This document shows, one piece after another, positions 1 to 50,740 of a stretch of DNA of 50,740 nt. Origin of the DNA: Chthoniobacterales bacterium (GTDB lineage: Bacteria > Verrucomicrobiota > Verrucomicrobiia > Chthoniobacterales > JACTMZ01). Position 1 is the stretch's first letter. Each line of letters begins with the position of its first letter. The notes below the pieces were generated by a model. The model had not been told where the DNA came from and searched no databases. It worked only from the letters and a program-made list of their open reading frames with translations. The DNA lies in NCBI GenBank assembly GCA_018883245.1, contig VEQL01000020.1, positions 1-50,740 on the forward strand. The letters run 5' to 3'. The translations under genes and the position numbers were made by a program.

Positions 1-234
1 CGCCGTCCGCACGGAACTTTGCGCGCCTACCGCGGACAACAGCGCTTAAGCGGCACGGAAATCCTCGACCTGCCCGGACGTCAGGACATCACTGCCGACG
101 TGAATTTTGACGATCTGCGGCAATGGGCGCGGGAACTCCGCTGGAGAACCGGCGAAATGAAACCTCTCGAAGATTTCGCGCCAGGCGCACCTGGAGCGCA
201 GGCGTTCCGCTCGTTGATTTTCTCGCGCGACTAA
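1..234 (+). CDS. MidA/DUF185-family SAM-dependent methyltransferase, 3' end only
   Basis: Only the C-terminal 77 codons lie in the window; the frame is open to base 1 and ends at TAA 232-234. The visible peptide has the tail typical of the MidA/NDUFAF7 (DUF185) family: a GTLRAYRG segment, then PGRQDITADVNF and a following helix. In that family the protein is a SAM-dependent protein arginine methyltransferase; the mitochondrial member acts in complex I assembly. The SAM-binding core is outside the window. It converges with leuA and the two genes overlap by four bases, so there is no room for a terminator between them. The family call rests on the short tail only. Confidence 0.7.
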   Translation, partial: RRPHGTLRAYRGQQRLSGTEILDLPGRQDITADVNFDDLRQWARELRWRTGEMKPLEDFAPGAPGAQAFRSLIFSRD

Positions 235-1775
235 ACGCCTGCCGCCTGCTCGCCGAGTTCGCGGCGGATAAAGGTGCGGTTAATCGCGTTGAGGTAAGCG
301 CGGGCGCTGGCTTCGACGACATCGGTGCTTGCGCCTTTGCCGGTGATGAGCCGTCCGTCGCCGAAATCGACCTTGAGCGTCACCTCTCCGAGCGCATCGT
401 GGCCTTGGGTGACAGCCTGCACATTGTATTCCACAAGGTTGCCGGAACGTCCGGCCACGGCATCGATGGCGCGCATGGCGGCATCGACTGCACCATTGCC
501 ATCGGCCTCGGCCTGCTTGGGCGCCCCCCCCCGCACGAGCGAAACTTTGGCGTGCGGCTTTTTGCCCGACGCGACCGACACCTCGAGGCTTTCCAGCTGC
601 CAGCCCTCCGACTGCGGCATCATGGAGTCATCGACGATGGCGGAAAGGTCATCGTCATAGACGAATTTCTTTTTGTCCCCGATGTCCTTGAAACGCGTGA
701 AGACGGCACCGATTTCGGCGTCGCTCAATTTGTAGCCGAGGTGCTCGAGACGCGCGGCCATGGCGTGGCGTCCGCTGTGCTTGGTCAGCGGCAACTCCGT
801 GCCGCCCCAACCCACCTCGACCGGGTCCATGATCTCGTAGGTCTCGCGCATCTTGAGCATTCCGTCCTGATGGATGCCGGAGCTGTGCGCGAATGCGTTC
901 TCGCCCACGATGGCTTTGCTGCGCTGCACGTGCAATCCGCTCATGCGGCTGACGATGCGCGACGTTTTCAAAATCTCGCGCGTGTTCACATCCGTGCGCA
1001 ACTTGCCGAAGACATCGGCCCGCGTCTTGAGCGCCATGATCACCTCTTCCAGGGCGACATTGCCGGCGCGTTCGCCGATGCCGTTGATTGTGCCTTCCAC
1101 CTGGCGCGCGCCGTTTTGCACGGCGGCCAGCGAGTTGGCCACGGCAAGACCGAGGTCATTGTGGCAATGCACGCTGATGATGGCATCGTCGATGTTGCGG
1201 ACATTGTCCCTCAGATACTTGATCAATGCTCCGAACTGCTCCGGCACGGCAAACCCGACGGTGTCGGGGATGTTGACCGTCGTGGCACCCGCCGCGATGG
1301 CGGTCTCGACAACCTGCGCGAGAAACTCGGGCTCGGTGCGCGACGCATCTTCCGGCGAAAACTCGACATCCTTGTTGTGCGACTTGGCCAGCTTCACGCC
1401 CTCGGCGGCAAGACGGAGGATTTCTTCGTGCGCTTTCTTGAGCTTGTGTTCGCGGTGGATTTTCGAGGTGGCGAGAAAAACATGGATGCGTCCGCGTTCG
1501 CCGGCGGGTTTGACCGCGGCAGCGGCCGCCTCGATGTCTTTCGTGACGCAGCGCGCGAGGCCGGCGATCACCGGCCCCTTCACCTCCGTGGCAATCCGCT
1601 GCACGGCCTCGAAGTCGCCCTCGCTGATCACAGGGAAGCCGGCCTCGATCACGTCCACGTTGAGCCTGGCGAGCTGGCGGGCCACCTCGAGCTTTTCGCG
1701 CAAATTCATCGAAGCGCCGGGGCATTGCTCCCCATCGCGCAGCGTGGTGTCGAAGATAATGACTTTGTCGGACAT
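231..1775 (-). CDS. leuA: 2-isopropylmalate synthase
   Basis: Catalyses the first committed step of leucine synthesis, condensing acetyl-CoA with 2-oxoisovalerate. The 514-residue protein has the usual length and layout of bacterial LeuA. An HMGL-like TIM barrel opens with DTTLRDGEQ (residues 9-17, metal-binding Asp9 and catalytic Arg) and carries the HCHND metal motif at 203-207 and NGIGERAGN near 231. A C-terminal LeuA dimer/regulatory domain, which binds leucine for feedback inhibition in this family, spans about 390-500. ATG at 1775 places the barrel motif directly at the N-terminus. It is transcribed alone on the minus strand and its end overlaps the convergent methyltransferase gene by four bases. 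Confidence 0.96.
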   Translation of the reverse strand: MSDKVIIFDTTLRDGEQCPGASMNLREKLEVARQLARLNVDVIEAGFPVISEGDFEAVQRIATEVKGPVIAGLARCVTKDIEAAAAAVKPAGERGRIHVFLATSKIHREHKLKKAHEEILRLAAEGVKLAKSHNKDVEFSPEDASRTEPEFLAQVVETAIAAGATTVNIPDTVGFAVPEQFGALIKYLRDNVRNIDDAIISVHCHNDLGLAVANSLAAVQNGARQVEGTINGIGERAGNVALEEVIMALKTRADVFGKLRTDVNTREILKTSRIVSRMSGLHVQRSKAIVGENAFAHSSGIHQDGMLKMRETYEIMDPVEVGWGGTELPLTKHSGRHAMAARLEHLGYKLSDAEIGAVFTRFKDIGDKKKFVYDDDLSAIVDDSMMPQSEGWQLESLEVSVASGKKPHAKVSLVRGGAPKQAEADGNGAVDAAMRAIDAVAGRSGNLVEYNVQAVTQGHDALGEVTLKVDFGDGRLITGKGASTDVVEASARAYLNAINRTFIRRELGEQAAGV

Positions 1776-1854
1776 GGGCCCATATTATTAACAGCAAACC
1801 GCGCTGAGGGAAACTTGTTGTCACCGACGGCACCCTGCGCGTTAAAGTAAACGG

Positions 1855-2076
1855 GTGAAGATCGAAAACCTCATCCGTCTGCTGGCCGGCACCGTCGTTC
1901 TGGCCGGAACTGCCCTCGGCGCCTTCGTCAACCCTTGGTGGCTGCTTTTACCCGCCTTCGCGGGTTTGAATCTCATTCAATCGGTATTCACCGGATTTTG
2001 TCCCCCGAGCATTGTGCTCAGAAAGCTCGGATGGCTCGATGACAGCGGAATGATCCGCCCGGGCAGAACACGCTAA
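1855..2076 (+). CDS. Small DUF2892-type inner membrane protein
   Basis: A 73-residue protein starting at GTG 1855. It has two hydrophobic segments, about residues 9-25 and 28-43, followed by the TGFCPPSIVLRKLG stretch that matches the TG-CP ending of DUF2892 (YgaP-like transmembrane) proteins. In this family the fold is a short two-helix membrane hairpin, sometimes attached to rhodanese domains; its role as a stand-alone protein is unknown. It is divergent from leuA and convergent with the YHYH gene. A TAAAGT box lies immediately upstream, which would give a very short leader if used. Confidence 0.75.
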   Translation: MKIENLIRLLAGTVVLAGTALGAFVNPWWLLLPAFAGLNLIQSVFTGFCPPSIVLRKLGWLDDSGMIRPGRTR

Positions 2077-2150
2077 GTCGAAAATTTGGGGGTTACCTTA
2101 GCAACGCTCTTAGCGCACAGCGTCAAGGAGAACGCCAGCATTCTTACACG

Positions 2151-3161
2151 TCATTCGGTGGGTGGACGCGGCAGTCGATCTCCCGGACCTTCGCGACGGC
2201 TGTATGTTTCCTTGCGTCCGTCGGGAAACTCGAAGGTCACTGTTCCATCCTTGTTCACGGTGTAGACGATCCTCCGCTCGGGGCCGTTTTCTTCGTAAGT
2301 AAGTTCACTGCGGTTGCCTTCGCGAACGAAGTTAGTGATGCGCGCGCCGCGCAGGGGTTGCAACGCAGGACGCACGGGCCGGGCCCGCGGCTGCGGATCC
2401 ACCTGGCCCTCGCGCTCGTTCACCTCGCCGTGGAACGCACCGATGACGTAGGGATATTTTTCCGACGCGTGGTAGTGGTAGCCAAGAGCCACGGTCGAAT
2501 GGCCGCCGGCAGAATCGAGGCCCGAAGGCGTTGATCCATCCGGTTCCGCCAGTCCGTAAATCGGATAACCATCCAGCGCGAAGGCGATCGGTTTGCCGCG
2601 TCCGACTATCTCCTGCAAATGAAGCGGTGCGATGTGGTAGTGGTAATCGTCGGCGCGGCCGCAATGCCCGCCCCACTTGTCGAGTTCTCCGATCTCGTAG
2701 GAGAGCTCACCGCGGTTGTTCTGCGGGTTGAAGATCGGCACGCCGTTGACAGCGAGTGCGATGGCTCCGCGCAGGAAACGGTTCTCGACGGATATCGGTG
2801 TCGCGGCCGGAATGGGAGAGAGCGGGATCTGCCAGGCGTTGGCACCCGTGTAGTCCTGCGGCAGCGGCACTTGTTGTTGCCACGCGGTGATACCTGTCAT
2901 CATGCCGTGTGCGGGAAGTCCGTCGCTCTCGACGAAAAGGAACTTGTCGTCCCAGCGCACTTTGACAGCGGGGGCGAAGGGCGCAAACGAGGCGGCTTGG
3001 GGCGGTGCAACAGACGTGATTTGCCCTGCTTCGCCATGTGCGCCCGCGGTGACGAACGCACTTGGATCATGCGCCCGCGCGGTGGAAAATATCAGCACGA
3101 AACAAACAAGGACTCTGCCAGGGGCGAATGGCGTGCGGTTTGCTGTTGGCGATGTTCTCAT
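2151..3161 (-). CDS. Secreted YHYH-domain protein
   Basis: A 336-residue protein with an N-terminal signal peptide (hydrophobic 16-29, likely cut after Ala30). The central region is a YHYH domain, recognised by two exact YHYH motifs at 173-176 and 228-231, the ALDGYPIYG segment between them and the GGHCGRADD stretch just before the first. The biochemical role of the family is not established; the paired His/Tyr motifs suggest metal binding, which is inference. The last 60 residues are polar and repeat-like (EFPDGRKETYSRREG). Its ATG overlaps the stop of the sulfatase-PEBP gene by four bases (ATGA), so it is probably translated from the same mRNA. Confidence 0.85.
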   Translation of the reverse strand: MRTSPTANRTPFAPGRVLVCFVLIFSTARAHDPSAFVTAGAHGEAGQITSVAPPQAASFAPFAPAVKVRWDDKFLFVESDGLPAHGMMTGITAWQQQVPLPQDYTGANAWQIPLSPIPAATPISVENRFLRGAIALAVNGVPIFNPQNNRGELSYEIGELDKWGGHCGRADDYHYHIAPLHLQEIVGRGKPIAFALDGYPIYGLAEPDGSTPSGLDSAGGHSTVALGYHYHASEKYPYVIGAFHGEVNEREGQVDPQPRARPVRPALQPLRGARITNFVREGNRSELTYEENGPERRIVYTVNKDGTVTFEFPDGRKETYSRREGPGDRLPRPPTE

Positions 3162-5047
3162 AGTGCGGAGGCGGGTCTTTCGTAGGTCACGCGCAGGGTC
3201 GCGCTACCCAAACTTTGTCCTTTCATCGCATCGAGTAGAACTTCCCTCGTTACTTCGTGAGCAGGTTTGTCGATGCCGATCATGGAGGAAAGCGCGTAGA
3301 CGGTGATGACATAAGTTTTCGGTCCGGGCCCCTTCGAGTGCGGCGGCTCGTAGCCTTGGCGCCCCCGGAATCCAATGCCAACCATACCGGGTGCTTTGCC
3401 GTTCTTCTCCAAGCAGGTCACATCCGGAGGAATGTTCCAAATATTCCAATAACTTTTCACGGCGTCGGGCGCCTGGTGATCCATGATCAGGGCGAAGCTT
3501 TTCGTGCCGGACGGGGCACCCCTCCATTCGAGCGGAGGCGAAAAACCGCTGCCGTCGCCGGTGCACTCGGCGGGCAACTTGCCGCCGTCGGCGAAATCGG
3601 GACTGCTCACGACAAACAACCCATTGGAGGGCGGAACGGGCGATGCAGATGTGGCGCGTTCCGGTCTGCCTCCCCCGCGCGCGGGGGCCGCGGGATCGTA
3701 AGCCGGGTTGGGCTCGGTCGGACGCGGTGCCCAGAGCGAACTTTGCCATGCGTGCAGTTTGTCTCGCAATTCCTTGGCGCGCCCGGGTTCTGAAGCCGCG
3801 AGGTTCTGCAACTCGCCCGGATCACGCGAAAGATCGTAAAGCTCGCTCTGTCCCGACTCGAAAAATTCCAAAAGCTTCCAATCGCCGGAACGAATCGCGC
3901 TGCAGGGAGTTATCGGACCCGAATAAACAGGAAAGTGCCAGAACAGGTCGCGCGTGATGCTCTTTTCTTTGCCGCTAAGCAGCGGCACCAGACTCTTTCC
4001 ATCGACGGGCATCGACGCGTCGGCACGGAGCCCGGCCCATTCCAGCACGGTCGGAAAAAAGTCCATGCTGAGCACCGGTGTTTCAATTTTTTGTCCGGCG
4101 GCGATGCCCGGACCGCTCAAGATGGCCGGAACGCGCAAACCGCCTTGGTAGAGCGTGCCCTTTCCTCCGCGCAATGGCGCAACCGCTTGGCGCACGCCTC
4201 CGTTGTCCGAGGTGAAGATGACATACGTGCGATCGGACAAACCCCAATGCTCAAGCCCAGCGAGCAGCCGGCCGATATTGGCATCCATAGCCTCGACTGT
4301 CGCGCAAAGGTCAGGCTCCGCTACGCTTCGACGCTGGCGGTATTTGTCGAGCAATTCGGGTTTCGGATCGAACGGCCCGTGCACATCGTGGAAGGCCAGA
4401 TAAAGAAAAAACGGACGGTCTTTCTCGCGCTTGATCCAATCGAGCGCCGCATCGGTGAGCGCGTCGGAGGTGTAAACTCCGTCTTCGCGATGATAGGCCT
4501 CTTTGGCGAACCCCAGATCCGTCGGCTCGACGAAAAGATCGAATCCTTGACCGGTGGGAGCGGAAGGCCCGCTGCGTCCGCGTCCGAGGTTCCACATACC
4601 GAACAGGGCCGAGGTGTAGCCCGCCGATTTGAGCGCCTCGGCCAAGGTCACCGTGCCGTCCGGCAAATCGGGGCGCGTCTCGGTCGCGAGGATCTTGTGA
4701 TGCGGCGATCCCGGCGCATGGCGCGGATCGACGACATTGTAAACTCCGTGCCGCGGCGTGTATTGGCCGGTGAGCAGCGAAGCCCGTGTCGGTGCGCAGG
4801 TCGGTGCGCTTGCGCATGCTTGCGTGAATACCGCACCGCTGCGCGCGAGCGCATCAAGGTGCGGCGTATCGACGTTCGTGTTGCCGCAGAAACGCGCGTC
4901 GTTCCAACCCATGTCATCGGCGAGGATGATGATGAAGTTGGGGCGCTCCCCCGTCGCACCCCGCGAGGAGCAGGCGAGAAGAAAAATCAGCGCGACCGGC
5001 GCGACAATGCGACGCAACGACAGAGGAGAATGGCAGCGGCTACTCAT
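3158..5047 (-). CDS. Sulfatase-PEBP (YbhB-like) fusion lipoprotein
   Basis: The 629-residue form starts at ATG 5047; an upstream in-frame start at 5158 would add a 37-residue Arg-rich extension in front of the signal peptide and is rejected. Residues 15-26 form a lipoprotein signal ending in LLAC (Cys26). A sulfatase domain covers about 35-440: ADD metal pair (43-45), CAPTR (84-88, formylglycine Cys84), SDNGG (280-284) and ELYDLSRDPGE (402-412). A Pro/Arg-rich linker follows, then a PEBP/YbhB-type domain (about 475-627) with SPPLEW and a DHQAPD-like site. The usual GKWHLG active-site motif reads GMWNLG at 150-155, so the normal Lys and His are missing. The start overlaps the upstream sulfatase stop by eight bases. 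Hydrolase activity is therefore uncertain. Confidence 0.88.
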   Translation of the reverse strand: MSSRCHSPLSLRRIVAPVALIFLLACSSRGATGERPNFIIILADDMGWNDARFCGNTNVDTPHLDALARSGAVFTQACASAPTCAPTRASLLTGQYTPRHGVYNVVDPRHAPGSPHHKILATETRPDLPDGTVTLAEALKSAGYTSALFGMWNLGRGRSGPSAPTGQGFDLFVEPTDLGFAKEAYHREDGVYTSDALTDAALDWIKREKDRPFFLYLAFHDVHGPFDPKPELLDKYRQRRSVAEPDLCATVEAMDANIGRLLAGLEHWGLSDRTYVIFTSDNGGVRQAVAPLRGGKGTLYQGGLRVPAILSGPGIAAGQKIETPVLSMDFFPTVLEWAGLRADASMPVDGKSLVPLLSGKEKSITRDLFWHFPVYSGPITPCSAIRSGDWKLLEFFESGQSELYDLSRDPGELQNLAASEPGRAKELRDKLHAWQSSLWAPRPTEPNPAYDPAAPARGGGRPERATSASPVPPSNGLFVVSSPDFADGGKLPAECTGDGSGFSPPLEWRGAPSGTKSFALIMDHQAPDAVKSYWNIWNIPPDVTCLEKNGKAPGMVGIGFRGRQGYEPPHSKGPGPKTYVITVYALSSMIGIDKPAHEVTREVLLDAMKGQSLGSATLRVTYERPASAL

Positions 5048-6455
5048 CGGCGGACGGTCGATCGAGTGCCGCCCCCGGCGCGGCGCCCTCCTGCGGCGCG
5101 TGCCTTCGCCCGCGGCCGCCCTCTCCACCTTGACCTCGACCGCCTTTGCCTCCCGCACCTTTCATTCTCCACGAACCAAGATTTTTTTTGAGGTCGGAAG
5201 TCATCCGTGTCACGCGCTCTGCATCCTGCATGGCCAAGTTGCGGGTTTCGCCCGGATCATCCGCGAGGTTGTAAAGCTCTGCTGGCCCGTCGGGCGACAC
5301 GATCAATTTCCACGGCGGTTCAAACCACGCCATACTTTTGCTGCCGACGGCGAAGGGGGCCCGAGCCGCCATTCCATCCGCGGCGATCAAGGCAGGCCAC
5401 ATATTCACCCCGTCAAACGCCTTGGCCGGTTGCGGTTTTATACCCGCCGCCGCGGCCAATGTCGGCCAGACATCACCGGCCCACATCCATCCTGCGAATT
5501 CGCTGCCGGCGCGGATCGCCGGGGGGTAGCGCAAGGCCGCCGCGGAACGCACGCCTCCCTCGTAAGCCTCCCCTTTGAATCCGCGCAAGGGCGCATTGCT
5601 TCCCCCGCGGCCTTCCTGCGCGCCGTTATCGCAGAAGAAGAGAACGATCGTCGAATCGGCAATCTTTTGTTCGTCCAAAGTGTCGAGCACGCGCCCGATG
5701 GCGCGGTCCATCGCTTCGACCACAGCATGATAAGCGCCGCCTCGCCCGGCAACTGTCGCGGGCGGTTGCAGCGGGCCGTGCGCCGCGTTGAAAGCAAGAT
5801 GCAGCAAGAAGGGTTTGTCCGGGTCGCGCTTCTTGATGAGGGAAATCGCCTCATCGGCGAGCAGCTCGGTGGAATATCCTTTTTCCACGACCGCTTGGCC
5901 ATTGCGCCACCAATCCGGTTTGCCGTTCGCGGGATTCACATGGGCGAAATAATCCACGGCACCGGCGAGAAATCCGTAGAAATGGTCGAAGCCGCGCGAA
6001 TCAGGATGATATTCGCGTCCGATCAACATGTTGTCGTCGGATCCGCCGAGATGCCATTTGCCGCACATCCACGTCTGGTATCCGGCCGCGCGGAAATCCT
6101 CGGGAAAAATCCGGTAATCGAGCGGCAAACCCGAGCGGTTGTTGACACCTGTGCGCGGACAAAACTGCCCCGTGAGGAACGACGCCCGAGTCAGACTGCA
6201 AATCGGGTTCACATAAAATCGATCCAACCGTGCGCCGGCCGCGGCGAGCTTGTCGATATTCGGGGTCTTGATCGAAGACCCGTGGAATCCAACGTCGTTC
6301 CAACCGATGTCGTCACCCGCGATCGTGATGATGTTCGGACGCTGAGCGGCCGGCGAATCGGAAGCCATCGCCGCGCGGCAGAAAAAGAGAAGAAACGAAA
6401 CGAATACGATGAAAATTCCCCGTGGCACAAAATATTCAACCCCGCGCCTCGCCAC
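5040..6455 (-). CDS. Secreted arylsulfatase-type sulfatase
   Basis: A 471-residue protein with a signal peptide (hydrophobic 13-27, AMA at 29-31). It shows the sulfatase layout: GDDIGWND (47-54, metal-binding Asp pair), a formylglycine-type motif CSLTR (86-90), an intact GKWHLGG (132-138), FCDNGAQ, KGEAYEGGVR and the C-terminal ELYNLADDPGE. It resembles the arylsulfatase B class and would cleave sulfate esters from a polymer or glycan outside the cytoplasm. The third residue of the formylglycine motif is Leu where Pro is usual, so conversion of Cys86 by a standard formylglycine-generating enzyme is not certain. The last 45 residues are Gly/Arg-rich low complexity. It lies 42 bases after mnmA and overlaps the next sulfatase gene. 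Confidence 0.9.
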   Translation of the reverse strand: MARRGVEYFVPRGIFIVFVSFLLFFCRAAMASDSPAAQRPNIITIAGDDIGWNDVGFHGSSIKTPNIDKLAAAGARLDRFYVNPICSLTRASFLTGQFCPRTGVNNRSGLPLDYRIFPEDFRAAGYQTWMCGKWHLGGSDDNMLIGREYHPDSRGFDHFYGFLAGAVDYFAHVNPANGKPDWWRNGQAVVEKGYSTELLADEAISLIKKRDPDKPFLLHLAFNAAHGPLQPPATVAGRGGAYHAVVEAMDRAIGRVLDTLDEQKIADSTIVLFFCDNGAQEGRGGSNAPLRGFKGEAYEGGVRSAAALRYPPAIRAGSEFAGWMWAGDVWPTLAAAAGIKPQPAKAFDGVNMWPALIAADGMAARAPFAVGSKSMAWFEPPWKLIVSPDGPAELYNLADDPGETRNLAMQDAERVTRMTSDLKKNLGSWRMKGAGGKGGRGQGGEGGRGRRHAPQEGAAPGAALDRPSADE

Positions 6456-6497
6456 TTGTTGCGAGCCAAAATGCTCGGGGAGAAGCGGAAAGAGTCT

Positions 6498-7577
6498 TCA
6501 ACCAATTTCGGCAAACACCGCACCACCCAAAAGTCGCGGGCCTTCGTAGAGCGCGCATATTTGGCCGGGCGCGAGAGCGCGTTGGGGTTCGGAAAAAACA
6601 ACTTCCGCCGCGTTGGCGCCGCGACGACTGAAATCAATGGCGGCACGCGGGGCGCGGTAGCGGGGGCGCGCTTCGATGCGGGCTTGCGCCGGAAGCTCCG
6701 GTCCAGCCGCGCTCAAGTTGGTAAGGATCGCACGTGTGGCATAAAGGCCCTCGGTGTCGGGACGGTCGTAGCCGATGACGAGTTCGTTGGTCGCGACGCG
6801 CTTCTCCACTACGACATAAGCAGTCTCGGGCTCGGCCGAGGCGACGCGGATGCCGCGGCGTTGTCCGAGCGTGTAATTGTGCAGTCCGCGATGCTCGCCG
6901 AGGACCTGGCCGCTGAGATCGACGATCGGGCCGGGCTTTTCCGGAAGATATTCTTTCAAAAAGTCCTGCATGCGCACCTTGCCGATGAAGCAGATGCCCT
7001 GGCTGTCCTTCTTGGACGCCGTGACGAGACCGGCAGTGGCGGCCTTGGCACGCACTTCGCTTTTGAGCAACTCGCCGACGGGAAACCACGCGCGCGCGAT
7101 TTGCTCCGGCCGCAACATCGCAAGAAAATAGGATTGGTCCTTGCCCGGATCACGTCCCTCAAAAATGCACCGGGCATCGCCAGGACCATCCGCGATGCGC
7201 GCGTAATGCCCCGTGCCGATGCCGTCGAACCCTTCGCGCAACGCGAGATCGAGGAAAACACCGAACTTTATTTCGCGGTTGCAATATACGTCGGGATTCG
7301 GTGTCACACCCTCGGCGTAGCCTTTGAGCAAATAGTCAACCACGCGCTCGCGATAGTCCCCGATGAGATTCACCACACGGAAAGGTATGCCGAGTTTTTC
7401 CGCCACGGCACGCGCGTCGGCCACGTCCTGCTCCCACGGGCACTGACCGAGCGGATCCCACTCGGCCATCCAATTCTTCATGTAGGCGCCTTCGATCTCG
7501 TGCCCCTGCTCCTTGAGCAAAAGCGCGGCCACGGAGCTGTCCACCCCGCCCGACATGGCGACAAGAATCCGGGCCAT
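6498..7577 (-). CDS. mnmA: tRNA-specific 2-thiouridylase MnmA
   Basis: Installs the 2-thio group on wobble uridine 34 of Lys, Glu and Gln tRNAs, using ATP and relayed sulfur. ATG 7577 (359 residues) puts the PP-loop SGGVDSS at residues 9-15, as is standard; an in-frame start 12 codons earlier would overlap the upstream gene. The two catalytic cysteines are present: Cys99 in NPDVYCNREIKFG and Cys196 in DSQGICFIG. The C-terminal tRNA-binding and beta-barrel regions are complete (DQSYFL, LGQRRGI). It starts 7 bases after the BtpA-family stop, which suggests co-transcription. Confidence 0.96.
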   Translation of the reverse strand: MARILVAMSGGVDSSVAALLLKEQGHEIEGAYMKNWMAEWDPLGQCPWEQDVADARAVAEKLGIPFRVVNLIGDYRERVVDYLLKGYAEGVTPNPDVYCNREIKFGVFLDLALREGFDGIGTGHYARIADGPGDARCIFEGRDPGKDQSYFLAMLRPEQIARAWFPVGELLKSEVRAKAATAGLVTASKKDSQGICFIGKVRMQDFLKEYLPEKPGPIVDLSGQVLGEHRGLHNYTLGQRRGIRVASAEPETAYVVVEKRVATNELVIGYDRPDTEGLYATRAILTNLSAAGPELPAQARIEARPRYRAPRAAIDFSRRGANAAEVVFSEPQRALAPGQICALYEGPRLLGGAVFAEIG

Positions 7578-7584
7578 GACGGAA

Positions 7585-8382
7585 TCAGCGCGCCGCACGA
7601 ACCGCGGCGGCAACGGCTTTAACGCGATCGAGATCGACCGGACCCGACCAGTGACCGCTCTTTTTCAATGCGGAACCCACGATAACAGCGTCGGCATGTT
7701 GCAACATTGTGGCCGCGTTTTCCGCGGTCACCCCGGAACCCACGATCACCGGCAATTCGGTCGCGCCGTGCGCCGACAAAAGATCTGCCTCCGAGGTTTC
7801 GCGACCCGTGGCTGCACCGGTGACGACCACCGCATCGGCTCCGAAAAATTCGGCGGCTTTCACTGTTTCAGCAAGGCTGACATCGGCGGTCATCGCGTGC
7901 GAGGCATGCTTCTTCTTTACATCAGTCCAGATGGCGATGCGCTCGGCGCCGATTTGCTTGCGGTAGCGCAGCAGCGGACCCGCGCAGGCGTCCATCCACC
8001 CCTCGTCGGCCACGTGGCCGAAGACGAATCCCTCGGCGCGGATGAAATCCATCCCGGCGACCAAAGCGACAGCCAGCGCCTCCTCGTTGGCGCCGGCCAA
8101 GATCTGCACACCACAGGGCAGATCAATTGCGTCTTGGATCGCACGGCAAACTGCGGTCATGGAAGCGATGACTTCCGGCCCGACCTCGCGCAGCAGGTAG
8201 GGAAGGTCATGCATGTTCTCAACGAGGATGGCGTCGCAACCACCCTCGGCCAGCGCCCACGTCTCCTGCACCGCCGCGCGGACCAGTTCGTCGACCGTTT
8301 GCGACGCCCGCGGTGTGCCGGGCAACGCCCCGACATGGACCATGCCAATGAGGGCTTTGGGCGGGAGTGTGACGGAGGCCAT
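7585..8382 (-). CDS. BtpA/SgcQ-family TIM-barrel protein
   Basis: A 265-residue protein that matches the BtpA family along its length: IGMVHVGALPGTP (12-24), a central VENMHDLPY (54-62), GVQILAGANEEALAVA, WTDVKKKHASHA, and the C-terminal VIVGSGVTAENA phosphate-binding-like loop. BtpA is known as a photosystem I assembly factor in cyanobacteria, while SgcQ-type homologues sit in sugar-metabolism clusters. In a presumably non-photosynthetic genome the substrate is unknown. The fold suggests a sugar-phosphate or nucleoside-like ligand, by inference. It sits between the nucleotidyltransferase gene (15-base gap) and mnmA (7-base gap) on the same strand. Confidence 0.88.
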   Translation of the reverse strand: MASVTLPPKALIGMVHVGALPGTPRASQTVDELVRAAVQETWALAEGGCDAILVENMHDLPYLLREVGPEVIASMTAVCRAIQDAIDLPCGVQILAGANEEALAVALVAGMDFIRAEGFVFGHVADEGWMDACAGPLLRYRKQIGAERIAIWTDVKKKHASHAMTADVSLAETVKAAEFFGADAVVVTGAATGRETSEADLLSAHGATELPVIVGSGVTAENAATMLQHADAVIVGSALKKSGHWSGPVDLDRVKAVAAAVRAAR

Positions 8383-8397
8383 AAGAGTGAAGATTTT

Positions 8398-8916
8398 TTA
8401 TTCTGGGGGGTTTCGACCCTCGGCCGCGAACAATTCGCGCAGAAAATACAAATCTCCCTGATCTTTGGGCCGCATCGAGCGACTTTTCATGCGCCATAGG
8501 AGGTCGGGGTTGGCGAAGGGAATTTTCACACCATCGAGTTCGCGCACATGGACGTGACCCTTCGCTTCCTCGTAGCTGATGCCGCTGGCTTTGGCCATGA
8601 GATCGACCAGAACTTCATCGGCAACACGAACCACCGTGAACTTTTCGACATCACCTGCGTCGAGTTCCCGCACCGCGCCATCCGGAAGCGTGGCCAGCGC
8701 CTCAAAAACTTTCACTTCGTTGTCGGCAGCAGAGTCAACGAGCAAGTCGATGTCGCCGGTAGTGCGGGAATAACCAGCCTCAATGACAGCAAATCCACCA
8801 ACCACGACATATTTGGCCCCCAAACGGTTTAGCTCGCGGCAGAGGCTGACTACGTCCTCTTGTTGCGGAGGTCGCGGGATCAGCTCCGGGGCCTCGTCAT
8901 GTAGTGCATCATCCAT
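8398..8916 (-). CDS. AbiEii-like minimal nucleotidyltransferase
   Basis: A 172-residue protein with a polymerase-beta-type nucleotidyltransferase core: KYVVVGGFAVIEAGYSRTTGDIDLLVD. The GG loop and the DIDLLVD carboxylate pair bind the metal and nucleotide; a further VLVDLM supplies the third acidic residue. The C-terminal part (DLLWRMKSRSMRPKDQGDLYFL) fits the AbiEii/DUF6036-like group, several of which are toxins of type IV toxin-antitoxin systems that modify tRNA. Its first 37 bases overlap the end of a 72-residue gene, a typical two-gene toxin-antitoxin layout. Toxin function is inferred from this layout only. Confidence 0.75.
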   Translation of the reverse strand: MDDALHDEAPELIPRPPQQEDVVSLCRELNRLGAKYVVVGGFAVIEAGYSRTTGDIDLLVDSAADNEVKVFEALATLPDGAVRELDAGDVEKFTVVRVADEVLVDLMAKASGISYEEAKGHVHVRELDGVKIPFANPDLLWRMKSRSMRPKDQGDLYFLRELFAAEGRNPPE

Positions 8917-9098
8917 GCATCGGCCTCTTCGAAGGAGCGGAATTTGAAAACGCCCTTGGGAAAACGGGGAAACCCGGCCTCCTCGCGGATCCGGGCCAGC
9001 GACTTCTGGAGGCCGAGCCCGTAGACCAGAGAATCCTTGATCTTCCGCCGGCCCACGGTCTTGCCGATTTTTTCGTCGATGTTCACCACTGGATCCAT
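8880..9098 (-). CDS. Small partner protein of the nucleotidyltransferase
   Basis: A 72-residue basic protein with no domain I recognise. It begins MDPVVNIDEKIG, has a mixed charged middle and ends with FRSFEEADAWMMHYM, a phrase common in small proteins encoded beside AbiEii-like nucleotidyltransferases. It overlaps the nucleotidyltransferase gene by 37 bases in a different frame, so the two are almost certainly expressed together. An antitoxin or substrate-adaptor role is plausible but inferred from position alone. Confidence 0.6.
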   Translation of the reverse strand: MDPVVNIDEKIGKTVGRRKIKDSLVYGLGLQKSLARIREEAGFPRFPKGVFKFRSFEEADAWMMHYMTRPRS

Positions 9099-9153
9099 GG
9101 ATTCAGATTAAACTGGCGAATGCAGCGTGACAACCACCCTCATGAACGCTTCA

Positions 9154-9166
9154 AACGTGACACGTT
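9154..9166. promoter_or_regulatory. Perfect palindrome upstream of the ECF sigma gene
   Basis: AACGTG and CACGTT flank a single central A, giving a 13-base perfect inverted repeat 66 bases before the sigma-factor start. It lies between the divergent small gene and the sigma operon. It could be a regulator-binding site; only the symmetry and location support this. Confidence 0.3.
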
Positions 9167-9231
9167 CCGAACCCAGTAAAAAATTTTCCTTAAGAAATCC
9201 CGCCGTGAAGCGTTGACTCGGCAGAAACCGC

Positions 9232-9747
9232 ATGTCCCCGGAAGAAATCATCACTGGTGCGCTGGACCGCTACGAGCGGCCGCTGATCAGCTATGCGAAG
9301 GAGATCACGGGTGATCTGGAGTCGGCGCGCGATGCGGTGCAGGAAACCTTCCTCCGACTAAGCCGGCAGGATGTGGCCAAGCTGGAACCCCGTTTGAGAC
9401 CGTGGCTTTTCTTGGTCTGCCGAAACTGCGCTTTGGATCATCGGCGCAAGATTTTGAAGTTCAGTGCCGATCCTATCGAGGACAACGACCAAGCTAGTGA
9501 TGATCCGGCTCCCGATATCCGGGTCATCGCTAACGAGGAAGGAAACCGGCTGCGAGAGTTGGTGGCGGGCTTGCCGCTCCAACAAAGGGAATTAGTGAAA
9601 CTGAAATTCGAAGCGGGCCTCAGCTACAGGGAAATGGCCGAGGCGCTCAAAACCAGCGTGTCAACCGTTGGCGTGCAACTGCATGAGGCGATGCTGACGC
9701 TTCGGCGCCAATGGAACCGCGGAACCACGGAGACAGCGGCATCATGA
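9232..9747 (+). CDS. ECF-type RNA polymerase sigma factor
   Basis: A 171-residue sigma-70-family factor. Region 2 covers about residues 10-80: YAKEITGDLESARDAVQETFLRL, then RPWLFLVCRNCALDHRRK for core binding and -10 recognition. Region 4 covers about 105-160: LQQRELVKLKFEAGLSYREMAEALKTSVSTVGVQLHEA, a helix-turn-helix for -35 recognition. The linker is short and acidic. Its stop overlaps the start of the membrane vWA gene by four bases (ATGA), the usual arrangement of an ECF factor with its controlling partner. The ATG at 9232 has no Shine-Dalgarno sequence before it. Confidence 0.93.
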   Translation: MSPEEIITGALDRYERPLISYAKEITGDLESARDAVQETFLRLSRQDVAKLEPRLRPWLFLVCRNCALDHRRKILKFSADPIEDNDQASDDPAPDIRVIANEEGNRLRELVAGLPLQQRELVKLKFEAGLSYREMAEALKTSVSTVGVQLHEAMLTLRRQWNRGTTETAAS

Positions 9748-11930
9748 ACGATCCACGCATCACAGCCTATGCTCTCGGCGAGCTCGAGGGACGCGAACGC
9801 GAGCAATTCGAGCGCGAGTTGGCCCAGTCTGCGCAAATGCAAGAGGAACTGGCCACAGTCACGCAACTCACGGAGTCCCTCGGGAAATTGCCCGGAAATC
9901 AGGAAGAATTGGAGAGCGTCCAGCGAGCCACCCTGATCGCACGCTGCAAACAAAACCAGCAGGCACGGCAACGCCATAAGAAAATCGTGCGCGAGATCTT
10001 TCGATTCACACTCGGCGCCGCTGCAGCAATCGTGGCTCTTCCGGTTGGGTTTCTCCTCATTCTGTTGGCGCTGGCGCAATTTGGCGTTTTTATACCGATA
10101 GGAAGTTTTGGTCCCGGTCCGTGGGCGAATGCCTCATACTACCCCGGCCAAGATGAGCGGGGCACAGTGGACCAAATGGCACATGCCCAGCCGGAGCGTC
10201 TTGTCGCGCAGGCCGAGCTACTGGCAGCCAACGGGGTCGTGGTCAGCCCAGCATCGGAAATGTTCACTAACATGACCATTACTGTGACCAACATCTGCAT
10301 CACTGACACTTTTGTAAGTGAGGAAGCGCAACAGGCTCCCTCCCCCAGAAGCGACGCTCTAATTGCCGGTGCCGATCCGTCATCTCCGAGGGTTATGAGG
10401 CAACGTGCCCTCAAGCCAGAGATAGCGCAGCAAGCGGCACTGCAAAGCAAAGTCGAGCAAGTCCGCGACCGCTCGGCCGAGTGGAACACCGAGGGCTACA
10501 ACGCAATCAAAGAAAACGCCTTCCTCGACGCAAAGCAGAACCCGCTCTCGACCTTCTCGATCGACGTGGACACCGCGAGCTACTCGAACGTGCGCCGCTT
10601 CCTGCGTGAAGGTGCAACTCCCCCTGCCGGCGCAATCCGCACCGAGGAGTTAATCAACTACTTCACCTACAACTATCCGCAACCCACGGACAGCGCGCCG
10701 TTCTCCGTGAACCTCGAATTAGCGACGGCGCCGTGGGACACAAAGCGCGAACTGGTGCGCATCGGAATCAAAGGCAAAGCACTGCCGCCCAGCGAACGCG
10801 TTCCTGCGAACCTCGTTTTCCTCGTGGACGTGTCGGGATCGATGGACGAAGCGAACAAGCTCCCGCTCCTGCAGCGCAGCCTGCGCGCACTCGTTGAAAA
10901 TCTGGCCGACAACGACCGCGTGGCAATCGTCGTCTATGCGGGGTCATCCGGGCTCGTATTGCCCTCGACCCCGGGCACGAAGAAGCACGATATCCTCGCT
11001 GTGCTCGACAACCTCAGCGCCGGCGGCAGCACGCACGGGAGCGAGGGCATCAAACTTGCCTACGAGACAGCGCGCAAAAACTTCCTCAAGGAGGGAACAA
11101 ACCGCGTCATCCTTTGCACCGACGGCGATTTCAATGTGGGTGTGACCGACCAGAGCGAACTGCAAAAGCTCATCGAACGCGAGCGTGCGTCGGGCGTGTT
11201 TCTGTCCGTGCTCGGGTTCGGCACGGGCAATGTGAAAGACTCGACCATGGAGTTGCTCGCGGACAAAGGCAACGGCAACTACGCCTACATCGACTCGATC
11301 AACGAGGGCCGCAAGGTGCTCGTGGAGCAGATGGGCTCGACACTTTTCACCATCGCGAAAGACGTGAAGATCCAGGTGGAGTTCAATCCGGCGCGCGTGG
11401 CGGGATACCGTCTCATCGGCTACGAGAACCGGCTGCTCGCGAAGGAGGATTTTAACGACGACAAGAAAGACGCGGGCGAAATCGGCGCGGGACACACGGT
11501 GACCGCACTCTACGAAATCATCCCCGCGGGCCAGAAAATCCCCGGCGACCCATCGGTCGATCCGCTCAAATACCAAAAGCCCGAGCCTGTCGCGTCCGAC
11601 GTGCCGGACTCCGGCGAACTCCTCACGGTCAAACTCCGCTACAAGCAACCGGATGGCGACAAGAGCCAACTCATCGCAGTGCCGCTACCTGCACCCGAAC
11701 AAGTGAGAGCCTTCGACCAAGCCTCAACAGATTTCCGCTTCGCCGCCGCCGTGGCCGCCTTTGGCATGAAGCTGCGCGGCTCGCCCGATGCAGGAACCAT
11801 CACATGGGACGAGATCCTGAAAATTGCGCGCGGCGCGCTCGGTGACGACCCCGGCAGCTATCGCGCCGAGTTCCTAACACTCGTGGAAAGCGCGAAGAAA
11901 CTCTCCCCAGCGACTTCGAACAAGGAATAG
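9744..11930 (+). CDS. Membrane vWA-domain protein with anti-sigma-like N-terminus
   Basis: A 728-residue protein starting at ATG 9744, which overlaps the sigma stop. Residues 1-80 begin MNDPRITAYALGELEG, the start typical of PVC anti-sigma domains, but contain no His-Cys zinc motif. One membrane helix lies at about 88-118. Residues 255-335 match the N-terminal von_Willebrand YfbK-type domain (FLDAKQNPLSTFSIDVDTASY). The vWA domain has a complete MIDAS: DVSGS (362-366), Thr430 in GGSTHGSEG and Asp460 in CTDGDFNVG. The C-terminus (VSDVPDSGELLTVKLRYK onward) fits DUF3520. It probably holds the sigma factor at the membrane and senses a metal-dependent ligand outside; that role is inferred. Confidence 0.88.
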   Translation: MNDPRITAYALGELEGREREQFERELAQSAQMQEELATVTQLTESLGKLPGNQEELESVQRATLIARCKQNQQARQRHKKIVREIFRFTLGAAAAIVALPVGFLLILLALAQFGVFIPIGSFGPGPWANASYYPGQDERGTVDQMAHAQPERLVAQAELLAANGVVVSPASEMFTNMTITVTNICITDTFVSEEAQQAPSPRSDALIAGADPSSPRVMRQRALKPEIAQQAALQSKVEQVRDRSAEWNTEGYNAIKENAFLDAKQNPLSTFSIDVDTASYSNVRRFLREGATPPAGAIRTEELINYFTYNYPQPTDSAPFSVNLELATAPWDTKRELVRIGIKGKALPPSERVPANLVFLVDVSGSMDEANKLPLLQRSLRALVENLADNDRVAIVVYAGSSGLVLPSTPGTKKHDILAVLDNLSAGGSTHGSEGIKLAYETARKNFLKEGTNRVILCTDGDFNVGVTDQSELQKLIERERASGVFLSVLGFGTGNVKDSTMELLADKGNGNYAYIDSINEGRKVLVEQMGSTLFTIAKDVKIQVEFNPARVAGYRLIGYENRLLAKEDFNDDKKDAGEIGAGHTVTALYEIIPAGQKIPGDPSVDPLKYQKPEPVASDVPDSGELLTVKLRYKQPDGDKSQLIAVPLPAPEQVRAFDQASTDFRFAAAVAAFGMKLRGSPDAGTITWDEILKIARGALGDDPGSYRAEFLTLVESAKKLSPATSNKE

Positions 11931-12156
11931 ACGCAAGCGAGCCTCTCCTTGTTGCGTGCCCGCGTTGAGGCCGCTTCGGATGGCCATCCCGAATAAGCTT
12001 TCACACAACGACGTCAATCTATGGTGCGTTTCGCAAGTGGATGACGTTGCACGGGTGAAATCCTCGGGACCAAAAGATTCGTCCTAAGAAAAAGGGCAGC
12101 CGGGCGTTGTTCTCTTGGAAGGCGGAAAGAACCGCTTTCATCAAAACAACCAACCC

Positions 12157-13632
12157 ATGAAAAAAAATCTCGCTTTGCTGTTTCTGTGCCCGGCCGCCCT
12201 GTGGGCGAATCCGGGATTGACCATATACAACCAAGGCTTCGCCGCCGTGCGGGACTCGGTGGCACTGGACTTGAAGAAGGGCACAAACAGCATCGTTTAT
12301 GACGGAGCCACCCTTCTGCTCGAACCCGATTCCGTGATCCTGCGGGGGAAGGCCGGCACGCCGCTGAACATTCTGGAGCAAAACTACCGGAATGATCCTG
12401 TCACCCAGAGACTGCTGCTTTCATTGTTCGAGGGGCAGGAATTGGACTTCATTGTCCGCGAAAACGAAAAACCCGATCGCGTGGTTCGGGGGAAGGTAAT
12501 CCGATCGGGGTCCGGTGAGGGTGCGAGTTACTCTTACCGTGGCGACACAATCGCGCCGGTAGGCCCGAGCCAGCCGATTGTCGAGGTGGATGGCAAGGTC
12601 AGGTTCAGTCTCCCGGGGGAGCCTGTTTTCCCTTCGTTGGGCGACGACACGATCTTGAAGCCAAAGCTGGCTTGGCAGATCGAGGCAACAAAGCCGCAGC
12701 AGCTCGAGGCCGAGCTTGGCTATGTCACAGGTGGTCTGGCTTGGGAAGCGAGCTACAACATCGTTGCGCCGGAAAAAGGCAATGTGGTTGATGTGATCGG
12801 CTGGGTGACCATGCAGAACAACTGCGGTCGCGATTTCGCCGATGCCAGCATCAAACTTCTCGCCGGCGATGTGAACCGCGTCGGGCCTCAGTATGACACG
12901 CGCGAATGGAACCGACCTCGCATGATGGCAATGCAGATGGCCATGCAGGATCCGCAATATGTGAAGGAAAAGACATTCGACGAATACCATCTCTATACGC
13001 TCGAGCGGCCCGTGACGTTGAGGAACATGGAAACAAAGCAAGTGGAATTTGTCCGGGCCACGGGCGTCCAAACCGAGACGGTCTACATCTATGACGGCGT
13101 GATGACCGATTGGGACCGCTACAGAGGACACGGCAGCGCAAACCTGAGCGACAACGATGAACTGGGCGTTCAAAGTTCCACGACCGTCAAGGTCTTGCGC
13201 GAGTTCATGAACTCGCAGAAAAACAACCTCGGGGTCCCGTTACCCCGGGGAAAAATCCGCTTCTACCGGGCCGACGGCAGCAACCTCGAATTCACCGGCG
13301 AAAATCTCATAGGCCACACCCCGAAGGACGAACTGGTCAAAGTTTATACAGGCGAGGCTTTTGACATAACGGGCGAGCGGAAGCGCACGGACTTCAACGT
13401 GGATAGTGCCAACCACCATATCAGCGAGAGTTTCGAGATTGTGCTGCATAACCACAAAAAGGAACCGGTCAATGTGCGCGTGGTTGAGCACCTCTACCGT
13501 TGGCACAACTGGGACATCACGCAGAAGAACGCCGATTTCATCAAGATCGACCCGGGGCAAATCCAATTCCGCGTGGATGTTCCAGCAGAAGGCGAGAGGA
13601 AGTTGAACTACACGGTGGTTTACACATGGTAA
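12157..13632 (+). CDS. Secreted DUF4139-type protein
   Basis: A 491-residue protein starting at ATG 12157, which places a clean signal peptide at the N-terminus (hydrophobic 4-14, LWA cut site near 17). The mature protein begins with LTIYNQGFAAVRDSVALDLKKG, as in DUF4139 (mucoidy-inhibitor-like) proteins. The later ELGYVTGGLAWEASYNIVAPEKGNVVDVIGWVTMQNNCGRDFADASIKLLAGDVN stretch is the characteristic DUF4139 core, and the protein ends in EGERKLNYTVVYTW. Function is unknown; homologues are beta-rich envelope proteins. It overlaps the next gene by seven bases. There is no Shine-Dalgarno sequence before the start. Confidence 0.83.
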   Translation: MKKNLALLFLCPAALWANPGLTIYNQGFAAVRDSVALDLKKGTNSIVYDGATLLLEPDSVILRGKAGTPLNILEQNYRNDPVTQRLLLSLFEGQELDFIVRENEKPDRVVRGKVIRSGSGEGASYSYRGDTIAPVGPSQPIVEVDGKVRFSLPGEPVFPSLGDDTILKPKLAWQIEATKPQQLEAELGYVTGGLAWEASYNIVAPEKGNVVDVIGWVTMQNNCGRDFADASIKLLAGDVNRVGPQYDTREWNRPRMMAMQMAMQDPQYVKEKTFDEYHLYTLERPVTLRNMETKQVEFVRATGVQTETVYIYDGVMTDWDRYRGHGSANLSDNDELGVQSSTTVKVLREFMNSQKNNLGVPLPRGKIRFYRADGSNLEFTGENLIGHTPKDELVKVYTGEAFDITGERKRTDFNVDSANHHISESFEIVLHNHKKEPVNVRVVEHLYRWHNWDITQKNADFIKIDPGQIQFRVDVPAEGERKLNYTVVYTW

Positions 13633-14168
13633 TTAAACCCTGCATTCGCACCGCCCTCTGCAGCTTGGCCGTTTCCACTGTCCTGATGGGGGCGGCCGCA
13701 GCATCGGAGGCAACCGGCATCAAAACGGATGCCGATCGTCCCCAAAACGTAGCAGACCAAAGCTCGGAACAATTACGATTCGGTCACGTCTTCCTAGCAA
13801 ACGAAACCGGCAGAACTGTGCAATTTCCGAGAAGTGCGCATGGTTTGAGTCTGGTATGCGAGGCACTGGCTGCGGACGGACAATGGCACACGGTCGCCAC
13901 CCTTGAAGCCCCATTGGCAACATCGAAGCCCGCATCGCTCCATCAAGGCGAAATCTGGCAATTCATTGTTCCGCTGCCTCAAGGACCGCTACACACCAAA
14001 GTGCGCTTTGTCACCAAAGGAATCGGCGCAACATTTTGCTCCGCACTGTTCGATGCGACTATCGACCCCTCCCTCTTCGACCGACCGTCAAGGAGCAGTT
14101 GCTACTTGGCGCGGTTACGGGTGCAACCCAACCAAAAAGCCACAAAAGCAACTCTTGCCCGAAAGTGA
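13626..14168 (+). CDS. Secreted protein of unknown function
   Basis: I do not recognise this 180-residue protein. It starts at ATG 13626 inside the end of the DUF4139 gene (seven-base overlap), so coupling is likely. Residues 1-27 form a signal peptide (hydrophobic AVSTVLMGAAAAS). The mature part looks like a single small beta domain with two central cysteines (VCEALAADGQW and GATFCSALF) that could pair, and a basic tail ending QKATKATLARK. Context suggests it works with the DUF4139 protein in the envelope; nothing more can be said. Confidence 0.65.
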   Translation: MVIKPCIRTALCSLAVSTVLMGAAAASEATGIKTDADRPQNVADQSSEQLRFGHVFLANETGRTVQFPRSAHGLSLVCEALAADGQWHTVATLEAPLATSKPASLHQGEIWQFIVPLPQGPLHTKVRFVTKGIGATFCSALFDATIDPSLFDRPSRSSCYLARLRVQPNQKATKATLARK

Positions 14169-14240
14169 ATTGCTCCTACCCATGTAGAAACCTTATTTGA
14201 CCACCTCCTGCATGTGTGATGCGATCCGCCAACTTCCCCC

Positions 14241-14268
14241 TTGCCCTGCGGGCGCTTTCGGCTATGCT
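14241..14268 (+). promoter_or_regulatory. Candidate promoter of rpsO
   Basis: TTGCCC (14241-14246) and TATGCT (14263-14268) are separated by 16 bases. The -10 box ends 14 bases before the rpsO ATG, so a transcript from here would have only a few leader bases. Confidence 0.4.
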
Positions 14269-14282
14269 CCTCCGTTCCTGAT

Positions 14283-14534
14283 ATGACCAAGACAGCAGCA
14301 AGCAGCGTGGCGCTGCATGACAAAGACACCGGAAGCGCGGATGTGCAGATCGCGCGTCTGACCGAGCGCATCAATCTTTTGACCGAGCATCTGAAGGGGC
14401 ACGCCAAGGACCATTCCTCGCGTCGCGGACTTCTGAAAATGGTGGCCCGCCGCCGCAGCCTTCTGGATTATCTGAAGGACACGGCCAGCGAGCGCTACGC
14501 CAAGCTCATCGACAGCCTCAATCTTCGCAAATAG
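14283..14534 (+). CDS. rpsO: 30S ribosomal protein S15
   Basis: An 83-residue protein with the S15 signature: [51 protein letters not shown]. It binds 16S rRNA early in assembly of the small subunit platform. ATG 14283 is chosen because the protein then begins a few residues before the first S15 helix; the in-frame start 14 codons earlier lies across the candidate promoter. It is followed by pnp, the classic rpsO-pnp order, with a strong hairpin right after the stop codon. Confidence 0.96.
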
Positions 14535-14552
14535 CCGGCGCCTTCGCGCCGG
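14535..14552 (+). promoter_or_regulatory. Hairpin between rpsO and pnp
   Basis: A perfect 7-bp stem (CCGGCGC/GCGCCGG) with loop CTTC begins directly after the rpsO stop codon. No run of T follows, so it is not a classic terminator. It may stabilise the rpsO message, partly terminate transcription, or be a processing site like the RNase III hairpin between these genes in E. coli; which one cannot be told here. Confidence 0.5.
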
Positions 14553-14700
14553 TTATCTGCATGAACCAAAAGAAACGTCCGACCCCGCCCATCATGCCGC
14601 AGCCTGGGATCCAGGCCTCCATGTCCGGAGCCTTGTATCCTGTGCTTTGGGATGATGCGGGGCAGGCGGTTCGACCAACCAACAACCCGTAACACACCAT

Positions 14701-16836
14701 ATGTCACATACCATCGTCTCGGGCCAAATCGGCCAGAATGAGATAACGTTCGAAACCGGCAAAATCGCCAAACTCGCCGACGGGGCCGTCATGGTCCGCA
14801 CCGGCGAGACCATCATCCTCGCCAGCGCAGTCTCCGCGACCAAACTCCGCGAGGGGCAGGACTTCTTCCCGCTCACCGTCGATTACAAGGAAAAGGCCGC
14901 GGCAGCGGGCAAATTCCCCGGCGGATACTTCAAACGCGAGGGACGTCCGACCGAAAAAGAAACCCTCACCGCGCGCATGACCGACCGTCCGCTGCGCCCG
15001 TTGTTCCCGAAGGATTATTTCTTCGAAACGCAGATCATCAGCCTTCTGCTCAGCGCGGACGGCGAGAATGACGCGGACATCCTGAGCATCAACGGCGCAT
15101 CCGCCGCGCTCACCGTTTCCGACATTCCGTTCAACGGCCCGATCGGCGCGGTGCGCATCGGACGCGTCAACGGCCAGTTCGTCATCAACCCGACGCACGC
15201 GCAGCGCGAGCAGAGCGACCTCGACCTTGTCTATGTCGGCAAGGAAAACGAAGTCATCATGATCGAAGGCGCCTGCGACGAATTGCCCGAGGCCGACTTC
15301 AAAGCGGCCCTCGATTTTGCACAGGAGCCCGTCAAAAAGCTCATCGCCATGCAGCGCGAACTCGCGCAAAAAGGCGGCAAGCCCAAGCGCGACTACGCGC
15401 CGCTCAAGGTCGATGATGCGTTGCTCGAAATCGCCTACAGCGTGGCAGGCGACCGCATCGAGGCCGCTCTTTACACCAGCGGCAAAGTCAATCGCGCCAA
15501 AGCCGTCGATGCCCTGCGCAAGGAAGTCGAGGCCGCGATCAAAGAAAAATTCCCCGAAGCCACGCCGTTCGCCATCGGGCAGGCCTTCGATTACCTGCAG
15601 AAGAAAGCCTTCCGCATCAGCATCCTCGACCGCAAACAGCGCTGCGACGGACGCGGATTGCACGACCTCCGTCCACTCACGGCCGAAGTCGGGATGCTCC
15701 CGCGCGCCCACGGCTCCGCGCTCTTCGCCCGCGGCGAGACGCAGGCCATGGCCCTGGCGACCCTCGCGCCGGCCGACGAAGCGCAGAATCTCGACAACTA
15801 CACCGGAGGCGACGCGATCAAGCGCTTCATCCTGCACTACAACTTCCCGCCGTTCAGCGTGGGTGAAACGGGACGCTTCGGCGGCATGAACCGCCGCGAA
15901 ATCGGACACGGCGCGCTCGCCGAGCGTTCCGTCCTGCCGGTCATTCCGCCGGAAAACGAATTCCCCTACGCCATCCGCGTGACCAGCGAAGTGATGGAGT
16001 CCAACGGCTCGACATCCATGGCCAGCGTTTGCTCCGGCGTGCTCGCACTCATGGACGCCGGCGTGCCGATCAAGCGACCCGTGGCCGGCATTTCCGTCGG
16101 CCTCGTGACCGAGTTCGATGACAGCGGCGCGATGAAGCGCCACACCACGCTCACCGACATCCTCGGCTCCGAGGACCACTTCGGCGACATGGACTTCAAA
16201 CTCTGCGGCACGGAAAAAGGCGTCACCGGCTTCCAACTCGACCTCAAACTTCCGGGCCTCAGCCTCGATATCCTCAAGAAGGCGATCGACGAAGCCACCG
16301 AAGCCCGCGGCAAAATCCTGCAGGTCATGAACGCGTCGCTCGCTTCGCATCGCACCGAAATGAGCCCGTATGCCCCGCGCATCGAAACGCTCAAGATCCC
16401 CGTCGACAAGATCGGTCTTCTCATCGGTCCCGGCGGCAAGACGATCAAGGGAATCGTTGCGGAGACCGGCGCCGAGATCAACATCGAGGACGACGGTTCG
16501 GTCCACATTTACTCGAGCAATGGCGACAGCCTGCGCCGCGCCAAGGAAATCATCTCCGGCATGACCAAGGAAATCGAAGTCGGCGAGACCTACCAGGGCA
16601 CGGTCGTCACGATCAAAGACTTCGGCTGCTTCGTCGAGGTCCTGCCCGGCAAGGACGGCCTCGTTCATATCTCCGAATTGGCCGACTTCCGCGTGAACAA
16701 AGTCGAGGACGTCGTCAAAGTCGGCGACTCGATCTGGGTCAAATGCATCGGCGTGGACGACCGCGGCAAAGTCAAACTCAGCCGCAAAGCGGCGATGAAA
16801 GATCGCGACAACGGCGCAGTGCCGGCCGACGCGTAA
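14701..16836 (+). CDS. pnp: Polyribonucleotide nucleotidyltransferase (PNPase)
   Basis: A 711-residue phosphorolytic 3'-5' exoribonuclease, a trimeric ring that in many bacteria joins the degradosome. All domains are present in order: the first RNase PH domain (about 8-140, with EGRPTEKETLTARMTDRPLRPLFP), a helical linker, the second RNase PH domain (about 310-540, with FGGMNRREIGHGALAERS and the DFGDMDFK-type acidic site as HFGDMDFKLCGTEKGVTGFQLDLK), a KH domain (IGLLIGPGGKTIKGI, about 575-590) and an S1 domain (TYQGTVVTIKDFGCFVEVLPGKDGLVHISEL). Length matches the family. A rho-independent terminator follows 48 bases after the stop. Confidence 0.97.
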   Translation: MSHTIVSGQIGQNEITFETGKIAKLADGAVMVRTGETIILASAVSATKLREGQDFFPLTVDYKEKAAAAGKFPGGYFKREGRPTEKETLTARMTDRPLRPLFPKDYFFETQIISLLLSADGENDADILSINGASAALTVSDIPFNGPIGAVRIGRVNGQFVINPTHAQREQSDLDLVYVGKENEVIMIEGACDELPEADFKAALDFAQEPVKKLIAMQRELAQKGGKPKRDYAPLKVDDALLEIAYSVAGDRIEAALYTSGKVNRAKAVDALRKEVEAAIKEKFPEATPFAIGQAFDYLQKKAFRISILDRKQRCDGRGLHDLRPLTAEVGMLPRAHGSALFARGETQAMALATLAPADEAQNLDNYTGGDAIKRFILHYNFPPFSVGETGRFGGMNRREIGHGALAERSVLPVIPPENEFPYAIRVTSEVMESNGSTSMASVCSGVLALMDAGVPIKRPVAGISVGLVTEFDDSGAMKRHTTLTDILGSEDHFGDMDFKLCGTEKGVTGFQLDLKLPGLSLDILKKAIDEATEARGKILQVMNASLASHRTEMSPYAPRIETLKIPVDKIGLLIGPGGKTIKGIVAETGAEINIEDDGSVHIYSSNGDSLRRAKEIISGMTKEIEVGETYQGTVVTIKDFGCFVEVLPGKDGLVHISELADFRVNKVEDVVKVGDSIWVKCIGVDDRGKVKLSRKAAMKDRDNGAVPADA

Positions 16837-16884
16837 TTCCCGTTTGCAGCGGCGCCGCCCACGGCGCTCGCGGTTCAATTCACC

Positions 16885-16914
16885 AAGGGCGTTCCGCAAG
16901 GAACGCCCTTTTTG
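16885..16914 (+). terminator. Rho-independent terminator of pnp
   Basis: GGGCGTTCC (16887-16895), a GCAA tetraloop and GGAACGCCC (16900-16908) form a perfect 9-bp stem, flanked by AA/TT and followed by a run of five T. This is the clearest terminator in the window and separates pnp from the corA operon. Confidence 0.92.
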
Positions 16915-16971
16915 CTTTCTTCCGTCCAGATGTTGGGGCATTGCTTCGGGGTTCCCCCGGACGCACACGCC

Positions 16972-17208
16972 ATGCCAGACAAGACGCCAGCGCCGGAAAA
17001 GAAACGACACGCTCTCGAGACCGAGGTCATCTGGGCGGTCATCGGTCTTTATTTGTTCATCGCCGGCGTCCTTCTGCTCATCCACCACCTTCAACCCGCC
17101 GGACAGGAGACCCAGACCTCCTCCCCGTCGCCAAGCCACGCATCGCATTACGGTGTTCCCGGGGGCGAGCCCCACGCTGTGCGTCCGGAAGAACCGACCC
17201 GGCCATGA
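16972..17208 (+). CDS. Small single-helix membrane protein
   Basis: I do not recognise the family. The 78-residue protein starts at ATG 16972, has a charged N-terminus (PEKKRHALETE), one membrane helix at about 20-38 (VIWAVIGLYLFIAGVLLLI) and a Pro/Ser-rich polar tail. It is supported as a real gene by the four-base ATGA overlap with corA. A role as accessory subunit or small regulator of CorA is possible from position only. Confidence 0.6.
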   Translation: MPDKTPAPEKKRHALETEVIWAVIGLYLFIAGVLLLIHHLQPAGQETQTSSPSPSHASHYGVPGGEPHAVRPEEPTRP

Positions 17209-18170
17209 TTACCGCGTTTTTCAAGGACGGCGAAACATTCCGTTTCATCCGCGAAGTGCAGACGGTCGAGGAACTGCACGAGGCCATGTGGATCGATGTT
17301 CTGCGCCCCACGCCGGAGGAAAAAGACATCCTGCGTTCGGCCCTCGGCATCGAACTCACCCTCCAGCACCCGACGATCTACCACGAGGATGACACGCTGT
17401 TCATGACGATGGGGTTGGTCAGCAAGGACGAGGAGAACAACACGCGCGTCAACAAGCTCACATTCATTCTGCACGAAGAGTGCGTTGTCACGTTGCACGA
17501 GATCGAGCTGATGCCGGTGGCTGTTTTCGCCCAACGCATTCGCCGCAAAGCCCATCTTTATGGGACACCTCAGAAAATCCTCTGGGGCCTGCTTTTCTCG
17601 CTCAGCGAAACGGTCGCCGACCGCGTCGAGGCCGTCGGCACGGACCTCGAGCAATTGTCGCACAATATTGCCGAGATGCCGACCGAACTGGGGACCGGAA
17701 AGACCGGCACCATGACGGAAATCAGCGAACTCCTCGCCGAGCTGTCGCGCTACGAGGACTTCATTTCCCAGAGCGGCGAGAGCGTCCTCCAGCTTGCGCG
17801 CGTTGTCCGTTACTTCAACGCGGAGGTGGACGGATTCGCCGAGGCCGAGTTGCAGGCCCGCGTGAACGAACTGGCGGCCGACGTCGCCGGCATCAAGGAC
17901 CACCTCGCTTTCGAACACGACAAAGTCCGCTATCTGCAGCAGGCATCGATGGGCATCCTCAACATGCAGCAGAACCAGATCGTCAAAGTCTTCACCATCC
18001 TCACCGCCGTGTTCCTCCCGCCCACGCTGGTCGGCACGATGTATGGCATGAACTTCGCCTACATGCCGGAGCTGTCATGGAAGTGGGGATTCCCCGTGAC
18101 CATCCTGCTCACTTTCCTCTCGGCCATCCTCCCGCTTATCTACATCAAGAAAAAGCGCTGGCTGCGCTGA
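17205..18170 (+). CDS. corA: CorA-type magnesium/divalent cation channel
   Basis: A 321-residue CorA-family protein that forms a pentameric Mg2+ (or Co2+/Zn2+) channel in the cytoplasmic membrane. A cytoplasmic alpha/beta N-terminal domain is followed by a long stalk helix, then two C-terminal membrane helices. The first ends in the selectivity motif YGMN (GMN at 281-283, followed by FAYMPEL), and the second runs to the basic tail KKKRWLR. ATG 17205 overlaps the stop of the small membrane protein gene. The long in-frame extension upstream lies in the pnp coding region and terminator and is not coding. Confidence 0.93.
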   Translation: MITAFFKDGETFRFIREVQTVEELHEAMWIDVLRPTPEEKDILRSALGIELTLQHPTIYHEDDTLFMTMGLVSKDEENNTRVNKLTFILHEECVVTLHEIELMPVAVFAQRIRRKAHLYGTPQKILWGLLFSLSETVADRVEAVGTDLEQLSHNIAEMPTELGTGKTGTMTEISELLAELSRYEDFISQSGESVLQLARVVRYFNAEVDGFAEAELQARVNELAADVAGIKDHLAFEHDKVRYLQQASMGILNMQQNQIVKVFTILTAVFLPPTLVGTMYGMNFAYMPELSWKWGFPVTILLTFLSAILPLIYIKKKRWLR

Positions 18171-18176
18171 TCACTC

Positions 18177-18560
18177 GTGGCGAGGGAGAAAAAACAGCGC
18201 ATCGCCACGGAAGCCGCGCCGGAGCTGCGGACAAACCCCTTTGCCTCCCTCGATCTCGGACCGCTCCGTGATGCGCCGGCCGAATCTGCAACGCGCCCCG
18301 CACCGAAAAAGGAGCCGAAAGAGCGCCTGCTACTGCGTCGCGAAACCGCGCACCGCGGCGGCAAAACAGTCCTTGTACTCGAAGCATTTTCCCCTGCTTG
18401 GAGCACGGCGAAACTCGAAGACCTGCTCCACGACCTCAAAACAGCCCTCGGCTGCGGCGGAAAAACCTTCGGGCGCAAAATCGAAATCCAAGGCGACCAA
18501 CCCGACCGGCTTCAACCGCTGCTCGAAGCCCGTGGATTCACCGTCAAACGCGGCTGGTGA
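18177..18560 (+). CDS. SUI1/YciH-family translation factor
   Basis: A 127-residue protein starting at GTG 18177, six bases after corA. The first 45 residues are a flexible basic lead. Residues about 50-127 form a SUI1 (eIF1-like) domain: LLLRRETAHRGGKTVLVLEAF, then LKTALGCGGKTFGRKIEIQGDQPDRLQPLLEARGF, which matches the GCGGT-K---IEIQGD--D signature. In E. coli, YciH influences start-codon selection and translation under stress. No ATG start is available before the domain. Confidence 0.88.
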   Translation: MAREKKQRIATEAAPELRTNPFASLDLGPLRDAPAESATRPAPKKEPKERLLLRRETAHRGGKTVLVLEAFSPAWSTAKLEDLLHDLKTALGCGGKTFGRKIEIQGDQPDRLQPLLEARGFTVKRGW

Positions 18561-18575
18561 GACAAACGTATTCGC

Positions 18576-19958
18576 TCAGGCATCCTTGCGGTCGCCGGCA
18601 TCTTCCGCCGAATCCGGCAGAAGCTTCGCATGCACGGACAGCACACGCCGGTCGTCCGCCTGCCGCACCGTGAATTCATAGCCGTCAAAAACGATATTTT
18701 CGCCCTTCGCGGGAAGGTGTCCGAGTTCGTGCGTGATGTAGCCGCCGATCGTGCTGACCTCGGCACTCTCGACCTTGATGCCGAGAAGATCCCCGAGTTC
18801 ATGCAGCGCCATCCCGCCATCGAGCAGGAATTCCCCTTCCCCGACTTTGCGATACTCCGCTTCGTCGGAGTCGAACTCGTCCTGGATTTCACCCACCAAC
18901 TCCGCCAACACGTTGTCCAGCGTGACGATACCGACCGCCCCGCCGTATTCATCCACCGCCAGCGCGAGGTGCGCGCCCTTTCCGAGGAAAACCTTGAGCA
19001 ATCTTTCCAAGGGCATCAGCTCGGGCACGTGGACAAGCTCGCGCTTGATCGACATCAGGTCGGAACGCTCCTCGTGCACCATCGCAATCAGGTCCTTGAT
19101 GTGGATCAAGCCGACGGCTTTGTCCAGATGGCCGCGGCAAAGCGGGAACCTTGTGTGCCGCGACGTCATCGCGGTGCCGAGGTTGGCGTCGAAGCTCTCG
19201 TCCAGATCGAGAAAGACCACCTCGCCGCGCGGCGTCATGATGTCGCGCACCACGCGCTTCCGCATATCGAGAGCGTTGATGAGGATTTCCCTCCCAAGTT
19301 CGCTCACGGGCGCGTCCTCGCCCTCCACGCCCGTCTCGAGAATGGAACGCAGCTCCTCGGCCGTGTGGACCGTTTCGTGGCCCGACGCGGGCTTGAGACG
19401 GAACACCACGCGCAGCAGCCAGCCCGAGGAGAAGTTTATGACATGGATGAACGGACGGAAGATGGCGTAGAAAAAACGCATCGGCCACGCGCAGAGCAGG
19501 AGGATCTGGCGCGCCCGGCGAATGGCGAGAATCTTCGGGGCCTGCTCGCCCACGACAATATGAAGGAACGTGATGATACCGAACGCAAGGGCGAACGAGA
19601 GCGCCGCGAGGAGGTCCGGACGGCTGACGCCCAGCGATCCGAGGACGGGCGCCAACAACCGAGCCACGAACGGTTCGCCGGACCATCCGAGGCCGAGGCT
19701 CGTGAGGGTGATGCCTAGTTGTGCCGCCGAGAGGTAGGCCTCCATGTGTCGCAGGATCTCGCGCGCAGCCCGGGCACGGCGACGTCCGGGCAGCGACTCC
19801 GCGTCCAGCTGTGATGCGCGCACCTTGACGACGGCGAACTCGAAAGCGACGAAGAAGGCGTTGAGCGCGACCAGAATCGCAACGGCAAGAAGTTGGAACA
19901 ATACCGTGTCAGGCTCGGCACGCTGCGCCGATGCTGATATCGGAAAAGTGGAATCCAT
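18576..19958 (-). CDS. Hemolysin-C/CorC-type CBS-domain membrane protein
   Basis: A 460-residue protein of the HlyC/CorC (CNNM-like) family. The N-terminal DUF21 membrane domain (about 18-200) has FVAFEFAVVKVRASQL, a LGITLTSLGLGW segment and the EQAPKILAIRRA membrane-end motif. A CBS pair follows (about 220-345; VRDIMTPRGEVVFLDLD and ALAVDEYGGAVGIVTLDNVLAELVGEIQDEFD), then the C-terminal CorC_HlyC domain (about 365-450). Members bind Mg-ATP in the CBS pair and are linked to Mg2+ export or resistance. Its closeness to corA, convergent across the SUI1 gene, fits magnesium homeostasis. Confidence 0.92.
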   Translation of the reverse strand: MDSTFPISASAQRAEPDTVLFQLLAVAILVALNAFFVAFEFAVVKVRASQLDAESLPGRRRARAAREILRHMEAYLSAAQLGITLTSLGLGWSGEPFVARLLAPVLGSLGVSRPDLLAALSFALAFGIITFLHIVVGEQAPKILAIRRARQILLLCAWPMRFFYAIFRPFIHVINFSSGWLLRVVFRLKPASGHETVHTAEELRSILETGVEGEDAPVSELGREILINALDMRKRVVRDIMTPRGEVVFLDLDESFDANLGTAMTSRHTRFPLCRGHLDKAVGLIHIKDLIAMVHEERSDLMSIKRELVHVPELMPLERLLKVFLGKGAHLALAVDEYGGAVGIVTLDNVLAELVGEIQDEFDSDEAEYRKVGEGEFLLDGGMALHELGDLLGIKVESAEVSTIGGYITHELGHLPAKGENIVFDGYEFTVRQADDRRVLSVHAKLLPDSAEDAGDRKDA

Positions 19959-20053
19959 GGGAAGGCGACAAGTGACGGGGGGTAATGTCCAGCGGCGCCC
20001 GCCTCAGGCCGCTTGAACATCTGCGGCACCGGAGCGGCGCCGCGCGCAACTCC

Positions 20054-20323
20054 TTACCAGCTTGCTTTTGTGACACCCGGGATGAGCCCGGCGCAGGCGA
20101 GTTCGCGGAAAGTCAGTCGGGACATCTGGAACTCGCGGATGAAGGCACGCTTGCGGCCGGAAACGCGGCAGCGGTTGGACAGACGGACGGGGCTGGCGTT
20201 GCGCGGCAGTTGCGAAAGGGCGAGGTAGTCACCCTTGGCTTTCAGTTCGGCACGCAGCTTCGCGTATTTCTCTACGGTTTGCCGCTTGCGCTTTTCGCGC
20301 TCTTTCCAGGAAGTCTTGGCCAT
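20054..20323 (-). CDS. rpsN: 30S ribosomal protein S14, zinc-free type
   Basis: An 89-residue S14 with start ATG 20323 (MAKTSWKEREKRKRQTVEKY). It carries LSQLPRNASPVRLSNRCRVSGRKRAF and the C-terminal LTFRELACAGLIPGVTKASW typical of S14. There are no CXXC pairs, so it is the zinc-independent form, as its length also indicates. It lies outside the main ribosomal operon, alone on the minus strand. An in-frame start 17 codons earlier would overlap the candidate promoter and is not favoured. Confidence 0.95.
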   Translation of the reverse strand: MAKTSWKEREKRKRQTVEKYAKLRAELKAKGDYLALSQLPRNASPVRLSNRCRVSGRKRAFIREFQMSRLTFRELACAGLIPGVTKASW

Positions 20324-20345
20324 GTTGGTAATTGATGAACTGTTC

Positions 20346-20374
20346 ATAATGGGCATCCCATCGAGCCTTTGCAA
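20346..20374 (-). promoter_or_regulatory. Candidate promoter of rpsN
   Basis: Read on the minus strand, TTGCAA (20374-20369) and CATTAT (20351-20346) are 17 bases apart, and the -10 box ends 22 bases before the rpsN ATG. Confidence 0.4.
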
Positions 20375-20422
20375 GCCAGTTTTGGAAAAAGAGCCAAAAT
20401 CCCGATTGCACGCTCGAAAGAA

Positions 20423-20451
20423 TTGACACCACCGGGGGGAGCGACAATGCT
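20423..20451 (+). promoter_or_regulatory. Candidate promoter of the Pro-rich gene
   Basis: An exact TTGACA (20423-20428) is followed after 17 bases by AATGCT, a weak -10 box. It lies 65 bases before the ATG of the Pro/Ala-rich gene. Confidence 0.3.
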
Positions 20452-20515
20452 ACCAACTCTGTCGCTGGCGGGCCCATCATCGCCACGGCCCTAATGGAAA
20501 AGAAGTAACCCCGCC

Positions 20516-21424
20516 ATGAACGAGCCCAAAAAGGAAACAGTCAGAATCGTCCTCCCGCCCCGGCGCGACGGCAAGCCATCAGCAGCCAATCCCCGCGAAG
20601 CCGCGATGATCAACCTTCCACCCAAACCCCTTCCCACTGCTGCCGGCGCTCCTCCGAGCATGCCCGCACCGCCCAAGCCACCGGGCATTCCGCTGCCGCC
20701 AAAACCAGCCGCCATCGGTGCACCGGTTGCTCCCAAGCCTCCGCTTCCAGCATCGCTTGGCACAACGCCGCCAGCAACCGCCGCAACTCCCAAGCCTCCT
20801 GTTGCCGCCCCTGTTGCTCCCAAGCCCGCTGCACCAACCGCCATGCCCGCGGTGCCCAAACCTCCCGGCGCCCAACCGGTTCCCACGCCTTCGGGAGCGG
20901 CCTCGAAACCTCCGATTCCCGCTCAGCCGGCCGCTGCAAAACCTCCTGCTCCGCCGGCTCCTGGGGCTGTTGCTGCTCCGAAGCCGCCTGTCCCTGCGCC
21001 GCCCGTTGGCGCACCGAAACCGCCCGCTCCAGCCATCGCACCCGCCGCTGCCGGCCCCGTGGTTCCCAAACCGCCCGGCGCCGTTGCCGCACCTCCGGCT
21101 CCCTTGAAGCCGGGCGCCCCGGTCCCCGCAGCAGCTCCGGCGATCTTGAAACCCGCGGCCGCACCTCCGCCAGCTGCGGCGGAAGCCAAAAAGAGCACCG
21201 CCAAGGTGGAAGCCATTCCGCCCGCGCGTCCGACGCCGCAAGCCACGGTCAAAATCGGCACAGCGAGCGCGGCGGCAACACCCGCTCCAGCCATAAAGAC
21301 CGAGGCAAAAATCGAAGCCCTACCCTCGGTTGCGGCTCCCGACCAACTTACCGGCATTCTCGCAATCGCTGCCGTGGTGATGGCACTCGCCGCCCTCGGT
21401 ATGCAAGTGTGGATGTTCCTCTGA
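20516..21424 (+). CDS. Pro/Ala-rich tail-anchored protein
   Basis: A 302-residue protein of very low complexity. After a basic start (KKETVRIVLPPRRDGK), residues 30-230 are dominated by Pro, Ala, Lys and Gly with repeated PKPP and APP units and about twenty diprolines. A more ordinary stretch (230-280) precedes a single membrane helix at the extreme C-terminus (ILAIAAVVMALAALGMQVWMFL). That layout predicts a tail-anchored protein with its Pro-rich arm in the cytoplasm. No enzyme domain is visible. It is followed 29 bases later by thioredoxin on the same strand. Many diprolines would make its translation depend on EF-P, which is an inference. Confidence 0.75.
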   Translation: MNEPKKETVRIVLPPRRDGKPSAANPREAAMINLPPKPLPTAAGAPPSMPAPPKPPGIPLPPKPAAIGAPVAPKPPLPASLGTTPPATAATPKPPVAAPVAPKPAAPTAMPAVPKPPGAQPVPTPSGAASKPPIPAQPAAAKPPAPPAPGAVAAPKPPVPAPPVGAPKPPAPAIAPAAAGPVVPKPPGAVAAPPAPLKPGAPVPAAAPAILKPAAAPPPAAAEAKKSTAKVEAIPPARPTPQATVKIGTASAAATPAPAIKTEAKIEALPSVAAPDQLTGILAIAAVVMALAALGMQVWMFL

Positions 21425-21453
21425 AACAAATCCAAACAAACAAACCCACAAAC

Positions 21454-21783
21454 ATGGCCAGCGCCAACGTCCTGCAACTCGACGACAGCAACTTCGACAA
21501 GGAAATCAACAAAGGAGCAGCTCCCGTCCTCGTGGATTTCTGGGCCCCGTGGTGCGGCCCCTGCCGCATGATCGCGCCGGTGCTCGACAAAATCGCCGAT
21601 GCCACCGTCGGCCAAGCCTACGTGGCCAAGGTCAACGTCGATGAAGCCCCCGGCGTCGCCAGCCGCTTCCGCGTCTCGTCCATTCCCACCCTGCTCTTCT
21701 TCAAAAACGGCGAGGTGCACGAACAGGTCGTCGGGCTTCAAGGCGAAGCCGACCTCATGGCGCGGCTCAAAGCCCTGATGTAG
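21454..21783 (+). CDS. trxA: Thioredoxin
   Basis: A 109-residue thioredoxin with the catalytic WCGPC in VDFWAPWCGPCRMIAPVLDKIA and the cis-Pro loop VSSIPTLLFFKNGE. It reduces disulfides of cytoplasmic enzymes with electrons from thioredoxin reductase. There is no signal peptide from ATG 21454. In-frame codons further upstream overlap the end of the Pro-rich gene and are not needed. It is followed 14 bases later by the DUF72 gene. Confidence 0.96.
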   Translation: MASANVLQLDDSNFDKEINKGAAPVLVDFWAPWCGPCRMIAPVLDKIADATVGQAYVAKVNVDEAPGVASRFRVSSIPTLLFFKNGEVHEQVVGLQGEADLMARLKALM

Positions 21784-21797
21784 TTCATGGCCGAGCG

Positions 21798-22808
21798 ATG
21801 ACAGTTGAGGGAAAATCCAGCCCTCATAAGCGGGATCTCCCAAACCTCAGCCTTCAACCTGCCTCCTCTCGGGCCCTCCCCGCGGCACTCGCCCGGGAAA
21901 CCGCGCATCTCGCACGCGACACCAACCTGTTCCTCGGCACCTCCTCATGGAAATACGAGGGCTGGCTCGGGCAGATCTACGACGAGCAGCGCTACATCGC
22001 GCGCGGAAAGCTCTCGCACAAACGCTTCGAGACGGGATGTCTTGAAGAATACGCCGAAATCTTCCCCACCGTCTGCGTCGATGCCGGCTACTACCGCTTC
22101 CCCTCGGAAAAATACCTCGCGAATCTCTGCGCGCAGGTGCCGGACAACTTCCGCCTGTCGTTCAAAGTCACCGACGAGATCACGGTGAAAAAATTCCCGA
22201 AGCTCGAGCGCTTCGGCGACCGCGCGGGCACGGACAACCGGCATTTCCTCGACGCCGGGCTCTTCGTCGACGCGTTTCTCGGTCCGCTTTCACCCCATCG
22301 AAAAAAGACCGGTGTCCTCATCTTCGAGTTCTCCGCGTTTTATCCGGCCCACTTTGCACGGCTGCGCGACTTCATTGTCTTGCTCGACGAATTTCTCGGA
22401 CGCCTCCCCGCCAACTGGCAATACGGCGTCGAGGTGCGCAACGCCAAACTGCTGCGTCCGGAATATTTCGATGTCCTTCGCACGCACAACGTCACGCATG
22501 TCTTCAACAGTTGGACGCGCATGCCGCCCGTCGAGGAACAGATGGCAATACCCGGGGCCTTCACAACAGACTTTTTCACCGCGCGATTTCTCCTGAGACC
22601 CGGGCGTGCTTACGAACAGGCGGTCAAAGAATTCCAGCCTTACGCCGAGACGAAAGAAACGAACAAAGAAGCCCGTGCCGCCCTGCGCTCGCTCATCCAA
22701 CGCAGCGTCGCGGCACCGACCGCGTGTCCTTCCTACGCCTTTGTGAACAACCGGCTCGAAGGCAATTCGCCCAACACCATCGCCGCCGCGCTAGACATCA
22801 AGTTGTAG
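21798..22808 (+). CDS. DUF72-family protein (YecE-like)
   Basis: A 336-residue TIM-barrel protein of the DUF72 family. Evidence is LFLGTSSWKYEGWLGQIYDEQ near residue 44, the later YRFPSEKYLANLCAQVPDNFRLSFKVTDEIT, the YGVEVRN strand and the C-terminal SYAFVNNRLEGNSPNTIAAAL, the usual family ending. Function is not established; a nuclease or sugar-like ligand role has been suggested for the fold. The first 35 residues are a poorly conserved lead. It follows trxA closely and its stop faces the convergent esterase gene. Confidence 0.88.
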   Translation: MTVEGKSSPHKRDLPNLSLQPASSRALPAALARETAHLARDTNLFLGTSSWKYEGWLGQIYDEQRYIARGKLSHKRFETGCLEEYAEIFPTVCVDAGYYRFPSEKYLANLCAQVPDNFRLSFKVTDEITVKKFPKLERFGDRAGTDNRHFLDAGLFVDAFLGPLSPHRKKTGVLIFEFSAFYPAHFARLRDFIVLLDEFLGRLPANWQYGVEVRNAKLLRPEYFDVLRTHNVTHVFNSWTRMPPVEEQMAIPGAFTTDFFTARFLLRPGRAYEQAVKEFQPYAETKETNKEARAALRSLIQRSVAAPTACPSYAFVNNRLEGNSPNTIAAALDIKL

Positions 22809-22848
22809 CGGGCTCGTCCTCGTCGCCGGCCGTTTTGGAAATTCGTCA

Positions 22849-23712
22849 CTACATTTTCGGGAGCAAAAACCTCAACGCGACCGGCAGGCGTCTGGCCCAA
22901 GCCTTCTCGTTGTGCCCGTCACCCTCACCCGGATTCCACAAGAAATCCCCGCCTTCGACATACCCCTGTTTGAGCAACGCCTCGCGGACGGCCAATGCGT
23001 CCTGCCAGTAGTCGCCCGTCAGATTGCCTGTTTCTTCCGTTCCCATGTCCATGTAGATGCGCAGGCTGTCCTTCTTGGACCCGGCCTTGACCGCTTCGGT
23101 GAAATTCGGACTCGTCCAAAACGCGGGCGAAAAAACGCCGACCGAGCCGAAAGCATCCGTGTTCAGCCCGAGCCACAGCGAAACAAGTCCGCCCATCGAA
23201 GAACCGGCAACGGCGGTGTTTTCTTTTTCCGGCAGCGTGCGGTATTTCCCATCGATCGCCGGCTTCACTTTATTGAGAAAAAACTTGGCGTAGCGATCGC
23301 AGATTCCGTTGCCGCGCGAAGCATCCCGCGGATTCACATCGGAAGGAGGTTGGTATTCCGTGATGCGCGCGTTCCCCGCATCTGCCTCGTTGTTCGGCAC
23401 AGCCACAATGATCGCCTCGCGCAGTCGTCCGGCTTTCATTTCTTCCGCCGCGGCATCCTCCGCGAACCAGCAGCCGATTGGTCCGCCCGGGCGGAACACA
23501 TTCTGTCCGTCGTGAAAATACAGCACCGGAAAGCGCGCTTCGCCGTCGTCATAGCCCGGCGGCAGCCAGACTCGCAACTCGCGCGAAGGAATGGCTGCGT
23601 CATCGGAGTCCACCCTCAAAGTCTCGATCCGTTCCCCCGCCAAAGCATTCGCCGCCAGCAAAACCATGAGGTGAAGCGTTGCCATGCTCCGCGGGGGCCG
23701 CTGCATCCTCAT
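22849..23712 (-). CDS. Secreted esterase, esterase-D/Fes type alpha/beta hydrolase
   Basis: A 287-residue form from ATG 23712 gives a signal peptide (MRMQRPPRS, then hydrophobic ATLHLMVLLAANALA). A GTG nine codons earlier and an ATG nine codons later are alternatives. The mature protein matches the esterase (PF00756) family: RELRVWLPPGYD, FPVLYFHDGQNVF, the nucleophile elbow GSSMGG and a C-terminal GDGHNEKAWARRLP holding the catalytic His. Such enzymes cleave acyl esters on polysaccharides, siderophores or S-formylglutathione; secretion favours a carbohydrate or siderophore ester. It is divergent from menA across a 213-base gap. Confidence 0.87.
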   Translation of the reverse strand: MRMQRPPRSMATLHLMVLLAANALAGERIETLRVDSDDAAIPSRELRVWLPPGYDDGEARFPVLYFHDGQNVFRPGGPIGCWFAEDAAAEEMKAGRLREAIIVAVPNNEADAGNARITEYQPPSDVNPRDASRGNGICDRYAKFFLNKVKPAIDGKYRTLPEKENTAVAGSSMGGLVSLWLGLNTDAFGSVGVFSPAFWTSPNFTEAVKAGSKKDSLRIYMDMGTEETGNLTGDYWQDALAVREALLKQGYVEGGDFLWNPGEGDGHNEKAWARRLPVALRFLLPKM

Positions 23713-23925
23713 CACGGGTCTCCTCTGTGCCCCTTGCACTATCTGCGGTCAATCTCTTCTTATTGCGCACACACAAAGGACCCCGCACGTCACCGGCAGA
23801 TGCCGCCGGAATACAGGGAACTAAGCGATTCCCAGCACACAAGGCGGAAGAGCCGTGCGAGACAAGCGACGGGAAAACACAGACAAAGATTGACCGGGAC
23901 CCGCGATCCGCCTGCCATCAGAACG

Positions 23926-24795
23926 ATGAATCCTTGGATCCTTGCCGCAAGGCCCCGCACTTTGGGTGCAGGCATTATTCCCGTGCTTGCCGGAGCGGCG
24001 CTGGCGTTCGCTGCGGGCATGTTTGATCCCGTCACCACAGCCTTGATTGTCGCGTGTGCCGTCCTGATCCAAATCGCGACAAATTACTTCAATGACGCCA
24101 TCGATCATGCCAAGGGCGCCGATGCCTCCGGCCGCATCGGCCCGGTGCGGGTCACATCCGCCGGCCTGCTTCCGGCCCCGGACGTGATGCGCGCCGGCGC
24201 GGCGTGCCTCGCGCTCGCCGTGCTATTTTCCATTCCACTCGTCGTGCGGGGCGGATGGCCGATTGTCGCCATAGGCGCTCTTTCCATGCTTTTCGCTTAC
24301 GCTTACACGGGCGGGCCTTTCCCGTTGGCCTACCTCGGGCTCGGCGAAATCTTCGTGGTCCTTTTCTTCGGCCTTGTCGCGGTGGCGGGCACCTTTTACC
24401 TCAACACGCTCGAACTTTCGCCCGCGGCACTCCTGGCCGGACTGCAAATCGGACTCCACTCCAGCGTGCTGCTCGCGGTGAACAACTTGCGCGACATAGA
24501 GTCCGATCGCGCCGCGCACAAACGCACATTGGCCGCGCGTTTCGGATTGGTCTTCGCCCGGCGGGAAAACGCAACGCTCATTCTCGCACCTTTTGTCCTC
24601 GGCATTCTGTGGCTGCCGCTGGGCTGCTTCTGGGCATTCATGCTGCCGCTGATAACCTTGCCGCATGCATGGTGGTTGACGCGCGCCTGTCTCGAAGCGC
24701 AACCCGATCGCAGCGTCAACCAACTCCTCGCCCAAGCTGCCGCGCTCCACGCGGTCTTCGGACTTCTCCTCGCCGCCGGATTCATCATCCCGTGA
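23926..24795 (+). CDS. menA: 1,4-dihydroxy-2-naphthoate polyprenyltransferase
   Basis: A 289-residue UbiA-superfamily membrane enzyme that joins a polyprenyl chain to 1,4-dihydroxy-2-naphthoate in menaquinone synthesis. The first Asp-rich motif is NYFNDAIDHAKGAD (53-66). The second region, NNLRDIESDRAAHKRTLAARFG (186-207), is the MenA-specific form. About eight hydrophobic segments are seen. ATG 23926 starts MNPWILAARPRTL, the standard MenA beginning; the long upstream extension of the frame is antisense to the esterase and rejected. The stop overlaps the menC start by four bases (GTGA). Confidence 0.93.
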   Translation: MNPWILAARPRTLGAGIIPVLAGAALAFAAGMFDPVTTALIVACAVLIQIATNYFNDAIDHAKGADASGRIGPVRVTSAGLLPAPDVMRAGAACLALAVLFSIPLVVRGGWPIVAIGALSMLFAYAYTGGPFPLAYLGLGEIFVVLFFGLVAVAGTFYLNTLELSPAALLAGLQIGLHSSVLLAVNNLRDIESDRAAHKRTLAARFGLVFARRENATLILAPFVLGILWLPLGCFWAFMLPLITLPHAWWLTRACLEAQPDRSVNQLLAQAAALHAVFGLLLAAGFIIP

Positions 24796-25784
24796 AAATC
24801 CGCGCGCACCATTACACGCTGCAACCCGGACCAGATCGCTGGCGCGCTGCGCACTCGCCACGCAGCGGCGCCCTGATCGAAGTCACCTTCGAAGATGCGG
24901 CAGTTGGCTACGCCGATCTGCATCCGTGGACCGAATTCGGCCATGCGCCGCTCGAAGAACACTTGGCATCGCTTTCCAAAGGCCAACCGACGCATTTGGC
25001 CAACCTTGCCCTCCGCCATGCGCGCACCGATGCGGCCGCGCGATGCGCGGGTGTTTCCCTTTTCGAGGGTCTGCCCGAGGTCCGAAGCCACGCCCTCTTT
25101 ACGGAATGGGTGTCAGCCCCCCTCGACGTCTTCGAACAATGCGACGCGGATGGTTATGAGGTTGCCAAACTCAAGATCAGACGTGATCCGGCACGCGAAT
25201 CGGATGCACTGAATGCCCTCGCGGATATTCCCCTGCGTTGGCGCCTCGATGCGAACGGTGCATTCGGCACCGGCAGCAATAAAACGGAAGCCTGGCTCTC
25301 CAAACTCTCTCCTTCCATCCGCCAAAACATCGAATTCCTCGAAGATCCTTGCGCTTACAATCCGGATAAATGGTCTGAGCTTTCGATACATGCAAAGCTG
25401 CCTCTCGCCCTTGACTGGGAACTCCCGCCATTCTCCGCAGCCCCATGGCCCGGCGCGCAGATCCTCGTGATCAAACCCGCCTCACAGGATGCTTTTTCGC
25501 TCGCCCTCTCTGCTGCTCACGCCGGCATGGAAATCGTCGTGACCCACAGTATGGATCATCCGCTCGGGCAAAGCGTCGCGCTCTGGACCGCGATGCGCCT
25601 GCGCCAGAGACACGGCGATCTCGTTCGCAACGGCGGGCTCCAAGCCACCGGTCTTTACGCGGCCGACACCTTCAGCGAACAAATCAAAACACGCGGCCCG
25701 CAAACTATACCGCCGCCGGGAACAGGCTTCGGCTTCGATGACGAACTTGCAGCTCTTCGCTGGTCCGACCTCGCGCGCGAATAA
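24792..25784 (+). CDS. menC: o-Succinylbenzoate synthase (enolase superfamily)
   Basis: A 330-residue protein starting at GTG 24792 inside the menA stop. It dehydrates SHCHC to o-succinylbenzoate. The enolase-superfamily set is present: KLK (126-128) with the catalytic lysines, metal ligands Asp153 (LDANGAF), Glu184 (FLEDP) and Asp208 (ALDWE), and Lys228 in VIKPAS. Sequence drift is large, as usual for OSBS, so the function rests mainly on these residues and on the overlap with menA. A related muconate- or N-acylamino-acid-type activity cannot be fully excluded. Confidence 0.87.
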   Translation: MKIRAHHYTLQPGPDRWRAAHSPRSGALIEVTFEDAAVGYADLHPWTEFGHAPLEEHLASLSKGQPTHLANLALRHARTDAAARCAGVSLFEGLPEVRSHALFTEWVSAPLDVFEQCDADGYEVAKLKIRRDPARESDALNALADIPLRWRLDANGAFGTGSNKTEAWLSKLSPSIRQNIEFLEDPCAYNPDKWSELSIHAKLPLALDWELPPFSAAPWPGAQILVIKPASQDAFSLALSAAHAGMEIVVTHSMDHPLGQSVALWTAMRLRQRHGDLVRNGGLQATGLYAADTFSEQIKTRGPQTIPPPGTGFGFDDELAALRWSDLARE

Positions 25785-25868
25785 CAGCGCGCCACGCACC
25801 TTGTGTCCGTAAATCGCCGGGGATAAACAACGAACCGCTGCGGACAGATGCCGAGGTCACTTCACGCA

Positions 25869-28094
25869 TCAGAGCACCGCCATGGGATCGACGTCCACCA
25901 CCACATGCGTGTCCTTGGGCAACTTTATCGCCTTCAATGAGTCTTTGATCGCTTGGGTGAGCGCGCGGATTTGCTTTCCGCGCGCCACGACTTGGTAGCG
26001 ATACATCCCCCGGACCCGCGCAAGCGGCGCAGGTGCAGCGGGACTCACCATGACGGATGGCGGCACGGCTGCGGACAGCTTTTGCGCGAGCGTCCGTGAG
26101 GCGAACTCTGCTTTCTGTTCCGTGTCGGCCCGCGCGGTGATCAGCACGAGATGCGAGAACGGCGGATGCCCGAAATTTTTGCGCATCTCGAGTTCGTGCA
26201 CGGCAAATCCATCGAAATCGTGCGACTTGGCGAATTGCAGCGAAGGGTGCGACGGCGTGAAAGTCTGCACGATCACCTCGCCCTCGGCATCACCGCGACC
26301 GGCGCGGCCGGCCACTTGGACGAGGAGCTGAAAGGTGCGTTCCCCGGCGCGGAAGTCGGGCAAATGCAGGGCGGAATCGGCGCTGATGATCCCGACCAAG
26401 GTGACCCCCGGAAAGTGCAGGCCCTTGGCGATCATTTGCGTGCCGACCAGAATGTCGATCTTGCGCGCACGGAAGGAACCGAGCGTCTCGTGATACGCGT
26501 TCTTCCGCGTCATGGTGTCGGAATCCATCCGTGCGACTCTCGCCTGCGGAAACATCTTGCGCACGGCGGCCTCGACTTTTTCCGTGCCCACACCGCTGAA
26601 AGCGATCTGCGGGTCATGGCACTGCGGACACCGCCGCGGCGGCTTCTCGGCGTAGCCGCAAATGTGGCAACGCGCGCGGTCCTCGGCACGGTGCAACGCC
26701 AATGACACACTGCAGTGCGGACACTCGATCTTTTTGCCGCAGGCCTTGCAGGCGAGGACAGTGAAGAATCCGCGGCGGTTGAGAAAAAGAATCGTCTGCT
26801 CGTTTTTTGCGAGGCGCGCCTCGACGGCGGACGCAAGCTTCGGCGAGATGAACTGGTCGCTGCGTTCGCCGTCCTTGCTGCGCAGACGCATATCGACGAC
26901 CCGGAACACAGGCAGGACGCATCCGTCGTGACGGTGCGTCAGTTCGAGCAGTTCGTATTTGCCCTTGCGGCAATTTTCGAAGCTTTCAAGGGACGGCGTG
27001 GCCGATCCGAGCAGCACAGCGCACGGCTCCATGTTCCCGCGGACGACAGCCAAGTCGCGAGCATGGTATCGGGGACCTTCGTCCTGCTTGTAGGACGTGT
27101 CGTGCTCCTCGTCGACAACGATGAGACCGAGGTTTTCCAACGGGGCGAAAACCGCGCCGCGCGCACCGATGACGATGCGCGCCTTCCCGTCCCGCACGCG
27201 GTGCCATTCGTCGTGGCGCTCGCCTTCGCTGAGGTGGCTGTGCAGCACGGCGACTTCGATACCCTCGGGCGCAAAACGTGAACTGAAGCGTTCCACCGTC
27301 TGCGGCGTGAGCGAGATTTCCGGCACGAGCACAAGCGCGGTCTTTCCTGCGTCGAGCACCTCGGCGATGGCCCGGAGGTAAACCTCGGTCTTGCCGCTGC
27401 CCGTGATGCCTTTGAGGACGACCGGCTTGTGTTTTGCGGGATCGCAGAGGGCCGGACGCAGTCTTTCAAGTGCCTGCTCCTGCTCGGCGCTCAACTTCGG
27501 CGGTTTCGACGCGACGAAGTCGTGCGATGCGAGCGGAGCACGCCGCACTTCCTCGGACGTGATTGAGACCATGCCACGCCGCGCCAAGGCCCTTAGCGCG
27601 GCGTCGGAAGAACCTGTCTCGGCGGTCAGCTTCGCGACGGGCAAGGGTCCGGATGTTTGGAGATGATCGACGATTGCCGCCTGCCGCGGCGCCTTCACAC
27701 GAAGCGCGGCTATTTCCTCGGCACTCACCTTCCGCGCGAGTGCGGCGAAGTTGCGTTTGAGCGGCGCATGACCCGTCTTGCGGACGGCGCGGGGCAAAAT
27801 GCAACGCAAAGCGTCCTGCTCGTCACACGCGTAATAATCGGCCATCCACTTCGCCAGGCGCATCAGCACAGGCGTCATCTGCGGGCGCTCGTCCATCACC
27901 GAGGCGATGGGACGCACACCCTTGGCCGCAGTCGTGTCGGACACGGACATGACCGTTCCGATGACTTGGCGGTTGCGCAGCGGAACGCGCACCCTCGAAC
28001 CCGGCGCGATGCGCGCCTCCCAACCCGCCGGAATTTCATAATCCAGCTCCTTGCCCGTCGAGCGGTCGAGGATCACTTGGGCGAATCGGGGCAT
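25869..28094 (-). CDS. priA: Primosomal protein N', replication-restart helicase
   Basis: A 741-residue PriA, the helicase that reloads the replisome at collapsed forks. The N-terminal DNA-binding domain starts MPRFAQVILDRSTGKELDYEIP. Helicase motifs are GITGSGKTEVYL (Walker A), VDEEHDTSYKQ (DEEH) and GSATPSLES. The zinc-binding cysteines are in CKACGKKIECPHC and CHICGYAEKPPRRCPQC. The later motifs GTQMIAKGLHFPGVTLVG and QVAGRAGRGDAEGEVIVQT and the C-terminal domain are complete. It is the last gene of a minus-strand run that starts with uvrC, 46 bases after yjbQ. Confidence 0.97.
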   Translation of the reverse strand: MPRFAQVILDRSTGKELDYEIPAGWEARIAPGSRVRVPLRNRQVIGTVMSVSDTTAAKGVRPIASVMDERPQMTPVLMRLAKWMADYYACDEQDALRCILPRAVRKTGHAPLKRNFAALARKVSAEEIAALRVKAPRQAAIVDHLQTSGPLPVAKLTAETGSSDAALRALARRGMVSITSEEVRRAPLASHDFVASKPPKLSAEQEQALERLRPALCDPAKHKPVVLKGITGSGKTEVYLRAIAEVLDAGKTALVLVPEISLTPQTVERFSSRFAPEGIEVAVLHSHLSEGERHDEWHRVRDGKARIVIGARGAVFAPLENLGLIVVDEEHDTSYKQDEGPRYHARDLAVVRGNMEPCAVLLGSATPSLESFENCRKGKYELLELTHRHDGCVLPVFRVVDMRLRSKDGERSDQFISPKLASAVEARLAKNEQTILFLNRRGFFTVLACKACGKKIECPHCSVSLALHRAEDRARCHICGYAEKPPRRCPQCHDPQIAFSGVGTEKVEAAVRKMFPQARVARMDSDTMTRKNAYHETLGSFRARKIDILVGTQMIAKGLHFPGVTLVGIISADSALHLPDFRAGERTFQLLVQVAGRAGRGDAEGEVIVQTFTPSHPSLQFAKSHDFDGFAVHELEMRKNFGHPPFSHLVLITARADTEQKAEFASRTLAQKLSAAVPPSVMVSPAAPAPLARVRGMYRYQVVARGKQIRALTQAIKDSLKAIKLPKDTHVVVDVDPMAVL

Positions 28095-28140
28095 TGCGCA
28101 ATGCTAACCGGTCCGTCGGCCGCCTCAAGAAGCGCCGCGC

Positions 28141-28560
28141 TCAAACCCCGACCACGGCCACGGTGATTTCCCGCCGGTGGGGTGCGTGGCGGTGTTCAAG
28201 GAGGAAAATGCCCTGCCAGGTCCCGAGGACCATCCGGCCGCCCGCTACGGGTATTGTTTCGCTTGTGCGGGTCAGGGCCATGCGGAGATGACTGGCTGTG
28301 TCGTCGGGGCCTTCCATGGTGTGCACATGCCACGCTTCACCATCGGGCGCGATGCGGTCGAGAAACTCGTGCAAATCCTCGCGCGCGGAAGGGTCGGCGT
28401 TTTCGAAAATGACGAGACTGGCGCTGGTGTGGCGCACGAAGACAGTCACAATTCCCTCGCGCATTCCCGAGGAATTCAAAATGCGCGACACTTCATCCGT
28501 GATCTCGTAGCTGCCGCGGCCGCGCGTGCGGACTTCAAAGTTTGCGGTTTTGGCAATCAT
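28141..28560 (-). CDS. yjbQ: YjbQ/UPF0047-family protein
   Basis: A 139-residue protein from ATG 28560. It has the family signature SASLVIFENADPSAREDLHEFLDRIAP, then HLRMALTRTSETIPVAGGRMVLGTWQGIFLLEHRHAPHRREITV. Members are trimeric and have been described as having secondary thiamine-phosphate synthase activity; the physiological role is uncertain. It lies 26 bases after the serine hydrolase gene and 46 before priA on the same strand. Confidence 0.9.
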   Translation of the reverse strand: MIAKTANFEVRTRGRGSYEITDEVSRILNSSGMREGIVTVFVRHTSASLVIFENADPSAREDLHEFLDRIAPDGEAWHVHTMEGPDDTASHLRMALTRTSETIPVAGGRMVLGTWQGIFLLEHRHAPHRREITVAVVGV

Positions 28561-28586
28561 GCAAAAGAGCTTTCCGCATTCATCCG

Positions 28587-29735
28587 TCAACCCCCGACCC
28601 CGTAAAGCGCTTTTACCAGACGCGCGGGCCGCGACTCGCGCAGCACGCCGTTTTCCATGCGGTTCATCACGTAAGCGAAGCCTATCCGGTTTTCGGGATC
28701 GGCGAAGGCCAGGCTCCCGCCGGCACCGGGATGTCCGAACGCGTTGATCGAAGCCCCCAAAGTAAACCGCAGCTTCGCGCCGGATGCATCGACCGGGTCC
28801 ATCATGAAGCCTGCGGAGAATGCGGTCGGCTGGCACAGAACAAGATCCGGTCCATTACTCAAGCGCGTCGTCAGCGCTTCGCGCCAAGGACCATGGAAAA
28901 ACTTTCCGCATGCGAGGCTGTCGTAGAATTTCGCCAGGGCACAGGCGCTGCCGATCCCGCCAAACGAGGGATTTTCCACACGCCAAACCTCCGAGCGGTT
29001 GGTCGCGGCCGCCCCCGCCACCCCCGCCGGCTGTGCGAACGCTCGCGCGGTGAGTGAGGAGGGATCGGCCAGCGCATGTTCGAAAGGTCCGGGCTCTTTC
29101 AAATCCTTGAGACGTGCGGCCTGCAAACGCGCCATGCGCCCGTGGTATTCGTCAGGAAGACCGATCCAGAAATCCAAACCGAGCGGATCGGCGAAGTTCT
29201 CCCGCCAATACCGACCGAGGGACTTTTGCGCAAGGCGGCGAACGATGGCATCGAGCCAAAAACCCGATGTGCGCGGCGCGTAACCATGGGCTGTGTCCGG
29301 CGGCCAGTTTGGATGTTGCGCAGCCAGCGCGGCAGCAACGGCTTCAAGATCGGAAACATGGAGTCCCTCGCGTTCGAGCACCGCCATGCCGGCGCGGTGG
29401 GCGAGCAACTGCGCCAGAGTGATTTGTTCTTTTCCCGCGGCCCCGAACTCCGGCCACACCTCGGCCACGGGCGTCTCGAGACCGATGCCCGCCGTCTGCA
29501 GCGCATGCAGCACGCAGGCGGCAGCCGGGCCTTTCGTGGCCGACCAAACAAGCACGAGCGTTTTTCCATCCCACCGTTCCGCATGCCCCGCATCGCGCCA
29601 GCCGTCGTGCAACCGCAGCACCTCGTCACCGTCCTGCCAAACACAAACCTCGGCCCCCAACTCCTCGCCACGCACGAAGTTTTCCTCGAACGCCGCACGC
29701 ACACGCGAGAGCGCCTGTTCATCAAGAGGCCGCAT
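28587..29735 (-). CDS. Serine hydrolase of the beta-lactamase/EstB type
   Basis: A 382-residue protein of the class C beta-lactamase-like esterase family. The nucleophile motif is SATK (SxxK) in LVWSATKGPAAACVLHAL. The second-motif Tyr is in HGYAPRTSGFWLDAIVRR, and the third motif is FGHPGAGGSLAFADPE, HxG in place of KTG. That combination is usual for EstB-type esterases and D-aminopeptidases rather than true beta-lactamases. There is no signal peptide, so it should be cytoplasmic. Its ATG shares one base with the stop of the TPR gene (TGATG), indicating coupling. Confidence 0.88.
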   Translation of the reverse strand: MRPLDEQALSRVRAAFEENFVRGEELGAEVCVWQDGDEVLRLHDGWRDAGHAERWDGKTLVLVWSATKGPAAACVLHALQTAGIGLETPVAEVWPEFGAAGKEQITLAQLLAHRAGMAVLEREGLHVSDLEAVAAALAAQHPNWPPDTAHGYAPRTSGFWLDAIVRRLAQKSLGRYWRENFADPLGLDFWIGLPDEYHGRMARLQAARLKDLKEPGPFEHALADPSSLTARAFAQPAGVAGAAATNRSEVWRVENPSFGGIGSACALAKFYDSLACGKFFHGPWREALTTRLSNGPDLVLCQPTAFSAGFMMDPVDASGAKLRFTLGASINAFGHPGAGGSLAFADPENRIGFAYVMNRMENGVLRESRPARLVKALYGVGG

Positions 29736-30220
29736 CAGAATCTTCCGCTCAAACCGGAAAGGTCGGGATCATGGCGCGCGACCTCGCGAAATTTCCCGTC
29801 CATGCCGAAGCTGGTGCGGAGACATTTCTTCGCTTCGTCCGGATCGCCCAGCACCGCGTGGTAGCAGCCGAGGTTGTAGAAATAGACCGGTTCCCGCTGC
29901 AGCGACTCGGGGCCCCGGTTCAAAAGTGCCACGGCCTCGGCCGTGCGACCGAGTTCATGCAGGCAAAAAGCGCCGTGGATGTAAGCAAGCGGGAATCCCG
30001 GGCGCGCAGCCCGCAGCTCCTCGCAAGCCGCCAAAGCCTGCTGCCAGCGCTGCGAGCGCATGAGAATGTAGACGCGCAGCTGCACGGCGTCTTCGCTGCC
30101 GCGCTCCCCGGAGGGAACACGCTCGAGTTCCGCCAGCGCTTCGTCGGGCATGCCCAACTCCATGTAGCCTTGGGCCGCGTTGATGTGGTGTTGCAGCACG
30201 AGGCGGTTAGCTAAGTTCAA
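29735..30220 (-). CDS. TPR-repeat protein
   Basis: A 161-residue all-helical protein built of about four tetratricopeptide-like repeats (HINAAQGYMELGMPDEALAELERV; YILMRSQRWQQALAACEELRAARPG; YIHGAFCLHELGRTAEAVALLNRG; YFYNLGCYHAVLGDPDEAKKCLR). TPR units mediate protein contacts; the partner is not evident. It appears to start at TTG 30220, overlapping the uvrC stop by four bases, and shares one base with the serine hydrolase start. There is no signal peptide. Confidence 0.82.
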   Translation of the reverse strand: MNLANRLVLQHHINAAQGYMELGMPDEALAELERVPSGERGSEDAVQLRVYILMRSQRWQQALAACEELRAARPGFPLAYIHGAFCLHELGRTAEAVALLNRGPESLQREPVYFYNLGCYHAVLGDPDEAKKCLRTSFGMDGKFREVARHDPDLSGLSGRF

Positions 30221-31806
30221 ACACGGCGCGTGTGCAAATGTTTCGCCCGGTCGCGCCCCAAAGCCCCCTTGATTTCCCCGGCCAGCCTCGGCCCCATGCC
30301 GGGCACCGCCGCGATCTCTTCCAGAGGGGCGCGGCGCAGACGCTCCACCGATCCGAACGCGCGGAGCAATGCCTTCTTGCGCGATGCATTGATTCCCTCG
30401 ATATCGTCGAGCCGGCTCTCCGAAATCCGCCGCTTCATAAGCAGCCGGTGATAGGAATTGGCCACGCGGTGCGCCTCGTCGCGGATGCGTTGCAACATTT
30501 GCAGGGCACCATTGTCGTGGGGCAGGCGCAACGGCTGCGGATCGTGCGGGAAATAAATTTCCTCGCGCTCCTTGGCCAGGCCGATCACGGGTTGTCCGCG
30601 AAGGCCTAGGCGCGCAAGTTCGGCGCAGGCGCTGGAGAGTTGGCCCCGGCCGCCATCGACAATGATCAGGTCGGGCAAACGCATGGAATCGGGAAGGCGA
30701 AGACGCGCCACCGCCTCGCCCGGTTCCTCCTGCGAAAACTCGGCCTCATCGGACCCGACTTCGCGCGCCTGCGCCAGCAACCACGAATACCTCCGCCGGA
30801 CAACCTCCGCCATGCTGGCGAAGTCGTCCTGACCTTTGACCGTCCTGATCCGGTAGCGGCGGTAATTCGTGCGGTCCGGCACGCCGTCTTTGAAACGCAC
30901 CATCGAGGCCACGATGTGGGTCGCCGTGATGTTCGAAATGTCGAAGCATTCCATGACGGCGGGCGGGCGCCCCAGGCCGAGCGCCTCTCCGAGCGCCGCC
31001 AAATCCCCCTTTGGATCCTGGGTCGAAGGGAGGGAGTCTCCCCGCAGAAAACGACGGGAACGGGCCGCGGTGCGACGCAACGCGGTGATGAGATCGCGCA
31101 GCGCGGCGGCTTTTTCGAAATCATGTTTGGCCGCGGCGGCCCGCATTTCCTCCTCAAGCTCACCGGGGATTTCCTTGCTTCGCCCCTCGAGAAACGCGCA
31201 GGCCTCCAGCACGCGCGCGCGGTAGTCCGCCTCGCTGATTTTGCCGATACATGGCGCCGAGCAGTTTTTGATGATGTCGTCGTGGCAATGCCGGTAATCC
31301 TTTTCGCCGGGCACGCGCGGACGGCAGGAGCGCAGTCCGAATTTGCGCTGCAATATGGCCAGGGTCGCGCGCAGCGCACCGGAGTGCGCGTAGGGTCCGT
31401 AGTAGCGGGCACCGTCGTTTTTTTTGAGCCGCACAAGCGTGAAACGCGGAAACGGGTCGTCGAGATTGACTTTGAGCTGGAGGAAATTTTTGTCGTCGCG
31501 GAACGACACGTTGTATTTCGGGCGGTATTCTTTGATCAGCCTTCCTTCGAGCAAAACGGCTTCCGCGTCCGAACGAACGACATGCAGGCTGAAGTCCCAG
31601 ACTGAATCCAACAGGGCGCGCGTTTTCAGGTCGGCCAGGCGCGAACGCGCCGGAGTGAAATATTGGGCCAGGCGCTTGCGCAGGTCGCGGGCCTTGCCCA
31701 CGTAGATAACGCGGCCAAGCCTGTCCCGCATGAGGTAAACACCAGGTTTGTGCGGCACCTCGTGCAGGCGTGCGCGCAAATCGGGTCTCTCCTTGGCAGG
31801 CGGCAT
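30217..31806 (-). CDS. uvrC: Excinuclease ABC subunit C
   Basis: Makes the two incisions in nucleotide excision repair after UvrA/UvrB damage recognition. From ATG 31806 it has 529 residues, somewhat shorter than the usual 600. Domains in order are GIY-YIG nuclease (KPGVYLMRDRLGRVIYVGKARDLRKRL), a cysteine group (CRPRVPGEKDYRHCHDDIIKNCSAPC), a UVR motif (EMRAAAAKHDFEKAAALRDLI) and the RNase H-like 5' nuclease (MECFDISNITATH, LIIVDGGRGQLSSA). A helix-hairpin-helix pair (ISESRLDDIEGINASRKKALLRAFG and EEIAAVPGMGPRLAGEIKGAL) ends the protein. Two earlier in-frame ATGs (31830, 31845) are possible. It heads a five-gene run ending in priA. Confidence 0.95.
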   Translation of the reverse strand: MPPAKERPDLRARLHEVPHKPGVYLMRDRLGRVIYVGKARDLRKRLAQYFTPARSRLADLKTRALLDSVWDFSLHVVRSDAEAVLLEGRLIKEYRPKYNVSFRDDKNFLQLKVNLDDPFPRFTLVRLKKNDGARYYGPYAHSGALRATLAILQRKFGLRSCRPRVPGEKDYRHCHDDIIKNCSAPCIGKISEADYRARVLEACAFLEGRSKEIPGELEEEMRAAAAKHDFEKAAALRDLITALRRTAARSRRFLRGDSLPSTQDPKGDLAALGEALGLGRPPAVMECFDISNITATHIVASMVRFKDGVPDRTNYRRYRIRTVKGQDDFASMAEVVRRRYSWLLAQAREVGSDEAEFSQEEPGEAVARLRLPDSMRLPDLIIVDGGRGQLSSACAELARLGLRGQPVIGLAKEREEIYFPHDPQPLRLPHDNGALQMLQRIRDEAHRVANSYHRLLMKRRISESRLDDIEGINASRKKALLRAFGSVERLRRAPLEEIAAVPGMGPRLAGEIKGALGRDRAKHLHTRRV

Positions 31807-31867
31807 GGTGAATCCGAATATAGCCTTCATCGGGGGCTCCGCCATCCTTGCATCGCGGGCGACATCC

Positions 31868-31873
31868 TATAAT
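31868..31873 (+). promoter_or_regulatory. Consensus -10 box before the exbB-like gene
   Basis: An exact TATAAT lies 12 bases before the ATG at 31886. The best -35 candidate (TTGCAT, 31848-31853) is only 14 bases upstream and is poor. If used, the transcript would be nearly leaderless. Confidence 0.45.
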
Positions 31874-31885
31874 TTGGACGGTCAG

Positions 31886-32605
31886 ATGAGACCCTTCGTC
31901 CTGCTGGCCGCCGCGCCCTCCGTCGCATTTGCCCAAGCCGCGCCGTCTCCGGTGCCGCAGCCCGAGTCGAGCCTGTGGCAGGTGATCGTGTCGGGCGGTC
32001 CGGTCATGATCCCGCTCGGAATCCTGTCCGTCATCGGCGTAACGCTTGTCATCGTTTATCTATTCACGCTGCGGCGCGGTGCGATCGTGACCAAGCGCTA
32101 CATGACGACGGCCGATGCGCTCTTGCGCAAGCGTGACTACCTCGGGCTGCTGGCCATCTCCAACCGGCATCGTGAAGCCGTGGCGGGAGTGATGCAAAAA
32201 ACATTGGATTTCGTGACCCAGCACCCCGACGCGACATTCGCCGAAGCACGCGAAATCGCCGAGACCGAGGGCACCCGGCAGGCGGCCGCGCTCAACCAGC
32301 GCATCGCATACTTGGCCGACATCGGGACCATCGCGCCGATGCTCGGATTGTTCGGCACGGTGCTGGGCATGATCAAATCTTTCAGCGTGGTAGCCAGCGA
32401 CATCGTCGCCTCGCGTCCCATCATGCTGGCGGAAGGGGTTTCCGAGGCACTCGTCACCACGGCGGCCGGACTTCTCATCGGCATCCCCGCCATGGCGGCT
32501 TACGCCTTCTTCCGCGGACGCGTGCAGGCCCTCATTGCCGAGTTGGAGGCTGCATCGACGCGCCTTGTCGCCCTGCTTGCCGTGGCCTTCTCGCGGGGGC
32601 ACTAG
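31886..32605 (+). CDS. MotA/TolQ/ExbB-type proton channel protein
   Basis: A 239-residue membrane protein of the ExbB/TolQ family. A cleavable-looking N-terminus (VLLAAAPSVAFAQA) and a Pro-rich segment precede three membrane helices: about 37-58 (VMIPLGILSVIGVTLVIVYLF), the LADIGTIAPMLGLFGTVLGMIKSF signature near 145-170 and VTTAAGLLIGIPAMAAYAF near 190-208. The family uses the proton gradient with ExbD/TolR to energise outer-membrane transport or envelope constriction. No exbD/tolR-like gene follows; a foldback element begins exactly at the stop codon instead. The intended partner must be encoded elsewhere, or was separated. Confidence 0.92.
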   Translation: MRPFVLLAAAPSVAFAQAAPSPVPQPESSLWQVIVSGGPVMIPLGILSVIGVTLVIVYLFTLRRGAIVTKRYMTTADALLRKRDYLGLLAISNRHREAVAGVMQKTLDFVTQHPDATFAEAREIAETEGTRQAAALNQRIAYLADIGTIAPMLGLFGTVLGMIKSFSVVASDIVASRPIMLAEGVSEALVTTAAGLLIGIPAMAAYAFFRGRVQALIAELEAASTRLVALLAVAFSRGH

Positions 32606-32881
32606 AACCTATCCCAAAACCTCGCGGGGTGGCGCAGGGTCATAGCGGAGCGGATAGCAAGGCGCGAGCAAGGGAGCGATGCCTCTGCGCATCGTGACTG
32701 GCGAAGCAACGCCGCCAGACGCCCCGCCATGGCCCTGCCCGAGAGGGTTGCGGCGCTTTTCTTCCGTGGCTGCGTCGCGGCGCCCGGGACTGTATCGCAG
32801 AGGATACAGCCACATCGCTTGCTCCTTGCCACAAACGAAAATTATCCGCAACGCCACCGCGCCAGGTTTTAGGATAGGTTC
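32605..32881. mobile_element. MITE-like foldback element with inverted ends
   Basis: This fills most of the only gene-free gap over 300 bases. Its ends are 18-bp inverted repeats (32605-32622 and 32864-32881) differing at one position. Similarity between the two arms continues further inward in imperfect form (ggtggcg, gcaagg, gagcaa, gcgatg). Two local hairpins sit inside: stem 32677-32682/32689-32694 with loop CTCTGC, and stem 32790-32796/32803-32809 with loop GCAGAG. The loops are perfect reverse complements. Flanking CTAG and CTGG could be a degraded 4-bp target duplication. It has no credible coding frame. The left end includes the last base of the exbB stop codon. A transposase acting in trans is inferred. 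Confidence 0.72.
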
Positions 32882-32930
32882 TGGAACCGTTTTTGCTGGA
32901 TTCCGCGGCGGCACAGGATAAGAGAGATCC

Positions 32931-33272
32931 GTGCGTCTGTCCCCTCTTCTGCCCCTCGCTTGCCTGGCAATCGCGGCGTGTGCCACGCCGGAAAACCGCC
33001 GGGAGCAATACGGTCCATTCTATTCCTACAAGCCGATGCCCTACAACGCGCCCGTGGCCGGCGAACCTTACAAGTCCCCCAACGAAACCACGGTCTGGTA
33101 TGGGCCCGACGAGAGGCGCATGATTTTGGGGACTTGGGGCCAGGGCGGCCACCGTCCGTATTTGGACTACCCTTGCACGCCGTGGAGCGTCGATGAGCGG
33201 ATCATCAGCCGCTTCAACACCAAGGGCCTGCGCGCACAGAAAATCGCCGACCGCGAACTTGCGCAGCGTTAG
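32931..33272 (+). CDS. Small lipoprotein of unknown function
   Basis: A 113-residue protein starting at GTG 32931, preceded by a purine-rich stretch. Residues 1-17 are a lipoprotein signal with lipobox AIAAC. The mature protein is short, rich in Tyr and Pro (YGPFYSYKPMPYNAPVAGEPYKSP) and ends with a basic helix ([18 protein letters not shown]). I do not recognise the family. Its end overlaps the convergent rdgB by four bases. It should sit in the outer membrane or the periplasmic face of the envelope. Confidence 0.7.
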   Translation: MRLSPLLPLACLAIAACATPENRREQYGPFYSYKPMPYNAPVAGEPYKSPNETTVWYGPDERRMILGTWGQGGHRPYLDYPCTPWSVDERIISRFNTKGLRAQKIADRELAQR

Positions 33273-33871
33273 CCGCCGCGGAGAAAATCGCGCAGCAGGG
33301 CCAAGGCGCGACCACGGTGGCTGAGCGCGTGTTTTTCCGCAGCCGTCATTTCCGCGAATGTGCGCTCGCCACCCTCGGGCACAAACAACGGATCGTAGCC
33401 GAAGCCTCCCTCGCCGCGTTCAGTCTCCGCGATGATTCCTTCCACCGCACCGGAGAACGTGCGGACGACAGCGCCGCTTTTCGCCAGGGCCAGAACGCAG
33501 CGGAATCTCCCCCGGCGCCCTTCGCCGCCCAAGCCTTTCATTTTTTCCAACAGCAGGGCGCGGTTCTGCTCCATGCAGGCGGACTCCCCGGCAAAGCGCG
33601 CCGAGTGCACGCCGGGCGCGCCTCCGAGCGCGTCCACCTCCAGACCCGAATCGTCCGCCAAAGCCCACCCGTCGTAATGCGGCGATGCGGACAGCGCCTT
33701 GATGCGCGCGTTTTCCTCGAAGGTGGCGCCGCTTTCCTCGGCCTCCGGAACTCCGGCAAGGGCGGTCAGGTCATTCACTTCCCAGCCGTCCCCCAGAATC
33801 TCCCGAACCTCGCGTGTTTTGTGAGGATTGCGCGTGGCCAGAAGCAGGCGTTTCTTTGACACGTTCGTCAT
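33269..33871 (-). CDS. rdgB: XTP/dITP diphosphatase (RdgB/HAM1)
   Basis: A 200-residue house-cleaning enzyme that hydrolyses non-canonical purine triphosphates (XTP, dITP) to monophosphates. The signature is complete: [14 protein letters not shown], then [79 protein letters not shown] 33871 is chosen over an in-frame ATG three codons earlier. It is divergent from leuS with 42 bases between them. Confidence 0.95.
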
Positions 33872-33913
33872 TCCCGGCAAAATGCGCGCTCACCGCCACC
33901 GGCGGCAAGCACC

Positions 33914-36469
33914 ATGTCGAGCCAGCGCAAACAATATCCCTTCACCGAATTCGAACCCAAATGGCAGCAGCGCTGGGCCGAGTGCGGCGCTTACCGCGCA
34001 CCGAATCCCGGCGATCCGGACTTCGATCCGTCAAAGCCCAAATACTACGTGCTCGACATGTTCCCCTACCCGAGCGGCGAGGGACTCCACGTCGGCCACC
34101 CCGAGGGATACACCGCCACGGATATCGTGGCGCGCCATCGCCGCATGCGCGGATACAATGTGCTGCACCCGATGGGCTGGGACGCATTCGGTCTGCCCGC
34201 CGAGCAATACGCGGTAAAAACCGGACAACACCCGGCCGTCACCACCGCGCGCAACGTGGAGCGCTTCAAAGCCCAACTGCAGCGCATCGGATTCAGCTAC
34301 GACTGGTCGCGCGAGGTCAACACGACCTCCCCGGATTACGTCCGCTGGACCCAGTGGATCTTCCTGCAAATTTATAACGCGTGGTTCAACCCGGAAACGA
34401 ACCGTGCCGAGCCGATCTCCACTTACCCCGGTTCCGATCCCGACAACGTGCGCTTGGCCTACGTCGCGGAAGTGCCGGTCAACTGGTGCCCCGCTCTCGG
34501 CACTGTCCTCGCCAACGAGGAGGTCGTGGATGGAAAGAGCGAAGTCGGGGATTTTCCCGTCGAGCGCCGCCCCATGCGCCAATGGATGCTGCGCATCACC
34601 GCCTACGCCGAGCGCCTGATGTCCGGACTCGACCGGCTGGACTGGCCGGAGTCCGTCAAGCTGCTGCAGCGAAACTGGATCGGGCGCTCCGAAGGCGCGC
34701 TCGTCGATTTTACCCTCGAGAAATCCGGCGGACGCCTGACCGTTTACACCACGCGGCCCGACACACTTTTCGGCGCAACCTACATGGTGCTGGCGCCGGA
34801 GCATCCCCTGGTGACCGAACTCACCACGGCCGCGCAGAAAAACGCGGTGGAAGCCTACATCGCAAAGGCTGCGTCGAAATCCGATCGCGACCGGCAGGAT
34901 GCGTCGAAGGAAAAAACCGGTGTCTTCACCGGCGCTTATGCGATCAATCCGGTCAACGGCACGCACATCCCCGTATGGATTGCGGACTACGTCCTCACCG
35001 GCTACGGGACGGGGGCGATCATGGCCGTGCCGGCCCACGACGAGCGCGACCACGAGTTCGCGCGCAAATTCGATCTTCCCATCATCGAAGTGGTCCGGCC
35101 ACCGGAACCCGAGGAAGGCTGTTTCACCGGCGAAGGAACAGCGGTTAACTCGGGCGTCCTCGACGGACTGCCCACTGCGGAAGCGAAGCGCAAGATCACC
35201 GCGTGGCTCGAAGAGCGCGGGCTTGGCCGCGCTGCCGTGCAATACAAACTGCGCGACTGGCTGTTCTCACGCCAACGCTACTGGGGAGAGCCATTCCCGG
35301 TCGTTTGGGAAAACGGGCGTCATCGTGCCCTGGATGACTCCGAACTTCCCGTGCACCTGCCCGAACTTGAAGACTTCAAACCGACCGGCACCGCCGATCC
35401 GCCGCTCTCCAAGGCAAAGGACTGGGTGAAATATTCCGAAAGTGCGACGCGCGAACTGAACACGATGCCGCAATGGGCCGGGTCGTGCTGGTATTACCTG
35501 CGATTCTGCGACCCGCGCAACGAACAGCGCTTCATCGGCGAGGCAGCCGCGCGTTACTGGCTGGGCGATGGCAAACAAACGCCCGGCAGCGTGGACCTCT
35601 ACGTTGGCGGCACGGAACACGCTGTGCTTCACCTGCTTTACTCGCGCTTCTGGCACATGGTGCTGCACGACCTCGGACACCTCCCCACGCCGGAACCGTT
35701 CCAGCGTCTCGTCAACCAAGGGATCATCCTCGGATCGGACGGACAAAAAATGTCGAAGAGCCGCGGGAACGTCGTGAACCCCGATGAGGTGATCAATGAC
35801 TACGGCGCCGACGCCTTCCGCCTCTACGAAATGTTCATGGGCCCGCTTGAGCAGATGAAGCCGTGGAGCATGAAAGGCGTCGAGGGCGTTTACCGCTTTC
35901 TCGCGCGCGTGTGGCGCTTGGCCATGACCGAAAACCAAGAGGGACAGTGGCAACTTTCCGACGCCTTGGCGGACATTCCGCCGAATCCGGCGCAACTCCG
36001 AGTGCTGCACGCCACCATTAAGAAAGTCACCGACGACATCGGCACGCTGTCGTTCAACACTGCTATTTCGCAAATGATGGTCTGCGTCAACGAGCTGACC
36101 TCATCCGACAAACGCCCCGTCTCTGCACTGCGCACTTTGCTCGTGTTGCTCAGCCCCTTCGCGCCGCACATGACCGAGGAACTTTGGGAGCAACTCGGCA
36201 AAAAGTTCGGCGGCTTCGATGGCAGCGCCCACGCACAACCATGGCCGACCCATGATGAAGCGCTGCTTGTCCAAAATGACGTGGAGATCGTCCTGCAGAT
36301 CAACGGCAAGGTGCGCGAGAAACTCGTCGTGGCAAAGGATGCAACTCGCGAACAGCTCGAAGCCGCCGCGCGCGAACATGATAAATTTTCCGCGCACCTC
36401 GCGGACAAAGAAATCATCAAAGTCGTCGCCGTCCCGGGGAAGTTGGTGAATTTTGTCGTAAAGGGCTGA
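33914..36469 (+). CDS. leuS: Leucyl-tRNA synthetase
   Basis: An 851-residue class I synthetase that charges tRNA-Leu. The HIGH-type motif is [19 protein letters not shown]. The editing (CP1) domain is present ([34 protein letters not shown]), and the KMSKS motif reads [15 protein letters not shown]. The catalytic-domain segments [12 protein letters not shown] and [14 protein letters not shown] precede an anticodon-binding domain and a C-terminal tail ([14 protein letters not shown]). Length and layout are those of bacterial LeuRS. It stands alone on the plus strand; a toxin-antitoxin relic follows. Confidence 0.97.
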
Positions 36470-36572
36470 ACAATTTACAACTGCCTTTTACTGGCAAGTA
36501 ATATGCGACCAGTCGTAAAGCCCATTACTAACGAACTGCCGCCAATTTTACTTTCGAAATCCACCCGCCATT

Positions 36573-36593
36573 GACAGGTTAGGCAGACCTGTC
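36573..36593. promoter_or_regulatory. Inverted repeat before the yefM relic
   Basis: GACAGGT (36573-36579) and ACCTGTC (36587-36593) form a 7-bp inverted repeat with a 7-base spacer, overlapping an exact TTGACA. It fits an autorepression operator of a toxin-antitoxin operon, 16 bases before its start codon. No binding evidence exists here. Confidence 0.4.
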
Positions 36594-36608
36594 CATGAGG
36601 CTGTCCAC

Positions 36609-36871
36609 ATGACAGCCATCACATACACAGCTGCGAGGGAGAATCTTGCTTCCACGATGGACCGGTTTGCGCGGACCATGATCGAGTCATCATCATGCGC
36701 AATCGCGATCAGGCGGTTGTCATGGTTTCGCTCGACGACTACGAATCGCTGCAGGGGACGGCTTATCTGCAGCACTCCCCCGCCAATGCAAAGCGGTTGC
36801 TCGCTTCGATCGACACCCTCAACAAGGGGAAGAAGCTCAAGAAAAGCATCAAAGACTCGGCGGAAGTATGA
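36609..36871 (+). pseudogene. yefM: YefM/Phd-type antitoxin, frameshifted
   Basis: The frame starts MTAITYTAARENLASTMD, the normal YefM beginning. It is then broken around 36663-36665, where one base appears lost (a likely GGG reduced to GG). The rest continues in another frame as VCADHDRVIIMRNRDQAVVMVSLDDYESLQ and ends KSIKDSAEV. Restoring one G gives an antitoxin of about 87 residues. The expected stop overlaps the yoeB ATG by four bases. As it stands the protein would diverge after residue 20, so DNA binding and toxin neutralisation should both be lost. A base-call error at this short G run is the alternative. Confidence 0.75.
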
Positions 36872-37136
36872 ATCTTGTTTTCTCGCCGCAGGCTTGGGAG
36901 GACTGCCAGCACTGGATGAAGACCGACACGGAACTCGTCAGGCGGATCAACGATTTGATCAAGGACACTTTGCGAAGCCCTTACGCCGGGATCGGAAAAC
37001 CGGAGCCTTTGAAGCACGCGCTGGCGGGCTGCTGGTCGCGCCGCACCATGGACGATCACCGCATGGCGTATCGCGTTTCGGCAAGAGATCTAACGATCTA
37101 GAGATCGAACAGCTCCGGTTTCACTACGAACAATAG
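36868..37136 (+). pseudogene. yoeB: YoeB-type mRNA interferase, C-terminus lost
   Basis: The reading frame gives MNLVFSPQAWEDCQHWMKTD, then GKPEPLKHALAGCWSRRTMDDHRMAYRVSARDL, clearly YoeB, but stops at 37101 after 77 residues. The sequence GATCTA AC GATCTA at 37087-37100 carries an 8-base duplication. Removing eight bases restores EIEQLRFHYEQ and a stop at 37136. The lost end includes the His-Tyr pair that YoeB needs for ribosome-dependent mRNA cleavage. With the antitoxin also frameshifted, the locus looks inactivated, and disabling the toxin would have made loss of the antitoxin tolerable. Confidence 0.82.
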
Positions 37137-37151
37137 TCCCGAAACTGCGCA

Positions 37152-37207
37152 CCCCACGCTGCCATGAGCACACTTGATGTGGGGCCCCCGCACGCGATAG
37201 CGTCGCG
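37152..37207 (+). promoter_or_regulatory. Two hairpins ahead of the porin gene
   Basis: CCCCAC (37152-37157) can pair with GTGGGG (37179-37184) across 21 bases, and CGCGA/TCGCG (37193-37197, 37203-37207) forms a 5-bp hairpin 11 bases before the porin ATG. They could shape a 5' leader or end the preceding transcript. Support is structural only. Confidence 0.3.
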
Positions 37208-37218
37208 AAATTCTCCCC

Positions 37219-38589
37219 ATGAAGAACCCAAAGCACATTCTGTCCGCCGTCGTTGTCATGGCCGCTGCATCGGCACACGCGATGGAGGACCGTTTTTGGG
37301 ACTACTACACGCCGTATCCGAGCAACTTCATCGGGTCGGCAGAATGGTGGCGAGGCGACGACATGACCGGTGACTGGTGGGGCATGCGCAATTGGCTCGA
37401 TTCGGAAAAGGGCGTCGAGTTTTCCGGAACCTACACGACTGATCTCGCGGGGAATCCTGTAGGCGGGATGCAGCAGGGATTCACATATACGGACAACATC
37501 GCGTTCGGCGTGAAGCTCGACTTGGAAAAATTGGTCGGCTGGCGCGGGGCGACCTTCACCATCGCGGCGACCGACCGCAACGGCGACAGCCTTTCGCAGG
37601 ACTTCATCGGAAACCAGTTCACTGTGCAGCAGATTTACGGCGGGCAGACGATCATCCTCACCGACGTCCATCTCGTGCAGAAATTCTGGGACGACAAGGC
37701 GAACATCAAAATCGGCCGCTTCTCGGCCGGCGACGATTTTGCCAGTTCGCCGCTCTACTGGCTCTACATGAACAACGGCATCGACGGCAACCCGCAGTCC
37801 ATTCCAGTCAACGCCTCGTTCTCTGCCTACCCGTGGGCAAGTTGGGCGGCGCGTCTGCGCGTTGATCCCACGCCCGACTGGAATGCGCAACTGGGGCTTT
37901 ACCAGGTCTCGAATCGCACTTTTTCGCGCAGTCTCAATGGACTCAACATGGGTATCGAGCCGACCGACGGCGTCATGTTCGTCGGGCAACTGGGATGGAC
38001 GCCGGAATTTTTCAAAAGGCACGTCAAACGCGCCCCCACCGAACTCGAAGAAGTCGAAGGCACCGAGCAAGCGGAGAACGACGTGCACGGCCTCCCCGGG
38101 CATTACTGGTTCGGAGGCTATTACTCGACGTGGTCGTCATACGCGCAATTCGGTTCCACGCAGACCGCGCCGAATGCCTACGGATTTTACTGGCACGCCG
38201 ACCAGAAAGTTTACGAGGAAACGCTGGGCAGCGACGAGGGACTCACGCTCTGGTCAGCCTTCGTTCTCTCGCCGCAGCAGAACATGGCCAAACTTCCGTT
38301 TCAGTGGAACAGCGGCATCGTCTACCAAGGACTGCTTCCCGGACGCGACAACGACTCGGCCATCTTCGGTTTGGCCTACGGCAATTTCAGCAGCGACTAC
38401 TCGAACAGCGGCGGCGCTTACAACGGCGACCCGGCCAGCTTCGAAATGGCGCTCGAATGGGGCTACCACATCCAGCTGAATCGCTTCTTCTACGTGCAAC
38501 CCGATCTGCAATACATCATCCAACCCGGCGGCACGGGGTCGACTCCAAACGCGCTTGTCCTCGGCGCACAGATCGGAGTGACGTTCTAG
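37219..38589 (+). CDS. OprB-type carbohydrate-selective porin
   Basis: A 456-residue outer-membrane protein with a signal peptide (VVVMAAASAHA, cut near 21). It shows the OprB pattern: MTGDWWGMRNWLDSEKGVEFSGTYTTDLAGNPVGG near the N-terminus, then YTDNIAFGVKLDLEKLVGWRGATFTIAA and KIGRFSAGDDFASSPLYWLYMNN. Alternating beta strands follow, and the C-terminus ends in Phe (LVLGAQIGVTF), the usual outer-membrane assembly signal. OprB-type porins pass glucose and other sugars. Its neighbourhood (malQ downstream, sulfatases elsewhere in the window) fits polysaccharide use. Its end faces a convergent toxin gene. Confidence 0.92.
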   Translation: MKNPKHILSAVVVMAAASAHAMEDRFWDYYTPYPSNFIGSAEWWRGDDMTGDWWGMRNWLDSEKGVEFSGTYTTDLAGNPVGGMQQGFTYTDNIAFGVKLDLEKLVGWRGATFTIAATDRNGDSLSQDFIGNQFTVQQIYGGQTIILTDVHLVQKFWDDKANIKIGRFSAGDDFASSPLYWLYMNNGIDGNPQSIPVNASFSAYPWASWAARLRVDPTPDWNAQLGLYQVSNRTFSRSLNGLNMGIEPTDGVMFVGQLGWTPEFFKRHVKRAPTELEEVEGTEQAENDVHGLPGHYWFGGYYSTWSSYAQFGSTQTAPNAYGFYWHADQKVYEETLGSDEGLTLWSAFVLSPQQNMAKLPFQWNSGIVYQGLLPGRDNDSAIFGLAYGNFSSDYSNSGGAYNGDPASFEMALEWGYHIQLNRFFYVQPDLQYIIQPGGTGSTPNALVLGAQIGVTF

Positions 38590-38608
38590 AATCCGCAGAG
38601 CAAAGACT

Positions 38609-39025
38609 CTAAAGCAGCTTGAGCTGCACCCCAGCGGCCCGACAAGCCGCGGCGAGTTCCTCGTCGAGGGTAGCAAGTGGAGCTCCACGACGCATTGCCA
38701 GCTCGAGATACGCCGCATCGTAGGCGGAGAGGCGATACTGCTGCGCCAGATCCAGCGTCTTGTCCCACGCGCGGTCCGAAGTCTCCGGATCGACGACAAT
38801 CTCCAGATTCCCCAACCGCGATAAAAACGCCTCGACCCCAGCCTGATCGATTCGTTTTTTCCTCATCGCCCCCAGCAACACATTGCCCAACTCGAGATGC
38901 CAGATGGCGGGCACGGCGGCCTGCGCCCCGCGCGCCATCTCCTCAAGCAGTCGATCAGCCTCATCCGTCGCTTCGTCTGCGAAGACCCAAGGCAACGCAG
39001 CCGAGCAATCAAGGACGAAGGTCAT
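38609..39025 (-). CDS. vapC: VapC-type PIN-domain toxin
   Basis: A 138-residue PIN-domain protein, a likely Mg2+-dependent RNase. Acidic residues are in place: Asp6 in FVLDCSA, a Glu in IWHLELGNVLL, and Asp in LSAYDAAYLELAMRRGAPLATLDEEL. Its start overlaps the antitoxin stop by four bases. In VapBC systems the toxin cleaves tRNA or rRNA and is held by the antitoxin. The gene is intact in frame, unlike the yefM-yoeB locus 1.5 kb away. Confidence 0.9.
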   Translation of the reverse strand: MTFVLDCSAALPWVFADEATDEADRLLEEMARGAQAAVPAIWHLELGNVLLGAMRKKRIDQAGVEAFLSRLGNLEIVVDPETSDRAWDKTLDLAQQYRLSAYDAAYLELAMRRGAPLATLDEELAAACRAAGVQLKLL

Positions 39026-39273
39026 GCGCGCCCCTCGTCCCGCAATTCGCGGATGCTTAATCCACCGAGTTTGTATTTCTTTCTCAGCTCGCGCATCTCG
39101 GCCACCACGCTTTTGCGCCGCACCACCTTGTCGTCACGATAGGCGGTCAGCCTCGCTACCGGTTGGTCATGCTTCGTGATGATAAACGACGCACCCCGCC
39201 CGACCCGCTCGAGCAAATTGCCCAGCTTGGTTTTCGCCTCGAAAGCGCCGACCAACACAGGTTGAGACTTCAT
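39022..39273 (-). CDS. Phd/YefM-type antitoxin paired with VapC
   Basis: An 83-residue protein from ATG 39273 with the Phd/YefM fold: VLVGAFEAKTKLGNLLERVGRGASFIITKHDQPVARLTAY. A C-terminal toxin-wrapping tail follows (VVAEMRELRKKYKLGGLSIRELRDEGRA). The frame continues upstream but without recognisable sequence, so the later ATG is chosen. It overlaps vapC by four bases and should both neutralise the toxin and repress the pair's promoter, as in related systems. Confidence 0.88.
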   Translation of the reverse strand: MKSQPVLVGAFEAKTKLGNLLERVGRGASFIITKHDQPVARLTAYRDDKVVRRKSVVAEMRELRKKYKLGGLSIRELRDEGRA

Positions 39274-39329
39274 GGCATTTAGACTAGTCGTTTCAACCAG
39301 TTCGGCAAGCCGTCGTGCTGAGCGGGGCC

Positions 39330-41048
39330 TCAAACTCCGTAACGACTTGTCTCGCGCATCATCTTTCCGATGTTCGCGATTTTGAGCGGCCAGTGCTTGT
39401 CCCACTCGGAAATCGTAACGGGAAAACGCTCGGTCCAATTCTGGTCGCCGATCGCACCCGGGACATTGAAACGCTCGGCCGTGCCGAAGACGTCGGTTAT
39501 CAGGTTGACAGCGAGCCAGGAATTGCTGGCGAACAATCCGTGCAGCAGGCCCTCGTGGATCTCATCGCTCCACGGCGCGGGCAACGCGACATTCATCTCG
39601 GCAAAACGCGTGATCTCCTGCATTTGTCGCAGAGCAGCCGCGGCCTTTTGCGGATCCGGTGACTGCGAGTTGGCATACCACTCGTCCCAATAAGCACGCA
39701 GAGCCGGATGGTCATGCGTAGCATAGGTGACCAGCGAGAGACGCTCGTAATCGCGACCGGGAATCGGCCAGCCGTCCGGGGCGATTTCCCACAGCGGTAT
39801 TTTGAAGCCGGGGATTTCCTGCTCCCTCAGCACAGGTCGCACATAAGGCGACATTTCGCCGAGGTCTTCCGCGATGAGCCGGTGCTGTCCGGTTTCCTCC
39901 ACGATCATGCGGAAAAGGCGATCGCCCTGCGCGCGGTTGGTCTCGCGGCTTTGCTCAGTCGAGTCATCGCCCGGCACGAAACGCGGAAGTTCCCCGCCTG
40001 TCTTGGCGCGCGCCTCGTCCTCGGTGAGCGGCAGGAATTCCGTGTTGCGCTCCGGACGCCAAGGAAAGCTGTAGATGCGGAAGAATCCCAACGCGTGATC
40101 AACGCGCAAGAAGTGGAAAATCTCCATCGTGGTGCGCAGGCGCTGACGCCACCACGCATAGTCGTCTTTGGCCATCTCGCCCCAGTTGTAGAGCGGGAAG
40201 CCCCAGTTCTGTCCCCACTTCGCGGTGAAGGGATCGGCGGCGAAAACTTTTTCGGGCGGAGCACCGGCCGAGCGCGTGAGGTCGAAAATCTCCGGCCGCG
40301 CGAACACATCGGCGCTGTAGATGCTCACACCCACGGGAACATCGCCGACGATCGCCACGTTGCGGGCCTCCGCGTAGGACTTCAACCCGGACCACTGGGC
40401 GTAAGCGATCCACTGCACGTAGGCGAAATAGTTCCGCCATTCTTTCATCTTCCGCTTTTCCGCGGGCGAGGCGGACGCCAGCCACTTTTTCGCCGCGGCG
40501 AATGTCCGCTGTTTTTTCGGCCAGAGGCCGGTGTTTTCATTCTCGCCGTGCAACCGCACGAGCGCCCGGAAAAGAGTGTAGGCTTCGAGCCAACCGGCGT
40601 TCTCTTTGCACCACGCCGAGAACTGCTGCGCGCGCCGGGTTTTCTCTTTGAGTTGTTTGCCCTTGAATTTCTTCCAAGCGGCCTCGAGCAATTCGGTCTT
40701 CAGCGCACGAACACCTCGGTAGTTCACTTTTCCCTCGCGCAGGGCAGGCACGTCGTGGCGGGCGCAAATGGCTTTGAAGTCGCCGGAAGTCAGGTCTTTC
40801 AGAACTTCCGGTTGCGTCGCAACGGTGGCCGGGTCAATTGCGAGCGAACTGATGATGTTGTAGGGGCTGTTGTCGCCGCCCGGTTCGTTGATCGGGAGGA
40901 CCTGAACGAGCCCGAAACCGTGCTCCGAGGCCCAGTCGATCAGTTCTTTGAGGGACTGCGTGTCGCCGATACCCAGGTCTTTTTCCGTGCGCAGGGCAAA
41001 CAACGGGGCCAACAGACCCGACAATTTCCGGTCAGGGGAAAGGTTCAT
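39330..41048 (-). CDS. malQ: 4-alpha-glucanotransferase (amylomaltase)
   Basis: A 572-residue GH77 enzyme that transfers alpha-1,4-glucan segments between maltooligosaccharides and releases glucose. Motifs include SGLLAPLFALRTEKDLGIGD, a substrate-side VLPINEPGGDNSPYNIISSLAIDP, GDVPVGVSIYSADVFARPE, RVDHALGFFRIYSFP (Asp nucleophile), LIAEDLGEMSPYVRPVL (Glu acid/base) and LVTYATHDHPALRAYW. Length is normal for bacterial MalQ. It is transcribed alone on the minus strand, 56 bases upstream of the Phd/VapC pair, and diverges from the HU gene. Confidence 0.95.
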   Translation of the reverse strand: MNLSPDRKLSGLLAPLFALRTEKDLGIGDTQSLKELIDWASEHGFGLVQVLPINEPGGDNSPYNIISSLAIDPATVATQPEVLKDLTSGDFKAICARHDVPALREGKVNYRGVRALKTELLEAAWKKFKGKQLKEKTRRAQQFSAWCKENAGWLEAYTLFRALVRLHGENENTGLWPKKQRTFAAAKKWLASASPAEKRKMKEWRNYFAYVQWIAYAQWSGLKSYAEARNVAIVGDVPVGVSIYSADVFARPEIFDLTRSAGAPPEKVFAADPFTAKWGQNWGFPLYNWGEMAKDDYAWWRQRLRTTMEIFHFLRVDHALGFFRIYSFPWRPERNTEFLPLTEDEARAKTGGELPRFVPGDDSTEQSRETNRAQGDRLFRMIVEETGQHRLIAEDLGEMSPYVRPVLREQEIPGFKIPLWEIAPDGWPIPGRDYERLSLVTYATHDHPALRAYWDEWYANSQSPDPQKAAAALRQMQEITRFAEMNVALPAPWSDEIHEGLLHGLFASNSWLAVNLITDVFGTAERFNVPGAIGDQNWTERFPVTISEWDKHWPLKIANIGKMMRETSRYGV

Positions 41049-41201
41049 GGCGAAAAACGGTGATCATGCGTCCTGCCGCCGATGACATGAAGCCGAAAAG
41101 AGACGCGGGCCCGAATTCGCAGATTGGCTATTCTTTATCTTTCCTTCTTGATCCGCTGTCGGTAGCCTTGCATGAAGTTCTCCAACAACAATTTCCGTCA
41201 T

Positions 41202-41522
41202 ATGTCTAACCTCACGAAACGCGACATGGTCGTCAGCATTGCCGAGCAAGTCGGCATCACTCAGCAGCAGACTTTTGCCGTGATCCAAAAAACCCTCGAC
41301 CACATCACCGAGAGCCTCGCCAACGGCAACAACGTGGAACTCAGAAACTTCGGCGTTTTCGAGGTGAAACTGACCAAAGAGCGCATCGGCCGAAACCCGA
41401 ACAAACCCGAAAAGGATGTGGTCATTCCTGCGCGAGCGACAGTGAAATTCAAGCCCGGCAAAATTATGCGCCAACGCGTCCTTTTGCGCACCGAGCAACT
41501 GCGCCAGCAACCCGGCGCCTGA
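41202..41522 (+). CDS. HU/IHF-family DNA-binding protein
   Basis: A 106-residue nucleoid protein. The helical body is MSNLTKRDMVVSIAEQVGITQQQTFAVIQKTLDHITESLANGNNVELRNFGVFEVK. The DNA-embracing arm is KERIGRNPNKPEKDVVIPARATVKFKPGK, with the Pro in RNPNKP that intercalates DNA. The tail is about ten residues longer than standard HU. ATG 41202 matches the family start; an ATG ten codons earlier (41172) is possible. Whether it acts as HU or as an IHF subunit cannot be decided. Confidence 0.92.
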   Translation: MSNLTKRDMVVSIAEQVGITQQQTFAVIQKTLDHITESLANGNNVELRNFGVFEVKLTKERIGRNPNKPEKDVVIPARATVKFKPGKIMRQRVLLRTEQLRQQPGA

Positions 41523-41618
41523 AATTCTTCGGTGGCGATGACCTTGCGGCATCGGACCACCTGAGGCCGAGTCGGCCGACTGCCCGCCCCCCGGGTGCAA
41601 CACCCCCTCTTTGGCGCG

Positions 41619-41646
41619 TTGCCTGACGCGCACTTTGCACTATTCT
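41619..41646 (+). promoter_or_regulatory. Candidate promoter of uvrA
   Basis: TTGCCT (41619-41624) and TATTCT (41641-41646) are 16 bases apart, 44 bases before the uvrA ATG. No LexA-like palindrome was noticed nearby. Confidence 0.45.
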
Positions 41647-41690
41647 GTGCGGTTCGCCGCCGGACACCGGCCGGTCGGCGTTTCCCAGTC

Positions 41691-44600
41691 ATGTCCAAAC
41701 GCAACCGCCCAACGAAAGATCGTCAGGTTCTCCGCATCCGCGGGGCGCGCCAGAACAATCTTCGCGGCATTGACCTCGATCTTCCGCGGGGATTGTTGCA
41801 CGTCGTCACCGGTCCGAGCGGTTCGGGCAAATCCTCCCTCGCTTTCGATACAATTTACGCCGAGGGCCAGCGTCGCTATATCGAGACTTTCTCCCCCTAC
41901 ACAAGGCAGTTCTTCGATCGCATGGACAAACCGCGCGTGGACGCCATCGAAGGCATCCCGCCGGCCATCGCGATCGAGCAGTCGAACAACGTCAAAACCA
42001 CGCGCTCGACCGTCGGCACCATCACGGAGATCAATGACTATCTGAAATTGCTCTTCCCGCGCCTCGCTGAGGCCTCGTGTCCGAAGTGTCATAAACCAAT
42101 CCACCCCGAAACCGCCCGCTGCATCGTATGCGATGTCGCAAAGCGGTTCGCCGGGCGAACCCTGCTCGTGAGTTTTCCCGTGGGCACCGGGGACGTGGAA
42201 AAACGCGCGCCCGCGCAGTTCTTCGAGTTTCTCCGCCAGCAAGGCTACCTCCGAATCCTTGCCGGTAAAAAAATCCTGAGAGCCGACGAACCCCCGCCCG
42301 CCGCACTCCCGCCCGTCGTGCAAGTGATCCAAGACCGCGTCCCCGCATCGGACGAGCGCCGGCTCACCGAGGCTGTCGAAACCGCTTTGCGCCTCGGAAA
42401 AGGCCGGGTTCTCGTTGCCGATGCCGAAACCGGCGAAAGCGTCCCTTTTTCCTCGGGCTGGCATTGCGCATGGTGCGATCTCGACATACGCCCTCCGACA
42501 CCCGGGCTCTTCAGCTTCAACCATCCGCTCGGAGCCTGCCCCGAATGCCGCGGGTTCGGACGCATCATCGGTCTCGACTGGCAACGAATCATTCCCGACC
42601 GCTCGCGCACGCTTGCCGAGGGCGTTGTGCGTCCTTTCCAAAGCGGGATGTCGCAGGAGTGCCAGAGCGACCTCCTCCGGCATGCACGGCGCCGCGACAT
42701 CGATCTGCATTGTCCGTTCGAAGACCTCCCGCAGGCCGACCAAGACTGGGTCGTCAAAGGCGAGCGCCGCCCCGGGGAGGCGCTGCACGAAGCATGGGAC
42801 AGCGACCGCTGGTATGGCGTGCAGGGCTATTTCGATTGGCTCGAAACCAAGACTTACAAAATGCATGTCCGCGTGCTGCTCAGCCGCTACCGCAGCTACA
42901 ACGAATGCCCGAAATGCCGCGGCGGACGCTTCCAACCCGAAACGCTCAATTACCGCCTCGCCGGAGCCAACGGTGAAAAACTCGCCCTGCCGGAGATCGC
43001 CGGGCGCCCGATCCGCCGCCTGCGCGAATTTCTCGCCGGTATTGCGGTGCCCGACGCGGACCACACCACACAACTGCTTCTGGACCAAGTCACCTCGCGC
43101 CTGTCCTACCTCGAGGAAGTCGGACTGGGATATCTCACCCTCGACCGCCCGACTCGCACGCTCTCCGGCGGCGAAGTGCAGCGTGTCAACCTCACCACCT
43201 GCCTCGGCGCCTCGTTGGTCAACACCCTCTTTGTCATGGACGAACCCAGCGTCGGACTTCATCCGCGCGACCTCGGACAACTCCTCGGCATCATGCGCCG
43301 CTTGCGTGACAACGGGAACACACTCCTTGTCGTCGAGCATGAGGAAACGGTCATCCGCGCCGCCGATTGGCTCACCGACATCGGCCCCGGACGCGGCGAA
43401 ACCGGCGGACAACTCATGTTCTCGGGTCCGCCGTCGCAAATCGCGGACAAAGCCGGTTCCCTCACTGCCGATTATCTTGTCGGCCGCCGAACCATTCCCG
43501 TGCCGTCCAAACGCCGTGCCGCGAAAAAGTTCCTCAAACTCCGCGGCGCATCGCTCAACAACATCAAAAAACTCGACGCGGACTTCCCGCTCGGTGTGTT
43601 CACCTGCGTGACCGGCGTTTCCGGTTCGGGCAAGTCCACCCTGGTCCACGGCCTCCTTCACCGCAACCTGCTCCGCGAGCGCGGGGAACCCGTCGAGGAA
43701 GATGCAGGCACAATCAAAAAGCTCACCGGCATCGAACACGTCGGCAACGTCGTGATGGTCGACCAATCGCCACCCGGAAAATCCTCGCGCTCCACGCCGG
43801 TCGTTTACCTCGGCGCTTGGGACCACATCCGGGACCTCTTCGCGCAGACGCCCGCCGCCAAAGGCGCCGGACTCGGAGCATCCGCCTTCAGCTTCAACTC
43901 GAATGCCGGACGTTGCGAGCGCTGCGCCGGACTCGGCTACGAACGCATCGAAATGCAGTTCTTGAGCGATGTTTCCCTCGTCTGCACATCCTGTGGCGGC
44001 AAGCGCTTCCAGCCCCACGTTCTTCGCGTCCTGCTCGAAGGCAAGTCGGCACATGACGTCCTCGAAATGACCGTCACCCAGGCCCTCGCGTTTTTCAAAA
44101 AATTCCCCAGGCACCGGAAAATCACCGGACCTTTGCAGACGCTCGAAGATGTCGGCCTCGGATATCTCCGGCTCGGACAACCCACCAGCTTCCTCTCCGG
44201 CGGGGAATCGCAGCGTCTCAAGCTGGCGGCCCATCTCGCCGACACCGAGGCGGAGTCCTCTCTCCTGCTCTTCGACGAACCGACGACCGGCTTGCACTTC
44301 GACGACATCGCGCGTCTCCTGCGGGTCTTTGAACGCCTCGTCGAGGCCGGACACACACTCGTGGTCATCGAGCACAACGTGGAAGTCATCAAATCCGCAG
44401 ACCACGTCATAGACATCGGGCCCGAAGCCGGGGAAGAAGGCGGACAAATCGTCGTCGCCGGCACACCCGAAGAAGTCGCGCAGAACAAAGACTCTCGCAC
44501 CGCCCCGTTTCTGCGCGCGGCGCTCGAGGAGCAAAAACACGAAGCCACACTCCGCGCGGCCGAACCGGTCGCACCGCTCCTTGCCGCGGACAACCATCGC

Positions 44601-47198
44601 ATCCGGGTCACCGGCGCCCGCGAGCACAACCTCAAAAACATTTCTCTCGAAATTCCGCGCGACGAATTCGTTGTTGTCACCGGACTGAGCGGCTCGGGCA
44701 AATCCTCCCTCGCCTTCGACATCCTTTTCGCGGAGGGGCAGCGCCGCTTCCTCGATTGCATGTCCACTTACGCGCGCCAGTTCGTCGAGCAGATGGAAAA
44801 GCCGGATGTGGATCTCATCGACGGCCTTCCCCCGGCGGTCGCCATCGAACAGCGCATCTCGCGCGGAGGCGGCAAATCGACCGTTGCCACCATCACCGAG
44901 ATCTACCACTTCCTCCGGTTGCTCTACTCCAAACTCGGGACGCAATACTGCCCGTCCTGCAACGTGCCGGTTGCAACCACGACTCTCGCCGAGGTGGCGG
45001 AAAAAGTCCGGACTGCGTCGCGGTCGGGGCCGGTCCAAGTGTTCGCCCCGCTCGTGAAATCGCGCAAGGGCTACCACAAAGAAGTCGCCGAATGGGCCCT
45101 GCGGAACGATTTCGACACCCTCTTGGTGGATGGCAAACTCATCAAAGCCGACAAGTTCCCCGAACTCTCCCGCTACCGCGAACACTCGATCGACGTTCTC
45201 GTCGGGCAAATCACCAGGGCCTCCGAGGAGGAGGCGCTCGAAATCGCCCGCCGCGCCCTCGAAATCGGCAAGAACACCGCCCGTCTGGTCCGGGGCAAGG
45301 ACAGCGAACTGTTGAGCACCGAGATGTCTTGCCCCTCGTGCGCCCGCGCGTTCGAACCGCTCGACCCGCGGATGTTCTCCTTCAATTCCCCGCACGGATG
45401 GTGCGAAACATGCCGCGGGTTCGGGCTGGTTTACGACAGCGCCGTCAAAACCGATCAGGCGCGCACACAACTCGAGGCCGACCTCCAGGAAGAACAGGCC
45501 CGCGAGGAAACCGATGAAGAAATCGCCCGACCGTGCCCCGAGTGCGAAGGCATACGTCTCAATAGCGAGGCCCGTCACGTCCGGGTGCAAAATCATCCGA
45601 TTGCAGACTTCACCCGCGCCAGCGCACGCGAGGCCGCACATCTGCTCGACCAACTTGCCTTCAGCGACCACGACGCCGCTTTGGCCGAGGATATCCTGCC
45701 GGAAATCCGCCAACGCCTCGGTTTCATGCAGCGTGTCGGACTCGATTACCTCACGCTCGACCGCCCGGCTACGAGCCTTTCCGGTGGAGAAGCCCAGCGC
45801 ATCCGTCTGGCGGCGCAACTCGGATCCAACCTCCGCGGTGTCCTCTACGTTCTCGACGAGCCGACCATCGGACTCCACGAGCGCGACAACCGCAGCCTTC
45901 TCGACGCCCTCGACGAACTGGTGAGACAAGGCAACTCGCTTCTCGTGGTCGAGCACGACGAGGAAACCATGCGCCGTGCCTCGCGGATCATAGACCTGGG
46001 ACCCGGCGCCGGATCGCGCGGCGGCGAAGTGATTGCCACCGGAACACTCGATGAGATCCGCAAATCCGGAAAATCTGTCACCGGACGCTGCCTTGCCAAT
46101 CCTCCGTCACGCCCCTCGCGCGGCGCACGCCGGCCGCTCAAGGAGAAAGACCTGCGCTGGCTCGAACTCAGAGGCGCACGCTTGCACAACCTACGGAATC
46201 TCGATGTAAAAATACCCCTCGGGCGGCTCACTGTCGCCTGCGGCATCTCTGGCTCCGGAAAATCGTCTCTTCTCCGCGGCACCCTCGTTCCGGCGCTGAA
46301 AGATTCCCTGACACGCCGCGGACGCAAGCCGTCGCGTAAAGCCGCACCACCGCCCTACGACAAACTCCTGGGCGCCGAGAACATCGCGGCCGTCCATATG
46401 GTGGACCAATCGCCCATCGGCAAGACCTCGCGTTCCACGCCCGCGACCTACATCAAAGTCTTCGACGAAATCCGGCAGTTGTTTGCCGGGCTGCCCGCTT
46501 CGCGCATGCGCGGCTACACTGCCAGCCGGTTTTCGTTCAACACGGACGGCGGACGCTGCGAAACCTGCCTCGGCCAGGGTGCGATCAAACTCGAAATGAG
46601 CTTCCTGCCATCCAGCTGGCTTCCGTGCAGCGAATGCAACGGCAGCCGCTACAACCGCCAGACGCTCGACGTCACCTACAGCGGAAAAACCATCGCGGAT
46701 GTGATGAAGATGACTGCTGCCGAGGCGGCCGGATTCTTCGACGCTCACCCGAAAATCCGCCACGCCCTCCGCCTGCTCGTCGAAACGGGCTTGGGTTATC
46801 TCACACTCGGCCAACCGAGCCCCACGCTCTCCGGCGGTGAAGCCCAGCGCATCAAACTTGTCACCGAACTGTCGCGCACGGGCGCGACCAAGGGACGCCG
46901 CCTGCGGGAAGACCGGCGCGGCAATTTTTATCTTCTCGAGGAGCCGACCATCGGCCTCCACATGGCTGACGTCGAACAACTCATCGGCATCCTCCACCGC
47001 CTCACCGATGAAGGCCACACGGTCGTTGTCATCGAACACAACCTCAGTGTCATCGCCGAAGCCGACTACGTCATCGAGATCGGACCCGAGGCGGGGGTGG
47101 ACGGCGGGAATCTTGTGGCAGCAGGCACACCCGAGGACGTCGCCAAAGTCAAAGCCAGCCCCACCGCACCGTTCCTCGGGCCGCTACTTCGTTTGTAG
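41691..47198 (+). CDS. uvrA: Tandem double-length excinuclease ABC subunit A
   Basis: An 1835-residue protein, about twice normal UvrA, formed by two complete copies joined near residue 965. UvrA recognises bulky DNA damage and loads UvrB. Four ATP-binding modules are present: Walker [10 protein letters not shown] (41-49), GVSGSGKST (about 642), GLSGSGKSS (about 998) and GISGSGKSS (about 1518). Signatures are [24 protein letters not shown] and LSGGEAQR. The zinc modules are intact in both halves (CAWC...CPEC, CERC...CTSC, CPSC...CETC, CETC...CSEC). The last Walker B reads YLLEEPT instead of LDEPT. ATG 41691 begins [10 protein letters not shown] just before the first ATPase domain. One polypeptide probably replaces the UvrA dimer, as known for chlamydial UvrA. 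Confidence 0.96.
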
Positions 47199-47302
47199 CG
47201 AGGGTCGGCGCGTTGCGACGCAAGGATGATAACAAAAGCTTTTGGGCGGGGCAGATCCACCCCGAAACGCTTGTGGAAACCCAGGCCGGCGTGACCGAAC
47301 CT

Positions 47303-47542
47303 CTACGCCAGCTTGGCGTGGGCGCCATCGCAAAACGGCGGGTTCGCCGTGTGCTTGCACATGCACCAAGCGACTTTGCGCTTCTCGGTGATCTCGACTT
47401 TCACGGGAGCGAAACCCTTGCCCTTGTGCGAGCCGTCGCAAAACGGCTGGGTGGACGAGAGACCGCAGGAGCACCACCAATATGTTCCGGGTTCGACTTC
47501 CTGGACGTCCGGCGCTTTGGCGCAAACATGGGGAGTGTTCAT
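47303..47542 (-). CDS. Double CDGSH-type iron-sulfur protein
   Basis: A 79-residue protein with two CDGSH cluster-binding units: CSCGLSSTQPFCDGSH (residues 24-39) and CMCKHTANPPFCDGAH (60-75). Each supplies three Cys and one His for a [2Fe-2S] cluster. Stand-alone bacterial double-CDGSH proteins are small electron or cluster carriers of unsettled role. There is no signal peptide or membrane helix. It lies 46 bases after the HAD-FolB gene on the same strand. Confidence 0.9.
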   Translation of the reverse strand: MNTPHVCAKAPDVQEVEPGTYWWCSCGLSSTQPFCDGSHKGKGFAPVKVEITEKRKVAWCMCKHTANPPFCDGAHAKLA

Positions 47543-47588
47543 TCGAACTCTTGCTTACCGCACCGCAATTTCGCAGGCGAGTTCTAAA

Positions 47589-48584
47589 TCAGGGTTCACG
47601 GGAGTCCCGCTGCCGTCGCACTCGCACGGCCGCATGACGGGCATCGGGCAACACGAATTTGCGAAGCTCGATCTCCACGGCCGAAACAAGCGGAAACTCC
47701 GCGAGCAAGCCGGACGCCAAATCTTCAGCCAATGTTTCAAGCAAGCGGAACTCCCGCGCCGCGCACACCGCTGCGACCCATGCGGCAACAGCAGCATAAT
47801 CCGTCGTTCGCCCCACGTCGTCGCCGACCCCGGCGAAGTCGGCATCCATCCTCACATCGACCTCCAGGCGCTGCGCCTTGGAACGTTCCGCATCGGTCAC
47901 GCCGATACGCGCAGTCACCGCGAGCCCGCCGATGAGAATCTGATCGCCGGCATTCCGCGCACTCGCGTGTTGCAGCAATCGGCGCAATTCGTGCAACGAG
48001 GAAACCACAACGTCGGGTTTGGCCGGCATGATTTTTCCCACCGGGTCATAGCCTGTGAGCACCGCAATGCTCATGACGCCGCCGTGCCGCGCCGTCTCGA
48101 CGTCGTGGATCATGTCGCCGACGAACGCCGTCTCATCCGGATCGAGCGAGTGTGCCGCGAGGACTTCCCCGATTTTGGCCCGCTTGTCGAGCACACCGGC
48201 GTAAGGACACTCGAAGTAATGCAGCAGGTCGAGCTTGCGCGCCTGCGCCTCGAAATGCTCGTGTTTCACCGAGCTGAGCAGAAATAGCCGGCGGCCGTCC
48301 TCGCGGCAAAAATCCAGAAACTCACGCAATCCCGGAAGCGGAACGACTTCGTCTCGGATACCGGTGAAACGGTCGTGGAAAAGCGCGTCGAGTTCATCGA
48401 GCGGCACGTCGGGCAGGAACTCCCGGTAAAAGTCGGTGAAAGGCAGGCGGAAATGCTGCCGGAATTCGTCGCGCGTAAGCGGGGGACGCCCGTATGCCTC
48501 CAGCACATGGTTCGTGGCGCCGAGAACCGGCGCCAAGTCATCAACCAAGGTCCCCGACCAATCGAGCAAAAGATTGCGCAACAT
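47589..48584 (-). CDS. HAD-hydrolase and dihydroneopterin aldolase fusion
   Basis: A 331-residue two-domain protein. Residues 1-205 form a HAD hydrolase of the phosphoglycolate-phosphatase type: DWSGT (8-12, nucleophile Asp8), LLSS (102-105), Lys134/Lys137, and GDMIHD (156-161). The usual second Asp of DxD is Ser10. Residues 214-325 form FolB: the catalytic Glu233 (GVTDAE), Tyr263 (TDYAAV) and Lys309 (IELRKF) align with the E. coli enzyme, which cleaves 7,8-dihydroneopterin to 6-hydroxymethyldihydropterin and glycolaldehyde. The HAD part may remove the phosphate of dihydroneopterin monophosphate or act on glycolaldehyde phosphate; both are inference. It starts 4 bases after the DUF721 stop. 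Confidence 0.88.
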   Translation of the reverse strand: MLRNLLLDWSGTLVDDLAPVLGATNHVLEAYGRPPLTRDEFRQHFRLPFTDFYREFLPDVPLDELDALFHDRFTGIRDEVVPLPGLREFLDFCREDGRRLFLLSSVKHEHFEAQARKLDLLHYFECPYAGVLDKRAKIGEVLAAHSLDPDETAFVGDMIHDVETARHGGVMSIAVLTGYDPVGKIMPAKPDVVVSSLHELRRLLQHASARNAGDQILIGGLAVTARIGVTDAERSKAQRLEVDVRMDADFAGVGDDVGRTTDYAAVAAWVAAVCAAREFRLLETLAEDLASGLLAEFPLVSAVEIELRKFVLPDARHAAVRVRRQRDSREP

Positions 48585-48588
48585 GGTC

Positions 48589-48942
48589 TCAGCCGAAGAA
48601 TTTCACCTCGCGGATTTTTCCGGCACCGAATTGCGCGGCAAGCTTGGCCTCGATCTCGGCTTTCCAGGTGCGCTCGAGCTCGAAGCGCACGCTCGAATGA
48701 TGCACGCGCACATGGAGAACACCGCCGCGAAGGCGGTCGGGCGCGGATTTCGATGCGATGAACGGCCCCACCAAATCGGCCCACACACGCCGCACTTCCT
48801 GCTCTTCCAGCGCATCGGAAAGCCCGAGCTTCGGAAGCAAAGCACGGAGCGCAGCGCGCACACCCGTGGTGCGTTCGGAAGGATCGCGGGGCTCGCGGTA
48901 GCGCCGCCACTCAGCCAGAGCGGTTTCGGCCCAGCGGCTCAT
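48589..48942 (-). CDS. DUF721/DciA-like protein
   Basis: A 117-residue protein from ATG 48942. The DUF721 core is ALRALLPKLGLSDALEEQEVRRVWADLVGPFIASKSAPDRLRGGVLHVRVHHSSVRFELERTWKAEIEAKL; the RVW-x-LVG-x-IA and LHV-V-SS-x-x-EL phrases are the family hallmarks. DciA-type members help load the replicative helicase DnaB in bacteria lacking DnaC/DnaI. The in-frame upstream extension is antisense to nothing recognisable and overlaps the ferredoxin gene in another frame, so it is rejected. Confidence 0.82.
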   Translation of the reverse strand: MSRWAETALAEWRRYREPRDPSERTTGVRAALRALLPKLGLSDALEEQEVRRVWADLVGPFIASKSAPDRLRGGVLHVRVHHSSVRFELERTWKAEIEAKLAAQFGAGKIREVKFFG

Positions 48943-48982
48943 CGGAATGAAAGGGCGGCCGACCGCAGACCCGCCTTTGATA

Positions 48983-49216
48983 CTACGCGCCGTTGTCGCC
49001 GATGGCCTCGACGGGGCAGCCTTCCATGGCCTCTTTGCACTGCGCCTCTTCCTCCGGGGTGTCGGGCTGTTTGTAAACGTAGGAATACCCGCCGTCATCG
49101 TTGCGCTTGAAATTGGAAGGCGCCGTCTCGCGGCAGAGGTCGCAATCGATGCACTGGTCATCGACGTAAAATTTTCCGGTAACGTTTTCTGGATACTTGT
49201 TTTCGAGCTCGGCCAT
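48983..49216 (-). CDS. Single-cluster ferredoxin
   Basis: A 77-residue acidic protein with CIDCDLC (22-28) and a distal CPVEAIG cysteine, the ligand set for one [4Fe-4S] cluster. Another Cys (CKEAMEGC) is near by. It resembles Thermotoga-type ferredoxins and similar small electron carriers. ATG 49216 begins MAELENKYPENVTGKFYVDDQ. No redox partner gene is adjacent; it lies 40 bases before the DUF721 gene on the same strand. Confidence 0.9.
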   Translation of the reverse strand: MAELENKYPENVTGKFYVDDQCIDCDLCRETAPSNFKRNDDGGYSYVYKQPDTPEEEAQCKEAMEGCPVEAIGDNGA

Positions 49217-49340
49217 TGTGGTGGGTTAAATTTCCGTGACGATAAAAAGCCCTGCACGGCTTGCCAAGAAAAACCCACACCACTGACCCGGAGCTACCCC
49301 GCGGCCCCCACCATGTGCTAAATATGCAGGAATCCCCGCC

Positions 49341-49646
49341 ATGATTATCGAACTCATCGAACGCCTCATGCTCGTCGATGATGCAACCTTCGCCAAATTG
49401 CGCGCGGATTCCATTGTGACTCAAGGCAGGCGAACACCATCTCCTCAACACATGGTCGCGCTGAAATTGCACGCCACGCGAAGCAGCGCGCGCGACCCCG
49501 ACAAATCGAACCAAGACTGGATCGACATCCGCAAACTCATCGAGTTGCACAAACTCGACGCGCACGACGAGGCTTTCTCCTCTCTGATCCTTCGCTATGG
49601 CGAGGAGGAAGGATTGGAGCGCATCCGCCGGATGTGCCAAGATTGA
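49341..49646 (+). CDS. Nucleotidyltransferase C-terminal remnant
   Basis: A 101-residue protein. PSPQHMVALKLHATRSSARDPDKSNQDWIDIRKLI and the final RYGEEEGLERIRRM match the C-terminal half of AbiEii-like or related minimal nucleotidyltransferases. The GG loop and catalytic DxD that belong upstream are absent, and a stop codon (TAA 49319-49321) precedes the ATG in frame. It is probably the tail of a truncated gene, or a free-standing C-terminal domain. It overlaps the next small gene by 13 bases, so it may still be translated. Confidence 0.6.
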   Translation: MIIELIERLMLVDDATFAKLRADSIVTQGRRTPSPQHMVALKLHATRSSARDPDKSNQDWIDIRKLIELHKLDAHDEAFSSLILRYGEEEGLERIRRMCQD

Positions 49647-49825
49647 CTGTGCTCAGACCCGAAGACGACTTCGAACTCCCGGTCTTCGACCGCCCGATGG
49701 CGGACCCACCCAGCACCGTCCCCTACGAAGTCGCCGTCCGCGCTTTCGAAGAAATCATCATCGCCCTCAAACTCCGGGAAAAAGCCCCGCGCGTCGCCGA
49801 AGACATCCCCGAATTCAAAATGTAG
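49634..49825 (+). CDS. Small acidic protein after the nucleotidyltransferase remnant
   Basis: A 63-residue protein from GTG 49634, overlapping the upstream gene by 13 bases. It begins MPRLTVLRPEDDFELPVFDRPMADPP and ends in an amphipathic helix (PYEVAVRAFEEIIIALKLREKAPRVAEDIPEF). No domain is recognised. Its position suggests a partner of the truncated nucleotidyltransferase; a later in-frame TTG start is possible. Confidence 0.5.
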   Translation: MPRLTVLRPEDDFELPVFDRPMADPPSTVPYEVAVRAFEEIIIALKLREKAPRVAEDIPEFKM

Positions 49826-49918
49826 CGTTGTCAGCCTGTCCGCCTTGTGCGAATCCCCGGCAACGGTCTTCGCCGATAAAAAGGCGTTCTCGCCTCCGCG
49901 ATCTCCGCAGCCTCGTCC

Positions 49919-50290
49919 TCAGACAAGCTCGAGTCCATGTTCGAGAAAGGGCGCAAAGTCGTTGCGGTTGCCGGTGGCCAAGCGAGCCCCGGACACAATG
50001 GCTGTGGCTGCAATCATGGCGTCCACGCGCAGGCCGCGCTTGCGTCCGGTTGCATTGAGCAAACGCGATGCCTCCCGGGCCTGCTCCTCGTGGAACGGAA
50101 TCACTTCCGCGAGGAAAGCCCGCACGATTTCCTCCTGCTCCGCCGTGATTGGACCGCAGAGGAATTCATACCACGCGGGCATCGGCGCGATGAGACGTTC
50201 TCCGCGGCGATACCAATCCGTGATGCGATTGGCCTCCTCTGAACCATCCTCGAGGCAGCGGATGAGGTAATTTGTGTCGAGGCAGATCAC
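49919..50290 (-). CDS. vapC: VapC-type PIN-domain toxin
   Basis: A 123-residue PIN-domain RNase-type toxin. It starts MICLDTNYLIRCLE (Asp5), carries a Glu in AWYEFLCG and ends GLRVDAMIAATAIVSGARLATGNRNDFAPF, with the conserved Asp residues and the TGNRNDF motif. Its start overlaps the upstream antitoxin stop by four bases. It appears intact. Confidence 0.9.
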   Translation of the reverse strand: MICLDTNYLIRCLEDGSEEANRITDWYRRGERLIAPMPAWYEFLCGPITAEQEEIVRAFLAEVIPFHEEQAREASRLLNATGRKRGLRVDAMIAATAIVSGARLATGNRNDFAPFLEHGLELV

Positions 50291-50553
50291 GACGAGGCGC
50301 GCCAGTTTTTGCGATCCTCATAGGTCTCGGCGATCCAGCGATCGGCCTCCGTTTTGGCAAGACCGGCTCCTTTGGCGTGCAGGTCGCGCAGCAATGCCAC
50401 CGGATCATATTTCGTCGCTTGCGCTGTTCGCTCGGACCGCTCGACCGAGCGCCGGACCACTTCGGCTTGCGACACATTCCAGAGTTTTGCCAATCGCTTG
50501 AGGCGCTGTGCGGTCGTCTCGTCCAAAGCGAAAGTCGTGCGATGCGTCATCAT
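50287..50553 (-). CDS. vapB: Ribbon-helix-helix antitoxin of VapC
   Basis: An 88-residue protein from ATG 50553 (ATGs 2 and 9 codons upstream and one codon downstream are also in frame). The N-terminal RTTFALDETTAQRLKRLAKLWNVSQAEVVRRSVE is a ribbon-helix-helix DNA-binding domain. The C-terminal acidic helix (AKTEADRWIAETYEDRKNW) would bind the toxin. The repeat ATACCATCAC occurs twice just upstream (50558-50567, 50571-50580) and may be its operator. Confidence 0.82.
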   Translation of the reverse strand: MMTHRTTFALDETTAQRLKRLAKLWNVSQAEVVRRSVERSERTAQATKYDPVALLRDLHAKGAGLAKTEADRWIAETYEDRKNWRASS

Positions 50554-50557
50554 TGGC

Positions 50558-50580
50558 ATACCATCACCACATACCATCAC
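50558..50580. repeat. Direct repeat upstream of vapB
   Basis: ATACCATCAC occurs at 50558-50567 and again at 50571-50580, directly before the antitoxin start on the minus strand. Such spaced repeats are typical antitoxin-binding operators; this role is inferred. Confidence 0.35.
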
Positions 50581-50630
50581 TTTTCCATTGCCTCAAGAAT
50601 TTCCCCAAAACTGCTAGTGCTCAGTAACAG

Positions 50631-50740
50631 CTACAATTTCGGATAAAGTCTGAGCAGTTTGATGCGGGCATCTTCGGTGGTGAAGCGCCAGTTGATAGGA
50701 GCGCCGCGGTTGTTGCGGTGGTTTTGCCAAGCGGAGATTT
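50631..50740 (-). mobile_element. IS630-type transposase, C-terminal end only
   Basis: The minus-strand frame is open to the window edge and ends at TAG 50633-50631. The 35 visible residues include GAPINWRFTTEDARIKLLR and end LYPKL, the familiar end of IS630-family transposases. The catalytic DDE domain is outside the window, so integrity cannot be judged. IS630 elements insert at TA; a TA at 50615-50616 is a possible element edge. Confidence 0.72.

Follow-up and report, generated by a model that had tools for sequence, protein, structure and literature searches.

Bacterial MITEs are commonly regarded as deletion remnants of insertion sequences (ISs), without content of their own. The Correia/NEMIS, RUP, BOX and ERIC repeats are MITE-like, and their transcripts fold, some of them being processed by RNase III. 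These repeats belong to narrow taxa and have fixed ends (compare the review PMC10969869). The R0 and R2 repeats of P. fluorescens have inverted repeats identical to those of a resident IS (PMC2718517), and in the TIRYT/TIRtron systems Y1 transposases are tied to terminal inverted repeats (TIRs) that also occur as dispersed repeats (PMC3733652).

Here, we describe an element found in a stretch of 50,740 nucleotides from a Chthoniobacterales bacterium (the window). Like the MITEs that are mobilised by ISs in other bacteria, it is short, non-coding and multicopy, has the ends of a resident IS over 18–19 bp, is associated with TA duplication and contains an internal hairpin. Unlike theirs, the sequence between its ends does not stem from the IS, and consists of two copies of a structured module that is common to differently ended MITEs across phyla. 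The module resembles REP/BIME/REPIN repeats with their RAYTs, and the TIRYT/TIRtron systems, in its strand-specific hairpin, inverted hairpin pairs, intergenic location and occurrence in many genomes, but it is much longer, has its own bulge motif, adjoins no Y1 gene and is carried between TA-flanked TIRs. In contrast to Correia/NEMIS, RUP, BOX and ERIC, it keeps one structural core in many phyla whilst the ends change. With Rfam RNA families it shares covarying secondary structure and conserved unpaired motifs; the covariance models of Rfam 15 matched nothing above chance in the element and 16 of its relatives. A literature search by sequence strings and by topic found no description of the module, which is weak evidence of novelty as subscription papers, ISfinder and unpublished catalogues lay outside its scope.

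We propose, with a probability of roughly 0.6, that the element is a non-autonomous MITE served by an IS5-type transposase, and that it carries two convergent copies of a cross-phylum module that works as a polar, folded single strand.

Anatomy of the element and its probable partner insertion sequence

The features of the locus are collected in Table 1. The inverted ends, the two hairpins and the complementary loops described in an earlier note on this DNA are all present in the sequence, the loops CTCTGC and GCAGAG being exact reverse complements. As that note had also stated, the arms stay alike further inward, with 90% identity over 31 bp by BLAST, and the TIRs are longer in other copies of the MITE. 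The right-flank TG of the window copy is a mutated TA. ORFs within the 277 bp are those expected by chance, with no transposase gene amongst them. The left TA and the first base of the element make up the TAG stop (32603–32605) of the upstream ORF, which places the insertion exactly at the end of a gene whose frame keeps its end; this gene is putatively ExbB/MotA-like, and the downstream ORF has a predicted lipoprotein-like start.

Table 1. Features of the element and its surroundings (positions in the window)
Feature	Position	Strand	Remarks
MITE	32605–32881		277 bp; most copies 276 bp
Left TIR, 18 bp	32605–32622	+	GAACCTATCCCAAAACCT; resemblance runs to ~31 bp
Right TIR	32864–32881	-	Reverse complement of GAACCTATCCTAAAACCT; 1 mismatch vs left
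Left target-site copy	32603–32604		TA; adjoins element start
Right target-site copy	32882–32883		TG (other copies: TA)
Module copy 1	32644–32729	+ (sense)	Covariance model R1: 43.2 bits, E 3.2e-10
Apical hairpin 1, module copy 1	32677–32694	+	Stem CGATGC 32677–32682, loop CTCTGC 32683–32688, stem GCATCG 32689–32694
Module copy 2, convergent with copy 1	32755–32842	- (sense)	R1: 26.9 bits, E 1.4e-5
Apical hairpin 2, module copy 2	32790–32809	-	On + strand: stem CTGTATC 32790–32796, loop GCAGAG 32797–32802, stem GATACAG 32803–32809
Upstream ORF	31748–32605	+	Stop codon made at element junction
Downstream ORF, 113 aa	32931–33272	+	Starts 49 bp past element

The description of the element as a MITE-like foldback held when its own genome and those of its relatives were searched. 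BLAST gave 64 matches in the 2.9-Mb genome, with at least seven near-complete copies (91–98% identity) and about 15 fragments, and five copies other than that in the window lie between TA dinucleotides, a contig end truncating one of the five. Relatives of the MITE are present in three species of the genus, as full copies in two (85–86% identical) and as a partial copy in the third (87% identical). Approximately ten contigs of the genome start or end within the MITE or at its border (C24, C26, C38, C39, C42, C43, C47, C57, C61 and C73 of assembly G000); the MITE thus breaks the assembly, and its true copy number lies above our count. Two internal deletion derivatives on contig C6 (37315–37384, 70 bp; 42103–42206, 104 bp) keep both ends, and the longer of them has TA at either side.

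A search of the genome with the 17-bp end identified two pairs of ends 827 bp apart. Both are intact ISs with the ends of the MITE and TA flanks, as the earlier note had suggested should be sought, and in one of them (C6, 1331–2157) the ends are identical to the left end of the MITE over at least 17 bp. The 258 aa product matches NF033580 (transpos_IS5_3) at 210.7 bits, against a cut-off of 110, and has the Pfam domains DUF4096 and DDE_Tnp_1, which identify it by sequence as an IS5-family DDE transposase. No similarity between IS and MITE was seen outside the ends, which they share over 18–19 bp.

By its TIRs, its target-site duplication, its dispersed copies without a transposase gene and the IS with the same ends, the element is a MITE. 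Judging from this anatomy, it is most likely moved in trans at TA sites by the transposase of the resident IS5-family IS. The earlier note had set a structured RNA or single-stranded DNA against a plain short transposon. This was a false contrast, because the ends, TA flanks and copy number are those of an ordinary IS5-type MITE, one that also carries a structured module.

Distribution of the hairpin module across bacteria

To follow one arm beyond the genus, the pattern GGCAAGGCGC-N(27–52)-GCAACGCMGCCA was scanned over named genomes. At least 120 stretches were found, and the matches listed came from Pseudomonadota, Acidobacteriota, Planctomycetota, Actinomycetota, Verrucomicrobiota, Nitrospinota, Gemmatimonadota and others; since an exact pattern served to pick them, invariance at GGCAAGGCGC and GCAACGCMGCCA is built in. 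In most of the matches listed, the arm forms the apical tip of a palindromic element of approximately 100–270 bp, and the terminal repeats around the module vary between families. BLAST against the order likewise found that other families contain diverged relatives of the MITE interior, set between terminal repeats that differ from those of the MITE. Some elements have one module and others two convergent modules, the 18 two-module elements all having the convergent arrangement (-> <-).

A covariance model (R1) was built from 70 diverse modules, none of them from the window. It detects 16 sites in the element's own genome, namely both arms and all further module matches there, and has matches in 34 of 388 genomes of the phylum, often in multiple copies. 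Both arms match this one model, which makes them two copies of one hairpin module, and bears out the idea that they descend from one ancestor, with stems that diverged yet stayed paired. A faint additional match in the window (27628–27694; 13.2 bits, E 0.11) is probably due to chance.

A viral and a plasmid home for the module are rejected: the viral collection held only five stretches with the pattern, compared with at least 120 in genomes, and plasmids yielded one relative class with two weak matches.

Several families merit separate description. In Silvimonas terrae (L133, 1821–2093), the module forms a tandem array, head to tail, that repeats every ~107 bp and lacks terminal repeats. Another family has the ends CCTAGAAACNGCAGTTG, comes mostly from Betaproteobacteria and has ~130 end sites in one genome (G213, G217 and G215; L238–L252). 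It exists as a 234-bp form with the module and a 117-bp form without it; the shorter form apparently arose by deletion between short direct repeats (GCGC) that border the hairpin. Genome G432 (L277–L279, L360–L378) contains ~40 near-identical 221-bp MITEs with one module and TNA target duplications, a family that has apparently been active recently.

The genome of the window is the only one that yielded a transposase partner sharing the ends of its element. None was found in a complete genome that contains the element three times, none in G432 despite its ~40 MITEs, and no partner IS with matching ends was found for the other tip classes in G531, G432 and G597. Matching ends were also not found at the PF13340 (IS5-type) genes of 24 genomes that bear the module. 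That several transposases carry one module is therefore a statement made from anatomy.

Folding and strand polarity of the module

The structure common to the 70 modules, ~80 nt in length, begins with an outer stem, followed by C, an AA bulge, and GGCG paired with CGCM, with a CAA bulge on the opposite strand. Above the bulges lies a helix of tandem G.A pairs in alternation with Watson–Crick pairs, and then the apical hairpin. The resulting motif, C-AA-GGCG ... CAA-CGCM-G, thus has two A-bulges on opposite strands between stems that are variable. Within the phylum of the window, even GGC/GCC beside the bulge is swapped pairwise (GGAC/GTCC, TGC/GCA, GAC/GTC, CGC/GCG), and across phyla the positions of the bulges stay constant whilst the surrounding stems are rewritten.

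Compared with dinucleotide shuffles, the element folds far more stably, with z-scores of -7.1 and -8.3 for the two strands (0/200 shuffles), and either strand is predicted to form two long side arms on a terminal stem. When 55 module copies that had no part in model building were aligned to R1, 86.0% of cells paired, against 59.1 ± 0.8 in shuffled alignments, although alignment to the model leans such pair counts toward it. The covariation score was 0.618, compared with 0.161 ± 0.010 after shuffling (0/500 shuffles) and with 0.17 at most for slid structures. Covariation is seen between the two arms and over the wider superfamily. The earlier note had proposed to test copies of the element for it, and within the window's own MITE family it is absent: the stems of the apical hairpins either stay unchanged or have slight breaks in pairing.

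The mismatches of the outer stem distinguish the strands. The two strands of a duplex inverted repeat are equivalent, and G.T and A.C would be expected equally often on the top strand. The 70 model-building sequences have 77 G.T and 8 A.C, and reduction to 28 clusters leaves 48 against 8 (p 5e-8). The tandem G.A pairs appear and vanish as units (co-occurrence p 1.7e-14 and 5e-11). The excess of G.T over A.C and the behaviour of the G.A units argue that the GGCAAGG...GCAACGC strand came under selection in a self-folded state, as RNA or single-stranded DNA. We regard this as strong evidence, drawn from sequence comparison, that one strand of the module folds alone. The earlier proposal of a structured RNA or single-stranded DNA agrees with the strand-specific mismatches, the G.A units and the covariation. 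Between these two forms, RNA is slightly favoured by the many G.U pairs, the tandem G.A pairs and the A-bulges.

A second recurrent internal loop was observed in many families (L114–L233), ~10 bp outside the module and under the outer stem, as GATGGA ... GACGC or in the flipped form GAGGCG ... GATGNATC. The conserved fold probably exceeds the extent that was modelled.

Alternative explanations and a possible role for the module

The element could instead be a plain IS5-type MITE, in which palindrome birth and repair left the hairpins as a by-product and the shared interior reflects only descent from one very old MITE, with a fold that has no function. The ends, TA flanks, copy number and matching IS account for mobility on this explanation, inverted repeats pair in any case, and template switching can preserve pairing. 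The deletion derivatives also fit, as module-free forms with intact ends exist at 70 and 104 bp in the element's own genome and at 117 bp in G213/G217. However, palindrome repair is strand-neutral, and the ratio of G.T to A.C is approximately 6–10 to 1; tandem G.A pairs substitute Watson–Crick pairs as units, on one strand; and the bulges keep their positions across phyla amid rewritten stems. Furthermore, variation within one family is lower in the module than around it: in 24 aligned copies of the ~40 in G432, 3/59 columns were variable in the module, compared with 35/126 in the rest of the interior (p 0.0002). We consider a plain MITE unlikely.

A cis-acting RNA of the host, such as a terminator, insulator or mRNA processing site kept for its benefit to adjacent genes, would be consistent with the stability of the single-strand folds and with sites that are mostly intergenic, at distances of some tens of bases from the nearby genes. 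The orientation of the module relative to genes gives this explanation little room: at 65 usable sites, with crude ORF calling, the sense module ran with its genes, ran against them, lay between convergent genes or lay between divergent genes in 15, 18, 14 and 18 cases, so that a cis role for neighbours is unlikely on present counts. The two-module elements point both ways, and the Rfam search described above is a further argument against a role of this kind, which we judge improbable.

The bulged, strand-specific hairpin recalls the substrates of REP and IS200-type systems, and an HUH/Y1 transposase (RAYT or TIRYT) might accordingly use the module as its single-strand substrate, as with REP hairpins but inside IS5-type ends. 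Y1 transposases associated with TIRs and dispersed TIR repeats are on record (PMC3733652), and Y1 genes occur in 22 of 29 module-bearing genomes. However, not one module lies within 1.5 kb of the 30 Y1 genes in these genomes, and the other seven of the 29 genomes lack Y1 genes altogether. In the module alignments, no GTAG of the kind that tags the foot of REP hairpins was noticed. The absence of modules near the Y1 genes led us to reject the link, to which we would assign very little probability.

Finally, the earlier note's suggestion of a kissing-loop device, in which an element's two loops would pair with one another, is scarcely credible and was rejected: the complementarity of CTCTGC and GCAGAG was conserved in nearly all family copies and in two related species, but it was lost in own-genome copy L007, any hairpin that is present twice in inverted orientation has complementary loops as a matter of course, and amongst the 18 two-module elements identical loops occur only in the window's family and differ in all the unrelated ones, so that the match is confined to that family by descent.

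Under the reading that we favour, that of an IS5-served MITE with two polar modules, the fold would benefit the transposon itself and not the neighbouring genes. A widely conserved host protein would, most likely, bind the module, and the presence of two convergent copies would give either strand one functional fold. The module can be deleted with the ends intact, and so is not strictly required for the element's existence, yet it has been retained for a very long time. We tentatively entertain a further possibility, less probable than not in our estimation, that the true selfish unit is a single ancient RNA or single-stranded DNA module, present in many phyla and passed through successive unrelated IS5-like ends, of which a conserved host factor recognizes the double A-bulge and the tandem G.A helix. 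If true, this would define a new class amongst conserved structured elements, unlike REPs, attC sites or the ends of IS200/IS605.

As a carrier, the element is unremarkable amongst IS5-type MITEs; the module, our analysis suggests, is an unrecognized structured part, RNA or single-stranded DNA, of very wide occurrence. The sequence tag CAAGGCG...CAACGCMG and the covariance model make its binding partner, its RNA or DNA form and its effect on mobility testable, and provide a widespread motif to add to RNA and repeat annotation. The occurrence of the module from Verrucomicrobiota to Actinomycetota and Betaproteobacteria, with changing ends, would mean that some MITEs hold a functional part that outlasts their transposase partners.
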